Source: Spartobacteria bacterium LR76
Lineage (GTDB): Bacteria > Verrucomicrobiota > Verrucomicrobiia > Chthoniobacterales > Terrimicrobiaceae
Reading direction: 5' to 3'
NCBI GenBank assembly: GCA_003054655.1
Contig: QAYZ01000014.1
Span: 496,001-560,000, forward strand
DNA length: 64,000 bases
Every line of letters begins with the position of its first letter. The stretch's first letter is position 1. The position numbers were made by a program, and so were the translations under genes. This document shows positions 1 to 64,000 of the stretch, in pieces. The notes under the pieces are model-generated. The model had not been told where the DNA came from and made no database searches. It saw nothing but the letters and a program-made list of their open reading frames with translations.

Positions 1-242
1 CGGAGGGACCCCTGGCCGAGTTCACGCAGGCGCAGGGCTACTCCCGCGAGGGTGCCCATGAAGGTGGAGTCCATCTGCTCACAGTCCTGAAGATCCACCA
101 CGAATTCGCGGAATCCCCGCTGGATCATCTGCTTGACGAATTCCTTGAGCCCGGAGCTGTTTTGGAAACTCCCCCTGCCTTCCACTTTGACCCAGGCCGT
201 GCGATCGACGCAGCCGACGAGGACAGATGATGAGGTGCTCAC
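1..242 (-). CDS. STAS-domain protein (anti-sigma factor antagonist type), 3' end outside window
   Basis: The reverse strand from a GTG at 242 reads about 80 codons and leaves the window without a stop, so the C-terminus is missing. The start reads MSTSSSVLVG, and residues 45-67 give the STAS core: a hydrophobic strand (REFVVDL) followed by DCEQMDSTFMGTLAG. Ser59 in the D-S-x-x-x-G context is where anti-anti-sigma factors of the SpoIIAA/RsbV family are phosphorylated. Such proteins bind an anti-sigma kinase and switch general stress or envelope sigma factors. The frame stays open upstream of the GTG with no ATG, so the exact start is a guess. The nearest upstream gene on this strand is the lipoprotein at 304-819. 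The partner kinase is not in the window. Confidence 0.75.
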   Translation of the reverse strand, partial: MSTSSSVLVGCVDRTAWVKVEGRGSFQNSSGLKEFVKQMIQRGFREFVVDLQDCEQMDSTFMGTLAGVALRLRELGQGSL

Positions 243-303
243 GTGTGAGGAAATTATTAGCCCACTCTCGAGGCGGGTGTCAAATGTCCCCCGGTGCAGC
301 TCA

Positions 304-819
304 TTATTTCCACATGAAGGACTGTCGGAACGCCACGATCCGACCGTCTACGATCAGCAGGATGCGCCACGAGGTGACCCGGCCGTTTTCCTGGTAATCG
401 TCGCCGATGACTTCAAAGTCCGATTTATGCGAACCCCGAGCCGACGGGTAGTAGCGTTCCTGAGCCATCACGTAGTTGCCCAGAGCCGCCTGCCGGTACT
501 CGAGACGTACCGTCACGTCGGTATCCTCCGACGTACGCCAGAAGAAGGAGTAGTAGTTGCCCTGGCGCTGCTGGCGATCCCAGGAGTCCACCGCGCCGAA
601 GTTGATCCGATTGCGATCGAAGGTGGCCGGCTCGTTTTCCGCAGAGATCATCGGATCGATCGGCTGGTTGTAGTACATCTTGATCTTCCGGAACTGGTAG
701 GCGTTATCCAGCGCGAGCGGCAGCACATTGGCGCGCTCCAGCTTCGTCGCAGGCTCCTGAACCGACGAGCAGGCCGTAAAGAGAATGGCTGTAAGGGCGA
801 GTACGAGGAATGTCCTCAT
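304..819 (-). CDS. Small lipoprotein of unknown function
   Basis: A 171-residue protein starting MRTFLVLALTAILFTAC; Cys17 follows a lipobox-like L-F-T-A-C, so it is probably exported and lipid-anchored. The frame is open further upstream, but the signal peptide fixes the ATG at 819. The mature part is rich in Tyr, Arg and Asp, contains stretches such as YYNQPIDPM and FWRTSEDTD, and ends FRQSFMWK. I recognise no family. The alternating polar/hydrophobic pattern suggests a mostly beta fold. It is divergent from the hypothetical gene at 956 and upstream of the STAS gene, about 60 bases away on the same strand. A link between the two is possible but not shown. Confidence 0.75.
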   Translation of the reverse strand: MRTFLVLALTAILFTACSSVQEPATKLERANVLPLALDNAYQFRKIKMYYNQPIDPMISAENEPATFDRNRINFGAVDSWDRQQRQGNYYSFFWRTSEDTDVTVRLEYRQAALGNYVMAQERYYPSARGSHKSDFEVIGDDYQENGRVTSWRILLIVDGRIVAFRQSFMWK

Positions 820-955
820 GGAGGCCGCATACAAGCGGCTTTGCGTGACGGTGTCAATGGCACGGCACGCGGAAGGTGCGGTGCCCGCAGGCTTGACTAC
901 CGGGAGGAGAGCCATCATACGAGTCGGTTCCCGGCGCACGATCCGCCGTCTTCCC

Positions 956-1471
956 ATGAAAGCCCACGATATCTTCCAACAGTTGCCTGAAAGCTTTGCG
1001 GGCGACGTCTTCCAGTTTCTCTACGACAACGACAAGCCCGCCTACCGCGCCTGCGTGCAGGTGCTCTCCACCCGCCGGAAGCTCCGCCCGGTCATCCTGG
1101 AGCGTAAATCCCGAGAAGAGAGGCACTTGTGGATGCGCAACGAGATCACCCGCAAGGCCAATGAGGATGCCTCGATCGAGATCCTCCAGACCTGGCTGCT
1201 CGGCGCACACAAATCGATGATCTGCCAGTTTCTCGATACGCTGAAAATTGCGCACAATGGCCATGGCCTCATCGATGATCTGCCGCCTGAGCCTTCGGAA
1301 GCTGCTGTTACCGAGGCGGTTGAGGGGCTTTTGAGGGATTATCCGCAGGAGGCTGTGGCTGCCTATCTCAACCTCTTCATTGAGATGGATGTTGCACAAT
1401 GGCCCACGCTGGAGAAAATGCTCGCGAGCGATTCACGGTTGTGCCTCGCTCCGCAAACACCCGCAGCATGA
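956..1471 (+). CDS. Hypothetical soluble protein, coupled to gmhA-like gene
   Basis: A 171-residue protein beginning MKAHDIFQQLPESF. No signal peptide or membrane segment is visible. It is Leu/Glu/Ala rich and probably all helical, with a basic patch (TRRKLRPVILERKSREE) near residue 40. The stop overlaps the start of the next gene as ATGA at 1468-1471, the usual sign of translational coupling. I do not recognise the family. The coupling suggests that it is made together with the SIS-domain isomerase and prepilin peptidase, but gives no function. An upstream extension in the same frame to 785 overlaps the divergent lipoprotein and is unlikely to be translated. Confidence 0.7.
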   Translation: MKAHDIFQQLPESFAGDVFQFLYDNDKPAYRACVQVLSTRRKLRPVILERKSREERHLWMRNEITRKANEDASIEILQTWLLGAHKSMICQFLDTLKIAHNGHGLIDDLPPEPSEAAVTEAVEGLLRDYPQEAVAAYLNLFIEMDVAQWPTLEKMLASDSRLCLAPQTPAA

Positions 1472-2034
1472 CGCCTTACCAATCCTCGCTTCAGGACGCC
1501 CTCGAAACATTTGAAGCTCTTCGAGCCCTTGAGGAGCCGCTTTCCCAGGCGGCCAAGGTTGTTCTGGATTGCCTCAAGTCCGGCGGGAAGCTGCTTTTTT
1601 GCGGTAATGGCGGCAGTGCGGCCGACTCGGCTCACATCGCGACGGAGTTCACCTGCCGCTTCAACGGCGATCGCCGCCCTTATCCGGCCATCGCCCTTTC
1701 TGCCGATGGCGGCCTGTTGACGGCCATTGGCAACGACTATTCCTTTCACGACGTGTTCTCCCGGCAGGTGCATGCCTACGGCAAGCCGGGGGATGTGCTT
1801 ATCGCCCTCACGACCAGCGGCAAATCGCGCAACGTGCTCTTCGCCATCGAGGAGGCCCGTCGCCGCGGCTTGCGGACGATCACGCTGCTCGGCAAGGGCG
1901 GCGGCTTCACCGCCGGGGCGTCCGAGATCGAGCTGATCGTGCCGGGAACGGTGACGGCTCGCATCCAGGAAGCGCAGAAGTTCTTGCTTCACGCCCTTTG
2001 CGAGCAGGTCGAGGTCGATCTGCCCAAGGAATGA
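1468..2034 (+). CDS. gmhA: SIS-domain sugar-phosphate isomerase, GmhA/DiaA type
   Basis: A 188-residue protein with one SIS domain. CGNGGSAADSAH at residues 45-56 is the phosphate-binding loop of sedoheptulose-7-phosphate isomerases, followed by A-T-E-F (His56 and Glu60 match GmhA zinc ligands) and T-T-S-G-K-S at 115-120. GmhA converts sedoheptulose 7-phosphate to D-glycero-manno-heptose 7-phosphate for lipopolysaccharide core synthesis in the cytoplasm. The C-terminal helix reads RIQEAQKFLLHALCE: the second position that is often His in GmhA is Gln170, while His175 is kept, so a DiaA-like or other phosphosugar role is possible. The ATG overlaps the preceding stop, and its own stop overlaps the next start (ATGA at 2031). 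No other heptose gene is in the window. Confidence 0.8.
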   Translation: MTPYQSSLQDALETFEALRALEEPLSQAAKVVLDCLKSGGKLLFCGNGGSAADSAHIATEFTCRFNGDRRPYPAIALSADGGLLTAIGNDYSFHDVFSRQVHAYGKPGDVLIALTTSGKSRNVLFAIEEARRRGLRTITLLGKGGGFTAGASEIELIVPGTVTARIQEAQKFLLHALCEQVEVDLPKE

Positions 2035-3137
2035 GGGAAACGGTCCTTACCGTCTTTTCCGCCGTGTTGGGAGCGATCATCGGGTCGTTCCTCAATGCCT
2101 GCATCCATCGCCTCCCGCGGAATCTTTCCCTCGACCAGCCCCGGCGCTCGTTCTGCCCAGCCTGCGGCAAGACCATTCCCTGGTACGAAAACCTGCCGAT
2201 CATCAGTTGGCTCGCCTTGCGCGGGAGGTGCTCCGGCTGTCATGCGAAGATCTCCCCGCGCTACATCCTGGTGGAAATCCTCACGGCGGGGCTGTTTCTC
2301 GCCGCGTGGCTGACCTTTGGCCTGCCGCTGGCTCCCGCCTACTGGCTGTTCCTGGCTCTGCTGGTGACGGCCACTTTCATCGACATCGAGCATTTCATCA
2401 TCCCGGATGTCATCACCATCGGCGGCACGGCGGCGGGCATCATTCTGAGCGTCATCCTGCCGGGGCTGATGCAGACGGACTCGCGCATCCATGCCTTCCT
2501 CGCCTCGCTCGGAGCCGCGGCCCTCGGGTATGGCATCCTCTGGCTCATCGTCGAGGGTGGAAAGCTCGCCTTTGGCCGCAAGCGCCATGTTTTCAAGGAG
2601 GAACTGCCCTTCTCCTGGAAGCGCGACGGCGACACCGCGACGCTGACCGTCGGCGAGGATTCGCTGCTCTGGCATGAGATTGATTTCCGCGAACGCGATC
2701 AGCTCGTCATCGAAAGCACCGGCGCGAGCATCGACGGCCGGGTGCTGGAGGGTTCTCCCGTGCTGCGTTTCCGCTATCATGTCCTGCTCGACGATGGGCA
2801 GGAGAAGCCGCTGGATCAGATCGACGAAATCAGCGGCAAGCTCACATCCATCACCATCCCGCGCGAGGCGATGGGGTTTGGTGACGTCAAGTTTATCGCC
2901 GCCATCGGGGCCTTTCTCGGCTGGCAGGCTGTTCTTTTCACCATCTGCGCCGCCTCGATCATCGGATGCGTGGCCGCTGTCGCCGGGATTTTCCTGGCGC
3001 GCGACCGCTCCGGGGCCCGGGTGCCTTTTGGTCCCTTTCTCGCCCTGGGCGCTGCGCTTTGGGTGTTTTTCGGTCCTGCCATCTGGGACTGGTATTTCAA
3101 TGTTCTGGCTCGCCCGGGCCATGACCTTGCCTTTTAA
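2031..3137 (+). CDS. pilD: Type IV prepilin peptidase (A24 family)
   Basis: A 368-residue polytopic inner-membrane protease/methylase that cleaves the leader of type IV pilins and type II secretion pseudopilins. GSFLNACIHRLPR starts the N-terminal domain. C42-x2-C45 and C67-x2-C70 form the zinc module. Catalytic aspartates are Asp118 (FIDIEH) and Asp285 (GFGDVK). Between them, residues about 177-275 form a soluble insertion of roughly 100 residues absent from short E. coli-type enzymes, so the protein is about 80-100 residues longer than usual. Its start overlaps the gmhA-like stop by four bases. A substrate candidate in this window is the pseudopilin at 26902-27648. Confidence 0.93.
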   Translation: MRETVLTVFSAVLGAIIGSFLNACIHRLPRNLSLDQPRRSFCPACGKTIPWYENLPIISWLALRGRCSGCHAKISPRYILVEILTAGLFLAAWLTFGLPLAPAYWLFLALLVTATFIDIEHFIIPDVITIGGTAAGIILSVILPGLMQTDSRIHAFLASLGAAALGYGILWLIVEGGKLAFGRKRHVFKEELPFSWKRDGDTATLTVGEDSLLWHEIDFRERDQLVIESTGASIDGRVLEGSPVLRFRYHVLLDDGQEKPLDQIDEISGKLTSITIPREAMGFGDVKFIAAIGAFLGWQAVLFTICAASIIGCVAAVAGIFLARDRSGARVPFGPFLALGAALWVFFGPAIWDWYFNVLARPGHDLAF

Positions 3138-3169
3138 CCCCGCAACGCGGATGATTTCGGGTTCGATCC

Positions 3170-4996
3170 ATGGCCGATAAGAAGAAGATTCCCTTTACTC
3201 AGCTCCTCAAGGAGTTCTGGGGCCCGTATTTCAAGCTCTCCACCTACATGCGGCCCTACCTGCCGCGGGTCGTGTTTGGCATGGTCTGCGGCATCCTCGC
3301 CGGTACGCTGAATGGCACGATTCCGCTCGTGCTCAATTATGTGGGCCAGAAGGTGCTCCCGGCCGGCCAGACTCTGGGCAAGATCAACCCGATGAAGCTG
3401 CATGGAACCGACGCCGGTCCAGCCATCGACACGGTCATCTGGATCAGCATGCTCATTCCCGCCGTCATGGTGGCGCGCGGCATCTTCTCGTACCTCAACT
3501 CGTATTACCTCTCCTGGGTCAGCTTTCATATCCTGAGGGACATGCGTTCCCAGCTCTTCCGGCACCTGATGTCCCAGCCGATGGCCTTTTTCAACAAGGC
3601 CAAGTCCGGCAAGCTTATCGCCCGGGTCATCAATGACACCCGCGTCGCGCAGAATGCCCTCACCAGCATCTCCGGCGATCTCGTGAAGGAGCCGGTGGCC
3701 GTGGTGACGGGCGTCGTCGTCCTGGTCAGCCTGGACTGGCGTTTCAGCCTTACGACGCTGCTGCTTTTCCCGATCTGCATGGTGCCCGTGCTCGTGTTTG
3801 GCCGGAAGATCCGCCAGGCGGGCAAGGCCGAGGAAAACGAAGCTGGAGCCATGGCGGTTATTCTCCAGGAGAGTTTCGCCGGTGTCCGGGTGATCAAGTC
3901 CTTTGCGCGAGAAGATTATCAAGCCTCGCAGTTTTCCAAGTCGAGCGATATCCAGTGCCGCAACAGCATGCGGGTGCGCAAGAGCATGGACATCGTCCAG
4001 CCGCTGATCGAGTCCGTCTCGGCTTTCGGCGTCGTGCTGGCCATCCTGTACGTCTACTACTACCACATCGGCATCATCCAGTTTGCCGCGCTCTGCTTCG
4101 GTATTTTCCTCCTGTACAATCCGGTCAAGTCGCTGAGCCGCATCCCCCTGCAGATGCAGAAGTGCATGGCTTCCGCCTCGAATGTCTTTGACCTCCTCAA
4201 CAAGCAGCCTGCCATCCAGGACGCCCCCGACGCGGTGGTGCTGAAGGGCTGCCAGGGCGGTCTCACCTTTGAGAACATCACGTTCTCCTACGGCTCCGAG
4301 CAAAACGCCGTGAAGGACATGAATCTCGTGGTCGAGCCGCACAAGAAGTACGCGCTCGTCGGCTCCAGCGGAGCGGGCAAGAGCACCGTGCTCTCGCTCA
4401 TCCTGCGCTTCTACGATCCGCAGCAGGGCGTGATCAAACTCGATGGCCGCGACATCCGCCAGATCGCGCAGAATTCCCTCCGCGAGCACATCGGCGTGGT
4501 CACGCAGGAGACCTTCCTTTTCCACGATACGATCTACGAAAACATCCGCTATGGCCGTCTCGACGCCACGGAGGCCGAGATCATCGCCGCGGCGAAGCTC
4601 GCGTACGCCCACGACTTCATCGTGGCCCAGCCCGAAGGGTACAACAGCATCGTTGGCGACAAGGGCTGCCTGCTCTCCGGCGGCCAGCAGCAGCGCCTAG
4701 CCATCGCACGCGCCCTGTTGAAAAATGCGCCGATCCTCCTTCTCGACGAGGCCACGTCGGCCCTCGACTCGGAGTCCGAGCACATGATCCAGGCCGCGCT
4801 CGACCGCCTCTCGCAGGGCCGCACCGTGATCGCCATCGCCCACCGTCTCTCGACTATCCTGAAGTCCGACAAGATCGTCGTCATGGACAAGGGCATGGTC
4901 GTCGATGCGGGTCCGCATGCCGAACTGCTGGAGCGTTCGCCGATCTACCGCAAGCTTTACGAGTTGCAGTTCAATCACGACCGCATCGCGGCGTAA
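3170..4996 (+). CDS. ABC exporter, MsbA-type half transporter (membrane domain + ATPase)
   Basis: A 608-residue fused ABC exporter. The membrane domain covers about residues 25-330, with a long periplasmic loop near 60-90. The nucleotide-binding domain has Walker A GSSGAGKST (398-406), signature LSGGQ (502-506), Walker B ILLLDE (522-527) and the H-loop His558. It would act as a homodimer in the inner membrane. Lipid A or another lipid-linked cargo is likely by family resemblance, and the GmhA-like gene upstream would fit a lipopolysaccharide theme, but the cargo cannot be read from sequence. It starts 32 bases after pilD and probably shares its transcript. The convergent prfB terminator lies just downstream. 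Confidence 0.9.
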   Translation: MADKKKIPFTQLLKEFWGPYFKLSTYMRPYLPRVVFGMVCGILAGTLNGTIPLVLNYVGQKVLPAGQTLGKINPMKLHGTDAGPAIDTVIWISMLIPAVMVARGIFSYLNSYYLSWVSFHILRDMRSQLFRHLMSQPMAFFNKAKSGKLIARVINDTRVAQNALTSISGDLVKEPVAVVTGVVVLVSLDWRFSLTTLLLFPICMVPVLVFGRKIRQAGKAEENEAGAMAVILQESFAGVRVIKSFAREDYQASQFSKSSDIQCRNSMRVRKSMDIVQPLIESVSAFGVVLAILYVYYYHIGIIQFAALCFGIFLLYNPVKSLSRIPLQMQKCMASASNVFDLLNKQPAIQDAPDAVVLKGCQGGLTFENITFSYGSEQNAVKDMNLVVEPHKKYALVGSSGAGKSTVLSLILRFYDPQQGVIKLDGRDIRQIAQNSLREHIGVVTQETFLFHDTIYENIRYGRLDATEAEIIAAAKLAYAHDFIVAQPEGYNSIVGDKGCLLSGGQQQRLAIARALLKNAPILLLDEATSALDSESEHMIQAALDRLSQGRTVIAIAHRLSTILKSDKIVVMDKGMVVDAGPHAELLERSPIYRKLYELQFNHDRIAA

Positions 4997-5013
4997 CGCG
5001 ACGCCGGGGCGCG

Positions 5014-5039
5014 AAAAAGGGCCGGCTTGCACCGGCCCT
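5014..5039 (-). terminator. Intrinsic terminator of prfB
   Basis: GGGCCGG (5019-5025) pairs perfectly with CCGGCCC (5032-5038) around a six-base loop. On the minus strand the stem is followed by a run of five T (5018-5014). It lies 24 bases past the prfB stop, between two convergent genes, so it may also stop readthrough from the ABC transporter, though on the plus strand there is no T-run. Confidence 0.85.
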
Positions 5040-5062
5040 CGGGAGTTTCGCTGGAGCGACAG

Positions 5063-6197
5063 CTATTCGTCGTCGTCCTGTGCGCCCTTCTTGTAGGTGA
5101 GGCCGCGCAGCTTGCCCTCGATGAAGGCGTCGATGTCGCCGTCCATCACGCCCATGATGTCGCTGGTCTGCACACCGGTACGCAGATCCTTCACCATCTG
5201 GTAGGGCTGGAAGACGTAGGAGCGGATCTGGTTGCCCCAGGCAATGTCGCCCTTTTCGCCGTATTGGCGTTCGACCTCGGCGCGCTTCTTGTCCGCCTCG
5301 ATCTGGTAAAGCTTGGCCTTGAGCATCTTCATCGCCATTTCACGATTGCGGCCCTGGCTGCGTTCCGCCTGGCAGGCGACCACGATGCCGGTGGGCATGT
5401 GGGTGATGCGCACGGCGGTCTCCACCTTGTTCACGTTTTGCCCGCCCTTGCCGCCGGAGCGGTAGGTGTCGAGCTTGAGGTCGGCTTCGTTAATCTCGAT
5501 GGGCGCGTCCTCGATCTCGGGGACCACGTCCACGCTGGCAAAGGAGGTATGGCGGCGCTTGTTGGCGTCGAAGGGCGAGATGCGCACGAGGCGATGCACG
5601 CCGCGCTCGGTCTGGAGATAGCCGTAGGGATGGTCGCCCGAGACGCGGAGCGTGGCAGACTTGATTCCCGCCTCATCGCCCGTCTGGATGTCGACCGACT
5701 CGGCCTTGAGCCCGCTGCGTTCCATCCACCGCGTGTACATGCGCAGGAGCATGTCGGCCCAGTCGCACGACTCCGTGCCGCCGGCTCCCGCGTGAATGGT
5801 GATGAATGCGGGCGATTTGTCGAATTCCCCGGAGAGAAGCTGCTGGAGCTCAAACTTCTCCAGATCCTTCAGGACGGACTGGTATTCGGCCTCGACGTCC
5901 TTGATGGCGGCGAGCTGGTTCGGTCCGGTTTCCTCGGCGGCAAGCTCCTTGAGCACCTCAAGGTCGGTGACGCGGGACTCCAGCGCGTTGAAGGGCTGGA
6001 TCTTGGCGCGGAGGGTGGAAACCAGCTCGACATCGCGCTGGGCGGTTTCCTTGTTGTTCCAGAAGTCCGGCGCGGCCATGCGCCCTTCGACTTCGGAGAG
6101 TTGCTGAGTCAGGCTGGGGAGGTCAAAGAAACCTCCGCAATTCACCCAGACGGGACGAAATCGCGGAGGCGTCAATCGCTTCGAGTTGTTCGATCAT
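5063..6197 (-). CDS. prfB: Peptide chain release factor 2, expressed by programmed +1 frameshift
   Basis: Release factor 2 ends translation at UGA and UAA. The main frame carries the SPF anticodon-like tripeptide (RISPFDANK) and the GGQ motif ([11 protein letters not shown]) that triggers peptidyl-tRNA hydrolysis. The true start is the ATG at 6197 in another frame. It encodes 24 residues ([10 protein letters not shown]...ELRRFL) up to CTT at 6128-6126, followed by an in-frame TGA at 6125-6123. A +1 shift at CTT-T gives Asp and joins the 353-residue body, for a total near 377 residues, normal for RF2. It lies 63 bases downstream of rimO on the same strand and ends at a strong terminator. Confidence 0.95.
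6122..6136 (-). promoter_or_regulatory. RF2 autoregulatory frameshift signal
   Basis: On the minus strand the site reads GGAGG-TTT-CTT-TGA-C. It has the same layout as the E. coli prfB site: a Shine-Dalgarno-like GGAGG three bases before the slippery CTT, then UGA followed by C, a poor termination context. When RF2 is scarce the ribosome pauses at UGA and slips +1, restoring RF2 synthesis. Confidence 0.93.
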
Positions 6198-6260
6198 GGA
6201 AAGGACAAGCATGCCGCAAAGGCGCGGCGGCGCAAAAGGAAAAATGGAGACGGCAGCCGC

Positions 6261-7625
6261 TTACAGCGGCTTCGCGACGAGGTCGTAGACCTGCGATCCT
6301 GTCACCTTCGCTTCGACGAAGGAGCCGACCGGGACGGATTTCGTCAATACCACACGGCAATCCACGTCGGGCGCGTCGTACTCGGTGCGACCCAGCCGGG
6401 CCTGATCGGCGAGGACGCGGAAGGTGCGGCCCTTCTGGGCCTCGGCCCACTCGGCGGCGATGCGCTGCTGGAGCTTCATGGCCTCGCGATGGCGGCGGTT
6501 CTTCGTGCGGGTGGGCACCTGGTTTTCCATCTTCGCGGCGCGGGAGCCTTCCTCCTGCGAGTAGCAGAAGACGCCCAGGCGCTCGAAGCGCACCTTTTCG
6601 ATGAACTCGAGCAGGGACTGGAAATGCTCCTCCGTCTCGCCGGGGAAGCCGACGATGAAGGTGGTGCGGATGGCGAGATTCGGGATTCCGGCGCGCAGGC
6701 GGTCGATGAGGTTCTCGATGTGCTCGCGCGAGGTCTCGCGGCGCATCAGGCCCAACATGTCGCCGTGAATGTGCTGGAGCGGCATGTCGATGTAGCGGGC
6801 CACCTTGGGGTTGCGCGCAATGGCCTGGATCAGGTCGTTGCTCCAGTGAGCCGGGTGGGTGTAAAGGAGGCGAATCCAGAAATCCCCCTCGATCTGGCCG
6901 AGTTCGTCGAGCAGGCGGATGAGCGTCGGGCCGCGGAGCGGGTCGACGGGCTGGCGCGGACCGGCCTTTTCCTGCCAGAGGTCCATGCCGTAGTACGTCG
7001 TGTCCTGGCTGATGAGATTGATCTCGCGAATGCCCTCGGCGACGAGACGGCGGGCCTCGGCGACGACGCTCTCGACTGTGCGGCTGCGATGGCGACCGCG
7101 CATTTGCGGGATCACGCAGAAGCTGCACGGGTGGTTGCACCCCTCGGCGATCTTCAGGTAGGTCGTATGCGTCGGCGTGAGGCGGAAGCGCGGTGTGTCG
7201 TAGTCCGGGATGTACTTCGACTTGGGCGAGATGAGGGCAAAGGGTGACTCGGTTTCGCGGGAGAGCACGTCGCGGAAGATTTCGCCCGCCGTCGCGATCT
7301 GGTCGAGGCCGATGAAGGCATCCACCTCGGGCAGCTCGCGCACGAGCTCGTCGCGATAGCGCTGGGAAAGGCAGCCGCTGACCACGAGCTTCTGCTCCGG
7401 GCGGCGCTTGGCATTCAGGATGGCGTCGATCGACTCCTGCTTGGCGCTGTCGATGAAGCCGCACGTGTTGACCACGATGACATCGGCCTCGTCGGCGTCG
7501 GCGGTGATTTCAAAACCGGCTACGGCAGCGCCGCCGAGCATGACCTCGGCATCGACGAGGTTTTTCGCGCAGCCGAGGCTGATCATACCCACCTTGGGCG
7601 TCTGGACGCCTTGAGATTCTTTCAT
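6261..7625 (-). CDS. rimO: Ribosomal protein uS12 methylthiotransferase RimO
   Basis: A 454-residue radical-SAM methylthiotransferase that adds a methylthio group to an aspartate of ribosomal protein uS12. The N-terminal UPF0004 domain has the three cluster cysteines Cys19 (SLGCAKN), Cys55 (NTCGF) and Cys85 (SGCLSQR). The radical SAM cluster is Cys163-x3-Cys167-x2-Cys170 (GCNHPCSFC). A C-terminal TRAM domain follows (about 385-454). The sequence SLGCAKNLVDAE is more typical of RimO than of MiaB. It sits between the RodZ-like gene (18 bases upstream) and prfB, all on the minus strand, so it is probably in one translation/cell-shape transcript. Confidence 0.94.
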   Translation of the reverse strand: MKESQGVQTPKVGMISLGCAKNLVDAEVMLGGAAVAGFEITADADEADVIVVNTCGFIDSAKQESIDAILNAKRRPEQKLVVSGCLSQRYRDELVRELPEVDAFIGLDQIATAGEIFRDVLSRETESPFALISPKSKYIPDYDTPRFRLTPTHTTYLKIAEGCNHPCSFCVIPQMRGRHRSRTVESVVAEARRLVAEGIREINLISQDTTYYGMDLWQEKAGPRQPVDPLRGPTLIRLLDELGQIEGDFWIRLLYTHPAHWSNDLIQAIARNPKVARYIDMPLQHIHGDMLGLMRRETSREHIENLIDRLRAGIPNLAIRTTFIVGFPGETEEHFQSLLEFIEKVRFERLGVFCYSQEEGSRAAKMENQVPTRTKNRRHREAMKLQQRIAAEWAEAQKGRTFRVLADQARLGRTEYDAPDVDCRVVLTKSVPVGSFVEAKVTGSQVYDLVAKPL

Positions 7626-7643
7626 GACTGGAGCAGAGGGCCG

Positions 7644-8315
7644 TTACTGGACGGCATTGCCGTGCGAAACCGTGCCGCCGACGAAAAGCGGCGGGGTGTT
7701 TGCTGGCACGGATTCGGTGGCAGAGGATTGGACGGGAGCCGCCGCGGCAGGTTCCGGAGCAGGAACTGCCGGAGCTTCGGCAGGCTCAGGAGCCGGAGCG
7801 GACGGGGTGGACGGTTCGACGATCAGCGAACGATCGTCTTTCACGATCTGGTCCTTGGCGAGCTGGTCGAGAGGGCCGAGCCGCTGGAGCTTGATGGCAA
7901 AAGGAATGGCGAAGGCGAGAATCAGGATGGCGACTGCCGCCACGATCAACCCGGTGATCAGCCGGCGCTGGCGCAGCGGGCGGATTTTCTTGCGGACGTA
8001 GGTGCGTGGGCCTTCCTCGAGATACTGGTAGCCAGCCGCTCCGCACACGCCGGGCGCGGGCAGGAGGTGTTTGATGGCATCGACCTCCAGGCCCAGATAG
8101 CGGGCGTAATCGGTCAGGAACATCCGCGCATAGCTCGGATGCGAGAACTGAGAGAAATCATCATGCTCGATCTCGCGCAGACGCTGCACCCGGATGCGGG
8201 TGTCGTGGGCCGCTTTTTCGATCGGCAAATCCTTCGCCTTGCGGGCAGCAGCCAGCCGGGAGCCAAGAGACTCCCCGGATTCGTCGGAATCGAATACGGC
8301 AGCGACGTCGAACAT
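7644..8315 (-). CDS. RodZ-like helix-turn-helix membrane protein
   Basis: A 223-residue protein with a RodZ-type HTH_25 domain (about residues 15-85, including LAAARKAKDLPIEKAA and the FSHPSYARMFLTDYARYLG signature) and a basic juxtamembrane stretch (RKKIRPLRQRR). A single membrane helix follows (about 119-141), then a Pro/Ala/Glu-rich periplasmic tail. In rod-shaped bacteria RodZ links MreB filaments to the cell-wall elongation machinery. The C-terminal beta domain of E. coli RodZ is missing, as in shorter relatives. Its 3' neighbour on the same strand is rimO. The 149-base gap upstream to ftsK probably holds its promoter. Confidence 0.8.
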   Translation of the reverse strand: MFDVAAVFDSDESGESLGSRLAAARKAKDLPIEKAAHDTRIRVQRLREIEHDDFSQFSHPSYARMFLTDYARYLGLEVDAIKHLLPAPGVCGAAGYQYLEEGPRTYVRKKIRPLRQRRLITGLIVAAVAILILAFAIPFAIKLQRLGPLDQLAKDQIVKDDRSLIVEPSTPSAPAPEPAEAPAVPAPEPAAAAPVQSSATESVPANTPPLFVGGTVSHGNAVQ

Positions 8316-8464
8316 TAGGCTGGTAAGGCTGAAATATTAGCTAGCGATGAGGCTGCTGCCCTCGTTCGATGAGGCTGGCAGCACTTATCTCTGATTCTTA
8401 TGTGGCTCAATTCGAAGCGAACACAAGCGGAAATCCGGCTCGCCGGGGAGAAAACGCAAGATTT

Positions 8465-10945
8465 TTAATCGATGCTGTCCAGATCGATCAGAATCTCGCG
8501 ATCCTTGGCCCCGTCGCGCGGGCCGACGATGCCGCGTTGTTCGAGAATGTCCACGATACGCGCGGCCCGCGTGTAGCCCAGGCGCAGCCTGCGCTGGAAG
8601 AGCGAGGTCGAGGCGCGGCGCTCCTGCTTCATGACCTCGAGCACCTTGTCGACCAGCTCCTCGTCTTCATCCGTTACGTCCTCTTCGTCGATGGTCGGGC
8701 TGTTGAGCTTGTCGTGGATGCTGGACTCGAACTTCGGTTTCGCCTGCTCCGCGACGAACTTCACCAGACGGTGAATCTCGTCATCGGTCACGAGCACGCC
8801 CTGCGAGCGCTGCAGTTGGGAGCTGGCGGGCGGCAGGTAGAGCATGTCGCCCTGGCCGAGGAGCTTTTCCGCGCCCTTCTGGTCGAGGATGACCCGGCTG
8901 TCGAGGCCGGAGGCCACCTGAAAGGCGATGCGGCTCGGGATGTTGGCCTTGATGATGCCGGTGACGACATCCGCACGAGGCGTCTGCGTCGCGACGATGA
9001 GATGAATGCCGGCCGCACGCGCCATCTGGGTGATGCGGGCGATGGCGCTTTCCACATCGGCCGGGGCGGTCTGCATGAGATCGGCCAGCTCGTCGATGAT
9101 CACGACGATGTAGGGCATCCGGTCGGGAATGATGAGGTCGCTGTCGCGCGGGACGGAGATGGGCTTGGTTTCCTCCTCTTCTTCGTCCTCCTCGGGAGCC
9201 TCGGGTTCTGCGGCAGTGTCTTCGCTGACAGTCTCCGGGGCGTCCTCGGGCGCTTCTTCTCCCTTTGCGGCGGCCTCGGCATCGAGCTCGGCCTGGGATT
9301 TCGGCAGCGGTCGGTCGTTGAAGGCGCCGATGTTGCGCACGCCGGTCTTGGCAAAGATCTGGTAACGCTGCTCCATCTCGTCGACCACCCAGCGAAGAGC
9401 GAGGAGCACCTTCTTGGGATCGGTCACGACGGGGGTGACGAGGTGGGGGAGCTCGTTGTAGGTCTGCATCTCGACGACCTTCGGGTCGATCATGATGAAG
9501 CGCAGTTCCTCCGGCGTGTAGCGGAAGAGGAGGCTGGCGATGATGGAGTTGATGCAGACGCTCTTGCCGCTGCCGGTCGTTCCCGCTACGAGGCAGTGGG
9601 GCATCTTGGCGAGGTCGGCGATGATCGTCTTGCCGTAAACATCCTTGCCGAGGGCGAGCGGGAGCTTTGCCCCGGTCTGGAGCCAGTCCTCGGTCTCGAG
9701 CAGTTCGCGCAAGGTCACCTTGACCTTGCTGGAGTTGGCGATCTCGATGCCGACAGTATCCTTGCCGGGAATTGGGGCGAGAATATTGATTCGCTGCGCG
9801 CGGGTGGCGCGGGCGATGTCGCGCTCCAGGGCGGTGATGCGATCCACGCGCACGCCCTTGTCGGGGTAGACCTCGAAACGCGTAATCGTCGGTCCGCGCG
9901 TGATGTCGCCCGGCTGGGCCTTGATGCCAAACTGCGCCAGCGTGTCGATGATCGTGTTTTGCACGCCGAGGAGTTCGCTGGGATCGGCGGGTTTGCGGCC
10001 TTCTTCGTCGTGCGGATCGAGCAGGTCGAGGGGCGGAAGCTGGTAGTTCTCAAGGGCGAGGCCGCCCACCAGACCGGGACGCGGCTCGGAGCGTTTCTTG
10101 CGGTTGGCCTCGATCTCGGCCAGCGACGGCTTTTTCGCGGACGGCGCGGTGGCGTCGAAGATTCGCGGTTCGGGGAAGGATTCCGCCGGGGTTTCGCTGG
10201 TTGCGGCGGCGGAGGGTTCCTCGGAGGAGGCCTCTTCTCCCCTGGCTGGTTTCTTGCGGAGCTGGCGCTCAAGCTTTTCTGCCTGCCTGGCCAGCTTGCG
10301 CTGCTCGGCCTCCATGCGCTCGGTCTCCTCCATCTCGGCGAGGCGCTTTTTCTCGGCCTCGGCTCGGGCTTTCCGCCAGTCGTTCCACATCTTGCGGCCC
10401 ACGAGGATGGGATGGAAGCCGGTGGCGAGAATGAGGCTCACCAGATAGATCAGGAGCAGGACGACCGGAGCGCCGACAGGGCCGAGCGGACCGCCGAAGG
10501 CCTTCTCGCCGACCCATTTGCCGATCCAGCCCCCTGGACCCTCGATACGGAACGCCTTTTCCCAGCCGTGAAGGAACCACGGTTGCAACTGGAGCAGGCA
10601 CGCGCCGCAGAGGACGCAGAGAAAGCCCCAGCCCGCGCGCTCCCGCAGCGAAAAGTCGCGGATCATGAGCTTGGCCAGCCCATAACCGGCGAAGAAGATG
10701 ATCCAGAGGTAGGCGGCGGCGCCGAAAAGAAAATAAAGGTAGCCCGCCACGATGGCGCCGATGACGCCGCACAGGTTGTGCATCACCGGATTGGAGACCG
10801 TGGTGGTGCTGATCAGAGGCACCCATGCGGGAATGTCGCGGGGATGGTATGAGATCAGCGCCACGGGCAGCAGCAGAGCCACTCCCAGGAACAGCAGGCC
10901 GATCACCGCATCCCAGGTGCCGCGACGTTTTGGTTTGTTCGCCAT
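8465..10945 (-). CDS. ftsK: FtsK/SpoIIIE-family DNA translocase
   Basis: An 826-residue septal DNA pump that segregates chromosome termini during division. The ATG at 10945 follows GGAGGG at good spacing. There are four N-terminal membrane helices (about 12-180) and a charged, probably coiled linker with Glu/Arg/Lys repeats (about 190-300). The motor has Walker A GTTGSGKS (455-462) and Walker B VVIIDE (614-619). The C-terminal gamma winged helix contains QRRLRLGYTRAARIVD, the KOPS-reading part. An acidic Glu-rich stretch at about 552-593 interrupts the motor between Walker A and B. It is divergent from manA, with a palindrome between them. Confidence 0.95.
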   Translation of the reverse strand: MANKPKRRGTWDAVIGLLFLGVALLLPVALISYHPRDIPAWVPLISTTTVSNPVMHNLCGVIGAIVAGYLYFLFGAAAYLWIIFFAGYGLAKLMIRDFSLRERAGWGFLCVLCGACLLQLQPWFLHGWEKAFRIEGPGGWIGKWVGEKAFGGPLGPVGAPVVLLLIYLVSLILATGFHPILVGRKMWNDWRKARAEAEKKRLAEMEETERMEAEQRKLARQAEKLERQLRKKPARGEEASSEEPSAAATSETPAESFPEPRIFDATAPSAKKPSLAEIEANRKKRSEPRPGLVGGLALENYQLPPLDLLDPHDEEGRKPADPSELLGVQNTIIDTLAQFGIKAQPGDITRGPTITRFEVYPDKGVRVDRITALERDIARATRAQRINILAPIPGKDTVGIEIANSSKVKVTLRELLETEDWLQTGAKLPLALGKDVYGKTIIADLAKMPHCLVAGTTGSGKSVCINSIIASLLFRYTPEELRFIMIDPKVVEMQTYNELPHLVTPVVTDPKKVLLALRWVVDEMEQRYQIFAKTGVRNIGAFNDRPLPKSQAELDAEAAAKGEEAPEDAPETVSEDTAAEPEAPEEDEEEEETKPISVPRDSDLIIPDRMPYIVVIIDELADLMQTAPADVESAIARITQMARAAGIHLIVATQTPRADVVTGIIKANIPSRIAFQVASGLDSRVILDQKGAEKLLGQGDMLYLPPASSQLQRSQGVLVTDDEIHRLVKFVAEQAKPKFESSIHDKLNSPTIDEEDVTDEDEELVDKVLEVMKQERRASTSLFQRRLRLGYTRAARIVDILEQRGIVGPRDGAKDREILIDLDSID

Positions 10946-10987
10946 GAGAACCCTCCATCTTTCACGATTCCCGCCCCGGCGGCAACG

Positions 10988-11006
10988 CTGCAATTTGGAA
11001 TTGCAG
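10988..11006. promoter_or_regulatory. Palindrome between ftsK and manA
   Basis: CTGCAATT (10988-10995), a three-base centre TGG, then AATTGCAG (10999-11006): a perfect 8-bp inverted repeat in the 92-base divergent interval. It could be an operator for either gene. No T-run follows on either strand, so it is not a terminator. Confidence 0.4.
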
Positions 11007-11037
11007 ACGGGCCGGGAGTCGGCGAAACGAGAGGGGT

Positions 11038-11988
11038 ATGTCTCTGCAAGATTCTCTCGTCTTTGAACCCCTGGCCATGGAACGCGTCTGGGGCGGCCGC
11101 CGACTTGAGGCGGTTTTCGGCAAGCGCCTTCCGCAGGGTGCGCCGATCGGGGAACTCTGGGAACTCGTCGACCGCGAGGATGCGCAGAGCGTGGTTCATC
11201 AGGGCGATCTCAGGGGCGCGACTCTGAATGAACTCTGGAAAAACAAGCGCGCCGAGGTCTTCGGCCAGGACTATGTCAGCAGCGAGGCTCCCCGCTTTCC
11301 GATCCTGATCAAGCTGCTCGACGCCCGCGAGCGCCTGTCCGTACAGGTTCATCCGCCGGTGCACATGGCGGCGGCCCTCAATGGCGAGCCGAAGACTGAG
11401 ATGTGGTACTTCGCCGACGCCCTGCCCGGTGCGACGATTTACGCGGGTTTGAAGCACGGCGTCACCCGTGACCGCTTTGAGACGCTGCTCCGCGAGGGTC
11501 ACGTGGCCGAGGCGCTGCACGTCGTGCCGGTTTCCACGGGCGACAGCATTTTCATCCCCAGCGGACGCCTCCATGCCATCGGCGAGGGCAATGTCATCGT
11601 CGAGGTGCAGCAAAACAGCGACACGACCTACCGTGTCTTTGACTGGAACCGGGTCGGACTCGATGGCTCGCCGCGCAAGCTGCACATCGAGGAGTCGATG
11701 GTTTCGACCGATTTTGCCGATTTCGAACCCGGCGTGCAGCACATCGAGCAGGGCACCGTGGCCGAATGCCCGTACTTCAAGGTCGAGAAGGTGAGCCTCG
11801 AGGGCCGCATTCCCGCCATCGAAAACGACCGCTTCGCCATCTACACCGTGCTCGAGGGCAAGGTGACGATCGGATCGCGTTCCTTCGTTCCCGGTGAGTT
11901 CTTCCTCGTCCCGGCCAGCTTCGCCTCGGCGACGCTCGCTCCGGTCGAGGGCAAGGCCACTGTCCTGCGCACCACCCTGCCGGTTTAG
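11038..11988 (+). CDS. manA: Mannose-6-phosphate isomerase, class I short form
   Basis: A 316-residue cupin enzyme interconverting mannose 6-phosphate and fructose 6-phosphate. Likely zinc ligands are Gln103 and His105 (SVQVHPP), Glu121 (KTEMWYF) and His179 (PSGRLHAIG). TYRVFDW at 197-203 carries the active-site Arg. Length and motif order match the Bacillus-type short class. A purine-rich GAGAGGGG precedes the ATG. The stop overlaps the convergent larB stop by four bases. It would feed mannose into glycolysis or supply GDP-mannose for surface glycans. The GH130 enzyme at 46296 could produce mannose phosphate, but that link is speculative. Confidence 0.93.
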   Translation: MSLQDSLVFEPLAMERVWGGRRLEAVFGKRLPQGAPIGELWELVDREDAQSVVHQGDLRGATLNELWKNKRAEVFGQDYVSSEAPRFPILIKLLDARERLSVQVHPPVHMAAALNGEPKTEMWYFADALPGATIYAGLKHGVTRDRFETLLREGHVAEALHVVPVSTGDSIFIPSGRLHAIGEGNVIVEVQQNSDTTYRVFDWNRVGLDGSPRKLHIEESMVSTDFADFEPGVQHIEQGTVAECPYFKVEKVSLEGRIPAIENDRFAIYTVLEGKVTIGSRSFVPGEFFLVPASFASATLAPVEGKATVLRTTLPV

Positions 11989-12662
11989 CTCTCGCCTAGG
12001 CGGAGAATATCGTCGGCGGCGCAGGCGGCGCCAAAGCCGTTGTCGATATTCGTCACGGTCACGCCGCTGCCACAGCTATTGAGCATGCCCAGCAGTGCGG
12101 CGAGGCCGGAGAAATTCGCTCCGTACCCCACGCTCGTGGGTACGGCGATGACGGGACGTTGGACCAGTCCGGCGACCACGCTGGGCAGGGCACCCTCCAT
12201 TCCGGCCACGACGATGAGCACGCCGTGCGAGCGCACCCGGTCCACCTCACCCAGTAGTCGGTGAAGCCCAGCCACGCCGACGTCGTTGACGCGATCCACC
12301 GTGCGCCCGAAGGACTCCAGGCACACCGCCGCCTCCTCCGCCACCGGCAGGTCAGCGGTTCCGGCACAGAGCACGCCGACGGACCATTTTTGCGGAGATA
12401 GCGTGGCCTCGCCGACGCGGATGCACCGGGCGCGGGGGTAAAATTTCGCCTCCGGCAGCTCGGCGACAACGGCCCGATATTGTTCATCGGTGGCGCGGGT
12501 CACCAGCACGCGCTGGCCTGCCTGCACGAGGGCTCGGGAAATCTCGGCCACCTCGCCAGGCAGCTTGCCCGGACCAAAAACCACCTCGGGACGACCGCAG
12601 CGGCGCTCGCGGTCGAGATCGACCCGGGCAAACCCCAGGTCACGGACATCATCAATGCTCAT
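11985..12662 (-). CDS. larB: LarB, pyridinium-3,5-biscarboxylic acid mononucleotide synthase
   Basis: A 225-residue PurE-like protein. LarB carboxylates and hydrolyses nicotinic acid adenine dinucleotide in the first step of the nickel-pincer nucleotide cofactor of lactate racemase and related enzymes. Family signatures are visible: PEVVFGPGK near the N-terminus, CAGTADLPVAEEAA, NDVGVAGLHRLL, VVAGMEGALPSVVAGL and AVPTSVGYGA before NSCGSGVTVTNIDNGFGAA. The ATG at 12662 overlaps the end of the GNAT gene by 11 bases, so the two are coupled. larC, larE and a LarA-type racemase are not in the window, so the cofactor user is unknown. Confidence 0.9.
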   Translation of the reverse strand: MSIDDVRDLGFARVDLDRERRCGRPEVVFGPGKLPGEVAEISRALVQAGQRVLVTRATDEQYRAVVAELPEAKFYPRARCIRVGEATLSPQKWSVGVLCAGTADLPVAEEAAVCLESFGRTVDRVNDVGVAGLHRLLGEVDRVRSHGVLIVVAGMEGALPSVVAGLVQRPVIAVPTSVGYGANFSGLAALLGMLNSCGSGVTVTNIDNGFGAACAADDILRLGES

Positions 12663-13122
12663 TCTCGCGAAAGTACATGCGCATCGGCACCATGCCACTT
12701 TCAACGAAGCCGTTTTTGCGATAAAAATTCTTTTGCGGGGTATTGGGCTTGTCCGTCAGCAAGGTGATGCGCAGGAACTGCTTTTGACGGGCGAAGTCGA
12801 CGGCGTAGTTGAGCAACTGGGTGCCATACCCCTGGCCGCGATGGTCGTGATGGATGATCAGATCCTCGAGAATGAGGACAAAGCCGCCCTCAGCCGTGCT
12901 GATGGTGATCAGCAGGTTGATCATGCCGATGATCTTGTTGGCGCTGCGCAGCACAAAGATGCGTCCGCGCGAGGGCTGCTCAAGGATTAAACGCAGGCCG
13001 CGCATTTGCTTTTCGCGGTCTGGGCGGAAGTCCTCTTCCTGCGTGAAAAGGTCGTGGAGGAGATTTGCCAGATCGGGCAGATCCTCCAGGGTCGCGGGTT
13101 CGATGCGCAGGCCTTCCATCAC
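12652..13122 (-). CDS. GNAT-family N-acetyltransferase
   Basis: A 156-residue single-domain GNAT protein. The acetyl-CoA pyrophosphate loop is RGQGYGTQLL near residues 95-105, after the beta-strand segment FVLILEDLIIHHDHR. The C-terminal half has NFYRKNGFVESG, typical of small-molecule or peptide acetyltransferases. The substrate cannot be read from sequence. It sits 55 bases downstream of mutL and overlaps larB, so mutL, this gene and larB may form one transcript. No link to LarB chemistry is known to me. Confidence 0.85.
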   Translation of the reverse strand: MMEGLRIEPATLEDLPDLANLLHDLFTQEEDFRPDREKQMRGLRLILEQPSRGRIFVLRSANKIIGMINLLITISTAEGGFVLILEDLIIHHDHRGQGYGTQLLNYAVDFARQKQFLRITLLTDKPNTPQKNFYRKNGFVESGMVPMRMYFRENEH

Positions 13123-13177
13123 AACGCGGCCTTTATGTCACATCGGGGCGCGGCCTGCAATGATGCTGCACTATTAG

Positions 13178-14992
13178 TTAGCGTCGGCCAAATTTCCGGG
13201 CCAGCTCCGCGAAGGAAAACTGGATCATGGTGGGGCGTCCGTCGGGGCTGGCATAGGGCAGGGCGCAGCGCAGGAGGTCGCGCACCAGCCGCTCGGGAAA
13301 TCTCCGCGTGGGCGTCTGGGCGGCGAGTCGGGAAACGGAACGGGCCAGGGCCTCGCGCAGTCCGCGTCCGGCGGATGCCTTGCCAGTGGCCCGGGCGGCG
13401 TTGACCACTTCGTTCAGGAGGCGGGCCGGGTCGGTGTTCTCCAGTCCGGCGGGCAGGCCGTCGATGCGGACGGTGGCGTTGCCAAAGGGATCGAGGGAAA
13501 ACCCTGCCTCGCGCAAATCCGCCAGATGCTCGATCACCCAGGCAAACTCCCGGGCGGGCAGCTCGCACAGGGCCGGGATCAGGAGGTGCTGGCAGGCTGC
13601 GCCGCCGGATTCCATGCCTTTCACCAGAGCCTCAAACAGGATGCGTTCCGCCGCCGCCGCCTCGTCGAGCAGGACCATGCCTTCGTCGCCCTCCAGCACG
13701 AGGTAGCGTTCTCCGAGACCTCCGAGGATTCGGTACGGCAAGGAGCCGTCAGATGCCGTCGAGGCGGTCTCTCGTGGTGTTGCGGGAACAGGCAGAGCCT
13801 CCGTGATCGGCTCGGGTCTCGGTGCCGGGGGAGGCGGCTCTGGCGTGAGGACGAAGTCGACCTGCGGCGCGGGCGCGGCAAAGGCCCGGCGCGACGGTGC
13901 CGTAGGCTCCGGAGCGGGGGGCGCGGGTTTTGCTGCGGGAACCGAAGTCTCCGGACGCGGCGGCACTGGTGCAAAAACCGGAGCCGGTGCAACGGGCCGC
14001 CGGGTGCGGGTGATGACGCCCCGTGCGGCCTCGTAGACGGCCCGCTTCAGGAGATCGGGCTGGCGGAGGCGCACCTCGCGCTTTGCGGGGTGCACATTGC
14101 AATCAACCCATTCCGGGTCCATTTCGATGACGAGGACAGCGGGCGGGTGTTCCCCCCGGGGTATCGCGTCGGCATAAGCCTCGCGCAAGGGCTGCTGCAC
14201 CGCCGCGCAGACGATGGGGCGTCCGTTGAGAATGACATGCTGCTGGAGTCGATCCCGCCGCCCCTGGCCGGGCCTCGCCAGGTAACCCGAGATGGCGAAC
14301 CCCTCGCCGACCACCTGCTCGATTTCATCCAGCCGGTCGAGAAAGTCCTGCCCGTAGAGGTCGCGGATGCGGACCGCAAGTTCCTTAGCCTGCGGCAGCG
14401 AGCGAACGGTTTTCCCATCCCGGCGGCACTCAAAGGCCACCTTGGGATTGGCCAGGGCGATGGCCTCGATGCCGTGAACGATATGGGCCGACTCCGTTTC
14501 CTCGCCCCGGAGGAACTTCCGGCGGGCCGGGAGGTTGAAAAACAGGTCGCGCACCTCGATCTGGGTGCCGGGAGGCGCTCCGACCTCGCGGACATCCTCG
14601 GTTTTTCCCCCGGAAACCCGCACCTCCACGCCCATGTCGGCTGTGTGCTCCCGTGTCACGAGGCGGAAATGCGACACGCTGGCAATGCTGGGCAGCGCCT
14701 CGCCGCGAAAGCCCATGGTGCGCACCGTCATCAGGTCGATGCCCTGGCGGATCTTGCTCGTGGCGTGGCGCTCCAGGCAGAGCAGGGCGTCCTCGCGGTC
14801 CATGCCGCAGCCGTCATCCCGCACGGTCACCTGCCGCGCGCCGCCGCGCTGAAACTCGACCCAGATGCGCCCGGCCCCGGCGTCGAGGCTGTTTTCCACC
14901 AGCTCTTTCACGAGGGAGGCTGGGCGCTCGACGACCTCTCCAGCCGCGACCTGGCTGGCTACTTCATCGGCGAGTACGCGAATTTTTCCCAT
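13178..14992 (-). CDS. mutL: DNA mismatch repair protein MutL with degraded endonuclease motifs
   Basis: A 604-residue mismatch-repair ATPase. The start at MGKIRVLADE (14992) is chosen because the family begins here; a frame extension to 15058 exists. The GHKL ATPase motifs are intact: ELVENSLDAGA (30-40), VRDDGCGMD, TMGFRGEALPSIASV. A Pro/Ala-rich linker spans about residues 325-410. The C-terminal dimerisation domain aligns with endonuclease-type MutL but has lost the metal site: DQHAxxExxxxE appears as DEAAAAERILFE (Asp443 on), and CPHGRP appears as SPDGRP (582-587). It is therefore probably nuclease-inactive, like the Dam/MutH-dependent type. It is divergent from the Fe-S carrier gene. 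Confidence 0.94.
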   Translation of the reverse strand: MGKIRVLADEVASQVAAGEVVERPASLVKELVENSLDAGAGRIWVEFQRGGARQVTVRDDGCGMDREDALLCLERHATSKIRQGIDLMTVRTMGFRGEALPSIASVSHFRLVTREHTADMGVEVRVSGGKTEDVREVGAPPGTQIEVRDLFFNLPARRKFLRGEETESAHIVHGIEAIALANPKVAFECRRDGKTVRSLPQAKELAVRIRDLYGQDFLDRLDEIEQVVGEGFAISGYLARPGQGRRDRLQQHVILNGRPIVCAAVQQPLREAYADAIPRGEHPPAVLVIEMDPEWVDCNVHPAKREVRLRQPDLLKRAVYEAARGVITRTRRPVAPAPVFAPVPPRPETSVPAAKPAPPAPEPTAPSRRAFAAPAPQVDFVLTPEPPPPAPRPEPITEALPVPATPRETASTASDGSLPYRILGGLGERYLVLEGDEGMVLLDEAAAAERILFEALVKGMESGGAACQHLLIPALCELPAREFAWVIEHLADLREAGFSLDPFGNATVRIDGLPAGLENTDPARLLNEVVNAARATGKASAGRGLREALARSVSRLAAQTPTRRFPERLVRDLLRCALPYASPDGRPTMIQFSFAELARKFGRR

Positions 14993-15048
14993 CGAAACTA
15001 CTTTGCTGCCGTTTGACTTCGCACGGTTTCGTCCATAAGAAAAGAGTT

Positions 15049-15396
15049 GTGATCTCACTCACTTCCAACGCGGCTGCTCAACTGCGCATTCTCGTGCAGG
15101 AGAAAGGCCTGGATGCCAGCGCGGCGGGACTCCGGCTCGCCGTCGAAAAAGGCGGCTGCGCCGGGCTGCAATATGCCATGACCATCGGCGCTCCCGTCGA
15201 GGGCGACCTGGAGGTGGAGCACGAGGGTGCCCGGCTTTTCGTGGATCGCGACAGCCTGGAGTATCTCGATCAATGCGTGATTGATTACGAAGACGGCTTG
15301 TCGGGCGCGGGATTTCGGATAAGAAATCCCCGGGCAGCACGTAGCTGCGGGTGCGGCACATCCTTTGAACCGACCCCGGAGGCGGCGGGTTCCTGA
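15049..15396 (+). CDS. A-type iron-sulfur cluster carrier (IscA/ErpA/HesB family)
   Basis: A 115-residue A-type carrier that receives and delivers Fe-S clusters. The three conserved cysteines are Cys37 (GGCAGLQY), Cys100 and Cys102 (SCGCGTSF). No ATG lies near the conserved start; the GTG at 15049, after AAGAAAAGA, gives ISLTSNAAAQLR, the expected N-terminus. The body (DQCVIDYEDGLSGAGFRIRNP) is canonical. Radical-SAM RimO in this window, and many other proteins, could be clients. It lies 20 bases before the membrane protein at 15417 and may share its promoter in the mutL divergent interval. Confidence 0.93.
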   Translation: MISLTSNAAAQLRILVQEKGLDASAAGLRLAVEKGGCAGLQYAMTIGAPVEGDLEVEHEGARLFVDRDSLEYLDQCVIDYEDGLSGAGFRIRNPRAARSCGCGTSFEPTPEAAGS

Positions 15397-15416
15397 TTTA
15401 ATTTACCAGAGCATTC

Positions 15417-16904
15417 ATGGCCTTTGATTCCCGCGGAAGAGGACGGCGACCGGTGAGCCGGTCGGCTGGTTTTTCCTCGTTCGATGACGACGAACCCCCA
15501 CGCAGCGGCGGAGGGAACCTGTTTCTCTGGACCATCATTCTCCTACTCCTCGTTGGCTTTGCCCTCGGCTGTTGGATTTTTAGCTTTTATGTCTTCGGCC
15601 ATCCGGAAAAGAGCTTCAGCTACTCGATCCTGACCAAGCTGAAGAAACTGGAGCCGCTCAAGCGCTTCGAGATCACCGCCGCCCCCCGCGGCGAATTTCT
15701 CACCGCCAACCAGCTCGCCGACCGCTATGGCCGCATGACGGATCGCGAATTGGAGCGCGCCAGCGAGGTGCTGCTGCGCAACTACCTGCGTAACTACAAG
15801 CTCACCCAGGATCGCGTGCCGTACATCATTGGCTCGTTCAACATTCTCGATTCCTACGAGCTGACCGACAAAAACCTCTTCCCTTCCGGCGTGGTGGCCC
15901 TCGCGCAATCGACGGAAAACGGCGGGGTGCTCCTCGAGCATGTCTTCACTGCGAACAAGGAGGATGTGCTCACGCTCCAGCGCATGCTGCTCACGGGTCT
16001 CGACCTGAAGCTGGATCGCACGCTCGACCTGTCCGCCATCATCAATGTGAAGCGGCTCAAGGACGGCCGCCTCCAGTTTACCGCGGTGCCGATCCTTTAC
16101 GGCAGCTATGCCTCCAGTACGGGGCCGGGAACGTTTTCGCTGACTCCTCCCACCGATCTCGACATGGCTTCCGGATTGCCGGTCCTCGACGACAAAATGG
16201 TGGCCGAGGCCAACCAGAAGTACTCGGCGTACCGTCTGCGCGTTGGCCTCGACAACACCAAGGCCGGAACCGCAGGCAATACGAATGTCCGCAGGCCCCA
16301 GGCCCAGCTCGTTCGCGTCGAGCGTCCCAAGCTCGCGGATGAAAATGCCGAGACGCCGCCCATTCCCACGCCGACACCAGCTCCGGCGGAGCCTCAGGTC
16401 AGGCCTGCCATCCCGGTCACTGCGGGAGTCGAGCAGCCGACGCCTGCACCGACCGAGGCGGGAGCCTCGCCCACACCGGCCTTTGCCGGTACCCCGACTC
16501 CTCCCCAGGAGTCCATCGCCAATACCGGCAGCGGCAACTGGCCGACCTATTCGCCGGGCCAGATGCCCCGGGGCCGACTCTCCAATATCCCCGACATGAC
16601 CGATCTCGCCGGGCGCGGCCTCGCAGGCGAGCGCATCTATCTCCAGGGAAATTTCGTCGTCACCGCCGCCGGACAGAACCGCGCCGTCCTGCGTGCAAAC
16701 AACGGCCTCTCCGAGACTCTTGGCATCGGCGGCAAGACCTCGAATACCCGTATCATTGTCGAATATCCCTCGGGAACCAAGCCGCCCACGGAGGGCGCAA
16801 CCTTCAGCCGCGATTCCCGACGCCCCTTCCTGATTACCGACGTGAGAAAGGGCACCGACGGCCAGGTCAATGTGTATGTCCGGGAAATCACCCGCGGTCA
16901 GTGA
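15417..16904 (+). CDS. Hypothetical single-pass membrane protein with Pro/Thr-rich linker
   Basis: A 495-residue protein. A short Arg/Ser-rich cytoplasmic start is followed by one membrane helix (about 34-60). The extracytoplasmic domain (about 70-280) includes GEFLTANQLADRYGRMTDRELERASE. A low-complexity Pro/Ala/Thr linker (about 315-375) leads to a C-terminal domain with GNFVVTAAGQNRAVLRAN and PFLITDVRKG that may be beta-rich. I recognise no named family. The layout resembles envelope proteins that present a C-terminal domain away from the membrane. The methyltransferase gene starts inside its last 30-35 bases. Confidence 0.75.
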   Translation: MAFDSRGRGRRPVSRSAGFSSFDDDEPPRSGGGNLFLWTIILLLLVGFALGCWIFSFYVFGHPEKSFSYSILTKLKKLEPLKRFEITAAPRGEFLTANQLADRYGRMTDRELERASEVLLRNYLRNYKLTQDRVPYIIGSFNILDSYELTDKNLFPSGVVALAQSTENGGVLLEHVFTANKEDVLTLQRMLLTGLDLKLDRTLDLSAIINVKRLKDGRLQFTAVPILYGSYASSTGPGTFSLTPPTDLDMASGLPVLDDKMVAEANQKYSAYRLRVGLDNTKAGTAGNTNVRRPQAQLVRVERPKLADENAETPPIPTPTPAPAEPQVRPAIPVTAGVEQPTPAPTEAGASPTPAFAGTPTPPQESIANTGSGNWPTYSPGQMPRGRLSNIPDMTDLAGRGLAGERIYLQGNFVVTAAGQNRAVLRANNGLSETLGIGGKTSNTRIIVEYPSGTKPPTEGATFSRDSRRPFLITDVRKGTDGQVNVYVREITRGQ

Positions 16905-18024
16905 TCTGATCGCGCGGGAAATCGACGCCTCGGGTCCGATTTCCTTCGCCCGCTTCATGGAGATCGCCCTGTATGATCCAGGCGACGGCTACTACGCCAG
17001 CGGCAAGGTGCGCATCGGGAAAAAGGGCGATTTTTTCACCAATGTCAGCGTCGGCGCGTTCTTCGGGCGTTTGCTCGCCGGGCAGTTTGTGGAGGTGTGG
17101 GAGCGGCTGGGGAGGCCGGAGGATTTCACCGTGGTGGAGCAGGGGGCGCATGATGGCACGCTGGCGGCCGATGTGCTGGAGGCTCTGGGGGAGCTCCTTC
17201 CCGGCGGCTTTCGCTACCTGATCGTCGAGCCTACGCCCTTCTGGAGGGCGGAGCAGGGAAAAACGCTGGGCCGGTTCGGGGGGCGCGTGGGCTGGGTGGC
17301 CGATGTTTCCGCGCTGCCGGTGTTCCGGGGCGTGCATTTCTCCAACGAGCTGGTCGACGCCCTGCCGTTTCACCTGCTCCAGTCCCAGGGCGACGGCTGG
17401 AAGGAGCTGATGGTCGTGCGCTCCGGGGACGGCTTTGCTTTCGAGCCAGCCGATACCGCCGCGATCCCGCCGGAACTGCCCGCGCGTCCCGAGGGTTTCC
17501 TGCTGGAGGTTCGCCCCGCCGCCTCGGCCTGGCTGGCCTCCGTCGCGGAGCGCCTCAACGCTGGAATGATCCTGGTGATCGACTACGGATATACTCGCGA
17601 GAACCTCTGGGCCGATCACCGTACGCGAGGCACCTTTTCCTGCTACTCCGGTCACCGCCGGGATGACGATGTATTGTCCGACCCCGGAGCCAAGGACATC
17701 ACCTCGCATGTCGACTTTACGCAGCTCGCCGACGAGGCGGGCAGGCTCGGCCTCGGCGTCGAGGGGTTTGCCGACCAGCACCATTATCTCGTGGGCGCGT
17801 CGGAAACCTACCTCCGCTCGCTCGAGGGTTCCGCGCCGGCGGGCGAATCGCGCAAAGCCTTGCGCAATCTCCAGACACTCATTCACCCCGAGAGCATGGG
17901 GCGACAGTTTCATTATCTTGGTTTGGTGAAGGGTCTCCCGGCCCACGTTGGCTCGGGTTTTCGCTACGCCCGGGGGACGACGGCGTTGCTGGAATCCGTC
18001 GCTGCCTTGGCGGAGCAGAGGTAA
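16876..18024 (+). CDS. SAM-dependent methyltransferase, MidA/NDUFAF7 family
   Basis: About 382 residues. The N-terminus SDLIAREIDASGPISFARFMEIALYDPGDGYYASG is the diagnostic start of the PF02636 family (quoted in parts: residues 7-26 then 27-41). DFTVVEQGAHDGTLAADV is the SAM-binding strand-loop, FSNELVDALPFH is conserved, and ILVIDYGYTRE follows in the second half. Mitochondrial members methylate an arginine of complex I; the bacterial substrate is not established. ATGs at 16870 and 16876 both lie inside the end of the preceding gene, so translation is probably coupled. No complex I gene is present here. Confidence 0.88.
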   Translation: MSGKSPAVSDLIAREIDASGPISFARFMEIALYDPGDGYYASGKVRIGKKGDFFTNVSVGAFFGRLLAGQFVEVWERLGRPEDFTVVEQGAHDGTLAADVLEALGELLPGGFRYLIVEPTPFWRAEQGKTLGRFGGRVGWVADVSALPVFRGVHFSNELVDALPFHLLQSQGDGWKELMVVRSGDGFAFEPADTAAIPPELPARPEGFLLEVRPAASAWLASVAERLNAGMILVIDYGYTRENLWADHRTRGTFSCYSGHRRDDDVLSDPGAKDITSHVDFTQLADEAGRLGLGVEGFADQHHYLVGASETYLRSLEGSAPAGESRKALRNLQTLIHPESMGRQFHYLGLVKGLPAHVGSGFRYARGTTALLESVAALAEQR

Positions 18025-18052
18025 GGCCTGTTTTTTTGCCGTAAACGGTTTG

Positions 18053-18085
18053 ACCAATATCGCGAGGTCTTTTGTGCGTATTGGT
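18053..18085. promoter_or_regulatory. Spaced inverted repeat upstream of the DUF4886 gene
   Basis: ACCAATA (18053-18059) and TATTGGT (18079-18085) are exact inverted 7-mers 26 bases apart, in the 172-base interval between the methyltransferase and the DUF4886 gene. The spacing would put the halves on nearby helix faces for a dimeric regulator. Short repeats like this can occur by chance. Confidence 0.3.
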
Positions 18086-18196
18086 AAAGAATGTTGTTTT
18101 AGGGACTTTGGGCGATTTTTGGCGGAGGGACGAGGCCGCGCCCTCCCGCCGGGCTTGTCTGATCGACGCGAAATTCTAAGCTGAGACTTCACCCAG

Positions 18197-19228
18197 ATGA
18201 TTGCCATGATTTCTTTTTTCCAGAACGCGGTTGCCCGTGCGCCCCGATTCCTCAGCCGCTCTCTCCTTCTTGCGATGGTGCCGCTGCTGCTTTCCTCGCG
18301 TCTCGGCGCGGCTGATGAGAGCAAACCGGAGGATCTGGCCGTCAAGGTTCTCACTGTTGGAAACAGCTTTGCCGACGACGCCTGTGCGCTCCTGCCCGCG
18401 CTGGCCAAGGCGGGCGGGAAAGATCTGGTTCTCGTGCGGGCCAATCTCGGCGGGCATTCCCTTGCCCAGCATGTGGGCTACCTCCAGGCCTACGAAGCAA
18501 ATGCCGACGATCCGAAGGGCAGCCCGTATGCCGCGCCTGCCTATCTCGCGACGCCGGACAAGAAGAAGATCAACCTCAAGGCCATCCTGGCCAGCAAGCC
18601 GTGGAACTTTGTCACCATCCAGCAGGTCAGCAACACCAGCTTCAAGGAGGAGTCCTACGAGCCATTTGCAGGCATCCTTATTGACTATATCCGCAAGAAC
18701 GCCCCGACCGCCGAGATTCTGATCCAGCAAACCTGGGCCTATCGCGAGGATCACGAGATGTTCAAGGACGGCAAGCTCAACCAGCAGACCATGTATGAGG
18801 GACTCAAGGCCGCGTACGACAAGCTCTCCCAGCGCTACGGGCTGCGCATCATTCCCTCCGGCGACGCCTATCAGGCGGCTCGCAAACTGCCGCGCTGGAC
18901 GTTCACCTTCCCTGATCCGAAGTTTGACTACGCCAACCCGGCTCCCGGCGCTTTGCCCGAGCAAAAGGAGAGCCTCAATATCGGCTGGAACTGGGGCAAG
19001 GACAAGGAAACCAAACAGCCCAAGCTCACCCTCGACGCCAAGCACTCCAACCTCTACGGGCGCTTCCTGATCGCCTGTGTCTGGTATGAGGTCATCTTCA
19101 ACGACAGTGTGCTGACCAATCCCTTTGTCCCCGCCGGCATGTCGCCCGAGGACGCTGCGCTCCTGCGGCAGGCGGCGCACGAGGTGGTCGCTGCTCGCCG
19201 GGCTGCCGAGGCTGCGGCGAAACCTTAG
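18197..19228 (+). CDS. Exported DUF4886/SGNH-hydrolase-like protein
   Basis: 343 residues. An N-terminal signal peptide (about residues 1-39, ending LLLSSRLGAADES) predicts export. KVLTVGNSFADDA at about 50-62 is the block I equivalent of SGNH esterases (GNSF in place of GDS). The central part has WNFVTIQQVSN and ILIQQTWAYRED, typical of DUF4886, and a late conserved H-S-N-LYGRFLIACVWYEV. Members are common in carbohydrate loci of Bacteroidota and Verrucomicrobiota and are thought to be carbohydrate esterases, without proof for this protein. ATGs at 18197 and 18206 are both possible. It appears monocistronic; the next gene starts 118 bases later. Confidence 0.82.
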   Translation: MIAMISFFQNAVARAPRFLSRSLLLAMVPLLLSSRLGAADESKPEDLAVKVLTVGNSFADDACALLPALAKAGGKDLVLVRANLGGHSLAQHVGYLQAYEANADDPKGSPYAAPAYLATPDKKKINLKAILASKPWNFVTIQQVSNTSFKEESYEPFAGILIDYIRKNAPTAEILIQQTWAYREDHEMFKDGKLNQQTMYEGLKAAYDKLSQRYGLRIIPSGDAYQAARKLPRWTFTFPDPKFDYANPAPGALPEQKESLNIGWNWGKDKETKQPKLTLDAKHSNLYGRFLIACVWYEVIFNDSVLTNPFVPAGMSPEDAALLRQAAHEVVAARRAAEAAAKP

Positions 19229-19346
19229 GGGATGGCATTCCTTTTCTGACCGACGATAGCGGGTGGTTGCAGGAAATAAGCTTGATGGGGGGCTAGGACA
19301 CCTATCAGGCTAAGCGCTCATCTTTACTCCCCAGATTCTCCCTCCC

Positions 19347-20102
19347 ATGAAAAAGCCATTGGTTTCCCTCCAGATGTGGACGCTCCGTGACGTCGTTGAA
19401 CAGGATTTTCGCCATGCCGTCACCGAAGTGGCCGCGATGGGATACCATGGCGTCGAGCTCGCGGGTTACGGAAACCTTGACGCCCAGGCCGCCAGCGAAG
19501 CCTTGCAGGATGCGGGGCTGAGGGTCTCCGGGATGCATGTTTCTGTCGATCGTTTGAAAGGCGCTCTCGACGAAGTCGTCCAGGAGGCGGCGTTGTTTGA
19601 GGCAAAGGATATCATCTGCCCCTGGATGGCTCCCGAGGCTGTCGCGACGCGCGCCCAGTGCGAGGCCCTCGGCGAAGAGTTTAACGAGATCGGTGCGGCA
19701 CTCCGGGTGCACGGTCTGCGCTTCAGCTATCACAACCACGGTCACGAGATCGCGACGGTGGACGGACGCACGGCCTTTGAGTGGGTGCTCGATGCGGCGG
19801 AACCCCGCAATCTCTCCGCCGAGGTCGATGTCTACTGGGTGCAGCATGCCGGGCTGCGGCCGCAGGATTTACTTCATCGACTGGGATCGCGTGTCCCGCT
19901 CATTCATCTCAAGGACGGGCGCAAGGGCGTCGGCCAGTGTGAGATCGGGTTGGGCGCAGTCAATTTTGACGCGATTTTTTCGGCGGTCGAGCAGATCGGC
20001 GCGGTCGAGTGGTATGTGGCCGAGCAGGAGGAGTACGAAGTCTCCTCGCTCAAAAGCGCCCGGCTGTGCATCGATCAGTTGCGGCTCTGGGGGCGGGCAT
20101 GA
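19347..20102 (+). CDS. Sugar phosphate isomerase/epimerase, TIM barrel
   Basis: A 251-residue protein of the AP-endonuclease-2/xylose-isomerase-like barrel family. MKKPLVSLQMWTLRD is the family start (strand 1, S-x-Q-x-W/Y-S-L-R). Metal-site elements are HNHGHE near residue 132, VDVYWVQHAG near 155-165 and PLIHLKDG near 185. Such enzymes interconvert or epimerise sugars or inositols; the substrate is unassigned. The last codons form the left arm of a long hairpin. The dehydrogenase gene converges from the other side, and a joint role in oxidising then isomerising a sugar or inositol is plausible. Confidence 0.87.
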   Translation: MKKPLVSLQMWTLRDVVEQDFRHAVTEVAAMGYHGVELAGYGNLDAQAASEALQDAGLRVSGMHVSVDRLKGALDEVVQEAALFEAKDIICPWMAPEAVATRAQCEALGEEFNEIGAALRVHGLRFSYHNHGHEIATVDGRTAFEWVLDAAEPRNLSAEVDVYWVQHAGLRPQDLLHRLGSRVPLIHLKDGRKGVGQCEIGLGAVNFDAIFSAVEQIGAVEWYVAEQEEYEVSSLKSARLCIDQLRLWGRA

Positions 20103-20119
20103 ACCCGCGCCCCCAGAGC
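20084..20119. terminator. Long hairpin between convergent genes
   Basis: GCTCTGGGGGCG (20084-20095) pairs perfectly with CGCCCCCAGAGC (20108-20119): a 12-bp GC-rich stem overlapping the stop codon of the isomerase. Neither strand has a T-run after it, so it may be a processing or pause structure, or a bidirectional terminator that needs help, rather than a classical intrinsic terminator. Confidence 0.5.
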
Positions 20120-20139
20120 GTGAGGAAAATCTCTCGCGC

Positions 20140-21135
20140 CTAGGCGGCTCTCCAGTCAAAGACGATGCCCATCGTCTTCGAGCGCTCACGATTTGCCACG
20201 GTGTAGGCCTCCGTGCATTCCTCGGGCCGGAAGGTATGCGTGATGAGGCCGTTTAGTGAAAAACGCTTATCGGCCACGAGGGAGAGGAAGAGGCTGGTGA
20301 TCGAGCGGGCGTTCCATTGCTCCGTCTCATGCATGTCATGCGCGCCGACGATCGTGAGTCCGCGGGTGATGACATCGAGCGTCAGGCGCTGGTCGGTCGG
20401 CTTGCCGGTGTCGCCCAGCAGGACGAGCTTGCCGAAGGATTTCACCAGTTCCAGGGCTTGCGAAAACACCACGGCGTTCCCGGTCGTGTCGATGACGAGC
20501 CGCGTGAGCTCGCCGCCATTGGCCTTGAGGATTTCCTCTTTTGCGGCCTCGATGCCGGAGGCGATCGTGGCGGTCGCGCCGCCATCGGCTGCGAGCTTCA
20601 GTCGCTCCCCGGCGGAGTCCACGCTGATGATGGTTTTGGCTCCCGCCGCCCGCGCCCAGCGGACCGCCATCTGGCCGATCGGGCCGGCTCCGATCACGAG
20701 AACGGTGTCGCCGAGATAATGATCGGCCACCAGCGCGCCGTGGAAGGCGATCTTGGCGAGGGCAAACCACAGTGCCTCCTGAAAATCCACGCCGTCCGGA
20801 ATGCGGGTGCATTTCGCGGCGGGAACGACCGAGAGGGACTGGTGGCCAGAGCGTAGGGCAACCCGGTCGCCGACCGCAAACTCGTCGCTGCGGGAGTCCT
20901 CCACTGTGCCGACCACGCAATAGCCGGGATGGAAGGGGTACTTCACCCAGTTGTCCCAATGCGTCCCCTTGTCGAAAATGCGGTTGAAGACAATGTTCTC
21001 GGTGCCCGTGCTCATCAGCGAGTATTCTGTGCGGACGCGCACCTCGCCTTCCGCGAGGTTTGGAATTTCGAAGGACTCCAGTCCGACCTCTTGGGCGGCT
21101 GGGAAAAACAGGCGGCGGGGAGACTCTGTGCTCAT
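20140..21135 (-). CDS. Medium-chain dehydrogenase/reductase (threonine/sorbitol dehydrogenase-like)
   Basis: A 331-residue MDR-family oxidoreductase. GGAGGAGA lies 6 bases before the ATG at 21135. The N-terminal GroES-like domain lacks the Cys-His zinc pair at the catalytic position: the region reads LMSTGTENIVFN, and later GDRVALRSGHQS. The Rossmann domain has VLVIGAGPIGQMAVRWARAAGA followed by an acidic strand end (ISVD), consistent with NAD(H). Similar zinc-less MDR proteins act on sugars and bacteriochlorophyllide-like substrates; I cannot name the substrate. A divergent AraC regulator starts 96 bases away, and a palindrome lies in front of this gene. Confidence 0.85.
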   Translation of the reverse strand: MSTESPRRLFFPAAQEVGLESFEIPNLAEGEVRVRTEYSLMSTGTENIVFNRIFDKGTHWDNWVKYPFHPGYCVVGTVEDSRSDEFAVGDRVALRSGHQSLSVVPAAKCTRIPDGVDFQEALWFALAKIAFHGALVADHYLGDTVLVIGAGPIGQMAVRWARAAGAKTIISVDSAGERLKLAADGGATATIASGIEAAKEEILKANGGELTRLVIDTTGNAVVFSQALELVKSFGKLVLLGDTGKPTDQRLTLDVITRGLTIVGAHDMHETEQWNARSITSLFLSLVADKRFSLNGLITHTFRPEECTEAYTVANRERSKTMGIVFDWRAA

Positions 21136-21151
21136 GCTGTTCTCCTCCCAT

Positions 21152-21170
21152 TGGCGCACGCTTTGCGCCA
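21152..21170. promoter_or_regulatory. Candidate operator between dehydrogenase and AraC regulator
   Basis: TGGCGCA (21152-21158), five bases, then TGCGCCA (21164-21170): a perfect 7-bp inverted repeat 17-35 bases upstream of the dehydrogenase start. Its place between a divergent regulator and its likely target favours an operator. Confidence 0.5.
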
Positions 21171-21231
21171 TTCGAATTATCGGCCATCTTTTGTGATTTT
21201 CGATGATGTGCGGTCGCAGTAGGATGGGGAG

Positions 21232-22083
21232 ATGAGAGATACGGCCCGCCAGGAACTGCTGAATCCGACCCGTTGGCGTGACGTCTTGTCGGAGCTCCGG
21301 GCGCAGACCCTGCGTTTCGTCACGGGTGCGCGGCACGTCATGCCTGTCGGCACATCCTGCGCCGATCATGCGCATTTTGCCGCGGAAATCGTTTACCATC
21401 CCCGCGGCACGGGGCGGACGCGAGTCAACCGGACGGCCACCTCCTTTGCCGCCGGGGACATCGTCGTTTATGCGCCGCGGGAGGTCCACGATCAGCATGC
21501 GGAAGAGGAATGCGAGGATCTTTGCATCCAGGTGGAACTGCCGCCCGGAGCGGCGAGGAAGCTCCGGTATGGATTCCTCCTGGAGAGCGGCGAGGGGGAC
21601 TGGCTCGTCGGGGAAATCGAGTCGCTGTCGCGCAGCTACGCCGATGGCGGCGGACTGGACCAGCGGGTGCTCGATTTACGCGTCACCGCCGTGCTGCTGG
21701 CTCTGGTCAGGCGGGCCTGCGAGGCCTCGGAAAGCTTGCGGATTTCCACAGCAGAGCGGTACGTGCGTCAGGCGGAGCGTTTTGTCCGCGAGCGCTTTGC
21801 CGACATCGAGTCTCTCCGGGAGATTGCCGGCCACGTCGGCCTGAGTGAGAGTCACCTGCGGCATCTCTTTCGCTCGGTGCGGAAGCGGTCCCTGGTGGGG
21901 TATCTGAGGGAGGTGCGAATCGACCGCGCCCGGGTGCTGCTCGTGACCTCCCCTCATGGATTGAAGCAGATCGCCAGCATGTGTGGGTTTGCCGATGAAT
22001 ATTACTTCTCCGCCGTCTTTCGCAGGATGGTGAAGACCTCCCCGGGGCAGTATCGACTCAAGCAGGTCCAGCCGCTTTCCTGA
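21232..22083 (+). CDS. AraC-family transcriptional regulator
   Basis: 283 residues. The N-terminal cupin-like sensor (about 20-140) includes FAAGDIVVYAPREVHDQHAEEE, the sugar-binding barrel edge (shown here in two parts: FAAGDIVVYAPRE and VHDQHAEEE). The C-terminal double helix-turn-helix (about 180-280) has IAGHVGLSESHLRHLFRS and MCGFADEYYFSAVFRR followed by SPGQYR. It probably controls the divergent dehydrogenase and perhaps itself. GGATGGGGAG lies just before the ATG. Effector unknown. Confidence 0.9.
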   Translation: MRDTARQELLNPTRWRDVLSELRAQTLRFVTGARHVMPVGTSCADHAHFAAEIVYHPRGTGRTRVNRTATSFAAGDIVVYAPREVHDQHAEEECEDLCIQVELPPGAARKLRYGFLLESGEGDWLVGEIESLSRSYADGGGLDQRVLDLRVTAVLLALVRRACEASESLRISTAERYVRQAERFVRERFADIESLREIAGHVGLSESHLRHLFRSVRKRSLVGYLREVRIDRARVLLVTSPHGLKQIASMCGFADEYYFSAVFRRMVKTSPGQYRLKQVQPLS

Positions 22084-22231
22084 GGTCGCCGGGGAGTCGC
22101 TGCGGCTTCCTCCGGGAGGCGGAAAATTGTGAGGTTTTTTGGGGATGTAATTTTCCTTAAGATGCTGAAAAGGAATTGGTTGCTTGTATTGATTTTTTCG
22201 GTGTTTCTGATCATGCGCTTCTAGGTTGGAC

Positions 22232-22507
22232 ATGGGCGGGGCAATTTCGCCAAATACCGTCCAGATCATGACGACCCGCCAGCGTTTGGACATAGCCGTG
22301 CGTTCCGTAACCGGGGAGGATATTCGTTTTGCGGGAAACTGGGACCCGCTGCCCGGTCTCCCCGGCAACGAGTATGCGATCGCGGACAAGATCAACGTCG
22401 AGCCGTCCCGGCTCATGCGGTGCCGCGATATTTACGCGATCCTCGAGCTCATGGAGATCAACCCCTCGGAACTGCCCAAGGCCAGTGACATGCCGTCGCT
22501 GTTTTAG
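22232..22507 (+). CDS. Small hypothetical protein
   Basis: 91 residues from the ATG at 22232, or 79 from a second ATG at 22268 (MTTRQRLDIAVRS). It has no signal peptide or membrane helix and is acidic toward the C-terminus (ILELMEINPSELPKASD). I recognise no family. It ends 37 bases before the convergent SLC13 gene. It could be a small regulator or adaptor; the open frame, codon pattern and ATG support a gene only moderately. Confidence 0.5.
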   Translation: MGGAISPNTVQIMTTRQRLDIAVRSVTGEDIRFAGNWDPLPGLPGNEYAIADKINVEPSRLMRCRDIYAILELMEINPSELPKASDMPSLF

Positions 22508-22543
22508 GGCGGTTTGCGACACTGCCAGCGAAAGCGGGATGGT

Positions 22544-24382
22544 TTAGCGGAAGGGGAAAAGCAGCGGAATCACCAGCACGCTGATGAGCAGGACGAGCAG
22601 CGTGAACGGCACGCCGACGCGCACGAAATCGCCGAAGCGGTATTGACCCGGCCCGAGCACCAGGGTGTTCACCGGCGAGGAAATGGGCGTCATGAAGGCG
22701 GCGGAGGCGGCCAGGGCGACCGTCATGGCAAAGGGATAGGGCGATGCGCCAATGTGCGAGGCGACGCTTAGTGCGATGGGTGCCATGAGTACGGCGGTGG
22801 CGGTATTGGAAATGAAGAGTCCGATCGCGGCGGTGAGCACGAAGAGGCTCCCGAGCAGGACGCGCGGCTCCGCCTTTCCGAAGACATCAATCAGTCCGCT
22901 CACCGCGAGGTCGATGCCTCCTGTCTTTTGCAGCGCGGTGGCAAAGGGCATCACGCCGACGATGAGGATAAGGCTCTGCCAGTGGATCGAGCGGTAGGCG
23001 CTGTTCATGTCGATGCAGCGAAACAGGCCCATCAGCAGGCAACCAATGAGGGCGGCGAGGACATTGGGCACGATGCCAAAGACCATCAGCGCGACCATGA
23101 CGAGCAGGCTGGCCAGGGCAAACGGCGCCTGCCGCGAGGCGGGAGCCACTTCGTCGATCTCCGTGGGCAGTGTCAGGACCAGAATGTCCGGGCTATCCGC
23201 CTGGATCTTGCGAATCGCCTTCCAGGGTCCGATGAGCAGGAGCATGTCGCCCGCCCGGAGCTTGCGCTCCGTGAGCTGATCCTGCAGCGAGGCGGAGCCG
23301 CTGCGCAGGCCGATGACGTGGAGCTGGTATTCGCTGCGAAACTCCGCCTCCACGATGCTCTTGCCGATGAGACCGGAACCCGGCGGGATGATCACCTCGA
23401 CCATTCCCACCTCCCGCGACTGGTCGGTGAAGTACCCGCCCTTGAGCGGAAGAGGCTCGAGGCCGAACTCCTCGGAAATGGCGGCCGCCTCCACGGGATC
23501 GGGCACCGGGACATCGACAAACAGGATATCCCCGGCGAGGAGTTCCGTGTGTGCGGTCGGATTGATGATGGTTTTCTGCAGCTTGCCGGGACGTTCGATG
23601 GCGACCACGCTGGCGCGATGCTTGCGCCGCGGCTGGATGTCCTTCAGCGCCTTGCCGATGAGGTGGGAGTGCGGCAGGACTCGCATGCGGTACTCGCGCC
23701 CTGAGAGGTCGTACTCGCGCACGAGATCGATCAGGCTGCGCCGGGAACGGCTGGTGTGCTTGCGCGGCGTGGGAGCCGAGTTCAGCCAGCGCCGGGCAAA
23801 GAGCATGTAAAGGACGCCTGCCGCGAGAATGGTGCAGCCGATCGGCGTAAAGCTGAAAAACCGGAACCCTGCATGACCATCCTGCCGCAGCGCGCTATCG
23901 ACCACCATGTTGGGCGGGGTGGCCACCAGCGTCAACATCCCGCTGATCAGCCCGGCGAAGCTGAGCGGCATCATGAGGCGGGACATGGGAATGCCGAGCC
24001 GACCGCCGATGCTCAGCACGACAGGAATGAAAATCGCCACGACCCCCGTGGAGCTCATGACCGAGCCCAGCCCCGCCACCGCGAGCATGAGCAGCACAAT
24101 GAGGCGCGACTCGCTTTTGCCCGCATGGTGGATGATGAGATCGCCCACCTGGTAGGCCACGCCTGTGCGCACGAGGCCCTCGCCGATAACGAAAAGCAGG
24201 GCGATGAGCACGACATTCGCATCACTGAATCCCGCCAGTGTCTCCGGCACGGTAAGGATGCCGGTCAGCGGGAGCAGCACGATCACCAGCAACGCCACCA
24301 CATCCATCCGCGGCTTGCTGATCGTAAAAAGAGTCACCGCCGCGGCGAGGATGGTGAGAACGACGAGGAGCGAGGGATTCAT
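22544..24382 (-). CDS. SLC13-family permease with two central RCK_C domains
   Basis: A 612-residue inner-membrane transporter of the divalent anion/sodium symporter group (dicarboxylate, sulfate or related anions). The start MNPSLLVVLTILAAAV leads into the first membrane bundle with ETLAGFSDANVVLIALLFVIGEG. The cytoplasmic middle (about 215-400) has two TrkA_C-like domains: HSHLIGKALKDIQPRR...GDILFVDV and GSGLIGKSIVEAEFR...GDMLLLIGP. The second bundle ends with NTATAVLMAPIALSVA and SPVNTLVLGPGQYRFGDFVRVG, the conserved helical-hairpin region. It stands alone. The XylR-type regulator gene ends 231 bases upstream on the same strand and that interval probably holds its promoter; I found no convincing riboswitch there. 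Confidence 0.9.
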   Translation of the reverse strand: MNPSLLVVLTILAAAVTLFTISKPRMDVVALLVIVLLPLTGILTVPETLAGFSDANVVLIALLFVIGEGLVRTGVAYQVGDLIIHHAGKSESRLIVLLMLAVAGLGSVMSSTGVVAIFIPVVLSIGGRLGIPMSRLMMPLSFAGLISGMLTLVATPPNMVVDSALRQDGHAGFRFFSFTPIGCTILAAGVLYMLFARRWLNSAPTPRKHTSRSRRSLIDLVREYDLSGREYRMRVLPHSHLIGKALKDIQPRRKHRASVVAIERPGKLQKTIINPTAHTELLAGDILFVDVPVPDPVEAAAISEEFGLEPLPLKGGYFTDQSREVGMVEVIIPPGSGLIGKSIVEAEFRSEYQLHVIGLRSGSASLQDQLTERKLRAGDMLLLIGPWKAIRKIQADSPDILVLTLPTEIDEVAPASRQAPFALASLLVMVALMVFGIVPNVLAALIGCLLMGLFRCIDMNSAYRSIHWQSLILIVGVMPFATALQKTGGIDLAVSGLIDVFGKAEPRVLLGSLFVLTAAIGLFISNTATAVLMAPIALSVASHIGASPYPFAMTVALAASAAFMTPISSPVNTLVLGPGQYRFGDFVRVGVPFTLLVLLISVLVIPLLFPFR

Positions 24383-24613
24383 GGCACGGGATTGCAGCGG
24401 GGCACTTAGGCGATGGGAAAGCGAGGAGGTTTGCACCATCCCGGATATCGGTGCTCGCGCCGGGGGCCTGTGCGCTGCTCCCTGGCCGACACGTATTTAT
24501 CAGGCGGCTGAACCTCTCACCGGCAAAACCTTAGCAGGCGACGTCCCTCGCAAGACAGCCATTTCTTGCCGGGCAGGCGCGGCGAAACCGGACGATATTT
24601 GCCGGGGAGCGGT

Positions 24614-25786
24614 TTACTTTTTCCGAAACATTGCCCGGTACTCGCCCGGGGTGCGGTTGGTAAACTGCCGGAAAAGGACATGTAACCGGGGTGTGTCGGG
24701 GAAGTCGCAGGATTCGGCGATCGCGGCGAGCTTGAGATCGGTCGTGCGAAGCAGGGACTGCACCCGCGCGATGCGTGCGCGCTGAATTTCGTGCAGTACG
24801 GACTTGCCGAGCACCGAGGAAAACCTTCGCTGCAGCCCGCTGCGTGATATGCCCGAAGCGCGGACGACATCCTCGACGTAGATGTTCTCGGCTGCATGCT
24901 GGCGGATATAGGCGACAGCGCGCTTCACGGCCTCATCTTTTGCAAAGAGTACGTCGGTCGATCGGCGTGCAGCCACCTCAGTAACGGCGAGATGAAGCGA
25001 GCCATCCGGCTTCTGCCCCGTTCGCATCATCATTTCCAGAAGTTTCGTTGCCTCAACCCCGATTTGCCACGAAGGAAGCTTCACGCTGGAAAGAGGGATG
25101 CGCTCGAAATCCACCCAGAACTCATCGTCTCCAGCGCCGAGGATGGCGAGATCCTCGGGGACAGGGCGGCTTTCTTCCCGGGCGGCTTGCAGCAAATGCA
25201 AGGCAAAGGGATCGAGGACGGCGAAGATCCCGGTCTGAGGGGGAAGCTTGCGGAGCCACCTGCGCATACGTGCGATGAGTTCAGGCCCCTGCTCTTTCGC
25301 AATCGGTCCGCATCCTGAGGTATGACATGGCGCGCTGGGCGACAGGAGCGCGAGGGCCTCTCGAAAGCCGTGCAGACGTTCGTTGGAGAAACGGGCGTTC
25401 TTTTGTTCCCAACAGGCGAATGTGGTGCAGCCGCACGCTGCCAGATGCTCGGCTGCCAGACGGCCCACCTGTTCATCATCCTGCGTGACCAGAGGGAGGC
25501 GGGTGGACGAAAGGACGTTGGAAACATTGACGACAGGGATCGGGAGTTGCAGCAGCTCCTCTTCAAACTCCCGATGATGGATCACGGCGATGATGCCGTC
25601 GATATGCTGTCGGCGCACCACTTCCTGCACGGAATCTCCGGGCTTGAGCAGCCCGTTGCCCACTTCGATCGCTCCGGTCGTGAACGCATAGTGACGCGCT
25701 CCGAGCATCATATTGCGACCGTACTCCCAGTCGGGCCGGCAAATCATGAGCATCTGGAAGGCGGACCGTCTCTCTGAGTGCTTCAT
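24614..25786 (-). CDS. XylR-type regulator: LacI-like sugar-binding domain fused to AraC helix-turn-helix
   Basis: 390 residues. The periplasmic-binding-protein-like sensor covers about residues 10-275, with HIDGIIAVIHHREFEEEL, PIPVVNVSN, VTQDDEQVGRLAAEHLAACG and ILGAGDDEFWVDFERIPLSSV. The C-terminal AraC domain (about 290-388) has DVVRASGISRSGLQRRFSS and ESCDFPDTPRLHVLFRQFT. Proteins of this build bind the substrate sugar and activate a neighbouring catabolic operon. It is divergent from the lyase/sialidase operon starting at 25901, with a tandem operator in the gap, so it very probably controls that operon. The start at 25786 is preferred; a later Met (MLMICRPDWEYG) is an alternative. Confidence 0.92.
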   Translation of the reverse strand: MKHSERRSAFQMLMICRPDWEYGRNMMLGARHYAFTTGAIEVGNGLLKPGDSVQEVVRRQHIDGIIAVIHHREFEEELLQLPIPVVNVSNVLSSTRLPLVTQDDEQVGRLAAEHLAACGCTTFACWEQKNARFSNERLHGFREALALLSPSAPCHTSGCGPIAKEQGPELIARMRRWLRKLPPQTGIFAVLDPFALHLLQAAREESRPVPEDLAILGAGDDEFWVDFERIPLSSVKLPSWQIGVEATKLLEMMMRTGQKPDGSLHLAVTEVAARRSTDVLFAKDEAVKRAVAYIRQHAAENIYVEDVVRASGISRSGLQRRFSSVLGKSVLHEIQRARIARVQSLLRTTDLKLAAIAESCDFPDTPRLHVLFRQFTNRTPGEYRAMFRKK

Positions 25787-25810
25787 TTTGGGCAAAAACG
25801 AAATAATAAA

Positions 25811-25842
25811 TACCGTATCCGGTAAAGATTTATCCGGCAAAG
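25811..25842. promoter_or_regulatory. Candidate operator of the lyase-pseudopilin-sialidase operon
   Basis: Two direct copies of TATCCGG(T/C)AAAG lie at 25816-25827 and 25831-25842, 15 bases apart. The first copy overlaps an inverted repeat TACCG-tatc-CGGTA (25811-25824). Direct repeats are the usual binding pattern of AraC-type domains. The interval separates the XylR-type regulator (start 25786) from the operon (start 25868 or 25901). Confidence 0.55.
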
Positions 25843-25900
25843 CGAATAACCTAAATGGAAATCCTGAATGATGTTCGCTCCCCTTGTCCAAGTCTCCCCC

Positions 25901-26905
25901 ATGTCGTCCTCGCATTTGGAGGCCGGGTCCTGGCCGGTCATGCTCACGCCTTTTGCGGAAGACGGAAGCATCGACTGGCCGGCTCTTGACGCCTTGATCG
26001 ACTGGTATGTGGCAGGTGGAAGCCAGGGGCTTTTTGCCGCCTGCCTTTCGAGCGAGATATTTCATCTTTCCGAGGACGAGCGCCTCTCTATCGCACGCCA
26101 CACGGTCGAGCGGGTGGGGGGGCGGGTGCCCGTGATCGCGGCGGGGGCTCTGCCGTCGGGCATTTCCTTGCGCTCCGCCGTGAGCGCTCCCGAGGCTCTG
26201 GCGGAATCTATCGCCAAGGTAGCGGCGACGGGCGTGCGGTCCGTGATCTTGCTGACGAATCAATTTGCCTACGCCCATGAAGGCGCGGATGTCTGGCAGG
26301 CTTGTGTCGAAGATCTTCTGGAGAGGATCGATCCGCAGATTTCACTTGGCCTGTATGAATGCCCCGTCCCTTACAAGAGAGTGTTGACCTCATCCATGAC
26401 GGAGTGGGCGGCCCGGACCGGGCGCTTTCACTTTCTCAAAGACACCTGCTGCGACCTGGCTCTCATCCAAGCCAAGCTGGCTGCGGTGAGCGGGACTCCC
26501 CTGAGATTTTACAACGCCCATACGGCTACTCTGCTCGCAAGTCTTCAGGCGGGCGGGCATGGCTTTAGCGGTGTCGGTGCAAACGCCATCCCGCATCTTT
26601 ATGCCTGGCTGTGCCGGCATTTCGATGAGGAGCCGGAAGTCGCCCGTGAACTACAGGCATTTCTGGTGGAAAGCAGCCCGGCGGTCGATGTCGGCTACCC
26701 ATTTTCCGTGAAGACATATCTCGGGATTCATGGCGTGCCGATGACGTCTTTGGCCCGTTTGGGAGCGTCGACCATCACTGCGGCGGAGATTAACGCTCTT
26801 GCTCTCTTTCATCGAAAAGTTGAGGTTTGGGAGCAGCGGCTTTGCTTGAGTTCTCCTTTTGCCCATGCCGCCATCCCTGCTTCCTCCCCCAGGAGCATCC
26901 CATGA
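25901..26905 (+). CDS. DHDPS/N-acetylneuraminate lyase-family aldolase
   Basis: 334 residues from the ATG at 25901; ATGs at 25868 and 25871 would add 10-11 residues. It is a class I aldolase barrel: Lys180 (FHFLKDTCC) is the Schiff-base lysine and Tyr152 (LYECP) the general base. The pyruvate-carboxylate loop usually written G-T-T/S-G-E appears as CLSSE (49-53), an unusual version. The family cleaves or forms 2-keto-3-deoxy acids, releasing pyruvate and an aldehyde. First gene of a five-gene operon; ATGA overlap with the pseudopilin. A sialic acid or other keto-sugar-acid is a fair guess given the sialidase-fold neighbour, but the exact substrate is open. Confidence 0.85.
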   Translation: MSSSHLEAGSWPVMLTPFAEDGSIDWPALDALIDWYVAGGSQGLFAACLSSEIFHLSEDERLSIARHTVERVGGRVPVIAAGALPSGISLRSAVSAPEALAESIAKVAATGVRSVILLTNQFAYAHEGADVWQACVEDLLERIDPQISLGLYECPVPYKRVLTSSMTEWAARTGRFHFLKDTCCDLALIQAKLAAVSGTPLRFYNAHTATLLASLQAGGHGFSGVGANAIPHLYAWLCRHFDEEPEVARELQAFLVESSPAVDVGYPFSVKTYLGIHGVPMTSLARLGASTITAAEINALALFHRKVEVWEQRLCLSSPFAHAAIPASSPRSIP

Positions 26906-27648
26906 ATGGTCCCTCCGTTTTCTTGCACAGGAGTATCCGCCGACCGGCCGGATTGCCGGGCTTCACCCTCGTGGAGTTGCTGGCGGCCATCGCCATCCTC
27001 GGCATTTTGGCCGGCCTTTTACTGCCCGTGATGTCTCGCGCACGCTCGGCTGCCAATGATGCGAAGTGCATCGGAAACCTGCAACAGATCGGCGCGGGCA
27101 TCGCGATCTACACCGCGGAGAACAATGGAAAGCTTCCCGCCCGGGCAACCACGCAGGACCCGGTCTCCTGGCAGACCCGCGTGCAGCCGTATATGAATCT
27201 CTCGGGAGACGGCGCTTTGCGAAAGGGCATCGCCTGCCCGGCGGCGTCGCCCCGCCCCGTGCTGGCGGATCGCACCGACAAGCGCAGCACGTACGGGATT
27301 TCCGTTTATCTCGTGGGGTCGTCTATTGACTGCAACCTTTCACGCGTGACTGGCTCGCCGGTCCTGATGGTGGTCGACATGCCGACCGCAAACGTCGACG
27401 ACCGCGGGCCGTGGAACGATGGGCGCACCACTGCGGCTCAGCGAAAGGCGATGTTCCGGCATATGGGAGGCACCCGCCAGCACGGAGTCTTCACCGATGG
27501 TCATGTGGAGTCCATGAAACCCTCGGAGTCTGGAATCTTCGGGGAGGACGGCGCCCGCAGCGCCTGGCTCCCCGCTGGCATTTCCTATCGGTTCCCCGGG
27601 TATTGGATTTCCCCGAGCCCGCCGACTCCCACTGACAACATCGAATAA
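26902..27648 (+). CDS. Prepilin-type pseudopilin with H-X-DG-like motif
   Basis: 248 residues. A 20-residue leader ends Gly20, followed by FTLVELLAAIAILGILAGLL, the class III prepilin cleavage site and helix with Glu at mature position 5 (Glu25). The prepilin peptidase at 2031-3137 could process it. The globular part carries RHMGGTRQHGVFTDGH at 186-201, matching the prepilin-associated H-X9-DG domain but with 11 residues between His187 and Asp199. Cys56, Cys112 and Cys144 may form disulfides. Unlike pilus subunits it sits inside a sugar operon: its ATG overlaps the lyase stop, and its TAA overlaps the next ATG (TAATG). Confidence 0.88.
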   Translation: MNGPSVFLHRSIRRPAGLPGFTLVELLAAIAILGILAGLLLPVMSRARSAANDAKCIGNLQQIGAGIAIYTAENNGKLPARATTQDPVSWQTRVQPYMNLSGDGALRKGIACPAASPRPVLADRTDKRSTYGISVYLVGSSIDCNLSRVTGSPVLMVVDMPTANVDDRGPWNDGRTTAAQRKAMFRHMGGTRQHGVFTDGHVESMKPSESGIFGEDGARSAWLPAGISYRFPGYWISPSPPTPTDNIE

Positions 27649-29030
27649 TGATGCTCCCTGGAAATATTATAATACCTGATTCATCCGGTCGCTTTTTGAC
27701 GGGATGCGCGTTGGCCCTGCTCCTTTGCGGCTGCTCTCGACCGTCGGCCCCCGATGTCCGGTCGTCCGGGCATGCTGTGGAACCCGCGACGGAACGCGCC
27801 GGTTTTTTGCTTTCCGGGGAAGTCAACTCCCAGGGCACCCCCGTGGTGGCGATGTGGGGGAGTGGAAAAGCTAGGGCCGGAGAGGATGGAGCGGGATATC
27901 CTATCCTGAAAAGCGCGCGGCATGCGCTCATCTTTCAGGATGCGGTGGAAGCCGGGGCCTACAATCATCACGCCCAGCTTGCCTATCAGGGAGGAGTGTT
28001 TTTCGCCGCGTGGAGCAATCATCCGAAAGGAGAGGATGCCGCCGGTCAAAGGGTGTTATTTTCGACTTCTCCGGATGGAGCCGGGTGGCGGAAATGGGCG
28101 GAAGCCTTTCCTCCTCCGAGCGAGGTGAGGGGGTGGGAGGACGGCTTCGGGTACTATTCGGTCGCCGCTCCGTGGCACGTCCATGACGGGAAGGTTTATC
28201 TCACTGCGCGCATCTACAACTTCGTCGGATGGGAAAACTCCGACCGGACCAGCCGCGCTCCCGCGCGCGACAGCGAGCATATCTTTCAGCGCTATGAGTA
28301 CCTTGGCATCCTGGCGCGCGAAGTGACGCCGCAGGGGGAATTGGGTCCTGTATTTTCTCTCTCGACCCGGATGAATCGGGCGAAGGATCTCGCTTACACG
28401 TTTATCCCCTACGGCGACCCCGCCTATCAGCCGATAGCCGACTCGATCAACCGCATCCCGGAGACAACTCCCCGGCTCAAGGGGCCTCTGCCCCTCCCGG
28501 TCGACACCGCTCGTCTGGTCGAGCCCACGGTCTATGAAGCTGCCGACAAGTCTTGGGTGGCCGTGATCCGGGACGATAAATTTTCCCATCGCAAGTATGT
28601 GAGCTTTTCCCGGGACCATGGGACCACCTGGTCAAAGGCCATGCCAACCGACATCCCGGACTCACCCTCTCTCGATGTCAATGTTTCCGCGCCCGACGGG
28701 TCCATCCTGCTCATCGGCAATCACTGTGCTGCGGCGTTCGACAATCCGCAAAGTCCCACTCACTACGATCGCGACACTCTCGATGTCGCGGTGAGTTTCG
28801 ATGGATACTATTTCCCGCGAGCTTACGCCTTGCGGACGGGGGTGCAGGCTTGGCGGGTGCCGCGGCAAGCGGTGCGTGGCAGGGGTGGCGGTCCGCAATA
28901 TCCCTCGGCGCTTGTCGCCGGGGATCGTCTCTACGTGATGTATTCCTTTGGCAAGGAGGACATTTGGTGCTCGAGCGTGCCGTTGTCTGATCTGCGTTTC
29001 CCACCCTCCAACAATCCGAAACCCAACTAG
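27648..29030 (+). CDS. Sialidase-superfamily (BNR/Asp-box) lipoprotein
   Basis: 460 residues. The N-terminal signal ends with LLLCGC, Cys29 being the likely lipidation site. The body looks like a six-bladed beta-propeller: a clear Asp-box S-R-D-H-G-T-T-W at 321-328, a weaker one in STSPDGAGW, and repeated strand-turn units. Members include exo-sialidases and other glycoside-binding or hydrolysing propellers. I cannot identify the sialidase Arg triad with confidence, so activity is uncertain. Coupled to the pseudopilin by TAATG and followed after 8 bases by the PEP-CTERM gene. As a surface lipoprotein it could release or bind the glycan whose product the lyase handles. Confidence 0.72.
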   Translation: MMLPGNIIIPDSSGRFLTGCALALLLCGCSRPSAPDVRSSGHAVEPATERAGFLLSGEVNSQGTPVVAMWGSGKARAGEDGAGYPILKSARHALIFQDAVEAGAYNHHAQLAYQGGVFFAAWSNHPKGEDAAGQRVLFSTSPDGAGWRKWAEAFPPPSEVRGWEDGFGYYSVAAPWHVHDGKVYLTARIYNFVGWENSDRTSRAPARDSEHIFQRYEYLGILAREVTPQGELGPVFSLSTRMNRAKDLAYTFIPYGDPAYQPIADSINRIPETTPRLKGPLPLPVDTARLVEPTVYEAADKSWVAVIRDDKFSHRKYVSFSRDHGTTWSKAMPTDIPDSPSLDVNVSAPDGSILLIGNHCAAAFDNPQSPTHYDRDTLDVAVSFDGYYFPRAYALRTGVQAWRVPRQAVRGRGGGPQYPSALVAGDRLYVMYSFGKEDIWCSSVPLSDLRFPPSNNPKPN

Positions 29031-29038
29031 AACTCATA

Positions 29039-30874
29039 ATGAAAACCTCCCGAATAACTCTCTTCCTCCTCGCCGTGGCGACAGGCGCCGCATCGGCACA
29101 AATCACCTGGACGGGCAATGGGAATCCGAACAACAGCGGTGCCTGGTCCGATTCCGCGAACTGGGGTGGCAGTGTACCCGATATTGGAGACACTGCTGGC
29201 CTGGGAAATGTCACCTCCGGCACCCGCACGGTCACTTACGATGCGGCAGCCTCGGGTAAACTGGGTGGTATTGATATCACCCAGAGCACGGCCGGTGCGG
29301 TGAACGCCTTTTCCATCAAGCGAAACCTGACGCTCACTAATGGCTTTGCCATCGGTGCGACAGCGGGAACTTCGGAGGTGCGGTTCGGAGGTGCAGCGGA
29401 AAAGATCACCCTCCAGGTCGGAGCAAATGCTTCCAGCCCCGGCATCACCGTGGAATCCGGGGGACGGCTGGTGTTTGACTTCATTCAGGGAAGCAGCAGC
29501 GGAAACGACCTTGCCTCCAACGTGATAGTCAATACAGGTGGCGTATTCCAGGTCGGGTCCTCGGCGACGGGGACCTCGGCATCGACAGCGCAGAATACGC
29601 TCACCCGGGGACTCTCTCTGGCGGGCGGCTCGGTGCTGCTCGATACCACAAGCTATTCCGCCGTGCGGCTGGCGATTCAAGGGGCGTTCAGCTCCACGGG
29701 CGGCTCGATCTCCACGACCAGCGGTAGCGGAGGTTCCATCTTCTTTGACGGCCCCAGTGTCTCCCTGGCAAATACGACTATCGGTTCCGTTAACTTCTCG
29801 GTCCGCGGCTCTGGCACCAAGACATTTCAGAGCGACACCGCGCTGAATCGTCTCTATCTCATCGGTCGTAACAATGCTGATCTTGAGGTCTCCGTCACCG
29901 CTCCCACCGCGACAGGTCTCTACCTTACGCAGGAGTCCGCCGGGCGGGCCGTCGCCCTCAAGCTGACGGGCAATCTCGCTTTGGCCAGCAATGGCGTGCA
30001 GCTCAGCGCCACAGGTGGTGCGACCAGCGGTGTCACGACATATCAGGTCAACACGAATGGTCATGTCCTCGATTTGAGCCTGGGACAGAACTACGGCAAA
30101 TGGACTCCGAACAAAGGCTCGGAGACGACGGCCCTGTGGGATTTGCGCGGATCGAACGGCACGGGAGGAATCAAGGCCCGTGCCTTTGACCTGAGTGCCG
30201 CCAATGTGCAGACCGTGCTGGGAGCGGGGCTGGTCCTCGAGGCGATCAGCGGATCGAATGTTAACTCCCGGGCGAGCAATCTTTCGGGCGTGGGAGAGAT
30301 CGATGCCGCCTCGGTGTTTCGTTTCAACCCTGCGGATACCAGCTACGCGGGCACGCTGCGGTCTAATCGCAATATCGGCATCCTGGAGGTGAAGGCGGGC
30401 ACGCTCACCATCGACGGAGATGTCGACTTCAACGCTGCGGGGGGCATTGTGGTAGCCGCCGGTGCAGAACTGAACCTCGGAGCCCGCGCGGTGGGGACCT
30501 CGAAGTATACCTTCGGAGTGAACGGAGCGAACATCGGAAAGCTGAATGGCGGCACGACACCTGTCTCGCTGGCTGGTTCGACGTTGATTTTTAACTTCGA
30601 GTCCTCGGCCCAGGCTGGGACCTATGAAGCCTTCGCCAATCCCGGAGGTATCACGGGAGGGCTGGGAGCGGTTCAGATCGCCGGGCTGTACTCGCTGAAC
30701 CTGGCCAACTCGGGCAACGAATGGAACGGCTCCACGGGAGGATATAACTTCTCGTTCTCTTCGGAGACGGGATACTTCACGGTCTCCGCTGTGCCGGAAC
30801 CCTCCACCACCGCGCTGGGAGTGAGCGGAGCGGCGCTGGTCGCGACGCTCTTGGGTCGTCGCCGCCAGCCCTGA
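29039..30874 (+). CDS. PEP-CTERM surface protein with autotransporter-like beta repeats
   Basis: 611 residues. The signal peptide MKTSRITLFLLAVATGAASA is followed by ITWTGNGNPN..GAWSDSANWGG, a common start of verrucomicrobial autotransporter-like beta-helix proteins. The long middle is Gly/Ser/Thr-rich with few charges. The C-terminus has V-P-E-P-S-T at 585-590, a hydrophobic segment (LGVSGAALVATLLG) and R-R-R: a PEP-CTERM sorting tail that an exosortase would process to anchor the protein on the cell surface or link it to exopolysaccharide. No exosortase is in the window. It is fourth in the lyase operon, between the sialidase-fold lipoprotein and the transporter. Confidence 0.9.
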   Translation: MKTSRITLFLLAVATGAASAQITWTGNGNPNNSGAWSDSANWGGSVPDIGDTAGLGNVTSGTRTVTYDAAASGKLGGIDITQSTAGAVNAFSIKRNLTLTNGFAIGATAGTSEVRFGGAAEKITLQVGANASSPGITVESGGRLVFDFIQGSSSGNDLASNVIVNTGGVFQVGSSATGTSASTAQNTLTRGLSLAGGSVLLDTTSYSAVRLAIQGAFSSTGGSISTTSGSGGSIFFDGPSVSLANTTIGSVNFSVRGSGTKTFQSDTALNRLYLIGRNNADLEVSVTAPTATGLYLTQESAGRAVALKLTGNLALASNGVQLSATGGATSGVTTYQVNTNGHVLDLSLGQNYGKWTPNKGSETTALWDLRGSNGTGGIKARAFDLSAANVQTVLGAGLVLEAISGSNVNSRASNLSGVGEIDAASVFRFNPADTSYAGTLRSNRNIGILEVKAGTLTIDGDVDFNAAGGIVVAAGAELNLGARAVGTSKYTFGVNGANIGKLNGGTTPVSLAGSTLIFNFESSAQAGTYEAFANPGGITGGLGAVQIAGLYSLNLANSGNEWNGSTGGYNFSFSSETGYFTVSAVPEPSTTALGVSGAALVATLLGRRRQP

Positions 30875-30923
30875 GATATTGCCGGAGCGGGATTTTCCAA
30901 TCCCGCTCTCCTCTGTCGATCCG

Positions 30924-32432
30924 ATGCCTGAGAAAATCGCTCCCGGCGACCGCATACCGCCGTTCCAGAAGATTGCCTTCGCCGCAGGCATGAACACCGA
31001 GTATGTGGCGACGGGACTCATGACGGGCGTGCTCTGGATGCCCTTTTTCAACATCGGACTCGGGCTGAATCCTGTCGTGCTGGGAGGCATCCTCATGGCC
31101 TATCGGGCCTGGGATGCCATCATCGATCCCGTGATGGGCAACCTGTCCGACAACACCCGCACGCCCTGGGGGCGACGACGACCGTATCTGCTTGCAGGGG
31201 CGATTATTTCAGCCCTCCTGTATCCTCTGTTCTGGAATATTCCGGGAGGCCTGGGGGATACGGGTAGGACGCTTTACCTCTTGTTGGTCGGGATGCTCTT
31301 TTTCGCCAGCTTTACGATGTGGTCGATTCCGTACTATGCGATGCAGCTCGAGCTCACGCCGAGCTATGATGAGCGCACCCGCCTCACCGGATGGATGACG
31401 TTTTTTAGCAAACTCTCCTATCTGGCAGGTGGGTGGCTGCTGGCATTTGTGATTCTCGTCGGCACGCTGGCGTCGGGCGACCCTGCGGCCCTGGAGGGAA
31501 GGTCCGCCGGAGTGCGGGAGATTCTCGGAGCCATCCAGCCATGGCTGGCCGCGCTGGCGGGGAATACCCCGGGGGAGCGTCCCATCGTAGCTGGCATGCG
31601 TATTGTCTGCTGGCTGATTGCAGCCAGCATCCTTTGCTTCGGCCTGTTGCCTGCGCTCTTTGTCAAGGAGCGGTACTATGAGTCAGAGGCTCGGCAGCAG
31701 GTTCGCGATCCCTTTTGGCAGAGCATCAAGGAGTCTGCCCGGTGCGGCCCCCTCTGGTCGCTCAATGTGCTCGTGTTTTTCCTCCTCCTCGGCACGATGT
31801 CGGTGGCCAGCCTGGGGCAGTACGTAAACTTTTACTACGCGTGCCAGGGCGATCTGGTGCTCGGCGCGGTGATCGCCGGCTGGAAGGGAACGGTGGTCGT
31901 GCTGGTCGGCGTCTCGACCATTCCGCTTTTTATCTGGCTCGGCGAGCGTTGGGACAAACGCCGCGTAGTGATTTTCATGCTGGCATGCAGCATTTTCGGC
32001 CATCTGCTGAATATCTTTCTAATGACGCCGTCTCGTCCCTGGCTGCAGATTGTTTCTGGCGTCTTTGAATCGTGTTCGCTCTCGGCGGTCTGGCTCTTCC
32101 TGCCATCCATGAAGGCAGATGTGGCTGACTGGGACGAGCGCCAGACCCGCCGCCGCAGGGAAGGTGCCATCAATGCCTTTCACTACTGGTTCGTCAAGGC
32201 GGCGCTCACTTTGTCGATGGGCATCGGCGGCGTGGCCCTCCAGGTCTCCGGTTTCAACGCGGCTCTCCCCGTGCAGTCGTCGGAAACTCTGGGCCGGATG
32301 TTTGCGATTTATCTAGGCCTTCCGCTGGTGCTCTGGACCGTGGCGTTGGGTGCGGCCTGGTTTTATCCGCTTACGCGGGAGCGATTCGCGGTCGTGCGCC
32401 GGGAGCTGGAGGCCCGGCGCGGCCAGATATAG
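30924..32432 (+). CDS. GPH-family sugar:cation symporter
   Basis: 502 residues with about 12 membrane helices. The glycoside-pentoside-hexuronide signature is present: DPVMGNLSDNTRTPWGRRRPYL at residues about 70-91 (D-P-x-x-G-x-x-S-D then W-G-R-R-R-P). MWSIPYYAMQLELTPSYDERT is also typical of the group. It imports a mono- or oligosaccharide with Na+ or H+. The start at 30924 (MPEKIAPGDR) is preferred over a frame extension from 30879. It is the last gene of the operon and ends 17 bases before the convergent Gfo/Idh gene. The cargo is presumably the sugar sensed by the XylR-type regulator at 24614. Confidence 0.9.
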   Translation: MPEKIAPGDRIPPFQKIAFAAGMNTEYVATGLMTGVLWMPFFNIGLGLNPVVLGGILMAYRAWDAIIDPVMGNLSDNTRTPWGRRRPYLLAGAIISALLYPLFWNIPGGLGDTGRTLYLLLVGMLFFASFTMWSIPYYAMQLELTPSYDERTRLTGWMTFFSKLSYLAGGWLLAFVILVGTLASGDPAALEGRSAGVREILGAIQPWLAALAGNTPGERPIVAGMRIVCWLIAASILCFGLLPALFVKERYYESEARQQVRDPFWQSIKESARCGPLWSLNVLVFFLLLGTMSVASLGQYVNFYYACQGDLVLGAVIAGWKGTVVVLVGVSTIPLFIWLGERWDKRRVVIFMLACSIFGHLLNIFLMTPSRPWLQIVSGVFESCSLSAVWLFLPSMKADVADWDERQTRRRREGAINAFHYWFVKAALTLSMGIGGVALQVSGFNAALPVQSSETLGRMFAIYLGLPLVLWTVALGAAWFYPLTRERFAVVRRELEARRGQI

Positions 32433-32449
32433 CTTTTCGGAATCCGCCC

Positions 32450-33505
32450 CTAAAACATCATGGGAACCTGCTTCTCGTCGGAGACGTAGCAGGCGTCGAG
32501 TACCTTCTGCATTTCCGCCCCTCGGGCAAAATCCGGCTGATCCTGCTTGCCGGTCTGGATCGCCTTGATGAAGCGCTGGTAGTTGTTCGGCACAGCCGGG
32601 GCCTCGACATCACGCCACTGGGCCTTGTCGAGATCGGGGCCCGAGCAGATGCGATAGCCAGCCGTGGTCTTGTCGGAGTCGATCTCCACCGTGCCCTTCG
32701 TGCCGGCGATCTTGAGGAACAGCCGGTTGGCGTGGCCGCCGCACCAGCGGGTGGTGTGGATCGTGCCGAGTGCGCCGTTGGCAAACTCGACGTTGAGGAC
32801 GGCGGAGTCGTTGGCGTCGAGGACGTATTCCCCGATGCGGTTGCCTTTGGCCTTCGGAAAGGCCTTGAGCCGACAGTAGACGGATTTCAGCGGACCGACC
32901 GGGTACGTGGCGAAGTCGACGATATGCACGCCCACATCACCGAGCACGCCCTTGCTGCCATGCTTCGACGAGAGCCGCCAGAGCCACGCGGGAGTGGTGC
33001 GCCAGTCGCCCCAGACCTTGCTGGCGAGCCAGGCCTGGAGGTAGCTGGCCTCGATGTGGCGTACGTCGCCGATCTCGCCGGAGCGGATCACTTTCTCGAC
33101 GGCCTGGATGGCGGGCCAGTCGCGATAGGACAGGTTCACCATGTTGATGACTTCCGCCTTTTTCGCGGCGGCGACCATCTTGCGGGCGTCGGGATACGTG
33201 ACGGCGAGCGGCTTTTCGCACAGCACGTGCTTTCCCGCCTTCAGGCAGGCGAGGGAGAGCGAAGCGTGAAATGCGTCCGGTGCCACGATGGTCACCGCGT
33301 CAAAATCCGCATTCTTCAGCAGCTCCTTTACGCCAGCATAAGCGGCGGGGATATTGTGTTTGGCGGCGAAATCCTTTGCCCTCTGCAAATCCACGTCGGC
33401 GGCAGCGACGATCGCGCAACCGGGGATGGCGGCGAATTTCTCGGCGTGGACATTGGCCATGCCTCCCGTGCCAAGGATGGCAAGGCGAACTTTTTTCTTA
33501 CTCAT
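32450..33505 (-). CDS. Gfo/Idh/MocA-family oxidoreductase
   Basis: 351 residues. The N-terminal Rossmann fold has LGTGGMANVHAEKF with the dinucleotide loop, and the family Glu-Lys-Pro is at 97-99 (LCEKPLAV). The C-terminal domain has WRLSSKHGSKGVLGDVGVHIVDF, where the second catalytic region (G-D-x-G-x-H) lies. These enzymes oxidise, reduce or epimerise sugars and inositols with NAD(P). The gene is downstream of thuA (23 bases) on the same strand, a pairing that recurs in Verrucomicrobiota and Planctomycetota sugar clusters, with an AraC regulator divergent to thuA. Substrate unknown. Confidence 0.9.
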   Translation of the reverse strand: MSKKKVRLAILGTGGMANVHAEKFAAIPGCAIVAAADVDLQRAKDFAAKHNIPAAYAGVKELLKNADFDAVTIVAPDAFHASLSLACLKAGKHVLCEKPLAVTYPDARKMVAAAKKAEVINMVNLSYRDWPAIQAVEKVIRSGEIGDVRHIEASYLQAWLASKVWGDWRTTPAWLWRLSSKHGSKGVLGDVGVHIVDFATYPVGPLKSVYCRLKAFPKAKGNRIGEYVLDANDSAVLNVEFANGALGTIHTTRWCGGHANRLFLKIAGTKGTVEIDSDKTTAGYRICSGPDLDKAQWRDVEAPAVPNNYQRFIKAIQTGKQDQPDFARGAEMQKVLDACYVSDEKQVPMMF

Positions 33506-33528
33506 GAGATGGAGAAAGGAGGGTGCTG

Positions 33529-34299
33529 TTATTTGTGGCCGACCTTGGAACGCAGGTGCGCCTCTGGATCATCGGGGAGGGGTTCCAGCGCCGGGGAGTT
33601 GGGGCAGACATCTGGGATGCGCACGGTGGCGCGGGCCCAGTGGACGGAGTTGGCGATCACCTTCTGCACCTCGGCCTGGTGATAGGTCGGGTACGTCTCG
33701 TGACCGGGCCGGAAGTAGAAGATGCGGCCATTCCCGCGATACCACGTCGCGCCGCTGCGGAAGACCTCGCCGCCGGTGAACCAGGAGATGAAGAGGAGTT
33801 CATCCGGAGTGGGAATGCCGAATGGTTCGCCATACATCTCCTCGGCGGGAATCTCAAAGTAATCACCGATCCCCTGCGTGATGGGGTGCGATGGCAGGAT
33901 GTTCCACAGACGCTCCTTGTCGCTGGCCTCGCGCCATTTCAGCGAGCAGGTGGTGCCGAGGAGCGACTTGAAGATCTTGGCATAGTGGCCGGAGTGCAGC
34001 ACCACGAGGCCCATGCCCTCCAGGACGCGCTTCTTCACGCGCTCCACGATGGCGTCCTGCACGTCGCCATGGGCCATGTGCCCCCACCAGATGAGCACAT
34101 CGGTTTTCTCCAGGACGGCTTCGGTGAGGCCGTGCTCCGGCTCGTCGAGCGTGGCGGTGCCGACGGACAGGGCGGGATCTTTCCTAAGGAATCCTGCGAT
34201 GGTTTGGTGCATGCCGTCGGGATAGATCTCGGCGACTTTCGGGTTGCGTTTCTCGTGGCGGTATTCGCCCCAGACGATGACGTTGATGGGAGAGGTCAT
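33529..34299 (-). CDS. ThuA-like domain protein
   Basis: 256 residues with a ThuA (trehalose-utilisation) glutamine-amidotransferase-like fold. The start [46 protein letters not shown] and [17 protein letters not shown] are family landmarks; His/Gly/Ser positions at GLVVLHSGH replace the usual amidotransferase nucleophile region. It has no signal peptide, so it is cytoplasmic. ThuA proteins are repeatedly found beside Gfo/Idh enzymes and are implicated in 3-keto-sugar chemistry, without a defined reaction for this one. It is upstream of the oxidoreductase and divergent from an AraC regulator. Confidence 0.88.
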
Positions 34300-34393
34300 G
34301 GGAAATTTCTGTTCCAGACATCGCAGGTTGCTTCAGGAAAACAACGGAAATGAGTTTCACTTGGCTGCGAAGAATAGTAAAAAACTGACATCC

Positions 34394-35242
34394 ATGATTT
34401 CACTGGCAAAGGATATTGAGCGGGTCGTGGCGTCTCTGCGCGCCGGTCGCCTGAAGGTGCGTGTTCCGCGGTCCAGCGACCTGTTCCGCTGGAAGCCGAG
34501 GTCGTTTTTTCATCCGTATCCCGAGCTGTTTATCCAAACCGGCGGGGCCACGGATTTTGATTGTCCCTCCGAGTCGTTCCGTCTCCGCACATGGGAAGTC
34601 TGCGTGATGCCCACAGGAGTACCCCATGCCGAAAAACCGATCGACCTGAAGACTCCTTTTGGCACGATCGTGTTCATGAGGGCGCGCGACGGGTTCTTTC
34701 TGCATCGGGGGCTGGGCGCGCCCGATGGGACGATTCATGGGGCGCAGGCGGAACACCTTGTCAGCTCCCGGGGGAGGTCGGCGTTTCGTTATCTGGAGGA
34801 AATGTCCGCGTCCGTCGCGGAGAAGCACCGCAGTGGTTTCCGCCATAGCCTCCTGGAGGTTTTCCTGGTGACCATCCTGGGCGAGCTGCATCGGCCTTCC
34901 GGCGGTATCGCCTCGCGCTCTCCCCTCATTGCGGAGGCGGAGAAGCTCGCCCGCACGCTGCTCGGCAATCCCGAGCTTGCCGTGGCGGGTATTGCCTCAA
35001 CCCTTGGCTGTTCTGCGGATTACCTCTCCCGCCGCTTCCACGAGGAGCGCGGGATGACGCTGGGCGCATGGATCACCCGCGAGCGGCTGGAGATGGCGCG
35101 GGACCTTTTGTCCGAGCCGCGGCATTCCGTCGCGGAGATCGGGTGGATGTGCGGATTTTCCTCGCCGTCGTACTTTATCCGGGTCTTTCGGCAGCAGACG
35201 GGCTTCACTCCGCGAGCCTGGCGCGAGGCGGCGAACTCCTGA
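34394..35242 (+). CDS. AraC-family transcriptional regulator
   Basis: 282 residues. The N-terminal sensor (about 15-110) includes FFHPYPELFIQTGGATDFDCPS and CVMPTGVPHAEKP (cupin edge), quoted in short pieces. The C-terminal HTH pair (about 185-280) has IASTLGCSADYLSRRFHEE and MCGFSSPSYFIRVFRQQTG followed by TPRAWR. The upstream open frame to 34244 overlaps thuA; the ATG at 34394 matches the domain start. It is divergent from thuA-Gfo/Idh and most likely regulates that pair. A bidirectional terminator separates it from convergent xylA. Confidence 0.9.
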   Translation: MISLAKDIERVVASLRAGRLKVRVPRSSDLFRWKPRSFFHPYPELFIQTGGATDFDCPSESFRLRTWEVCVMPTGVPHAEKPIDLKTPFGTIVFMRARDGFFLHRGLGAPDGTIHGAQAEHLVSSRGRSAFRYLEEMSASVAEKHRSGFRHSLLEVFLVTILGELHRPSGGIASRSPLIAEAEKLARTLLGNPELAVAGIASTLGCSADYLSRRFHEERGMTLGAWITRERLEMARDLLSEPRHSVAEIGWMCGFSSPSYFIRVFRQQTGFTPRAWREAANS

Positions 35243-35246
35243 AAGG

Positions 35247-35283
35247 AAAACGCCGTGCCAGCGGGCGAACCCGCGGCACGGCG
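35247..35283. terminator. Bidirectional terminator between AraC gene and xylA
   Basis: CGCCGTGCC (35251-35259) and GCGGG (35261-35265) pair with CCCGC (35270-35274) and GGCACGGCG (35275-35283), a 14-bp stem with a one-base bulge and a CGAA tetraloop. On the minus strand it runs into TTTTCCTTT (35250 down), giving a good intrinsic terminator for xylA. The plus strand has only GAGGATTTTA. Confidence 0.85.
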
Positions 35284-35312
35284 GTGAGGATTTTACCTGA
35301 TCGGTAGCGAGC

Positions 35313-36626
35313 CTATCTGGAGAGGTATTGGTTGATGATGCCTTCCAGCACCTCCTGGCGTCCGGAGTGTAGTGTCGGCGCGGGCGACTGGAGCGCCAGG
35401 GCGTGCAGTTCGGCGAAGGAAGCCTCTCCGGCCTCGATCCGGCGGCCGAGCGGGCTGTCCCAACTCGCGTAGCGGGCGGCGACAAACTCCTCGATGCGGC
35501 CATCGGCGCGGATCGCGGAGGCGACCTGGAGGCCGCGGGCAAACGCATCCATGCCTGCGATGTGGCTGTGAAAGAGATCGAGCGGCTCAAAGGACTCGCG
35601 GCGGCGCTTTGCGTCAAAATTCAGCCCTCCCGTAGTGAATCCCCCCATGGCCAGAAGCTCCAGCATCACCTGCGTGGTGAGATAGAGGTCGGTGGGGAAT
35701 TCATCCGTATCCCAACCGCAATTCGGCGTGCCCTGGTTGGCGTCGATGGAACCCAGCGCCCCGGCCTCGCGGGCGATGCGCATCTCGTGCGCCATGGTGT
35801 GGCCGGCAAGCGTGGCGTGGTTGGTTTCAAGGTTCAGCTTGAAATGCTCGAGCAGGCCAAACTCGCGGAGGAAGTTCAGGCACGCAGCGGCGTCGGAATC
35901 GTACTGGTGGGTGGTTGGCTCCTGCGGCTTGGGCTCGATGTAGAACTGTCCGCCAAAGCCGATCTCCTGCTTGAAGGCGACCGCCATGTGCAGCATGGCG
36001 GCCAGGTGCTCGCGCTCGCGCTGGAGACTGGTGTTGACGAGGGTGTTGTAGCCCTCGCGTCCGCCCCAGAAAGTATAACCTTGTCCTCCGAGGAGGTGGG
36101 TGACCTCGATGGCCTTCCTGACCTGGGCGGCGGCGTGAACGAAGACGCCGAGCTCGGGCGAGGTGGCCGCGCCCTGGGCGTAGCGAGGATGCGTGAAGAG
36201 GCAGGCGGTGCCCCAGAGGAGGCTCACGCCGGTCTCGTCCTGGCGCTGCCGAAGGCGGGTCGCGATTTGATCGAAGACCTGCTCGGTTTCCTGAATCGTG
36301 CCGCGCTCCGGCGAAACATCACGATCGTGGAAGCAGTAGAGGTCGATGGAGATCTTTTGCAGGAACTCGAAGAACACATCCACGCGGCGCAGGGCGTTTT
36401 CCACCGAGTCTGATCCGTCATCCCAGGGCGTGATCGCAGTTCCCGCACCGAAGGGATCGGCCAGCGGGTTGCGCATGCAGTGCCAGTAGGCGGCGGCGAA
36501 ACGCAGGTGATCGCGCATCGGCTTGCCCTCGATCCGGGCATCGGGGTTGTAAAACTTGAAGGCGAGGGGATTGCGGGAATCCGGGCCCTCGTAGGCGATT
36601 TTTTGGACGGGGAAGTAGTCGGACAT
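35313..36626 (-). CDS. xylA: Xylose isomerase
   Basis: 437 residues, the usual class II length. It converts D-xylose to D-xylulose (also glucose to fructose) in the cytoplasm with two divalent metals. His100 and Asp103 (CFHDRD) are the ring-opening pair. WGGREGY at 188-194 and Glu231/Lys233 (IEPKPQEP) carry metal and substrate residues, and HQYD follows at 240-243. The ATG at 36626 (MSDYFPVQ) is the family start. No xylulokinase or xylose transporter is in the window; the gene is monocistronic with its own terminator. It is divergent from xylR, with two inverted repeats in the 103-base gap. Confidence 0.96.
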
Positions 36627-36628
36627 AA

Positions 36629-36648
36629 GTTTGGAGGATGCTCCAAAC
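36629..36648. promoter_or_regulatory. Palindrome immediately upstream of the xylA start
   Basis: GTTTGGAG (36629-36636), GATG, CTCCAAAC (36641-36648): a perfect 8-bp inverted repeat that starts two bases before the xylA ATG on the minus strand. In RNA it would form a hairpin that includes the only GGAG in the leader. It could be an operator, or a structure controlling ribosome access. Confidence 0.5.
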
Positions 36649-36674
36649 CTAAGGTGCGCCCCGCCCGCTTGATA

Positions 36675-36693
36675 CCGCAATGTGCGGGTTTTT
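36675..36693 (+). promoter_or_regulatory. Hairpin plus T-run, or operator, in the xylA-xylR interval
   Basis: CCGCA (36675-36679), ATG, TGCGG (36683-36687), then G and TTTTT (36689-36693) on the plus strand. The stem is short for a terminator, and the location 37 bases before xylR also suits an operator half-site or attenuator. Confidence 0.35.
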
Positions 36694-36729
36694 CTTGTTG
36701 ATTTGCGACATCGCTCCTAGGAGGGGAAG

Positions 36730-37884
36730 ATGGAAGGACGCATCGCCCTGGTTGTCTCCGACGTTTTTGTCCGGCGGTTGACCCCGGCGCTCATGGAGTT
36801 CGTTCGGCGGCGGGTCGACTTCCGGGTGGTGGATATTTATCGCCCGCTCTCCGAGCTGGCGGCCTGCGTGGAGGAGTTGAAGCCCATCGGCATTATTACG
36901 GAATACCTGCCGCGCATCACCGGTCACATCCTGGCGCTCGGCCTCCCGACCGTGATTGCGGATGGCGACGTGGTCTTCCCGGGAGCCGTGACCATCGATG
37001 TCGATGATGCCGCGGTCGGGCGCGAGGCGGCGCGGTTTTTCGTGGCGGCGGGCTACCGGCACTTTGCCTGTGTCTACAACCATCTGCCGTATGGCGAGCA
37101 GCGGCTGGCGGGGTTTCGGGAGGCGATTGCCAGCGTTGCGGAATCCTGGGATGGCCTTCGGCAGGTGGAGCGCAAGGCGCGCTACTACATGGAGTCGTGG
37201 AACGAGCCGACCGATTCCCTGCGGAAGTGGCTGCGTGGGCTTCCCAAGCCCGTCGCCATCTTTGCCGTCCATGATCCGCTCGGCCGCTGGGTGGCGGAGG
37301 CGGCGCTGGAGGAGGGGCTGCACGTCCCGGACGAGGTCGCCATCATCGGGGCCAATAATGACGAACTGGTCTGCGGTCTGAACTATCCGCCGTTGTCGAG
37401 CGTGGCCATTCCCTGGCATCGCATCGGCTATCTGGCCGGAGAGTGGGTCCTCGCCCTGGCGCGGGGAAAGAAACCTCCCCGCAAACCCTGCCTCGTCGAC
37501 GCCGGGCCGGTGGTCGTACGGCAATCCACCTCCCAGCAGGCGGTGGACGATGCGGATCTGCGGCGGACGCTGGAATACCTGCGCTCTCATTTCCGGGAAG
37601 ATCTCACCTTTGGGGGCGTCTGCCGGGAGTTGCGGCTCAACCGCCGCTCGCTTGAGCGAAAGTTCGCCGCCTTCCTGCGCGAGACTCCGGCGCAATATCT
37701 CGCCCGCATCCGCCTGGATGCCGCCCGCACGCTCCTCGTCGATACGAACCTCCCGGCCGCCATCATCGCGGACCGCTGCGGGTTTGGCACGCCGGAGCGC
37801 TTTTCCACGCACTTCCGCGAGGCTTTTGGGATCAGCCCCATCCGTTATCGGCGGCGCTTTCTCGGCGGGGAACTGGAGGGGTGA
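36730..37884 (+). CDS. xylR: Xylose operon regulator XylR (sugar-binding domain + AraC HTH)
   Basis: 384 residues. The sensor (about 1-275) resembles LacI/ribose-binding folds: IALVVSDVFVRRL, IGIITEYLPRI, VTIDVDDAAVGREAARFFVAAGYRHFA and IGANNDELVCGLNYPPLSSV, where the last stretch is strongly conserved in XylR. The AraC domain (about 280-380) has VCRELRLNRRSLERKFAAFL and RCGFGTPERFSTHFREAFG. Xylose binding would activate divergent xylA. GAGGGGAAG precedes the ATG. It is the same architecture as the regulator at 24614-25786, which senses another sugar. Confidence 0.93.
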   Translation: MEGRIALVVSDVFVRRLTPALMEFVRRRVDFRVVDIYRPLSELAACVEELKPIGIITEYLPRITGHILALGLPTVIADGDVVFPGAVTIDVDDAAVGREAARFFVAAGYRHFACVYNHLPYGEQRLAGFREAIASVAESWDGLRQVERKARYYMESWNEPTDSLRKWLRGLPKPVAIFAVHDPLGRWVAEAALEEGLHVPDEVAIIGANNDELVCGLNYPPLSSVAIPWHRIGYLAGEWVLALARGKKPPRKPCLVDAGPVVVRQSTSQQAVDDADLRRTLEYLRSHFREDLTFGGVCRELRLNRRSLERKFAAFLRETPAQYLARIRLDAARTLLVDTNLPAAIIADRCGFGTPERFSTHFREAFGISPIRYRRRFLGGELEG

Positions 37885-38000
37885 TTTTACGGTGAGAAAT
37901 GGACAAGGGATGTGCGGTCTATTGGTTTGTTGAGCGAATGGCGACTGAATAGATTGTCTTTTACGAAAGCGTCGCGCTCCAGCTTGTCTCCTGGCATGAG

Positions 38001-38108
38001 CGTCCGGGTTTACGGACGAGGAGTGCGTTCAGTCTCGAATCGGCAAGTCCGCAATGGACAGCCGGCAACCCCTTACCCGTCGCAGGCGCGGCTCATATCT
38101 GTCGCGCC
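38001..38108 (+). promoter_or_regulatory. Structured 5' leader of the sulfite/nitrite reductase gene
   Basis: Three consecutive perfect hairpins fill the leader: CGTCCG/CGGACG (38001-38018); CGGC..GTCC/GGAC..GCCG (38041-38064, two stacked 4-bp stems with a two-base bulge); GGCGCG/CGCGCC (38085-38108), ending 15 bases before the ATG. Between the second and third stems is GGCAACCCCTTACCC. The pieces do not fit a riboswitch class I can name. No Shine-Dalgarno is visible after the last stem. It may be a riboswitch-like element for sulfur or nitrogen control. Confidence 0.4.
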
Positions 38109-38123
38109 GCGCCCCCTGTTTCC

Positions 38124-39809
38124 ATGAGTACCAAACCTGTGGCCGAAGCGATTCGGATTGAGAGTGAAACCGGACCCACCGATGAGACGAAGTCCGTGCG
38201 CGTGCGCCGCGGTGTCTACAGTCTGCGCAACACCGCGGGCTATTACATGATTCGTGTCCGCGTGCCGGGAGGAGTCATTACATCGGATCAGTTCGAGGCC
38301 GTGGCGGAGTTGAGTCGCGAATCCGGCTGGGCGCCGGGCGTGCATCTCACCACCCGGCAGGGATTGGAACTGGCCGGCATCCCAGGGGTGGCGGTGTGCA
38401 ATTACCTGACCCGGCTGGAGGTGGCGGGCCTCACCACCGTGCTCACGGGCGGCAACGCGGTGCGCGGCGTGGTGTGCTGCCCTTTTGCCGGGGTCGCGCC
38501 GGGCGAGGCGTTTGATGTCACGCCGTTTGCGCTGGCGGTGGATCGTTATTATCGCGAGCATCCGGCGCTTACGCGATTGCCGCGCAAGATCAAGATCGCC
38601 TTCGATTCCTGCGCCGAGGATCACGTGCGCACGTTCTTCACGGATATCGGCATCCGAGCGGTGAGGCGCGGCGAAGAGCGCGGGTTCCGTCTCATCGTTG
38701 GCGGGGGGCTCGGGGCCACGCCCAAGATCGGCCAGGTGTTGGAGGAGTTCGTCCCGGTGGGTCGACTCTTCCCGACCATCGACGCCATCCTCCGTGTCTT
38801 TGATCGCGAGGGGGATCGCAACAACCGCGCTCGCGCCCGGCTGAAGTGGCTCCTCGCGGAGTGGGGGATCGAGAAATTCCGCGAGGCTGTTCGCGCCGAG
38901 CCGGTGGATGGGGCGTTCCCCAACGAACTCGCCTTCCATGTCGATGACTTTCCGCTTCCGCCCGTGTCGTTTCTCGGAGTGGGAGCCGGGGCCGTGGCGG
39001 CGGATCGCGCCCAGGATTTCTCCCGCTGGTCTGCGGCCAATGTGCTGCGCCAACGCCAGCCCGGGCTGGCGGCGGTGACGATTCGTGTTCCCTTTGGGGA
39101 CGTCACTCCGGAGCAACTGCACGTGGTCGCCGAGGCGGCGCGTCTTTTTGGCGGAGGGCTGCGCACCTCGATCGAGCAAAATTTCGTCCTGCGCGGCGTG
39201 CGCCTGGAGGCGCTGGCAGCCTTGTACCAGTTTTTGCTGCCTTCCGGTCTGGCGACATGCTGCGCCGGGAAGCTGCTGGATGTGACCCGCTGCGTTGGCT
39301 CGTCGGCCTGCCTGTCGGCGATCACGAGTTCGCGGGCGGCGGCGGTGGATATCACTCGGGCGCTGGAGGCGGAACTCGGCTATGACCCCTCGCTGCAGCA
39401 TTTGCGAGTGCGCGTGTCGGGATGCCCCAACTCGTGCAGCCATCACCACGCGAGCGATATCGGGCTTTACGGCATCTCGAAGAAGATCAACGGACGCGCC
39501 GTGCCCCACTACGCCCTCCTGGCGGGTGGGTCGGGACTGGGGGAGCGCACCGGCGTGCGCGTGATTGATGTGCCTGCGGCGCGCATCGGCGCTGCCGTCG
39601 AGCGAACGGTGCGCCTGTACCGCGACGAGCGGCGGCAGGACGAGTCGTTTCCGGCCTTTGTCGAACGGGCGGGAGTCGAGCACATCCGGGAAAGCCTTCA
39701 GCCGCTGACCGAGGCTCCCTCCGTGGAAGATGATCCGGCGTTTTACCGGGATCTCGATGCGGAGCGCGACTTCAAGGTCGAGTCAAAGAAAGGCGAGTGC
39801 CACTATTGA
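38124..39809 (+). CDS. Siroheme sulfite/nitrite reductase hemoprotein
   Basis: 561 residues with the duplicated ferredoxin-like/siroheme architecture of assimilatory sulfite and nitrite reductases. N-terminal half: GYYMIRVRVPGG and HLTTRQGLELAGI. The 4Fe-4S/siroheme ligands are Cys390-x5-Cys396 (TRCVGSSAC) and Cys434-x3-Cys438 (SGCPNSC), followed by HHHASDIG. The reaction is six-electron reduction of sulfite to sulfide or nitrite to ammonia in the cytoplasm; the two cannot be told apart safely by eye. It is a lone gene: no flavoprotein partner, siroheme synthase or sulfate-activation gene is nearby, so electrons probably come from ferredoxin. Confidence 0.92.
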   Translation: MSTKPVAEAIRIESETGPTDETKSVRVRRGVYSLRNTAGYYMIRVRVPGGVITSDQFEAVAELSRESGWAPGVHLTTRQGLELAGIPGVAVCNYLTRLEVAGLTTVLTGGNAVRGVVCCPFAGVAPGEAFDVTPFALAVDRYYREHPALTRLPRKIKIAFDSCAEDHVRTFFTDIGIRAVRRGEERGFRLIVGGGLGATPKIGQVLEEFVPVGRLFPTIDAILRVFDREGDRNNRARARLKWLLAEWGIEKFREAVRAEPVDGAFPNELAFHVDDFPLPPVSFLGVGAGAVAADRAQDFSRWSAANVLRQRQPGLAAVTIRVPFGDVTPEQLHVVAEAARLFGGGLRTSIEQNFVLRGVRLEALAALYQFLLPSGLATCCAGKLLDVTRCVGSSACLSAITSSRAAAVDITRALEAELGYDPSLQHLRVRVSGCPNSCSHHHASDIGLYGISKKINGRAVPHYALLAGGSGLGERTGVRVIDVPAARIGAAVERTVRLYRDERRQDESFPAFVERAGVEHIRESLQPLTEAPSVEDDPAFYRDLDAERDFKVESKKGECHY

Positions 39810-39830
39810 CTGATTCAGCCTGCGAGTGTC

Positions 39831-40748
39831 CTACCCGGAGGCGAGCAGGCTGTGGACGACGGGCAGGGTGACGAAGGCCAGGATCGTGTCGATCATGATC
39901 ACAAAGGCGAGGGTTTCGTCATCCAGCTTGAAGCGCCCGGCGATCACAAAGCTGAGCAACTGGCTCGGCATTGCGCCTTCCATGATCGTCATGTCGCGAA
40001 AGATGCCGGTCAATCCCACGGCTCCCGCCGCCGCTGCCACGATGAGAGGCGAGGCCGCGAGCTTCACCCCGGCGACCGGAAGCGCGAGCCAGGAGCGGCG
40101 CGGGATGCGGAAGCGCAGCGCCATGCCGAGCGAGAGGATCATCATGCCGCTGACCGACGCGGCCATGAGTCCCGTGGCGGCGAGCAGGAAGTCCGGGCAC
40201 GGAATGTGCAGCGCCTTCCAGATGAGCGCGGCGGCGAGCGCCCAGATGGGCGGAAGTTTCAGGGCCTCCAGCGCTGTCTTGCGGAAGGTGATTTTTTCAT
40301 GGGACCCATAGGCGATGGCGATCATCGCGCCGAGCGTGAGGTTGAGAGAGGATTTCGTGACCTCGAAAAGCACGGAAGTTTGCGCGGCCTCGGTCGGGTG
40401 ATTGGGAAATAACCCGAGCAGCACTGGCAGGCCGAAATACGTCACGTTGCCAAACGCCGCCGCCAGGATCATCGCGCCCTTTGTCGGGCCGGGGATCGGC
40501 AGGAAATGGAAGATGGCAAAGCTCAGCGCGAGGCAGGCCAGCACGCCGGTTGCCGCTGCTGCCGGGACGGCAAAGAAGAGCCGGTCGATGTCGGATTGGA
40601 TGACCGTGTGAAAAACCAGTGCGGGGAGGAAGGCATAGAGAACCAGCCGGTTCAGATGCTGGCGGGCCTCCTCGGCGGCGGGAAGAAACTGCCGTAGCAG
40701 CGCCCCGACGAAGGCGATGGCGGCGAGGGAAAAGAAGACCTGCGTCAC
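39831..40748 (-). CDS. AEC-family permease (auxin efflux carrier/malate-lactate type)
   Basis: 305 residues, about 10 membrane helices, with the AEC inverted-repeat design: VLYAFLPALVFHTVI in the first half, ATYFGLPV-like FGNVTYFGLPVLLGLFP at about 105-121, and a C-terminal AMPSQLLSFVIAGRF. Members move organic acids such as malate, malonate or lactate. The upstream gene, 7 bases away on the same strand, encodes an FMN-dependent 2-hydroxyacid oxidase, so lactate or glycolate is the best substrate guess. Ends 21 bases from the convergent reductase gene. Confidence 0.85.
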   Translation of the reverse strand: MTQVFFSLAAIAFVGALLRQFLPAAEEARQHLNRLVLYAFLPALVFHTVIQSDIDRLFFAVPAAAATGVLACLALSFAIFHFLPIPGPTKGAMILAAAFGNVTYFGLPVLLGLFPNHPTEAAQTSVLFEVTKSSLNLTLGAMIAIAYGSHEKITFRKTALEALKLPPIWALAAALIWKALHIPCPDFLLAATGLMAASVSGMMILSLGMALRFRIPRRSWLALPVAGVKLAASPLIVAAAAGAVGLTGIFRDMTIMEGAMPSQLLSFVIAGRFKLDDETLAFVIMIDTILAFVTLPVVHSLLASG

Positions 40749-40755
40749 GGCTTCG

Positions 40756-41838
40756 TCAGCGAATCAGGTCGCGCGTGATGTCGCCGACCGTGGCGCACCC
40801 GGCGAGCGTGAGGGCGAGCTCAAACTCCTCCCGGTAGAGCTCCAGCACGCGGGTGACACCGGCTTCCCCTCCCGCCGCCAGCCCCCAAATGATTGGGCGT
40901 CCCACCAGCACTGCCTTCGCCCCGAGGGCGATGGCCTTGAGGATGTCCGTGCCGCGTCGCACTCCGCCATCCATGAGCACCTCGGCCCGGTGGCCGACGG
41001 CCTCGGCAATCGCGGGCAGCGCGTCGAGCGTGGCTGGCGCGGTGTCGAGCTGGCGGCCGCCGTGGTTGGAAACGACGACTCCCGCCGCGCCATGATCGAC
41101 CGCCTTGCACGCGTCGTCGGCGCGCACCACGCCCTTGACCAGGATCGGCAGCGACGTGATCGAGCGCAGCCAGTCGAAATCGCTCCAGCTCAGCGAGGCG
41201 TCAAATTGCTTCGCAATAAACGTAGCCAACCCCGACCCGCCAGCGACCACGTCCATCTTTTCGCGTCCTTCCTCGGCGAGGTTCGCCACGGTGATGCCAT
41301 CCGGCAGGGTAAAGTGATTGCGCATGTCGGCATAGCGTCGCCCGAATCGCGGAGCGTCCACCGTGAGCGCCAGCGCGGAGTATCCCGCCGCCTCGGCCCG
41401 GCGGACGAGCCGCTCGGTCAGCGAGCGATCCTTGTGCACGTAGAGTTGGAACCAGCGCGGCGAGGGCCCTTGCGCTGCGATCTCCTCCAGCGTGCACGAG
41501 GCAATGGTGCTCGCCACCATGGCGACTCCCGAGGCTGCCGCCGCGCGTGCGGTCGCCATTTCTCCGTCGGGATGGGCCATCCGATGAAAAGCGGTGGGTG
41601 CGATGAGGAGCGGAAGGTTCAGCCGCTGGCCGAATACGGTCGTACCGGGATCCGGCTGGGAAACGTCCACCAGCACGCGTGGCATCAGGACCGTGCGCTG
41701 AAACGCCGCGCAATTCTCCCGTAGCGTGATCTCATCCGCCGCCCCGCCTGCGTAATAATCCCGCGCAGGCTGGGGGAGCGCCTCGTTGGCGGCCCGTTCG
41801 AAATCATGAACCTCGACGCAGTGCGAAATGTCATTCAC
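40756..41838 (-). CDS. FMN-dependent alpha-hydroxy-acid oxidase/dehydrogenase
   Basis: 360 residues, the FMN alpha/beta barrel of L-lactate/glycolate oxidases. ISHCVEVHDFERAANEALP and YYAGGAADEITLREN open the family, PTAFHRMAHPDGEMATARAA carries the FMN-contact region, and VVVSNHGGRQLDTAPATLDAL (about residues 250-270) holds the catalytic His and the R-Q-L-D motif. DGGVRRGTDILKAIALGA binds the FMN phosphate. It oxidises (S)-2-hydroxy acids to 2-oxo acids, passing electrons to O2 or quinones. It is co-transcribed with the AEC permease, making a two-gene hydroxyacid uptake and oxidation unit. Confidence 0.92.
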   Translation of the reverse strand: MNDISHCVEVHDFERAANEALPQPARDYYAGGAADEITLRENCAAFQRTVLMPRVLVDVSQPDPGTTVFGQRLNLPLLIAPTAFHRMAHPDGEMATARAAAASGVAMVASTIASCTLEEIAAQGPSPRWFQLYVHKDRSLTERLVRRAEAAGYSALALTVDAPRFGRRYADMRNHFTLPDGITVANLAEEGREKMDVVAGGSGLATFIAKQFDASLSWSDFDWLRSITSLPILVKGVVRADDACKAVDHGAAGVVVSNHGGRQLDTAPATLDALPAIAEAVGHRAEVLMDGGVRRGTDILKAIALGAKAVLVGRPIIWGLAAGGEAGVTRVLELYREEFELALTLAGCATVGDITRDLIR

Positions 41839-41960
41839 GGCCTTTCCTTAGTGCTAGGGCCGGAGGAGGTTGTCGAGGGGATTTTCCAAATGTGGAGGGA
41901 TGGATTCAATTGTTAGAGCAAGCCGCCGTTTGTTTCACTCTTCCGCCCGTCGGACAAATG

Positions 41961-41974
41961 GCATGTATCCATGC
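41961..41974. repeat. Short palindrome upstream of MFS transporter
   Basis: GCATG-tatc-CATGC, a perfect 5-4-5 inverted repeat 50 bases before the MFS start. It has the same 5-4-5 layout and TATC centre as the repeat at 25811-25824. This may be coincidence at this length. Confidence 0.25.
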
Positions 41975-42023
41975 TGATGTCTCCTCACCCCCTGCTACCT
42001 CATCCTGTCAGCGTCTTCCAGCG

Positions 42024-43409
42024 ATGAATTCCGGCTCCGAGTTGCGTAGTGGGGCCGTCCCGGAACCCCGGAAAGCCTGGAAGGTGGGGACCCTCACCTA
42101 CACGGCTGGCGGTATCGTTGCGCTGTTTGTGTGGCTGCTCTGGGGCGACTTTGCCTGGTCGATGCGGGACCGCTCGATCCCGCCAGTCATCACCCTGCTT
42201 TTTAAAAACTACGGTTCGCCGGATATGCTGACCGGCATCCTGATCGGATCACTCCCCGCCCTGCTCGGACTGGTGCTCAATCCCATCGTGAGCTATCGGT
42301 CGGATCGCTTGCGCAGCCGCCTCGGGCGCCGGGTGCCGTATCTCATCGTTTCCACCCCGGTCATCGTCATCGGTCTGGTCGGACTCGCCTTCAGCCCGCC
42401 GCTGGGAACGGTGCTGTCGCATTGGTTCGGCCCGGTGCTCGGGGCGAGCCTCGCCACGCTGATTTTCCTCGCCCTGTTCTGGACACTGTTCGAGGTCGGC
42501 TGCGTCGTTTCCATGGCGGTCTTCAACGCGTTGGTCAACGACGTGGTGCCGCAGGAACTGCTGGGCCGGTTTTACGGACTCTTCCGTGCGGTGAGTCTCT
42601 TCGCCGGCATGCTCTTCAATTTTTGGATCGTCGGGAAATCCGAGACCCACCACATGGCGATCTTTCTCGGCATGGCCGTCCTGTACGGCATCGGGTTCAC
42701 CGTCATGCTGGTGAAGGTGAAGGAGGGGGAATATCCTCCGCCACCCGAGCCGCAGGGGCCGGACGCCGCGGGAGGGTTCTTCCCGGCGGTGAAATCCTAC
42801 TTCCGCGACTGCTTCACCAAGCCGTATTATCTGCTCTGCTTCCTCTCGGGCATCATCGGGGGCGCAGCCAATATCCCGTTCAACCTCTTCGTCCTCCTTT
42901 ATGTGAAGAGCATTGGCCTGAGCCTTGAGACGTACGGCAAATACATCGCATTGACTTATCTGATCTCCTTTGTCGTGTCCTATCCGCTGGGTGCCCTTGC
43001 GGATCGTGTTCATCCACTGCGTCTCACGATCGCCGTGCAGACCGTTTTCGCCCTGGTCACCCTGGCCTGCGGGCTCTTCATCAAGTCTCAGACGAGTTTC
43101 CTCGTGGGCCTCGTCGCCCTCGGTGTCATGGCGGGCGCTTACTACACCGCCTCGGCCTCGCTGGGCGCGAGGCTGCTGCCGCGGTCAAAATTTGCCGAGT
43201 TGTCATCGGCGGGAGGCATTCTCGGCGCGGGGGTAAATATCGTCCTCGCCCCGGCGGTGGGTTTCATTCTCGACCATAGCGGGCATAACTACCGATACAC
43301 GTTTTTCATGGGCTTTCTCCTCGCGGTGGTTTCCATCGTGCTCTTCATCCTGCTCTATCGCCGGTTTCTTCGGTACGGGGGGCCGTCCGGTTACGTCGCT
43401 CCCGAGTAG
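42024..43409 (+). CDS. MFS sugar transporter, SLC45/sucrose-symporter-like
   Basis: 461 residues with about 12 membrane helices. The loop after helix 2 reads NPIVSYRSDRLRSRLGRRVPYL, the D-R-x-x-S-R-x-G-R-R-x-P motif of sucrose/maltose H+ symporters. The start at 42024 (MNSGSELRSG) follows a longer open frame without good context. Downstream in the same direction are a TIM-barrel isomerase (90 bases), a heparinase-fold lyase, and GH130, so this is likely the uptake step of that carbohydrate block. Cargo unknown. Confidence 0.87.
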   Translation: MNSGSELRSGAVPEPRKAWKVGTLTYTAGGIVALFVWLLWGDFAWSMRDRSIPPVITLLFKNYGSPDMLTGILIGSLPALLGLVLNPIVSYRSDRLRSRLGRRVPYLIVSTPVIVIGLVGLAFSPPLGTVLSHWFGPVLGASLATLIFLALFWTLFEVGCVVSMAVFNALVNDVVPQELLGRFYGLFRAVSLFAGMLFNFWIVGKSETHHMAIFLGMAVLYGIGFTVMLVKVKEGEYPPPPEPQGPDAAGGFFPAVKSYFRDCFTKPYYLLCFLSGIIGGAANIPFNLFVLLYVKSIGLSLETYGKYIALTYLISFVVSYPLGALADRVHPLRLTIAVQTVFALVTLACGLFIKSQTSFLVGLVALGVMAGAYYTASASLGARLLPRSKFAELSSAGGILGAGVNIVLAPAVGFILDHSGHNYRYTFFMGFLLAVVSIVLFILLYRRFLRYGGPSGYVAPE

Positions 43410-43499
43410 GAGATGTACGCGTAGAACGGATTTTCCCGCGGGAACGCGGCTTTCGGCATTGCCCCGGTTCCCGGCTTTCGCGAAGCTGGCCGTCTCCCT

Positions 43500-44291
43500 A
43501 TGAAATTCGGCTTTTCCACTCTCGGGGCGCCTCAATACAGCCTCGCTCAATGCAACGACCTCGCCGTCACCTGCGGCCTGGATTTTCTCGAGGTTCGCAG
43601 CCTCGGGGGAAGCCTCGATATGCCGGCGTATTTCGCGGAGAACCCCGTGCCAGCAGGGAGCCTGCCCATTCACGTGCTGGGTTCCTCCCTCTTCCTCACC
43701 ATGGCGGGCGATGCCGATGTGGAGGCATTTTTCGGCTTCATGAAACTAGCCGATCAACTCGGGACGCCGTATGTGCGGGTGTTTGGCGGAGGGGATTTCA
43801 GCGAGAATCTGGACCCCGATAAGCTGCAGCATGCCGCGGCGGTCGTCCGGCGCATCCGGGAAAAAATTGCGACCGAAGGATGGCGGGCGGAGCCGATCCT
43901 CGAAATGCATGATGCCTTTTCCAACTCCGAGCGCTGCCAGCGGCTGAACTCCCTGCTGGACGCACCGCTCTCCTTGCTCTGGGACAGCCACCACACCTGG
44001 CGTATCGGCGGAGAAAGCCTCTCTGAGACGTGGCAGGCCGTCAGCCCGCTGATCCGCCACATCCACTACAAGGACAGCCGTGCGACGGCGGAGGGCTTCG
44101 ACTATGTGCCGCCCGGCGAGGGAGAGTTTCCTTCTCAGGACCTGTTTTCGCTTTTGAAATCGCAGGGCTACGCCGGGGGTGTCTCCCTGGAGTGGGAACG
44201 CAAGTGGCATCCCGAACTCGCGCCGCTGGAAGCCGTCATGCCAAAATTCGCGGACGTGCTTCGCACGGCGGGATTTTCTCCAGCCTGCTAG
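43500..44291 (+). CDS. Sugar phosphate isomerase/epimerase, TIM barrel
   Basis: 263 residues of the AP-endonuclease-2 barrel family. The start MKFGFSTLGAPQYSL is strand 1. Metal-site candidates are ILEMHDAFSN (Glu-Met-His-Asp, about 138-147), LLWDSHHTWRIGG (about 158-170), IRHIHYKDSRA (about 188-198) and VSLEWERKWHPEL near 240, with the conserved Glu. Substrate unassigned. It lies between the MFS transporter and the lyase, and could isomerise the sugar they supply. Confidence 0.86.
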   Translation: MKFGFSTLGAPQYSLAQCNDLAVTCGLDFLEVRSLGGSLDMPAYFAENPVPAGSLPIHVLGSSLFLTMAGDADVEAFFGFMKLADQLGTPYVRVFGGGDFSENLDPDKLQHAAAVVRRIREKIATEGWRAEPILEMHDAFSNSERCQRLNSLLDAPLSLLWDSHHTWRIGGESLSETWQAVSPLIRHIHYKDSRATAEGFDYVPPGEGEFPSQDLFSLLKSQGYAGGVSLEWERKWHPELAPLEAVMPKFADVLRTAGFSPAC

Positions 44292-44336
44292 CTTTCGCCG
44301 CTTCCGACAGAGTCGGATGTACGCATCGCCGTTTCT

Positions 44337-46214
44337 ATGAGAACCCTTTTCCTCCTGACCATGATATCTCCCATCCTGCTCGGAATCGTAAAAGCTGATC
44401 CCGCAATCCTCCCTAGTCCGCTGCCCGATCATCCCCGCCTGCTGGTTGCTGGCGGGGACTGGGGAAAAATACGGCGGCAGGTTGAGGCCGATCCCCTTTC
44501 CGGCAAGGTTTTCGCCCTGGTCCGGGACAAAGCCGATCTCATGCTCGATCAGCCGCCCGTGGAGCGCACCCTGGTGGGTCGCCGTCTGCTGGATGTCTCC
44601 CGTCTGGCGCTGGAACGCATCACCGCCCTCGCGATGGTCGCACATATCACGGGCGACGAGCGATATTCCCGCCGGGCCATCGAGGAGATGCTCGCCGTCA
44701 TCAAGTTCAGCGACTGGAACCCTTCGCACTTCCTTGATGTTGCGGAAATGTCCCTGGCCGTGGCCATCGGTTACGACTGGCTGTATGACAGGCTGACTCC
44801 GGGGCAACGCGACGAAATCGCGAAGGCGCTCCTCGACAAGGGCATCCGCCCGTCGTTCGTCACGCCCGAACCATTTTTTGTCCAGGGAACGAACAACTGG
44901 AATCAGGTTTGTCACGCCGGTCTGTCTGCCGCGGCTATCGTCATAGCCGACCGCGAGCCCGCCCTCGCCGAGCAGGTCCTGCAGCGCGCGATTCGCTACC
45001 TGCCCAACGCGGCAGAGTCCTACGCTCCCGATGGCGCTTTCCTCGAGGGTCCGATGTATTGGGATTACGGCACCATGTTTCATGTCGTCCTTGCAGCGGC
45101 GCTGGAGCGTCTCACCGGCTCGACGCTTGGCGTCGCGGATTATCCGGGATTTGCCGCCAGCGCAGACTATATGCAGCAGGTGGTTTCACCCATCGGGCTG
45201 TACTTTTGCTATTCCGATTGCCGGAGCAAAAGCGGGATGCAACTCCCGCTCTTCTGGTTCGCCCGGCACTTTCATCGCCCGGACTGGATGGCCGCCAACG
45301 TCGAGATCATCAACGCTCAGCCGGGCAAACAGGATGGAAAACCCTACAGTGGCGGGCGTCTGTTTCCCCTGGCCTTGCTCTGGCTGCTGCCAGCCGATGG
45401 CGCTCCTGCGGCGCATGAATCCGCACCCTTGCGCTGGTACGCACGAGGTCGGAATCCGCTCGTGGTCTTCCGCTCGGCCTTTGGCGATCCCAATGCGCTA
45501 TATTTTGCGATCAAGGGAGGAAGCCCCTCGCTCAGCCATGCCCACATGGATGCGGGTTCCTTCAACCTCACCGCAGACGGTGTGGAGTGGGCCACCGATC
45601 TCGGCATGCAGGAGTATGAGAGCCTGGAGAAGCTCCAGATTCCTCTCTGGGACAGGCAGGGCGGCCGATGGGGCGTCTTCCGTCTCGGTCCCGAGTCGCA
45701 CAGCATTCCACGCTTCAACGGCTCCCGTCCCCTGATCGATGGGGGCGCCGCTTTTCAAAACGTGCAGCTTGAGGGGAAACGTCCGTTCGCCCTTCTCGAC
45801 CTCACGCCGCTTTATCAGGATCAGGTTGCGCGCGCGGAGCGCGGGGTCATGGTGCTGGATGACAAGGCAGTGCTGATCCAGGATGAGTGGAAAGGCCGCG
45901 ACCGGGAAACTGATTACAGTTGGCAGTTCATGACGCGAGCCGATGTGCTGGTCGATGGACGCAAGGTGCATCTCAGGAAGGATGGAAAATCCCTCGATCT
46001 CCTCGTCCTCGATGAAAGCCCGGTCACGATCAAGGTTGAGAAGGCGGAGGATTTCATGCAGCCCTTCGATGCGCCAAATCCCGGTGTCCAGCGCGTAAGT
46101 ATCCACCTGAAGACACCGTCTGGCCAGGAGGGAAGGTTGCGGGTTCTCGCCATTCCCGGGTCGAGCGGATCGCTGGAGCCGCCTGCGTTGCAGCCGCTGA
46201 ACGACTGGAAGTAG
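44337..46214 (+). CDS. Exported heparinase II/III-fold polysaccharide lyase
   Basis: 625 residues. The signal peptide MRTLFLLTMISPILLGIVKA sends it to the periplasm or outside. An alpha-toroid (about 60-330) contains WNPSHFLDVAEMSLAVAIGYDWLYDRL and QGTNNWNQVCHAG, where the N-N-W-N motif carries the catalytic Asn/His region. The C-terminal heparinase II/III beta-sandwich has SHAHMDAGSFNLTADGVEWATDLG (about 400-423), with the conserved H-x-H-x-D-x-G-S-F signature and metal/substrate His. Members degrade uronic-acid polymers by beta-elimination (heparin, alginate, others). The polysaccharide cannot be chosen by eye. It is between the isomerase and GH130. Confidence 0.88.
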   Translation: MRTLFLLTMISPILLGIVKADPAILPSPLPDHPRLLVAGGDWGKIRRQVEADPLSGKVFALVRDKADLMLDQPPVERTLVGRRLLDVSRLALERITALAMVAHITGDERYSRRAIEEMLAVIKFSDWNPSHFLDVAEMSLAVAIGYDWLYDRLTPGQRDEIAKALLDKGIRPSFVTPEPFFVQGTNNWNQVCHAGLSAAAIVIADREPALAEQVLQRAIRYLPNAAESYAPDGAFLEGPMYWDYGTMFHVVLAAALERLTGSTLGVADYPGFAASADYMQQVVSPIGLYFCYSDCRSKSGMQLPLFWFARHFHRPDWMAANVEIINAQPGKQDGKPYSGGRLFPLALLWLLPADGAPAAHESAPLRWYARGRNPLVVFRSAFGDPNALYFAIKGGSPSLSHAHMDAGSFNLTADGVEWATDLGMQEYESLEKLQIPLWDRQGGRWGVFRLGPESHSIPRFNGSRPLIDGGAAFQNVQLEGKRPFALLDLTPLYQDQVARAERGVMVLDDKAVLIQDEWKGRDRETDYSWQFMTRADVLVDGRKVHLRKDGKSLDLLVLDESPVTIKVEKAEDFMQPFDAPNPGVQRVSIHLKTPSGQEGRLRVLAIPGSSGSLEPPALQPLNDWK

Positions 46215-46295
46215 TTCCCGCATTCAAGCCCCTCCGGGAGTGCGGGTGAAAAATAGTCTGCTTGGCCGACCGAGGCCGCCTTGCATCATGGCGGC

Positions 46296-47291
46296 ATGGC
46301 CAAGTCATCGCCCCGTAAAAAACGCACCCAGCCAGAGATTCCGTGGAGTCCCCGTCCCGAGGGAAACAAGGATCTCGTCTGGCGTTATCCTAATAATCCC
46401 ATCCTCGGCCGCCGCGCCATTCCCTGCGCGCAGGCGATCTATAATAGTGCCGTCATTCCCTTCGATGGCAAATATGTCGGCGTCTTCCGCGCCGATCACC
46501 TGAACGGAATGCCGAATCTGCATCTCGGCTGGAGCGACGATGCATTGAACTGGAAAATCGCGAACGATCCCATCAAGTTCGCTCCCGGAGGCGACATCTC
46601 CCATCGGTCGGGCTACGGCTACGATCCGCGTGTCTGTCGCATCGGTGCGGATTACTTCATCACGTGGTGCGCCGATTACCATGGCCCGACCATCGGCGTG
46701 GCAAAGACGCGGGATTTCAAAAGGTTTGAGCGGTTGGAAAATGCCTTCCTGCCCAACAACCGCAACGGCGTTCTTTTTCCCCGCCGCATCGGCGGCAAGT
46801 ACGCCATGCTCAGCCGTCCCAGCGATGGCGGACACACGCCTTTTGGCGACATCTTTTACTCGGAGAGCCCCGATTTATGCCATTGGGGCGTGCATCGCCA
46901 TGTCATGTCCTCCGGCTCGCTCTGGTGGGAGGGAGTGAAGATCGGCTCCGGCGCGGTGCCGATCGAGACAGAGGAAGGCTGGCTGTTGCTCTACCATGGC
47001 GTGCGCAGCTCCTGCAACGGCTTCGTCTACAGCATGGGCGCGGCCCTGCTCGATCTCGAGAAGCCCTGGATCGTTCGCGGGCGTATTACCGGACCCATCC
47101 TCATGCCCGAGCTTGATTACGAGACGACGGGTTCGGTGCCCAATGTGGTGTTTCCCTGCGCCACGCTGCATGACGAGGCGGATGGCCGCATCGCCATCTA
47201 CTACGGCGCGGCGGATACGCATGTCGCCCTGGCCTTTGCCTGGCGTGATGAACTGGTGGCGGAGATCCTTAAGTATCCGGTCAAAAAATAA
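46296..47291 (+). CDS. Glycoside hydrolase family 130 enzyme (mannosyl phosphorylase/mannosidase type)
   Basis: 331 residues, a five-bladed propeller typical of GH130. Landmarks: NPILGRRAIPCAQAIYNSAVIPFDGKYVGVFRAD near the start, YGYDPRVCRIGADYFITWCADY, RNGVLFPRRIGGKYAMLSRPSDG, IGSGAVPIETEEGWLLLYHGV and YYGAADTHVALAFA at the end (given in pieces). GH130 enzymes phosphorolyse or hydrolyse beta-mannosides; phosphorolysis would give alpha-mannose 1-phosphate. No signal peptide, so it is cytoplasmic. The start at 46296 (MAKSSPRKK) is preferred to 46281. Fourth gene in the plus-strand run from 42024. Confidence 0.9.
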   Translation: MAKSSPRKKRTQPEIPWSPRPEGNKDLVWRYPNNPILGRRAIPCAQAIYNSAVIPFDGKYVGVFRADHLNGMPNLHLGWSDDALNWKIANDPIKFAPGGDISHRSGYGYDPRVCRIGADYFITWCADYHGPTIGVAKTRDFKRFERLENAFLPNNRNGVLFPRRIGGKYAMLSRPSDGGHTPFGDIFYSESPDLCHWGVHRHVMSSGSLWWEGVKIGSGAVPIETEEGWLLLYHGVRSSCNGFVYSMGAALLDLEKPWIVRGRITGPILMPELDYETTGSVPNVVFPCATLHDEADGRIAIYYGAADTHVALAFAWRDELVAEILKYPVKK

Positions 47292-47601
47292 TACCTGAAA
47301 ATCCTAAATGCAGTCGCAGGAAACTTAGCTTCGCTGCGACTGCGCAGGATGGCAAATGCGCGTACGGCTCGAGGTCCGGTTGCCGCTTCATTCGACCTGT
47401 TGGCAGTCCGAAGCGGAGCAAGATGCTGCGATGTGTCTTTTTTGTAGCGGATTCTGGCTCGATTTTCTGCTCGTGCTCAATTGTTCGAATGATGTTGCCC
47501 TCCGCGACGGAGCGACTGAGGATATGATATCAGTCGTGGGGATATCGGCTCATCCAAACATGATCCGCACCGCCCATCCTGCTGCTTGCTTGAGGTGCTT
47601 C
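47292..47601. other. 310-base gene-free interval with hairpins
   Basis: No convincing gene. GCAGTCGCAG (47310-47319) pairs perfectly with CTGCGACTGC (47334-47343) 19 bases after the GH130 stop, a likely transcription end though without a T-run. Two smaller inverted repeats follow: CCGCTTC/GAAGCGG (47383-47416) and CTCCG/CGGAG (47500-47512). Open frames on both strands here extend into the cupin gene and look like shadows. The interval separates two convergent units. Confidence 0.55.
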
Positions 47602-48813
47602 CTACACAGGGAAAAGATCCGGATTGCCCGGGCCGAAGTGCTTGAGCATGACGAGCGGGTCGGTCGATGAGGGATTGGAGATCACCACGCCGCTGCGCGC
47701 CGCCTCCTCGGTGACGAAGAACTCGTCCGAGGTCAACTGACCGTAGCGAATGAGCGTCGGTGTATCGGCCTGCCACGATCCAAACTTGCCGTGGCCCTGG
47801 ACCAGAATGACCCCGTAAGCCGCCGCGTCCGTGATGGTCACGGTCTGGCCCGGCAGCACGGTGAGTTCCTTTGCGCTGTAGGCCTGGGAGCGGTAGCTGA
47901 TCCACTTCTCCACGTACCCGGGCGTTTCTTCGGCGGGCCGGGCCAGCTTCGGGCGCATGAAATGATGCGTGACGAATTCCGGATCGACGTTCGCCTCCCA
48001 GTCGAGCACCTCGACGAGGTAATCAAAGTCTCCCATGCGATTCTCTGGGCAGTCCTTCCAGAGAAGCTCCTCCTGAACGAGCTGGTCGCCGGTGAGGGAC
48101 TGGTACATCGCGTAGACATCGGAGTTGCGCTGTGGCTCGTAGGTGCAAAGGCTGCCCGGCGCGTGGAGGATGCCGGGAGGAACGTCCCAGCCGGTACCGG
48201 GTTCCAGTCGATACGCGCGGGAGAGGTTGGTGATCTTGTTGTCGCCCTTGGTGAAATTCACGAGGCACTCGCGGATCTGGTCTTTTGAGGTTCCGGGCTC
48301 GATGCCGAAGAACGTGTAGGGAAAATCCCCGCCGTGGTTGTTCATCTGCGGCGGGAAGTAATACGACTCCGGCTTTCCGTTCTGCCCGACCAGACGGGCG
48401 TGTTCGTCGCGGTGATGCACGTGATGGGGCAGAGCGCCCATGTTGTCGAAGAACTTCGAGTACATCGGCCAGCAGCCATGCTCCTGCCAGATGCGATCTC
48501 CGATGATGCCCCCATGGAGTTCGTCGATGGCGTTGCGGAAGAGAATCTTCTCCGTCCGCCCGCCGTCCTCCAGCACCACGAAGCTGAGTCCTTCATGCGG
48601 GGCGGTGAGCGGACCATTGTTCGCGGGAGTGGTCGACGAAAGCCAGCGTTCGTCAAAGCCGCCCCTCGAGCTGCCGAGGGCGTAGTAGTCGTCGGGGTGG
48701 AGTTTAATGCGGCGCCCGGGAACGCAGTAAAAACGTGGAACCCAGGTGGGGGCGAGGCGAAGGATGCCTCCGCCCTGTTCGAGAGCGAGTGAGGCGAGGG
48801 AGCGTGTGTTCAT
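47602..48813 (-). CDS. Bicupin, ManA-fold-like protein of unknown function
   Basis: 403 residues. Two cupin halves are visible. The first has ALPHHVHHRDEHARL (about 145-160), with several His positioned as metal ligands, then PGTGWDVPPGILHAPGSLCTYE (about 218-238), the second cupin motif. The second half has YGVILVQGHGKFGSWQ and VVISNPS. The order resembles mannose-6-phosphate isomerase-like cupins, but the length and motifs differ from manA at 11038, so it could be a sugar isomerase or a metal-binding sugar-processing enzyme. It lies 19 bases downstream of the GHL6-type gene in the same direction, both under the divergent AraC regulator. No Shine-Dalgarno is seen. Confidence 0.7.
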   Translation of the reverse strand: MNTRSLASLALEQGGGILRLAPTWVPRFYCVPGRRIKLHPDDYYALGSSRGGFDERWLSSTTPANNGPLTAPHEGLSFVVLEDGGRTEKILFRNAIDELHGGIIGDRIWQEHGCWPMYSKFFDNMGALPHHVHHRDEHARLVGQNGKPESYYFPPQMNNHGGDFPYTFFGIEPGTSKDQIRECLVNFTKGDNKITNLSRAYRLEPGTGWDVPPGILHAPGSLCTYEPQRNSDVYAMYQSLTGDQLVQEELLWKDCPENRMGDFDYLVEVLDWEANVDPEFVTHHFMRPKLARPAEETPGYVEKWISYRSQAYSAKELTVLPGQTVTITDAAAYGVILVQGHGKFGSWQADTPTLIRYGQLTSDEFFVTEEAARSGVVISNPSSTDPLVMLKHFGPGNPDLFPV

Positions 48814-48832
48814 GATGGGATGGGGTGGGGTG

Positions 48833-50998
48833 TTACAGGATGCGATACTCGAGTTCGAACATCGCGAAGACCTCAAAGTCCTCGAAGGCGAACTCGATGC
48901 CGCCCGGGATCTTGCGGAAGGGGTATTTCCTGCGCCCCGGCAGGGAACGCAGTCCGGCAGGCTGGAGCGTTTCGCCGAGGCGGACGCGAACCTTTCCTCC
49001 GCACGGCAGCGGCTCTTCATCCTGCCGGAGCGAGACGAGGCTGATATTCATCTTGTGCTCGGAGGGTTTGTCAAAAACCGTCAGCTCGATGAAAGCCGGA
49101 GCGTCAGCCTCGACAGGGATCGTTCCTCCATGCAGTTCCCGGATCAGGCTGGCAAAGACGCGCCGGTTTACTTCCTGATCCTCCTGCTCGATGGCCCCGG
49201 CGGAGTAGCAGGCCCGACCGCGCTTGTAGCGATGCATGGTGATGCCGGGCGCAAACGGTTCCATTCCCGGCGGAGAGCTGTGGATGCTGGCGAATGACGG
49301 GCGAAGGGCCGAGCCGTCTTTCTCGGGACACCAGGGCTTGGTGAGATGTGCGAGAATTTTCGCACCATGATTTTGAACCTCAATCCATCCACTGCGATGG
49401 ATGAGATGATCCTGGGGAGAGGTCAGGGCCTTGAAACTCCGGTCCTGCGGTGTAAAGAACGCCAGGGAGTGCTCCATCAGGCCGTCCGCCGAAATGCCAA
49501 AAACATCGGCCAGGCCGAAGTTCTCCCGCCGCAGGCCGGTTTCGGCGACGAGCGAAGAGTAGCCGCTGGCGTATAGACTGCCTCCCGCTGCGACAAAGTC
49601 CCGGAAGGCATTCACCTCCTCGTCGGACATGACGAGGACGTTGGGCAGGATCACCACACGGTAATCTTTCAGCTTCGCGAGGTGGCGTTTCGTCACCACG
49701 GCGTAAGGGATGTGCGCCTCCTGCAGGCTGCGCCCGGCCCGCATGGCGGCATCCAGATGGGGCATGCCCGAGCCAGCCGCCATGTTGTCCGAGCGGGAGG
49801 TGAGTTCGCTGATCGGCGTGCCATTGGCCTGAAAGTTGAACCGTGATTCGGAGCTGACGTAGATCGCGACGTCGGCCCGCAGGTCGCCGCCGAGGTATTT
49901 TTCGTAGGGAGTCAGCTTGGGGAAAATCTGCCCGATACGCTCATAGACTCTGGGATTGACTGTTCCGACCGGGTCGATGGCGTCGATGAACATGAAGCCC
50001 GCCGAGTAGGCGGGAGCGAGAAAGGCCTGCATTTTCATCTTGGAGGCCGGCTTCATCGTCACGTGGTCCCACAGGTCGATGCATCGCGAGGTCATGAACT
50101 CAAAAGGCTTCCTCACGCTCAGGTCTTCAAAGATCTTGCAGACGAGGCTTTGCTGCGCGGGCGGTCCGTAGAAGTCCCCGCTCGCGTAGTCGCAGACATC
50201 CGTCAGGTCGTACGGCATGGCTGTGCGCCAGTCATGCAGCACGGGGCTGAGCTGGTGCGTGGCCGTCATCGAGGGCCGCGAGCGGCGAACGGCATCGGTG
50301 AGCAGCCCGGCGAGCTCTTTCATCCAACGCTCGCGGGCGCGCTGAAAGGCCATCCAGACGGGATTGTGCCAGTCGATCACCGTCGGCAGCTTCTCACCCT
50401 CTTCCTCCTGAAACCGCCGCTCGCAATGCGGGCAGTAGCAGACAAAAGGCCAGAAGAGCATGTCGAAGAAAATGCCGTCAAATTCATAGCGCCCGCAGAG
50501 CTCCTCGGTCTGCGCCACGGCGAAGTCGCGGTAGGGCGAGTTCGGGCAGCACGTGCCGTAGCGGTTGTTTTCATAGGCCGCCACGCCATTGTGCGGCAGG
50601 ATGCGCCAGTCGGGGTGCTCGAGGAATGCAGCGTTGTTGTAGACCGCGCTGTAGTAGGCGACGACGGAAAGGTTCCGGGCGCGTGCGTGCTTGAGCACTT
50701 CGCCGACAAAGTCTTTTTTTCCGAGCGCCTTGTGGACGGAGCCGAGCTGTGACGGATAGAGCGTCGGGCCGACGTGCGAGTTGCAGTAGACCATGATCGA
50801 ACTGCTGCCGCCCTTGGCGAGGGTGTCGACGAATTTGCGCGGATCGAGCTTTGAAAGAAACCGCGGGTCCCAGTCGGGGATGTGGATGTCGACGAGGAAG
50901 CGCCGGAAGCTCCGCTGATACCAGTCGTTGAGGGTCGATTCCGGGCGAGGGGAGGTTTTCTTCGCGTCAGAGAAATCTGACCGACGGCGGGAGTTCAT
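48833..50998 (-). CDS. Putative glycoside hydrolase (GHL6-like barrel + GH42-type trimerisation domain)
   Basis: 721 residues without a clear signal peptide. The N-terminal barrel (about 20-370) has SSSIMVYCNSHVGPTLYPSQ, YYSAVYNNAAFLEHPDWR, FDGIFFDMLFWPFVCYCPHCERRF and DVCDYASGDFYGP (in pieces), resembling hypothetical glycosyl hydrolase family 6 and fucosidase-like proteins; the F-D-M and D-F-Y positions are plausible catalytic sites. A GH42-type trimerisation domain follows (about 400-620), with IPYAVVTKRHLAKLKDYRVVILPNV. The C-terminal part (about 620-721) is beta-rich. Substrate unknown. AAAGGA directly abuts the ATG at 50998. It precedes the cupin gene and is divergent from an AraC gene. 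Confidence 0.75.
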   Translation of the reverse strand: MNSRRRSDFSDAKKTSPRPESTLNDWYQRSFRRFLVDIHIPDWDPRFLSKLDPRKFVDTLAKGGSSSIMVYCNSHVGPTLYPSQLGSVHKALGKKDFVGEVLKHARARNLSVVAYYSAVYNNAAFLEHPDWRILPHNGVAAYENNRYGTCCPNSPYRDFAVAQTEELCGRYEFDGIFFDMLFWPFVCYCPHCERRFQEEEGEKLPTVIDWHNPVWMAFQRARERWMKELAGLLTDAVRRSRPSMTATHQLSPVLHDWRTAMPYDLTDVCDYASGDFYGPPAQQSLVCKIFEDLSVRKPFEFMTSRCIDLWDHVTMKPASKMKMQAFLAPAYSAGFMFIDAIDPVGTVNPRVYERIGQIFPKLTPYEKYLGGDLRADVAIYVSSESRFNFQANGTPISELTSRSDNMAAGSGMPHLDAAMRAGRSLQEAHIPYAVVTKRHLAKLKDYRVVILPNVLVMSDEEVNAFRDFVAAGGSLYASGYSSLVAETGLRRENFGLADVFGISADGLMEHSLAFFTPQDRSFKALTSPQDHLIHRSGWIEVQNHGAKILAHLTKPWCPEKDGSALRPSFASIHSSPPGMEPFAPGITMHRYKRGRACYSAGAIEQEDQEVNRRVFASLIRELHGGTIPVEADAPAFIELTVFDKPSEHKMNISLVSLRQDEEPLPCGGKVRVRLGETLQPAGLRSLPGRRKYPFRKIPGGIEFAFEDFEVFAMFELEYRIL

Positions 50999-51013
50999 TC
51001 CTTTATCGTGCTG

Positions 51014-51043
51014 ATAGGAAAAAACGTCTTCAATAGGACAAAA
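51014..51043. promoter_or_regulatory. Direct repeats between the GHL6-type gene and its AraC regulator
   Basis: ATAGGAAAAAA starts at 51014 and ATAGGACAAAA at 51033: two near-identical 11-mers 19 bases apart, 16-45 bases upstream of the glycosidase start. AraC-type activators commonly bind such tandem sites. The interval is A/T-rich compared with its surroundings. Confidence 0.45.
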
Positions 51044-51107
51044 ATGATATCTATATGAGGAAAGTGACCCGGATCGCTGGGCGCAAGATCGCCTTATTGT
51101 TGAACCC

Positions 51108-51965
51108 ATGAACTGGCTCGATCGCATATCACCCCGACCCAACATTCTCTGGCGGGGTACGTGGCCCGCGCGCTTCGTAGAGCCGGCACGGTATCTTTAC
51201 GACCATGAACTGGTGCTGGTGTCCCGTGGCGAGTACCTCCTGAGGGTCGGAGAGCAGGAGTGGGAGATGAAGCCTGGGATGTTTGCCATCATTCCCCCAG
51301 CCGCCAATCACGTCAGCATCGTGCGCAAGGGTCCTGTCTTTCGTTCCTGTATTCACTTCGATTGGCTGGCGGAGCCTGCCCCGGCGCGACCGATTTGCAG
51401 CTATCATCCCCGGCATCCTGCGCCGAAAAAGGTGCTTGCCGCCCCGGTCTTTGTTCCGCCCGGCTGCATGGTCGGTTCCTTCCGAGACGACGGTACGATC
51501 ACCGCGCAGCTCGATACACTGTTCTTCCGCTGGCAGACGGGGGACGCTTTGAATCGCAACCTTTGCCGGGGGGTATTGCAGGAGATTCTGCTCCGGCTCC
51601 TCTGGCCGAGGGATCGCGCGACGCGACCCGCAGCCTCCTCCTCCCAGCTCGCTTACGCGGTCAAGGAGGTGCTGGATGCCAATGCGCTGAAAGGCGGCAG
51701 TGTGCAGACCTTGCTCGCGGACCTCGGATGCAGCTATGCCCATGCCTGCCGGGTGTTTCACAAGAGCTTCGGCCTCACTCCCGTGGCCTACATCACCGCA
51801 CAGCGGCTGGAGCGAGCCAAGAGCCTGCTTGGCAATTCCCGGCTTACCGTGGCCGAGGTCGGCTACGAAAGCGGTTTTCCTGATACCGGCTATTTCTGCA
51901 AACGCTTTCGGCAGAGCACCGGCCTTACCCCCGGAGCTTACCGGGCGAAGCTTGAGACAGCCTAG
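51108..51965 (+). CDS. AraC-family transcriptional regulator
   Basis: 285 residues. The AraC-type ligand-binding cupin (about 20-110) has LYDHELVLVSRGEYLLRVGEQEWEMKPGMFAIIPPAANHVS (in pieces: EYLLRVG, MKPGMFAIIPP, NHVS). The C-terminal HTH pair (about 180-282) has LLADLGCSYAHACRVFHKSFG and YESGFPDTGYFCKRFRQSTG followed by TPGAYR. Divergent from the glycosidase-cupin pair, its likely target. Its TAG stop overlaps the convergent transglutaminase stop in the tetramer CTAG (51962-51965). Confidence 0.9.
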   Translation: MNWLDRISPRPNILWRGTWPARFVEPARYLYDHELVLVSRGEYLLRVGEQEWEMKPGMFAIIPPAANHVSIVRKGPVFRSCIHFDWLAEPAPARPICSYHPRHPAPKKVLAAPVFVPPGCMVGSFRDDGTITAQLDTLFFRWQTGDALNRNLCRGVLQEILLRLLWPRDRATRPAASSSQLAYAVKEVLDANALKGGSVQTLLADLGCSYAHACRVFHKSFGLTPVAYITAQRLERAKSLLGNSRLTVAEVGYESGFPDTGYFCKRFRQSTGLTPGAYRAKLETA

Positions 51966-52813
51966 GCGGGAAAGACCTGGACCGAGACCTCCATGCGATC
52001 AAAGGCATCGGACGGCCCGGACCACGAGCCTGCGAGAGGGTTGGCCCGTTCGTGGTCGCGACCGACGGCCACAGAGACATGCTCAAAACCGCAGAGCTTG
52101 TTGTTCGTGGGATCAAATCCGCGCCACCCTGCACCCGGGATGTAGATCTCCGTCCAGGCATGCGTCGCGCCGTGCTGGCCCTCGCCCATGAGGATGTAGC
52201 CGGTGACGAAACGGGCGGCGAGGCCGAGATTCCTCGCAGCCTCCATCATGAACACGGCAAAGTCCCGGCAGGAACCCGAGCCGAGCGCGAGCGTCTGGCA
52301 GGGGAGTTGCACCCCCGCCTCCTCGCGACGGGAATACTGGAACGTCTCAAAGATGCGCGTGTTGAGCTGCTTCAGCAGGTCGAGCGTCGGTACGAGGTCG
52401 CCGGGCTTATAGATCGGCGCGAGCCATGCCTGTACGGCGTGGCTGTCGTGCGGATAGCTCGGCACGCGGTAGAGCAACGTGTCGATCTGCTCGTTGGCGG
52501 AGTATTGAAAGGGATACGACCGTGCATACGGCGTGATGATGCCCTCGCGCGCCTCGTCGTCATAGATCGTGACGAGACACTCGCTGAAGACGCGCAGCTT
52601 TTGCGCAGGCTCCTGAAACTCGATGACCGAGATGCAATTCCCATGGATATCGCGCAGCCAGCGTGTCGACGCCTTGGGCTCGATCTCGAGCCGCGCATCG
52701 TCGATATGCAGGTCGTGGCCCTCGCGCGGGCGCAGCATCGCGGTGTGCTCCCCGAAGGTGACGGGAGTTTTGTAATGATAGGTCGTCTCGTGAATGATGC
52801 GCAGGCTGTGCAT
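51962..52813 (-). CDS. Transglutaminase-like cysteine protease-fold protein
   Basis: 283 residues. The bacterial transglutaminase-like N-terminal beta domain (about 1-95; LRIIHETTYHYKTPV, HTAMLRPREGHDL) is followed by the core with catalytic triad Cys182 (GSGSCRDF), His218 (THAWTEIY) and Asp234 (GFDPT). No signal peptide, so it is probably cytoplasmic. Proteins of this class are amidases, peptidases or cross-linkers; the substrate is unknown. It is the last gene of the minus-strand run pyk-gltS-glsA, 18 bases after glsA. A gamma-glutamyl or glutamine-containing substrate would suit its neighbours, but that is inference. Confidence 0.88.
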   Translation of the reverse strand: MHSLRIIHETTYHYKTPVTFGEHTAMLRPREGHDLHIDDARLEIEPKASTRWLRDIHGNCISVIEFQEPAQKLRVFSECLVTIYDDEAREGIITPYARSYPFQYSANEQIDTLLYRVPSYPHDSHAVQAWLAPIYKPGDLVPTLDLLKQLNTRIFETFQYSRREEAGVQLPCQTLALGSGSCRDFAVFMMEAARNLGLAARFVTGYILMGEGQHGATHAWTEIYIPGAGWRGFDPTNNKLCGFEHVSVAVGRDHERANPLAGSWSGPSDAFDRMEVSVQVFPA

Positions 52814-52831
52814 GGCGGGAGAAAGGAGGTG

Positions 52832-53806
52832 CTAGGCGCGGAATGGCTCGGAGGCGAAGAGGTTCAACCCGAGACGTTCGGAAAGATAACGCGCGGCGAG
52901 CTGGCCTCGCACGCTGTTGCCCGCTTCGTCGAGCGGGGAGGAGTAGGTGGCGAGGCCGCCCTTGCCGGGAGCGACAGTGATCATGCCGCCGCTCACGCCG
53001 CTCTTGCCTGGCAGGCCAGTCTCATAGAGCCAGTCACCGGAGTTTTCGTAAAGCCCCGCCGTCACCATGACGGCGAGGACATGCTGGCAGTGGATCGCAT
53101 CCACCACGGATTCCCCGGTGACCGGATTGACTCCTCCGTTGGCCAGCGTCGCGGCCATGATGGAGAGATCGCGGGCAGTGACCTTGAGCGAACACTGCCG
53201 CGTGTAGATGTCGGTGGCCTCCGCCGGGTCCCAGTATATTCTCTGGTAGCTGCCGAGCAGGCTGGCGATGCCCTGGTTGCGCTGGTTCGTCGCCATCTCG
53301 GACTCATACACCACAGGGTCGAGCTCCAGGGTGCGCCCGGCGAAGCGGGACAGCCCTTCACGAAGAAAGATCCACTTTTCCTCCGCGTTCCCACCCGGTG
53401 CCAGACTCGCCGCGGCGATGGCTCCGGCGTTGACCATCGGATTGGTCGTGCCGTCCCTGGATCGCTCGATGGCGAGGACGGAATTGAAAGGCAGTCCGGT
53501 GCTGTTGGCCCCGAGTTTTTCCCGCGCGGCGTCTTCGCCGATGGCCTGGCAGATGAGGGCGAAGACAAAGGGCTTCGACACGCTCTGGATCGAGAACGGC
53601 ACATTCGTTTCCCCCGCCTCATGCACCACACCGGAAACCTCCGTCAGGCAGATGCCGAAAAGCTCCGTCGGCGCTCCGGCCAGCGCGGGGATGTAGTCGG
53701 CATTGGCGCCCTCGTTGACCGTGCGAAACTTCTCATGGGTTTCCTCGATCAGGGTCTGGACGTTCTCCGGCGAGGGGAGGCGGCCATTGGATACATGGCA
53801 GGTCAT
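52832..53806 (-). CDS. glsA: Glutaminase A
   Basis: 324 residues of the serine-dependent beta-lactamase-fold glutaminase family, hydrolysing L-glutamine to glutamate and ammonia. The catalytic S-x-x-K is Ser75-Val-Ser-Lys78 (FSIQSVSKPF). Other family marks: TNPMVNAGAI, YQSEMATN-like VYESEMATNQRNQGIA, TGESVVDAIHCQHVLAVMVTAGLYENSGDW and GVSGGMITVAPGKGG (in pieces). It is seven bases after gltS, so glutamate made here and glutamate imported by GltS enter the same pool. No Shine-Dalgarno at its start. Confidence 0.94.
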   Translation of the reverse strand: MTCHVSNGRLPSPENVQTLIEETHEKFRTVNEGANADYIPALAGAPTELFGICLTEVSGVVHEAGETNVPFSIQSVSKPFVFALICQAIGEDAAREKLGANSTGLPFNSVLAIERSRDGTTNPMVNAGAIAAASLAPGGNAEEKWIFLREGLSRFAGRTLELDPVVYESEMATNQRNQGIASLLGSYQRIYWDPAEATDIYTRQCSLKVTARDLSIMAATLANGGVNPVTGESVVDAIHCQHVLAVMVTAGLYENSGDWLYETGLPGKSGVSGGMITVAPGKGGLATYSSPLDEAGNSVRGQLAARYLSERLGLNLFASEPFRA

Positions 53807-53813
53807 GGGAAGT

Positions 53814-55010
53814 TTAGCGGAACCAGGAGATGAACTGATTGATGACGACCGCGTTGCTGATGTCGACGAAGAACCCGGAGACCAACGGCACGATGACGAA
53901 GGCCTTGTGCGCCTGACCGTACTTCTGCGCCACGGCGGTCATGTTGGCCATGGCGGTTGGCGTGGCTCCCAATGAAATACCTCCGAAACCCGCGCTGACC
54001 ACCGCGGCCTCATAGTCTTTGCCCATGACCCGGAAGATCACGAAAATCGAAAAGAGAAAGGCGAGGAGGAACTGAGCGCCGAGCATGGCGAGCAGCGGTC
54101 CCGCGAGGCTCGCGATGGTCCAGAGTTGCAGACTCATCAACGACATGGCCAGAAACACACCCAGCGACACATCCGAGATCAGCGCGAGCGAGCGCGACCC
54201 GGCGGGCCAGGGCGAGCCCTTGAAAATGCGAGGCACGGTGTTGGTGAGAATGATCGCGCCGAAGAGCGAGCAGACAAAAAGCGGCAGGCTGATATCCAGA
54301 TACCTCAGGCCGTCCTGGATCAGCTTGCCGAGGGCGAGGCTGATGTTGAGCCAGAAGAGCGTGCGGAGAAACCCGAAGTAATCGATCTCGTCCGTCTTCT
54401 TGTCATGGGTCACGCCGATGTCGGGCTGCGTGATCTTCGCCGGTTGCAGCTTGTTCTTCGTGATGAGCATGCGGGCGATCGGTCCGCCCATCAGCGAGGA
54501 AAGCACGAGGCCGACCGTGGCGCAGGCAATACCGATCTCCGTGGCGTTGACGATGCCATGCTCATTCACAAACGTCGGTGCCCACGCAATGGTGGTGCCG
54601 TGTCCGCCGAGCAGCGAGACCGACCCGCCGACGATGCCGACCAGCGGGTTCTGTCCCATCAGCGAGGCGACGCCCACGCCGACAAAGTTTTGCAGGAACA
54701 TGAAGATCAGCGTCACGACGACGAGAATGATGAGCGGCTTGCCGCCGGAAAGCAGGGTCTTGAAATCCGAGTTCAGCCCGATGCTGGCAAAGAAGTAGAG
54801 GAGCAGGAAGTCGCGCGTCGCGAGATTGAATCCGATCTGAACCCCCGCCACCACGTGCAGCACGGCGGTAACGAGGCAGACAAGCAGGCCGCTCGTGACA
54901 GGCTCCGGGATGTTGAATTCACGCAGGATGGAGAATTTGCGCGTCAGCCATTTGCCCAGGGCCAGGACGATGATGGCGAGGTTGAAGGTGGTGAAGCTGT
55001 CGATTTGCAT
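53814..55010 (-). CDS. gltS: Sodium/glutamate symporter
   Basis: 398 residues, about 10-12 membrane helices, matching GltS. Key segments: FNLAIIVLALGKWLTRK, LREFNIPEPVTSGLLVCL, FASIGLNSDFKTLLSGG, GIVGGSVSLLGGHGTTIAWAPTF (the GGHGTT substrate-binding hairpin) and VSAGFGGISLGATPTAMANM, the second pseudo-repeat hairpin. It carries L-glutamate with Na+. The gene starts 7 bases after pyk and ends 7 bases before glsA, a tight co-transcribed arrangement. Confidence 0.94.
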   Translation of the reverse strand: MQIDSFTTFNLAIIVLALGKWLTRKFSILREFNIPEPVTSGLLVCLVTAVLHVVAGVQIGFNLATRDFLLLYFFASIGLNSDFKTLLSGGKPLIILVVVTLIFMFLQNFVGVGVASLMGQNPLVGIVGGSVSLLGGHGTTIAWAPTFVNEHGIVNATEIGIACATVGLVLSSLMGGPIARMLITKNKLQPAKITQPDIGVTHDKKTDEIDYFGFLRTLFWLNISLALGKLIQDGLRYLDISLPLFVCSLFGAIILTNTVPRIFKGSPWPAGSRSLALISDVSLGVFLAMSLMSLQLWTIASLAGPLLAMLGAQFLLAFLFSIFVIFRVMGKDYEAAVVSAGFGGISLGATPTAMANMTAVAQKYGQAHKAFVIVPLVSGFFVDISNAVVINQFISWFR

Positions 55011-55017
55011 GGAGTCG

Positions 55018-56454
55018 TTAATTGGTTGTGTCCTGGTCGCCGCAGACGAGGAGCTCCAGGCGGCGGTTGATGTCCGGATGGGCCTTCGATGGGCCTGTGA
55101 TCGTCAGGACCCGGCAGTGGGGTATTCCCAGCTCCGTGAGCGTTTTCTCGGCGAAGGGGCGCCAGTTCGGCGGGTATTCGGTGAAGTCGACGGGATGTAC
55201 GCCGTAGGAGAAAGCGAGCGCCTGGCAGGTGGCGGGATTTTCGCTGGGAGCCACGATCCAGAAGGGCATGCGGAAACGCGCCACGGCACGGGCGGTGGCT
55301 CCCGAAAGCGTAGGGGCGATGACGGCATCGCAGGTCGCCGCCTCAAAGGCCGCATCCACCAGCCTGGCCATCACATCGAGCGCGGAGCCGGAGCGGCGTA
55401 GTTTCGCGCGCTGGAGGTCGAGGAAGTCGCCCTGGCGGTTCGCCTCGGTAAACGCTGCGATGCGTCCCAGCATGGCCACGGATTCCTCCGGGAACTTGCC
55501 GACCGCGGACTCGCCCGAGAGCATGACGCAATCCGTCCCATCCAGGATGGCATTGGCCACATCGGTCGTCTCGGCGCGCGAGGGCAGGCGTGTGGTCGTC
55601 ATCGACTCCAGCATTTGCGTGGCCGTGATGACCGGCTTGCCCGCCAGATTGGCCCGGGCGATGAGCTGCTTTTGCACGATGGCGATTTCCTCGATGGGGA
55701 TCTCCACCCCGAGATCGCCGCGCGCCACCATGATGCCATCGGCGGCTTCCAGGATTTCGTCGAAACGATCGACCGCTTCGGTCCGCTCGATCTTGGCGAT
55801 GACGAAGGGATCGTACCCCAGTTCGCGGGCGGCGGCGCGGACAGCCTCGATATCTTTCGCGCTTTCCACGAAGGACTGGCTCACTGCGTCCACCCCGTGC
55901 TCAAGGGCAAACTTCAGGGAGGCGCGGTCATGTTCCGTGAAGGCGCTGATCCCGAGATTGATGCGGGGAAGGTTCAACCCCTTGCGGGAGCGCAGCTCGC
56001 CGCCCACCGCGACGACGCAATGCACATCATTGCCCTCCACGTGATCGACGATGAGCTGGGAGAGGCCGTCATTGAGAAAGAGCCGGTCGCCCGCTTTCAC
56101 CACACGCGGCAGTTGTTCAAAGGTCATCGACACCCGGCGGCTGTCTCCGACGACGTCCTCTGTGGTCAGAATGAAGGGCGCGCCGGGAACAAGCTCAATG
56201 GGTTCCGGGTCGATCCTGCCGAGTCGCATCTTCGGTCCCGGCAGATCGGCCATGATGGCTACCCGCTGGCCGAGTTCCTTGGACACCGCGCGAATGCACT
56301 CGATGATTTCTGCGTGTTCTTCAAATCCGCTGTGGGAAAAGTTCAGCCGGGCGACATTCATCCCCGCCTGGATCAGCCGGGACAACATTTCCGGCGATCG
56401 CGAGGCCGGACCGATGGTCGCGACGATCTTGGTTTTGTGCTTGGGCAGAGGCAT
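55018..56454 (-). CDS. pyk: Pyruvate kinase
   Basis: 478 residues, the standard single-copy bacterial length. KIVATIGPASRSPEMLSRLI and GMNVARLNFSHSG start the A domain. The catalytic/metal segment is VIAKIERTEAVDRFDEIL...MVARGDLGVEIP, and KPVITATQMLESM is the signature. The C domain follows from about residue 350. It makes pyruvate and ATP from phosphoenolpyruvate and ADP. It heads a four-gene minus-strand run with gltS, glsA and the transglutaminase-like gene, an uncommon context that ties glycolytic output to glutamate/glutamine supply. The promoter should lie in 56455-56540. Confidence 0.95.
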   Translation of the reverse strand: MPLPKHKTKIVATIGPASRSPEMLSRLIQAGMNVARLNFSHSGFEEHAEIIECIRAVSKELGQRVAIMADLPGPKMRLGRIDPEPIELVPGAPFILTTEDVVGDSRRVSMTFEQLPRVVKAGDRLFLNDGLSQLIVDHVEGNDVHCVVAVGGELRSRKGLNLPRINLGISAFTEHDRASLKFALEHGVDAVSQSFVESAKDIEAVRAAARELGYDPFVIAKIERTEAVDRFDEILEAADGIMVARGDLGVEIPIEEIAIVQKQLIARANLAGKPVITATQMLESMTTTRLPSRAETTDVANAILDGTDCVMLSGESAVGKFPEESVAMLGRIAAFTEANRQGDFLDLQRAKLRRSGSALDVMARLVDAAFEAATCDAVIAPTLSGATARAVARFRMPFWIVAPSENPATCQALAFSYGVHPVDFTEYPPNWRPFAEKTLTELGIPHCRVLTITGPSKAHPDINRRLELLVCGDQDTTN

Positions 56455-56544
56455 GGCGGTGACGTGCAGTGTCGTTCAAGAAAGCAAGGTCACAAGCTCA
56501 TTGTTGCCTGGTTTCCCTCCGGCTGGCAGGTGGGCTGAAAACGA

Positions 56545-56575
56545 AAAAGCCGGGCACGCACGGAGTCCGGCTTTT
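56545..56575. terminator. Symmetric intrinsic terminator upstream of pyk
   Basis: AAAAGCCGG (56545-56553) pairs perfectly with CCGGCTTTT (56567-56575) around a 13-base loop. On the minus strand the stem ends in a five-T run (56548-56544), 24 bases past the stop of the 56599-57117 gene, so it ends that transcript before the pyk promoter. Confidence 0.85.
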
Positions 56576-56598
56576 CGAAAATTCCGCGATTCAGGGCG

Positions 56599-57117
56599 TT
56601 ACCGCCGCTCGATGATCTCGCCGGTCGTGGCCAGCGCCGAGAAGAACCCGATGTAGCTGCCGCGCTTGTTGTAGCACCATACCGACCAGATCGGCGTGGC
56701 ATTGGCTCCGCGCTGCTGGAGCTGGAGGCTGAGCGAGCCGAGGCTCTGGCCGCGCTTCCCGGCAAACCGGTCCGCCTCTTTCCAGAGGTCGGTCGAGTTG
56801 AAGCGCACGTTCCGGAGGTTGATCGGCGACAACTGGCGGGTGAGAGCGCGCGGGCTCAGCGTCGGCCGTTCCGAGATGATGCGCCCCCGGGCCACGATGA
56901 TATTCACATGCCCGCCGCCCCGGCCCGTGTTGCGAGCGGTGATGTACCACTGCGCGGGATTCGGATTGGCATTGTCGGCGGAAACCCAGACCACGCCATT
57001 GCGATAGGCTGCGGGGAGGGCGTTGAGCGCCTGCATCGCGGAACCGGACTCGGCGGCGCGAGCGCAGAGCGAGGCTACGAATACGGCGACGACCGAAAGG
57101 AGGAGCGAGCGGATCAT
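56599..57117 (-). CDS. Small exported protein of unknown function
   Basis: 172 residues. Signal peptide MIRSLLLSVVAVFVASLCARA. The mature part contains YRNGVVWVSADNANPNPAQWYITARN and VNIIVARGRIISERPTLS (in parts), and near the C-terminus WSVWCYNKRGSYIGFFSALATTGEIIERR (in parts). This mixed hydrophobic/beta pattern resembles PepSY-like or dodecin-like small beta folds, without a firm match. It is 7 bases downstream of the EF-hand gene, third in a run of three small exported proteins, and ends at a terminator. Confidence 0.75.
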   Translation of the reverse strand: MIRSLLLSVVAVFVASLCARAAESGSAMQALNALPAAYRNGVVWVSADNANPNPAQWYITARNTGRGGGHVNIIVARGRIISERPTLSPRALTRQLSPINLRNVRFNSTDLWKEADRFAGKRGQSLGSLSLQLQQRGANATPIWSVWCYNKRGSYIGFFSALATTGEIIERR

Positions 57118-57124
57118 GGCCGGG

Positions 57125-57547
57125 TTAGCGGGTCGGGATGCGCAGCACGGTGATGCCGCTGGAGTTGCGAAACTCCCTCGGCGTGAGCTGGGCGTCCTTG
57201 TTGGCATCCGAGTAGCGGCGGACGAAGTCGAAGACCTGCACATCGTTCCCGACGCGGATGAGCTCCGTGCGCTCGAGCTTTCCGTCGCGATTCTGGTCGG
57301 CGAGGAGGAAGGTGCGCTGGTCGCCGCCCGCGTTGGTCCACTCCACCATCGTCACCTCGCCGTCATGATTTTTGTCGGCCACCTCCAGCACCTTGTCCGC
57401 GTAGGCGGGCGGGAAGGTCTGCAGGGTCAGCGGCACCTGCCAGTCCGCCGGGTTCTTCGGCTCGGTCTGGCAACTGGAAAAGATCGCTGCCGTGAAAGCC
57501 GCGGAGCCTGCGAGAAATGCGGTGCGTATGGAAGATGGGGTCGCCAT
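57125..57547 (-). CDS. Exported EF-hand (calcium-binding) protein
   Basis: 140 residues from the ATG at 57547. The N-terminal signal ends AIFSSCQTEP, with Cys26 a possible lipidation site. Three EF-hand loops follow: DKNHDGEVTMVE, DQNRDGKLERTE and DANKDAQLTPRE; the third has Ala in place of the usual Gly at position 6, so its calcium affinity may be lower. The protein probably binds Ca2+ outside the cytoplasm, and may sense calcium or stabilise envelope partners. It lies between two other small exported proteins, with spacings of 43 and 7 bases. Confidence 0.85.
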   Translation of the reverse strand: MATPSSIRTAFLAGSAAFTAAIFSSCQTEPKNPADWQVPLTLQTFPPAYADKVLEVADKNHDGEVTMVEWTNAGGDQRTFLLADQNRDGKLERTELIRVGNDVQVFDFVRRYSDANKDAQLTPREFRNSSGITVLRIPTR

Positions 57548-57590
57548 TGAGCCGGGATACTGGAAACGTTCCGCCTCGGGCAACTGCAAT

Positions 57591-58052
57591 CTAGCCGTTG
57601 GCGTTGCCCGCCTGCTGGGCCACCTGCTTCAGGATCGGGCCAAACTGACCGGCCCAGAAGCCCGCCATCCGGGTCTTGCTTTCAAAGCCCGCGCTTCCAG
57701 CATTGCTGATGCGAGCCACTTTCGGGATCAGGCGGTAATCGTTCGTTCCTGGGATCTGGACGATCTGTACGTGGACGCGGAAGGTCGTTTTCTGGCCGTA
57801 GCTGCCGTACATCAGCTCTCCAAAAGCTCCTGCCGGCTTTTCATAGGCCAGCGTATCCATCGAACTGCTCGGCACCGGCGTGTATCCGTGCTGGGCAAAG
57901 GCCGCATTCGCCGCGGCGGAAATGGAAACCCAGTTGCTGTTGGGAACAGTGACCGAACCCGGGCCGCCGGAGTCCGCGACAGTGGTGGTGAGGCAACCGG
58001 AAAATGTGAGGCCGACCGCCAGGGCGGCCAGGGAGAAAAGGAGGGATCGCAT
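57591..58052 (-). CDS. Small lipoprotein of unknown function
   Basis: 153 residues. MRSLLFSLAALAVGLTFSGC is a clear lipoprotein signal (lipobox T-F-S-G-C, Cys20). The mature part has SISAAANAAFAQHGYTPVP, LMYGSYGQKTTFRVHVQIVQIPGTNDYRL (in parts) and a final helix GPILKQVAQQAGN. No family recognised, but the size and beta-rich core resemble small outer-membrane lipoproteins. First gene in the trio of exported proteins; the 211-base gap to the divergent gene at 58264 should hold both promoters. Confidence 0.78.
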   Translation of the reverse strand: MRSLLFSLAALAVGLTFSGCLTTTVADSGGPGSVTVPNSNWVSISAAANAAFAQHGYTPVPSSSMDTLAYEKPAGAFGELMYGSYGQKTTFRVHVQIVQIPGTNDYRLIPKVARISNAGSAGFESKTRMAGFWAGQFGPILKQVAQQAGNANG

Positions 58053-58263
58053 GGCGCGATGCTGCCGGATTCAGTGCCATGCTCAAGCTGATATTTACGG
58101 GAATTTCGTCGCGAATCCCCGAAGACGGAATCCATCCGGTTTGGGATATAAATGTTTTCCGCACAGAGATGTGCTTATGCTGACGCAACCACCTTTCACT
58201 TAGCGCGGAATCGGCTCGGGGCGATCACTGATCGGGGCCGTCAGAAACAGAAGGATTTTATGT

Positions 58264-58605
58264 ATGTCGAGATCGACGGTTTTAACTCATGCCATCTATC
58301 TGATGGCGATAGCAGCTATTATCTTTATGCTGAGAGGCGATATCTTGAGCAGATATATTCAGGGGCGGCTTTCGAGCGCTGGAAAGGTCGAGGCGCTGGA
58401 GACAGTGGTGCTTTACGACAAAGGGGGTAAGAAAGTGGGCGAGTTGTATCCTGGCATCGAGTTGATGCCTCCAGACATCGGCGATCTGGATGACACCGAT
58501 CTTTCGGATAATCAGAGGTTTAAGCTTTTTATCGACCTGACTGGGGTCGATTACAACCGGCTCAAGGAACGGAGCTATTCAGTTTACACTGGCCGGGCGA
58601 AATGA
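58264..58605 (+). CDS. Small single-pass membrane protein, hypothetical
   Basis: 113 residues. Residues about 5-25 (VLTHAIYLMAIAAIIFML) form one membrane helix, followed by a soluble domain with TVVLYDKGGKKVGELYPGIELMPPD and QRFKLFIDLTGVDYN (in parts). AGAAGGA lies a few bases before the ATG, one of the better Shine-Dalgarno sequences here. The local composition is less GC-rich than its neighbours and it has no recognisable family, so horizontal gain is possible. Divergent from the small lipoprotein gene and convergent with the porin gene. Confidence 0.65.
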   Translation: MSRSTVLTHAIYLMAIAAIIFMLRGDILSRYIQGRLSSAGKVEALETVVLYDKGGKKVGELYPGIELMPPDIGDLDDTDLSDNQRFKLFIDLTGVDYNRLKERSYSVYTGRAK

Positions 58606-58645
58606 ATCAGTCCTGCTTTTCGCTTACGGGGAATCCTGGAATTCC

Positions 58646-59932
58646 CTAGAAAGTGTAGGTGTAGTTCAGGATCACGCGAAAGTCCTGCACAGGGACTCCG
58701 CTGCCCGGCTCGTTGAAGGCATAGCGCAGGCGCAGCCAGAGATTGTTCAGCGGGCCTTTCAGGATGCGATAGTCCACCGTGGCGTTGATTTCCTGCTCCC
58801 AGTCACCCTGCGGCAGCGCGCCGTAGACATAGTTGGAAAAGGCTGTCAGCCCGGGCAGGCCGACTTTGGCGAAGTTGTAGCTCACGCCCAAGCCATAGGA
58901 CTGCTCGCCCGCCTGGGCAAAGTCGGAGATCATGAGCATGTTGAAAGCCGGGTCCGCGCCAAAAGGGTTACGAAGATTCGAATCTCTCGCCGTGTTGGTA
59001 TAGGAAAACGAGAAGAGCGCCCCGCCGTAGCTGGCACTCAGCCGTCCGCCATAAAGCTGCGTGGCAAAACTCCCGACATACTCCGCGCCGACGCTCCGCT
59101 GGTCGGCGACTTGCAGGTCGCCTCTTAGCTCGAAAAGCTCGGTTACGTTCCAGGTATACCCTGTCTGAGCGTAGGTGGTGCAAAAGAGGTCGGGCGTGAG
59201 CTGGCTCATCGCGCCGAGGTAGGCATCGGTCTCCTTCCCGGCGACAAATCCTGCGAAGGCTGTGCCCCGGTCCACCTGCGGCGCACCGGCGATCTCGGAC
59301 ATGGGAACGAAGTCCGGCGTGTCCCGCCCTTTCATCTGCGTGATGTACCCGGCGTTCACCTGCACGTCCCGCCAGACCTCGGCTTTGACCTGATAGGCCT
59401 CGAAGGTGTTTGGGATCATCCGGGCGTCGTTCATGTTGATGAAGGGCAGGTTCAATGTCTGACGGTAGAGCGTGGCCGTGGCCGGGCCCGTGCGGAGTTT
59501 CACCCAGGCCTGCCCGAGGGTGAAAAAGCCGTCGCCGTCGGATTCCACCAGCCCCGAGCGGTTGTTGTTCTTTACGGCGACCAGCGGCTGGGTCGTGTAG
59601 CCCGTCACTCCGATGCGGAGAAATCCCTTCCACCATCCCGTCGTCAGGTCCACCGCGCCGCCTCCCGCAAAGGTATCCTGTACGCCGAGGCTGTTACGTA
59701 CCGAACGGTAATAGAACCTCGGACGCAGGCTAAGCGACGTGTCGCGAATGAAAGAATCCTCGGAAAGCCCCTTCAGCGCCGTGCCGGGCTCCACCTCGCT
59801 GATCGGGGAGAAGGGCGTAGGCAGGTCGCTGACCTCCTCCGGCGGCTCGCTGTCGTCAAAGAGGAAGCTTTGCGCCCGGGCAAACGAGACGCAAAGGGCC
59901 GTCGCCAGAAAAACGGCCGCCAGCCTCCTCAT
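58646..59932 (-). CDS. OprD-family-like outer-membrane porin
   Basis: 428 residues. Signal peptide ending SFARA, then many alternating strands typical of a large outer-membrane barrel, such as FLRIGVTGYTTQPLVAV, TATLYRQTLNLPFINMNDARMIPNTFEAYQV and YNFAKVGLPGLTAFSNYVYG (in parts). The last residues VILNYTYTF end in an aromatic residue, the Bam recognition signal. The G-x-x-x-x-R-Q-T-L-x-x-P-F-I-N-x-x-D segment resembles the constriction loop of OprD porins, which pass basic amino acids, aromatics or small acids. The ATG overlaps the upstream stop by four bases, so the two are coupled. Confidence 0.83.
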   Translation of the reverse strand: MRRLAAVFLATALCVSFARAQSFLFDDSEPPEEVSDLPTPFSPISEVEPGTALKGLSEDSFIRDTSLSLRPRFYYRSVRNSLGVQDTFAGGGAVDLTTGWWKGFLRIGVTGYTTQPLVAVKNNNRSGLVESDGDGFFTLGQAWVKLRTGPATATLYRQTLNLPFINMNDARMIPNTFEAYQVKAEVWRDVQVNAGYITQMKGRDTPDFVPMSEIAGAPQVDRGTAFAGFVAGKETDAYLGAMSQLTPDLFCTTYAQTGYTWNVTELFELRGDLQVADQRSVGAEYVGSFATQLYGGRLSASYGGALFSFSYTNTARDSNLRNPFGADPAFNMLMISDFAQAGEQSYGLGVSYNFAKVGLPGLTAFSNYVYGALPQGDWEQEINATVDYRILKGPLNNLWLRLRYAFNEPGSGVPVQDFRVILNYTYTF

Positions 59933-60453
59933 CGCGCCCGGAGTTTGACCGCGGCCTGCGATAATGCGTGAGCGATCGCACGTTTGCGGCGAATGGGAAA
60001 GCGGGCAAAGAGCAGCGTCTCAGCCGGTCCCCAGAGAGTCACCCAGGCGACAATGATCAGGCTTTCGCTCAGGACCGAAACGATGCGCCCTTCGCCGAGC
60101 CGCAGCACGGCTTCGCTCAGGCAGACAAAGATCGCGACCACTACCATCGCGACGAGGACGTTCCAGAAACCCTTCCGGCCGAGTTCGCGCAGTTCCTCGC
60201 CCGCGTCGATTGCCTCCTCGTGAAAGTGCCAGTGAATCGCTTCCGCTGCCTCGGCCTGGCGGTGAATATCCTCCTTGGGCACCACGACCTCGATCTCAAA
60301 CGGAGCCTTGGAATGCAGCCGCTCCGCATGGCTGCGCAATGATCGCGCAACGTCTGGATGGATGCGGAGTTCCAACAACGGGGAGCCGTCCGCATCCAGC
60401 ATTTCATCTAGGGAACGGATAGCGATGCTAAGGATAGCTGGGGCTTCACTCAT
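59929..60453 (-). CDS. Inner-membrane protein of unknown function, coupled to the porin gene
   Basis: 174 residues. The N-terminal half is cytoplasmic (about 1-95; RSLDEMLDADGSPLLELRIHPDV), with a His/Glu-rich patch AIHWHFHEEAIDAGEELREL. The C-terminal half has two membrane helices (about 98-118 and 125-145) and a basic tail ARFPIRRKRAIAHAL. I recognise no family. The ATGA overlap with the porin suggests translation from one message, so a role in uptake through the porin, or in energising it, is possible but unproven. Divergent from the HdeD-like gene. Confidence 0.72.
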   Translation of the reverse strand: MSEAPAILSIAIRSLDEMLDADGSPLLELRIHPDVARSLRSHAERLHSKAPFEIEVVVPKEDIHRQAEAAEAIHWHFHEEAIDAGEELRELGRKGFWNVLVAMVVVAIFVCLSEAVLRLGEGRIVSVLSESLIIVAWVTLWGPAETLLFARFPIRRKRAIAHALSQAAVKLRAR

Positions 60454-60549
60454 GATTGGAAAAGGTGGATGCGGCGGGAGAGTAGGGCCTTCCCGCCGGG
60501 GAAAACAAGCCGCTTGCAATTCCGGGTCCTCGCGGACAGCATTCGGCTC

Positions 60550-61110
60550 ATGTCCGACTCCACCGTATCCTCTCCCGTGCAGGCACTTTCAAAAAGCCGG
60601 GGTTGGCTGATCTTTGCCGGTTTCCTTTCAGTCTTCGTCGGTTTCTTTGCGATGGGATCGCCGTTTCTTTTCTCCATCGTCCTTGCCCAGTTCCTCGCCG
60701 CGTTCATCCTCATCAGCGGCTGCATTTCCCTCGGTCTCGTGATCTTTGGCAAACATGTCGCTCATCGCGTGCTCGACGGCTTTCTGGCTCTACTGCGCAT
60801 CGCGGCGGGTATCGTGCTTCTCGCCTGCGTCGCGTCCAGCGTGGCGGTGATTACGCTGATCCTCGCGGTTTTCCTCATTATTGAGGGCGTCTCGGTCATC
60901 ATCGGCGCTTTCAAAATGCGCCAGCATGCCGGTTGGGTCTGGACTTTGATTAGCGGCATCGCCGCTTTGGTACTTGGCGTGATGGTCTACTCTCGCTGGC
61001 CCAATGACTCGACCTGGGTCATCGGCTTGTTCTATGGAATTAACTCGCTCTTCTGGGGCGTCTCGCTGCTTTCCATGGGATTTGCCGCGCCCAAGACAGC
61101 GTCCGTCTAG
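60550..61110 (+). CDS. HdeD-family membrane protein
   Basis: 186 residues with about six membrane helices in three hairpins, the DUF308/HdeD repeat pattern: GWLIFAGFLSVFVGFFAMGSPFL, LDGFLALLRIAAGIVLLAC and WVWTLISGIAALVLGVMVYSRWP (in parts). E. coli HdeD is linked to acid resistance at high cell density; the function in other phyla is not fixed. The start ATG at 60550 (MSDSTVSSP) fits the family. It ends 112 bases before the RND adaptor gene, which may have its own promoter. Confidence 0.85.
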   Translation: MSDSTVSSPVQALSKSRGWLIFAGFLSVFVGFFAMGSPFLFSIVLAQFLAAFILISGCISLGLVIFGKHVAHRVLDGFLALLRIAAGIVLLACVASSVAVITLILAVFLIIEGVSVIIGAFKMRQHAGWVWTLISGIAALVLGVMVYSRWPNDSTWVIGLFYGINSLFWGVSLLSMGFAAPKTASV

Positions 61111-61222
61111 CCCTGCTTCTGTTTTAGGTCGTTGGGGCCTGATTTTTGCGGCGAAATCCTTAGGGCAATTTAGCTGGCGAACCCATGGCTATTCCGCAAG
61201 AGTGTCGCGGAATTTCCCTGCC

Positions 61223-62338
61223 ATGCTTCCGTCGTCCACCGTTCACATATTGAAAACAGGGCCTTTGCTCGCCGCATTGCTATTGTCGGTGACCGGATGC
61301 CAGAAATGGACTGAACCCCCGGTCAGTGCGACCCCTCCGGTCAAGATCTTCTCCCTGCCGGAAGCTGACGAGGCACCATTTCGCAGCTTCCCGGGCGAGG
61401 TCACTCCCCAGGACAATGTCCGCCTTTCCTTCGATGTTTCAGGCCGCCTGATCGATTTCCCGGTCTTTGACGGACAGGTCGTCCGGCAGGGTGATCTGGT
61501 CGGGCAACTCGATCCCGCGGACTTCCGCGCTGCCCTCGACGCCGCTCAGACCACGTTTCGCACCGCCCAGCAGGAGTTCGAGCGCCAGCGCACCCTGCGT
61601 CAGCGCAATGTGATCGCCCAGAGCGAGTTGGATCGCCAGCGCGAGGCTTTCGAACGCGCCGAGGCCAGTCTCCGCACCGCGCAGCGTGCCTTTGACGACA
61701 CCCGCCTCGTTGCCCCGATCAAGGGCCGCATCTCCCGTCGCTTCGTCCGCAATCACCAGAACATCCAGGCTCGTGAGCCGGTCGTGCTCCTCCAGAACAT
61801 CTCGACCCTGGACATCGACGTGCAGGTGCCCGAGGCCCTCATGGCCATCGTGAACCGCAATGCCACCGCCGAGGAGGCCAACCGTCTCATTGAGGCCTAT
61901 GTCGAGTTCGCCGCCGTTCCCGGCGAGCGCTTCCCGCTCACCTTGCGTTCCTTTGCAACCCAGGCCAATCCCGCCTCCCGTACGTTCCTCGTCTCGTTCA
62001 ACCTGAACCCGCCCGAGGACCGCAACATCCTTCCGGGCATGACATGCACGGTCTCCCTGCGCTTCCGCAATCCCGATGGCACGCCGATCGCGCAGCCCGG
62101 CCTCTTCCAGATCCCGCTCCGCGCTCTGCTGACCTCGGAGGGCAAGACCTGGGTGTGGCGCTGGGATGAACAAACGGGCAAGGTCTCCCGCATCCCGGTG
62201 GAGATGGTGGCTCTCACGGGCGACTCCGTGCAGGTGCGCTCGACCGATCTCAAGGCCGGTAACGAGCTGGTCGCCTCCGGTGTTCGCTTCCTCGACGAAG
62301 GCATGACCGTTCAGCGCTTCGAGACCCACAAGCCTTAA
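61223..62338 (+). CDS. RND efflux periplasmic adaptor lipoprotein
   Basis: 371 residues. The N-terminal signal ends LLSVTGC (Cys26 lipidated), placing it at the periplasmic face of the inner membrane. The lipoyl/barrel-sandwich halves are FDVSGRLIDFPVFDGQVVRQGDLVGQLDPADF (in parts) and FDDTRLVAPIKGRISRRFV, separated by an alpha-helical hairpin coiled coil (about 115-175; heavy Glu/Arg/Gln). A beta-barrel and membrane-proximal domain follow. It would bridge the RND pump and an outer-membrane channel. The permease gene starts 17 bases later. No TolC-like gene is in the window. Confidence 0.92.
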   Translation: MLPSSTVHILKTGPLLAALLLSVTGCQKWTEPPVSATPPVKIFSLPEADEAPFRSFPGEVTPQDNVRLSFDVSGRLIDFPVFDGQVVRQGDLVGQLDPADFRAALDAAQTTFRTAQQEFERQRTLRQRNVIAQSELDRQREAFERAEASLRTAQRAFDDTRLVAPIKGRISRRFVRNHQNIQAREPVVLLQNISTLDIDVQVPEALMAIVNRNATAEEANRLIEAYVEFAAVPGERFPLTLRSFATQANPASRTFLVSFNLNPPEDRNILPGMTCTVSLRFRNPDGTPIAQPGLFQIPLRALLTSEGKTWVWRWDEQTGKVSRIPVEMVALTGDSVQVRSTDLKAGNELVASGVRFLDEGMTVQRFETHKP

Positions 62339-62355
62339 GGCCCGAAAGCACGCGC

Positions 62356-64000
62356 ATGAATCTCGCCGAGGCATCCATCCGCAATCGCACCATCACCTGG
62401 GTCTTCACCGTCCTCATGGTGGTGCTGGGCGTGGGAGCGTACCTGAATCTCTCGCGGCTCGAAGACCCCGAGTTTACCATCAAGGACGCTCTCATCATCA
62501 CGCCGTACCCCGGCGCGACGGCACAGGAGGTCTCCGATGAAGTCACCGACCTGATCGAGCGCGCCGCCCAGCAGCTCGGGCAGGTCGACCGCGTCGTTTC
62601 GCGCTCCGAGCGCGGACGCAGCACCGTGACGGTCACGATCAAGGACCAGTACGGCGCCAAGGAACTGCCCCAGGTCTGGGATGAACTCCGCCGCCGGGTC
62701 AACGACGTGCAGCGCCAGTTGCCGCCGGGAGCCGGACCTTCGCTCGTTCTCGACGACTTTGGCGATGTCTTTGGTGTCTTCTACGCGATCACCGGTGACG
62801 ACTATTCCTACGCCCAGCTTTACGAAGTGGCCAAGCTCCTCCGGCGCGAACTCCTCCTCGCCCAGGACGTGCAAAAGGTCGAGCTCTTCGGCGTCCAGCA
62901 GGAGACGATCTACGTCGAGATTTCCCGCGACCGCAGCGCCCAGCTCGGCATCAGCCCGGAGCAGATTCACGCTGCCCTGCGCGAGCAGAATCTCGTGGTT
63001 CCCAGCGGACAGGCCGATGTCGGCTCGTTCCGCATGGCTTTGAGCCCGACCGGGGAATTTCAAAGCGCCGAGGATTTCGAGAATCTCATCATCCGTCACG
63101 GGACGGATGAAACTCCGCTCGTCCACTTGCGCGACATCGCCACGGTGCGCCGGGGTTACAGCGAACCGCCGGATACGATCCTGCGCTACGACGGCAAGCC
63201 CGCCATTGGCTTCGGCATCTCGACCGTTAGCGGCGGCAATGTCGTGACGATGGGTGCCGCTGTGCAGGAGCGCATCCGCCAGCTTGGCTCGCAGATTCCG
63301 CTCGGCGTTCAGCTACACAAGGTCTCCTTCCAGGCCGATACTGTGACCGAGTCGATCAACGCCTTCGTTGCCAATCTCGGCCAGTCGGTCGTGATCGTCA
63401 TTGTCGTTCTGCTCCTGGCCATGGGACTGCGCAGCGGCCTCATCATTGGCTCGATCCTGCTCATTACCATCTGCGGTACCTTCATCGTGATGAAGTCCCA
63501 GGGGCTCATCCTCGAGCGCATCTCGCTCGGGGCGCTCATCATCGCGCTCGTGATGCTGGTGGACAACGCCATCGTCATCACCGAGGGCATGCTCATCGCC
63601 ATCCAGAAGGGCGTCGACCGCATGAAGGCCGCGAAGGACATCGTGAAGCAGACCGCCGTGCCGCTGCTCGGTTCCACCGCCATCGCGGTGCTCGCCTTTG
63701 GCGCGATCGGCCTCTCCGATGACAAGACCGGTGAGTATTGCCGCTCCCTCTTCGATGTGCTCCTGATCTCGCTGCTCCTGAGCTGGATCACCGCCATCAC
63801 CATCACCCCGCTCTTCTGCTTCCTCTTCCTCAAGGCGGGCAAGAAATCCGATGGCGCGCAGCAAAAGGACCCCTATGCGGGTGCGATTTACCAGGGGTAC
63901 AAGAAAATCCTCGTCCTCTGCATGCGCTTCAAATGGGTGACCGTCCTCGTGATGGTCGCGCTCCTCGGGCTTTCCGTGTGGGGCTTCGGATTCGTCGAGA
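62356..64000 (+). CDS. RND efflux permease, C-terminal half outside window
   Basis: An open frame from the ATG at 62356 to the window edge, 548 codons without a stop, so the protein is truncated only by the window. The start MNLAEASIRNRTITWVFTVL and the segment LEDPEFTIKDALIITPYPGA (residues about 33-52) belong to the LEDPEFT subgroup of AcrB-like pumps. The porter domain follows, then membrane helices beginning near 340. TM4 has VMLVDNAIVITEG, where AcrB has two adjacent aspartates; one is replaced by Asn here, as in related pumps. It exports drugs, solvents or metabolites by proton exchange with the adaptor upstream. Confidence 0.95.
   Translation, partial: MNLAEASIRNRTITWVFTVLMVVLGVGAYLNLSRLEDPEFTIKDALIITPYPGATAQEVSDEVTDLIERAAQQLGQVDRVVSRSERGRSTVTVTIKDQYGAKELPQVWDELRRRVNDVQRQLPPGAGPSLVLDDFGDVFGVFYAITGDDYSYAQLYEVAKLLRRELLLAQDVQKVELFGVQQETIYVEISRDRSAQLGISPEQIHAALREQNLVVPSGQADVGSFRMALSPTGEFQSAEDFENLIIRHGTDETPLVHLRDIATVRRGYSEPPDTILRYDGKPAIGFGISTVSGGNVVTMGAAVQERIRQLGSQIPLGVQLHKVSFQADTVTESINAFVANLGQSVVIVIVVLLLAMGLRSGLIIGSILLITICGTFIVMKSQGLILERISLGALIIALVMLVDNAIVITEGMLIAIQKGVDRMKAAKDIVKQTAVPLLGSTAIAVLAFGAIGLSDDKTGEYCRSLFDVLLISLLLSWITAITITPLFCFLFLKAGKKSDGAQQKDPYAGAIYQGYKKILVLCMRFKWVTVLVMVALLGLSVWGFGFVE

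Follow-up and report, generated by a model that had tools for sequence, protein, structure and literature searches.

A candidate sugar-acid operon with its own pseudopilin and PEP-CTERM protein in Spartobacteria bacterium LR76

Five linked genes and a divergent regulator in Spartobacteria bacterium LR76 combine a predicted catabolic core with components of the cell surface. We propose, giving it about an even chance of being right, that they form a regulated operon for the catabolism of a 2-keto-3-deoxy sugar acid in ketosidic linkage (of the Dha, Kdo or sialic-acid type), equipped with its own two-part surface module. The core is likely a hydrolase, a symporter and an aldolase acting on a bound 2-keto-3-deoxy sugar acid, a reading supported by the best structural match of the hydrolase (Bacteroides BT_1020) and by the adjacency of lyase and BNR-family genes in other genomes. 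The surface module is supported by the genome-wide pairing of PEP-CTERM genes with pilin genes that follow them, by an enrichment of regulators, by natural fusions, and by the presence of one exosortase and eight T2SSE-type matches for 96 clients of each kind. The view of the first-pass annotation, that one compact sugar-acid operon holds three exported proteins with three sorting routes, is supported.

Operon layout and regulator

All five open reading frames and the divergent XylR-type regulator were confirmed in the window (the whole 64,000-nucleotide stretch of LR76 DNA that was analysed; Table 1). The five lie on one strand, linked and placed as annotated, and their junctions match those described: the lyase and pilin genes overlap in ATGA (26902-26905), the pilin and BNR genes meet in TAATG (27646-27650), 8 bases separate the end of the BNR gene (29030) from the PEP-CTERM gene (29039), and the symporter ATG (30924) stands 49 bases after the latter, where about 50 had been given. 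An alternative TTG start of the symporter is open 4 bases 3' of the PEP-CTERM gene. The Pfam matches run, in gene order, Peripla_BP_3 with HTH_18, DHDPS, N_methyl, BNR_2 with Beta-prop_BT_1020, PEP-CTERM and MFS_2, bearing out the regulator type as well as the GPH symporter as last gene, the latter scoring 158.5 bits on TIGR00792, below the curated cut-off of 231. The regulator start at 25786 corrects an earlier note.

Table 1. Features of the operon and its upstream region, in window coordinates
Feature	Positions	Strand	Evidence
XylR-type regulator (LacI-like sensor domain and AraC HTH), divergent	24614..25786	-	Peripla_BP_3 83.7 bits, HTH_18 61.9 bits (Pfam)
Direct repeat TATCCGG(T/C)AAAG, two copies, starts 15 bases apart	25816..25842	+	between regulator and operon
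DHDPS-superfamily lyase/aldolase	25868..26905	+	PF00701 79.2 bits; start possibly 25901
Pseudopilin, prepilin N-terminal signal GFTLVELL	26902..27648	+	PF07963 25.7 bits (cut-off 21.2), TIGR02532 26.7 bits (cut-off 16.3)
Sialidase-fold (propeller, Asp-box) lipoprotein	27648..29030	+	BNR_2 57 bits; start 27648 or 27651
PEP-CTERM protein, 611 aa	29039..30874	+	PF07589; VPEP, hydrophobic stretch, RRR
GPH-type cation symporter	30924..32432	+	PF13347 205 bits

A second species (G087) carries intact orthologues of all five genes and the regulator in the same order, at 91.5-96.1% identity and with dN/dS (omega) values of 0.05-0.125 (0.110 for the regulator; 0.053, the lowest among the five operon genes, for the PEP-CTERM protein). 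The five genes and the regulator are under purifying selection, and these intact, collinear orthologues with low dN/dS exclude chance open reading frames.

The direct repeat between regulator and operon is a candidate operator. With one mismatch allowed, its two copies are the sole matches in the 64 kb window, and shuffled sequences gave a mean of 0.28 (2 of 100 reached two) for a pattern picked after the sequence was seen; both copies are retained in G087, each with one base changed. A promoter-like consensus scan returned one site, on the minus strand (shuffle mean 2.6), and a terminator-like scan 14 sites (shuffle mean 7.6); ten of these are plus-strand sites in the operon, every one inside a coding frame rather than at a junction.

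The probable catabolic core

The lyase belongs to the DHDPS/NAL superfamily by its PF00701 profile and its Schiff-base lysine: Lys191 and Tyr163 align with the lysine and tyrosine of DapA that we take to be the Schiff-base and catalytic residues, and K191 is invariant among 19 aligned sequences. Both this alignment and that with DapA place CLSSE where GTTGE would stand, and the subfamily with this motif ranges from Paenibacillus to Lachnospiraceae. The NanA label given earlier falls, with 18.1 bits on the NCBIfam nanA equivalog model against a cut-off of 382.

For the Asp-box lipoprotein, a predicted model (pLDDT 78, pTM 0.81) gave its best structural match to the N-terminal propeller of BT_1020 (5mqr; Z 30.5, rmsd 3.1, 336 aligned), the next structure being the best sialidase (Z 24.9). 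As modelled, then, the protein is of sialidase fold and nearest to that propeller, which we take to be a GH143/Dha hydrolase. It passes the Beta-prop_BT_1020 profile (PF24067; 34.1 bits, cut-off 27), as does a relative from the phylum (L139; 32.8 bits), and the lipoprotein and BT_1020 have the motifs YNH, GPQYP and KED in common. The Asp box SRDHGTTW is present, so that the annotated fold and box are borne out, with BT_1020 rather than a sialidase as nearest structure; by eye, the lipobox reads LCGC in LR76 and VSGC in G087. Unlike BT_1020, which includes a GH142 part according to the available text of PMC7263609, the LR76 lipoprotein is single-domain, without the GH142 barrel, and its activity is a prediction.

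A sialic acid operon, with a true GH33 sialidase and an N-acetylneuraminate lyase, is quite unlikely. Its appeal lies in the fold and in the family profile, which matched many sialidases close behind BT_1020 (E-values 6.6e-21 and 3.5e-21); moreover, R308, R375 and Y418 are invariant in 31 sequences and E292 and E437 in an 8-sequence set, spaced roughly like the sialidase E/R/R/Y/E set. However, structure ranks BT_1020 above the sialidases, as does a single-sequence search (6e-5 vs 0.12), a first active-site arginine of the GH33 type was not found by eye, the lyase misses the nanA model and carries CLSSE, and none of the operon genes matched a kinase or epimerase family of sialic-acid metabolism in the Pfam scan. 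Sialic acid as the substrate, as annotated, is thus unsupported.

Of 213 genomes in the order, just three have a relative of the lipoprotein, counting its own genome and an incomplete match interrupted by a stop codon, making the lyase the better bait. Lyase and BNR-family genes are adjacent in 17 of 78 loci across phyla and no more than two genes apart in 19, compared with 7 of 639 genes at a distance of four or more genes, in a set of 80 loci (lyase called in all but 2) with a BNR profile built partly from lyase neighbours. Within the phylum, 20 lyase loci, representing 10 genomes, some of one genus, have an adjacent pseudopilin in 13, an SSS symporter in 17 and a BNR-profile match in 9, the pilin and BNR profiles being built partly from the same loci, most pilins first found with the window pilin alone, and the counts standing without a genome-wide pilin background. 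The complete order lyase-pilin-BNR-SSS is seen in six of the 20, five with weak BNR matches (42-53 bits) and L139 alone with a strong one (267). Three lyases (L099, L133 and L135) were located by six-frame search. The neighbourhood is therefore conserved in related genomes, the check that the first-pass annotation had named. A motif pattern found no PEP-CTERM protein in 15 lyase loci from other classes, so the core in those loci does not include it. The Rhodoferax relatives encode both an FGGY kinase and a fucose-isomerase-C protein, a pair more in keeping with an aldose product of the Kdo type than with Dha.

Pseudopilin and PEP-CTERM genes across the genome

The pseudopilin call stands, its N-terminal cleavage/methylation motif exceeding both cut-offs. 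An H-X-DG-like motif was seen by eye (RH-x11-DGHV, with 11 residues between rather than 9), no NCBIfam model for it being reported (E 0.01); the N-terminus has a GspG-like match of 26.4 bits, below cut-off, and the structural model (pLDDT 54) is too poor to indicate a binding partner. The PEP-CTERM protein scored 20.6 bits as a whole protein (0.1 below the Pfam cut-off) and 26.5 bits, above it, in the genome search, which, with an exosortase in the genome, upholds that call; the Pfam scan of its 611 residues found no further domain. That these two proteins place the hydrolase at the surface, as first suggested, is unproven, and the hydrolase has its own lipoprotein signal.

By motif, the 4.75 Mb genome holds 96 pseudopilins and 96 PEP-CTERM proteins, one exosortase gene (Exosortase_EpsH, 153 bits) and 8 T2SSE-type matches. 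With pseudopilins this abundant, one found beside a given gene says little by itself. Yet the end of a PEP-CTERM gene precedes a pilin start on the same strand within 1 kb for 17 of the 96 pilins (random mean 1.05, largest 5 in 500 runs), and for 9 of 102 in a second genome, G086 (random mean 1.07, largest 5), under a random placement that ignores gene boundaries and, for G086, uses guessed lengths of contigs C1 and C3. The window has the opposite order, with the pilin upstream and the PEP-CTERM motif 3.8 kb downstream. Three open reading frames are in-frame PEP-CTERM/pseudopilin fusions, two of them retained in a sister species; one fused gene of LR76 lies at C10:458528-461113.

We counted 20 non-cassette operons with both a pilin and a PEP-CTERM gene, one of which (C15) may be a single fused frame. 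The counts cover 0.9 Mb of pilin-centred stretches including the window, use a simple purpose-made gene caller, omit five of the 96 pilin motifs (outside called genes) and 20 lone regulator genes, and separate cassettes from other operons by gene size alone. A LacI/XylR/AraC regulator was present in 11 of these 20 (and missing from nine) vs 22 of 243 operons with neither part, 3 of 29 with a pilin only, 0 of 20 with a PEP-CTERM gene only and 1 of 21 cassettes. Restricting the comparison to operons with at least three genes gives 11 of 18, vs 3 of 44 for those holding neither part (p 1.5e-5) and 3 of 17 for pilin-only operons. Pilins as a whole lie within 3 kb of any regulator in 19 of 96 cases (random mean 10.4, largest 18 of 300, with a guessed length for contig C3), and near an AraC-type regulator alone in 7 (random 5.4). 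Taken alone, pilins are barely nearer regulators than chance; it is the operons with a PEP-CTERM gene as well that give the signal.

Domains were scanned, beyond the window, in 40 proteins: 38 from 16 of the 20 operons, from which some genes were taken, and two from L070, an operon with regulator and pilin and without PEP-CTERM. Fourteen of the 20 operons yielded a glycan-type domain, in some just a beta-helix or LamG; none above cut-off was found in the other six, including the C13-fusion operon, which encodes two SBP_bac_11 binding proteins and a permease. Among 110 genes of 46 pilin operons free of cassettes and pilin triplets, Beta_helix (9) and Laminin_G_3 (6) were partner families, neither being among the first 25 families, those shown, of 110 random genes from the same stretches, which are themselves near pilins.

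Pairing, regulators and fusions support a working link between the two parts. A bystander origin, by which the operon happened to receive one of each among densely scattered pilin and PEP-CTERM genes without joint function, seems improbable to us. It would suit the sheer number of motif hits, the many pilins in cassette-type operons or without PEP-CTERM, the near-chance distance of pilins from regulators and the few genomes with the BNR lipoprotein; against it, the pairing exceeds random in two genomes, regulators are enriched solely where both parts occur, fusions are retained between species, pilins adjoin the lyase in other classes, and both genes are under purifying selection. It is also somewhat unlikely that the pseudopilin serves type II secretion as a component specific to this locus, exporting the operon's lipoprotein and PEP-CTERM protein to the outer surface, rather than being part of a glycan-binding filament. 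The GspG-like match and the T2SSE-type matches point that way, as does the suggestion, in the available text of PMC13274419, that such a system could export alginases, but pilins pair with PEP-CTERM genes whatever type of enzyme adjoins.

Proposed mechanism and known systems

In the operon as we propose it, the XylR-type regulator would sense the sugar and control transcription, and the lipoprotein, judged by its predicted fold, would act as an exo-hydrolase releasing the acid from a glycan. Uptake would fall to the GPH symporter, in whose place relatives have an SSS symporter, and the DHDPS-type lyase, with its conserved lysine and tyrosine, would presumably cleave it to pyruvate and an aldehyde. 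Prepilin peptidase would cut the pseudopilin, which would join a shared type II secretion or type IV pilus machine, the single exosortase found would process the PEP-CTERM protein, and together, as gene pairing, fusions and regulator enrichment suggest, the two may bind or present the glycan as a locus-specific surface part. Reused in some 20 operons, the plan would act like a polysaccharide utilisation locus in which the pilin/PEP-CTERM pair replaces the outer-membrane receptor pair. We counted against this proposal the nine pilin and PEP-CTERM operons lacking a LacI/XylR/AraC regulator, the six in which no glycan-type domain above cut-off was found, the sheer abundance of pseudopilins and the reversed order in the window. 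The lack of PEP-CTERM, by motif pattern, in the 15 other-class loci, the weak BNR matches, the Rhodoferax neighbours and the poor pilin model were counted likewise.

A bolder version is tentative, a possibility rather than a probability: exosortase and type IV pilus/type II secretion may be two halves of one interchangeable surface device, to which every regulated glycan operon would contribute a PEP-CTERM protein and a pseudopilin of its own, the same domain being present in some operons also as an unanchored copy. In the fusions, the PEP-CTERM signal tail would double as prepilin leader, exosortase and prepilin peptidase cutting one hairpin polyprotein into a 1:1 pair.

SusC/SusD-type polysaccharide utilisation loci of Bacteroidota unite regulator, surface glycan enzymes, importer and catabolism, as the LR76 operon does in a single locus; unlike them, it has a pseudopilin and an exosortase client instead of SusC/SusD, and a Pfam scan of ten proteins, from the operon and its neighbours, found no SusC/SusD-type match. 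Verru_Chthon cassettes (TIGR02596, TIGR02598, TIGR02599, TIGR02600) are likewise operons of Verrucomicrobiota that encode several prepilin-type proteins; gene size suggests as many as 21 of these cassettes in the LR76 genome, one of them verified. They differ in a protein A of ~1300 aa, three prepilin-like proteins and the rarity of a sugar regulator, and the window genes gave 0 matches to the four models.

A further system to compare is the alginate cluster of Verruconatronum alginivorum (pgaptmp_000046-60), for which the available text of PMC13274419 describes a pulG-like pseudopilin with 67 homologues and a rise on alginate, measured in one proteome replicate per treatment. It resembles the LR76 operon as a verrucomicrobial glycan cluster with a pseudopilin inside, a symporter and large pseudopilin paralogy, and differs in having polysaccharide lyases where LR76 has a BNR hydrolase and an aldolase; "PEP-CTERM" and "exosortase" are absent from the main text of that paper. 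A pseudopilin within an induced verrucomicrobial glycan cluster is thus already published. The claim that no operon of such composition had been characterised therefore stands for the rare BNR protein and yields on the pseudopilin, given also the 20 pilin and PEP-CTERM operons of this genome. For the PEP-CTERM system, the available text of Haft 2006 (PMC1569441) describes the C-terminal PEP motif, helix and basic tail that the operon's protein has, and large paralogy (65 in Verrucomicrobium spinosum), and ties the system to exopolysaccharide genes, with no link there to pseudopilins or catabolic operons. A literature search that left most subscription papers outside, and is therefore weak evidence of absence, found none linking PEP-CTERM with pseudopilins in Verrucomicrobia, nor, with the same coverage, any on verrucomicrobial prepilins or PEP-CTERM with polysaccharide utilisation.

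Verrucomicrobiota are degraders of complex glycans, and this genus carries about 100 pseudopilins and some 80-100 PEP-CTERM proteins per genome. The core described here is a candidate route, by exo-hydrolase and aldolase, to the use of uncommon 2-keto-3-deoxy sugar acids, those in plant pectin for example, and it points to a DHDPS subfamily with the CLSSE motif. The same pilin/PEP-CTERM pairing in ~20 operons suggests a modular, hardly described surface system for catching complex sugars; together with regulator enrichment and natural fusions, it offers one testable proposal for how polysaccharides are held and why both protein families are so abundant. The interchangeable device, if true, would be an analogue of the SusC/SusD receptor pair made of pilus and sortase parts.

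The operon, its regulator and its conservation

The genome (4.75 Mb, 16 contigs) carries the operon as five plus-strand genes encoding, in order, a DHDPS-type lyase, a pseudopilin, a sialidase-fold lipoprotein, a PEP-CTERM protein and a GPH symporter, with a XylR-type regulator pointing away from them. The genes described in the first-pass annotation are present and coding: a genome of the same genus (G087) holds the complete operon as intact orthologues in the same order, with identities of 91.5-96.1% for the operon and regulator (93% for the lyase) and dN/dS values of 0.053-0.125 across the five operon genes and 0.110 for the regulator. Between regulator and operon lies a direct repeat (TATCCGGTAAAG / TATCCGGCAAAG) with no other match within the window at up to one mismatch; it is conserved in G087 with one base altered per copy, and can reasonably be inferred to be a candidate XylR operator. 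A short inverted repeat with a T-rich tail (TACCGGATACGGTA), upstream of the regulator, overlaps the first direct-repeat copy. On the 3' side of the operon is a second sugar locus, comprising GFO/IDH dehydrogenase and ThuA genes on the minus strand, an AraC regulator on the plus strand, xylose isomerase and another regulator of XylR type.

Positions of the features discussed (C, contig of the LR76 genome; L, fetched locus)
Feature	Position	Strand
Window	C9:496001-560000	
XylR-type regulator	window 24614-25786	minus
Inverted repeat	window 25811-25824	minus
Direct repeat	window 25816-25842	
Second sugar locus	window 32450-37884	both
Example cassette	L090:1598-7651	
PEP-CTERM/unanchored pair	C2:69202 with C2:67635	
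PEP-CTERM/unanchored pair	C11:1469473 with C11:1468736	
C10 fusion	C10:458528-461113 (L062:5383-8292)	
C13 fusion	C13:152451-153977 (L043)	
C15 fusion	C15:15072-16121 (L096:6587-7915)	
Fusion ORFs of a second species (G086)	L230:469-3378; L231	

The lyase is present in 11 of 387 genomes sampled from the phylum, our own counted, and 20 of the 22 matches outside our genome were taken with their flanks (5 loci of the same class and 15 of other classes, 10 genomes in total). In a six-frame search, a pseudopilin adjoined the lyase in 13 of these 20 loci, 11 of them among the 15 other-class loci; nine were directly downstream on the same strand, one was upstream and three were divergent. The full operon also recurs in G087; the neighbourhood is conserved in relatives. 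Ten more pilin matches occur in the same ~290 kb away from the lyase, and the adjacency looks well above local density, among loci of shared ancestry. An SSS symporter was found in 17/20 loci and a BNR-profile match in 9/20, and the one-strand order lyase-pilin-BNR-SSS in six, from four genomes, where five of the six BNR matches are weak (42-53 bits). By a loose motif pattern, a PEP-CTERM gene is present in four same-class loci (L122, L123, L136 and L138; a stricter pattern still finds it in L123 and L138), and the motif pattern found none in the 15 other-class loci.

The lyase/sialidase-fold pair and its possible substrates

In a profile search, the lyase was placed in the DHDPS superfamily (79 bits) and reached no named member of it (dapA, 55.6 bits of 206; nanA, 18.1 of 382), so that identification as NanA is not supported. 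Aligned with DapA sequences, it keeps K191 and Y163, which by their DapA roles we take to be the Schiff-base lysine and the catalytic tyrosine, and has CLSSE where these have GTTGE. A genome scan with the lyase alignment confirmed at least 586 relatives, the best 80 of which come from Paenibacillus, Lachnospiraceae, Rhodoferax, Latescibacterota, Anaerolineales and others. Among the loci of these best 80, a gene of the window's BNR family adjoins the lyase in 17/78 and lies at most two genes away in 19/78, against a background of 7 in 639 genes that lie at least four genes away; in one Anaerolineales contig the two genes overlap by 4 bases. Because BNR genes adjoin the lyase across these loci, the lyase and the sialidase-fold protein form a recurrent pair, which also occurs without pilins, e.g., in Paenibacillus. 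The CLSSE-motif lyase and a BNR protein are found together across phyla (L155, L190, L205 and other loci) with varying transporters (Tct in L190), and constitute a putative catabolic pair.

BT_1020, a Bacteroides enzyme with a GH142 arabinofuranosidase part (PMC7263609), was the top structural match of the lipoprotein model (pLDDT 78, pTM 0.81; Z 30.5, 336 residues, rmsd 3.1), followed by sialidases and KDNases (Z 25 to 23). The sequence profile also placed BT_1020 first (3.5e-21), with sialidases close after (6.6e-21). With BT_1020 as the nearest structure and a nanA score far below its cut-off, sialic acid as the substrate is not supported. We take the BT_1020 propeller to be GH143, a Dha hydrolase of rhamnogalacturonan II. 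Both families would thus be at home on 2-keto-3-deoxy sugar acids, and the acid handled by the window operon may be Dha, Kdo, KDN or a sialic acid. In Rhodoferax, the genes around the pair encode an FGGY kinase, a fucose-isomerase-C protein and a Tct transporter, a set that suits an aldose product such as Kdo would yield; in one Paenibacillus the pair is accompanied by a GH106 rhamnosidase-family protein.

Pilins and PEP-CTERM proteins across the genome

The genome holds 96 prepilin motif matches, one exosortase, eight T2SSE-type matches and 96 PEP-CTERM matches at E 0.01 (79 at E 0.001). Pilin counts are 102 and 104 in two genus-mates, and 2 to 51 in the remaining 23 genomes of the family. 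Our pilins fall into 70 predicted operons: up to 21 of cassette type, defined by size alone (a gene of 1080-1450 aa), three with at least three pilins, and 46 others. In the one cassette checked, the four proteins match the NCBIfam Verru_Chthon models A to D, the C match falling below its cut-off. The type combines a protein of 1080-1450 aa with prepilin-like proteins; L090 holds an example.

A PEP-CTERM end is followed within 1 kb by a same-strand pilin start for 17/96 pilins (random placement: mean 1.05, maximum 5 in 500 shuffles), and for 9/102 in the second species, G086 (mean 1.07, maximum 5). With cassettes excluded, a LacI/XylR/AraC regulator lies inside or divergent to 11/20 operons with both pilin and PEP-CTERM genes vs 22/243 with neither (p 1.8e-6); the counts are 3/29 for pilin-only operons, 0/20 for PEP-CTERM-only operons and 1/21 for cassettes. 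Operons with both average 4.7 genes vs 1.6, so the count was redone for operons of at least three genes, giving 11/18 vs 3/44 with neither (p 1.5e-5; pilin-only 3/17), and 7/18 vs 1/44 for divergent regulators alone (p 4e-4).

Glycan-type domains occur in 14 of the 20 operons with both, the window's included: GH71, GH42, GH5, GH4, GH39, fucosidase/GHL6, heparinase II/III, CBM and BNR, some of the 14 carrying only beta-helix, LamG or GFO_IDH. No such domain exceeded the cut-off in the other six: two operons consist of surface genes only, one is the C15 fusion alone, one has a lectin-like match under its cut-off, one a DJ-1/PfpI protein, and one is the C13 fusion operon with two SBP_bac_11 proteins and a permease. 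Across 18 operons, PEP-CTERM proteins resemble a protein of the same operon (E <1e-4; identity up to 50%) in 7/50 pairs vs 8/976 between-operon pairs (p 2e-6). In two operons a PEP-CTERM protein and an unanchored protein are homologous, at 49-50% identity, so that a single domain is present in both an anchored and a free version. The window operon is itself one of the operons with both pilin and PEP-CTERM genes, with a different gene order and without such a twin.

In published work, a pulG-like pseudopilin of Verruconatronum alginivorum, with 67 homologues, lies inside a cluster rising on alginate, and another, outside the clusters, rose too (one proteome replicate per treatment; PMC13274419); PEP-CTERM paralogy reaches 65 in Verrucomicrobium spinosum (Haft 2006, PMC1569441), and nine of 23 predicted PEP-CTERM proteins of Akkermansia were detected by mass spectrometry (PMC4960237). 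A search of largely open-access literature for the PEP-CTERM/pseudopilin combination in glycan use by Verrucomicrobia found no paper. Conservation and the genome-wide pattern, the latter invisible from the window alone, bear out the idea behind the first-pass annotation, that the catabolic operon brings surface components of its own; placing the lipoprotein at the surface would be a putative role of the pseudopilin and PEP-CTERM protein.

PEP-CTERM/pilin fusions

In three ORFs of the genome, the PEP-CTERM motif runs into a prepilin motif with no stop between. Two are kept in G086, and the C15 fusion was seen in a single genome. The C10 fusion is there a 970-codon frame, 90% identical across 861 residues, with mostly synonymous changes in the junction codons (linker: 7 synonymous, 2 not); the C13 fusion is a recognisable 547-codon frame without a methionine just before the pilin motif. 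The C10 pilin may instead arise from a second, internal start, given that the linker methionines are present in both species and the PEP-CTERM match is partial (positions 1-20 of 24).

A PEP-CTERM helix is oriented out-to-in, with its tail in the cytoplasm; a prepilin starts from a cytoplasmic leader and is oriented in-to-out. With these opposite topologies, the fusion product would plausibly form a hairpin. The fusions hint most strongly that both signal systems may serve a single device.
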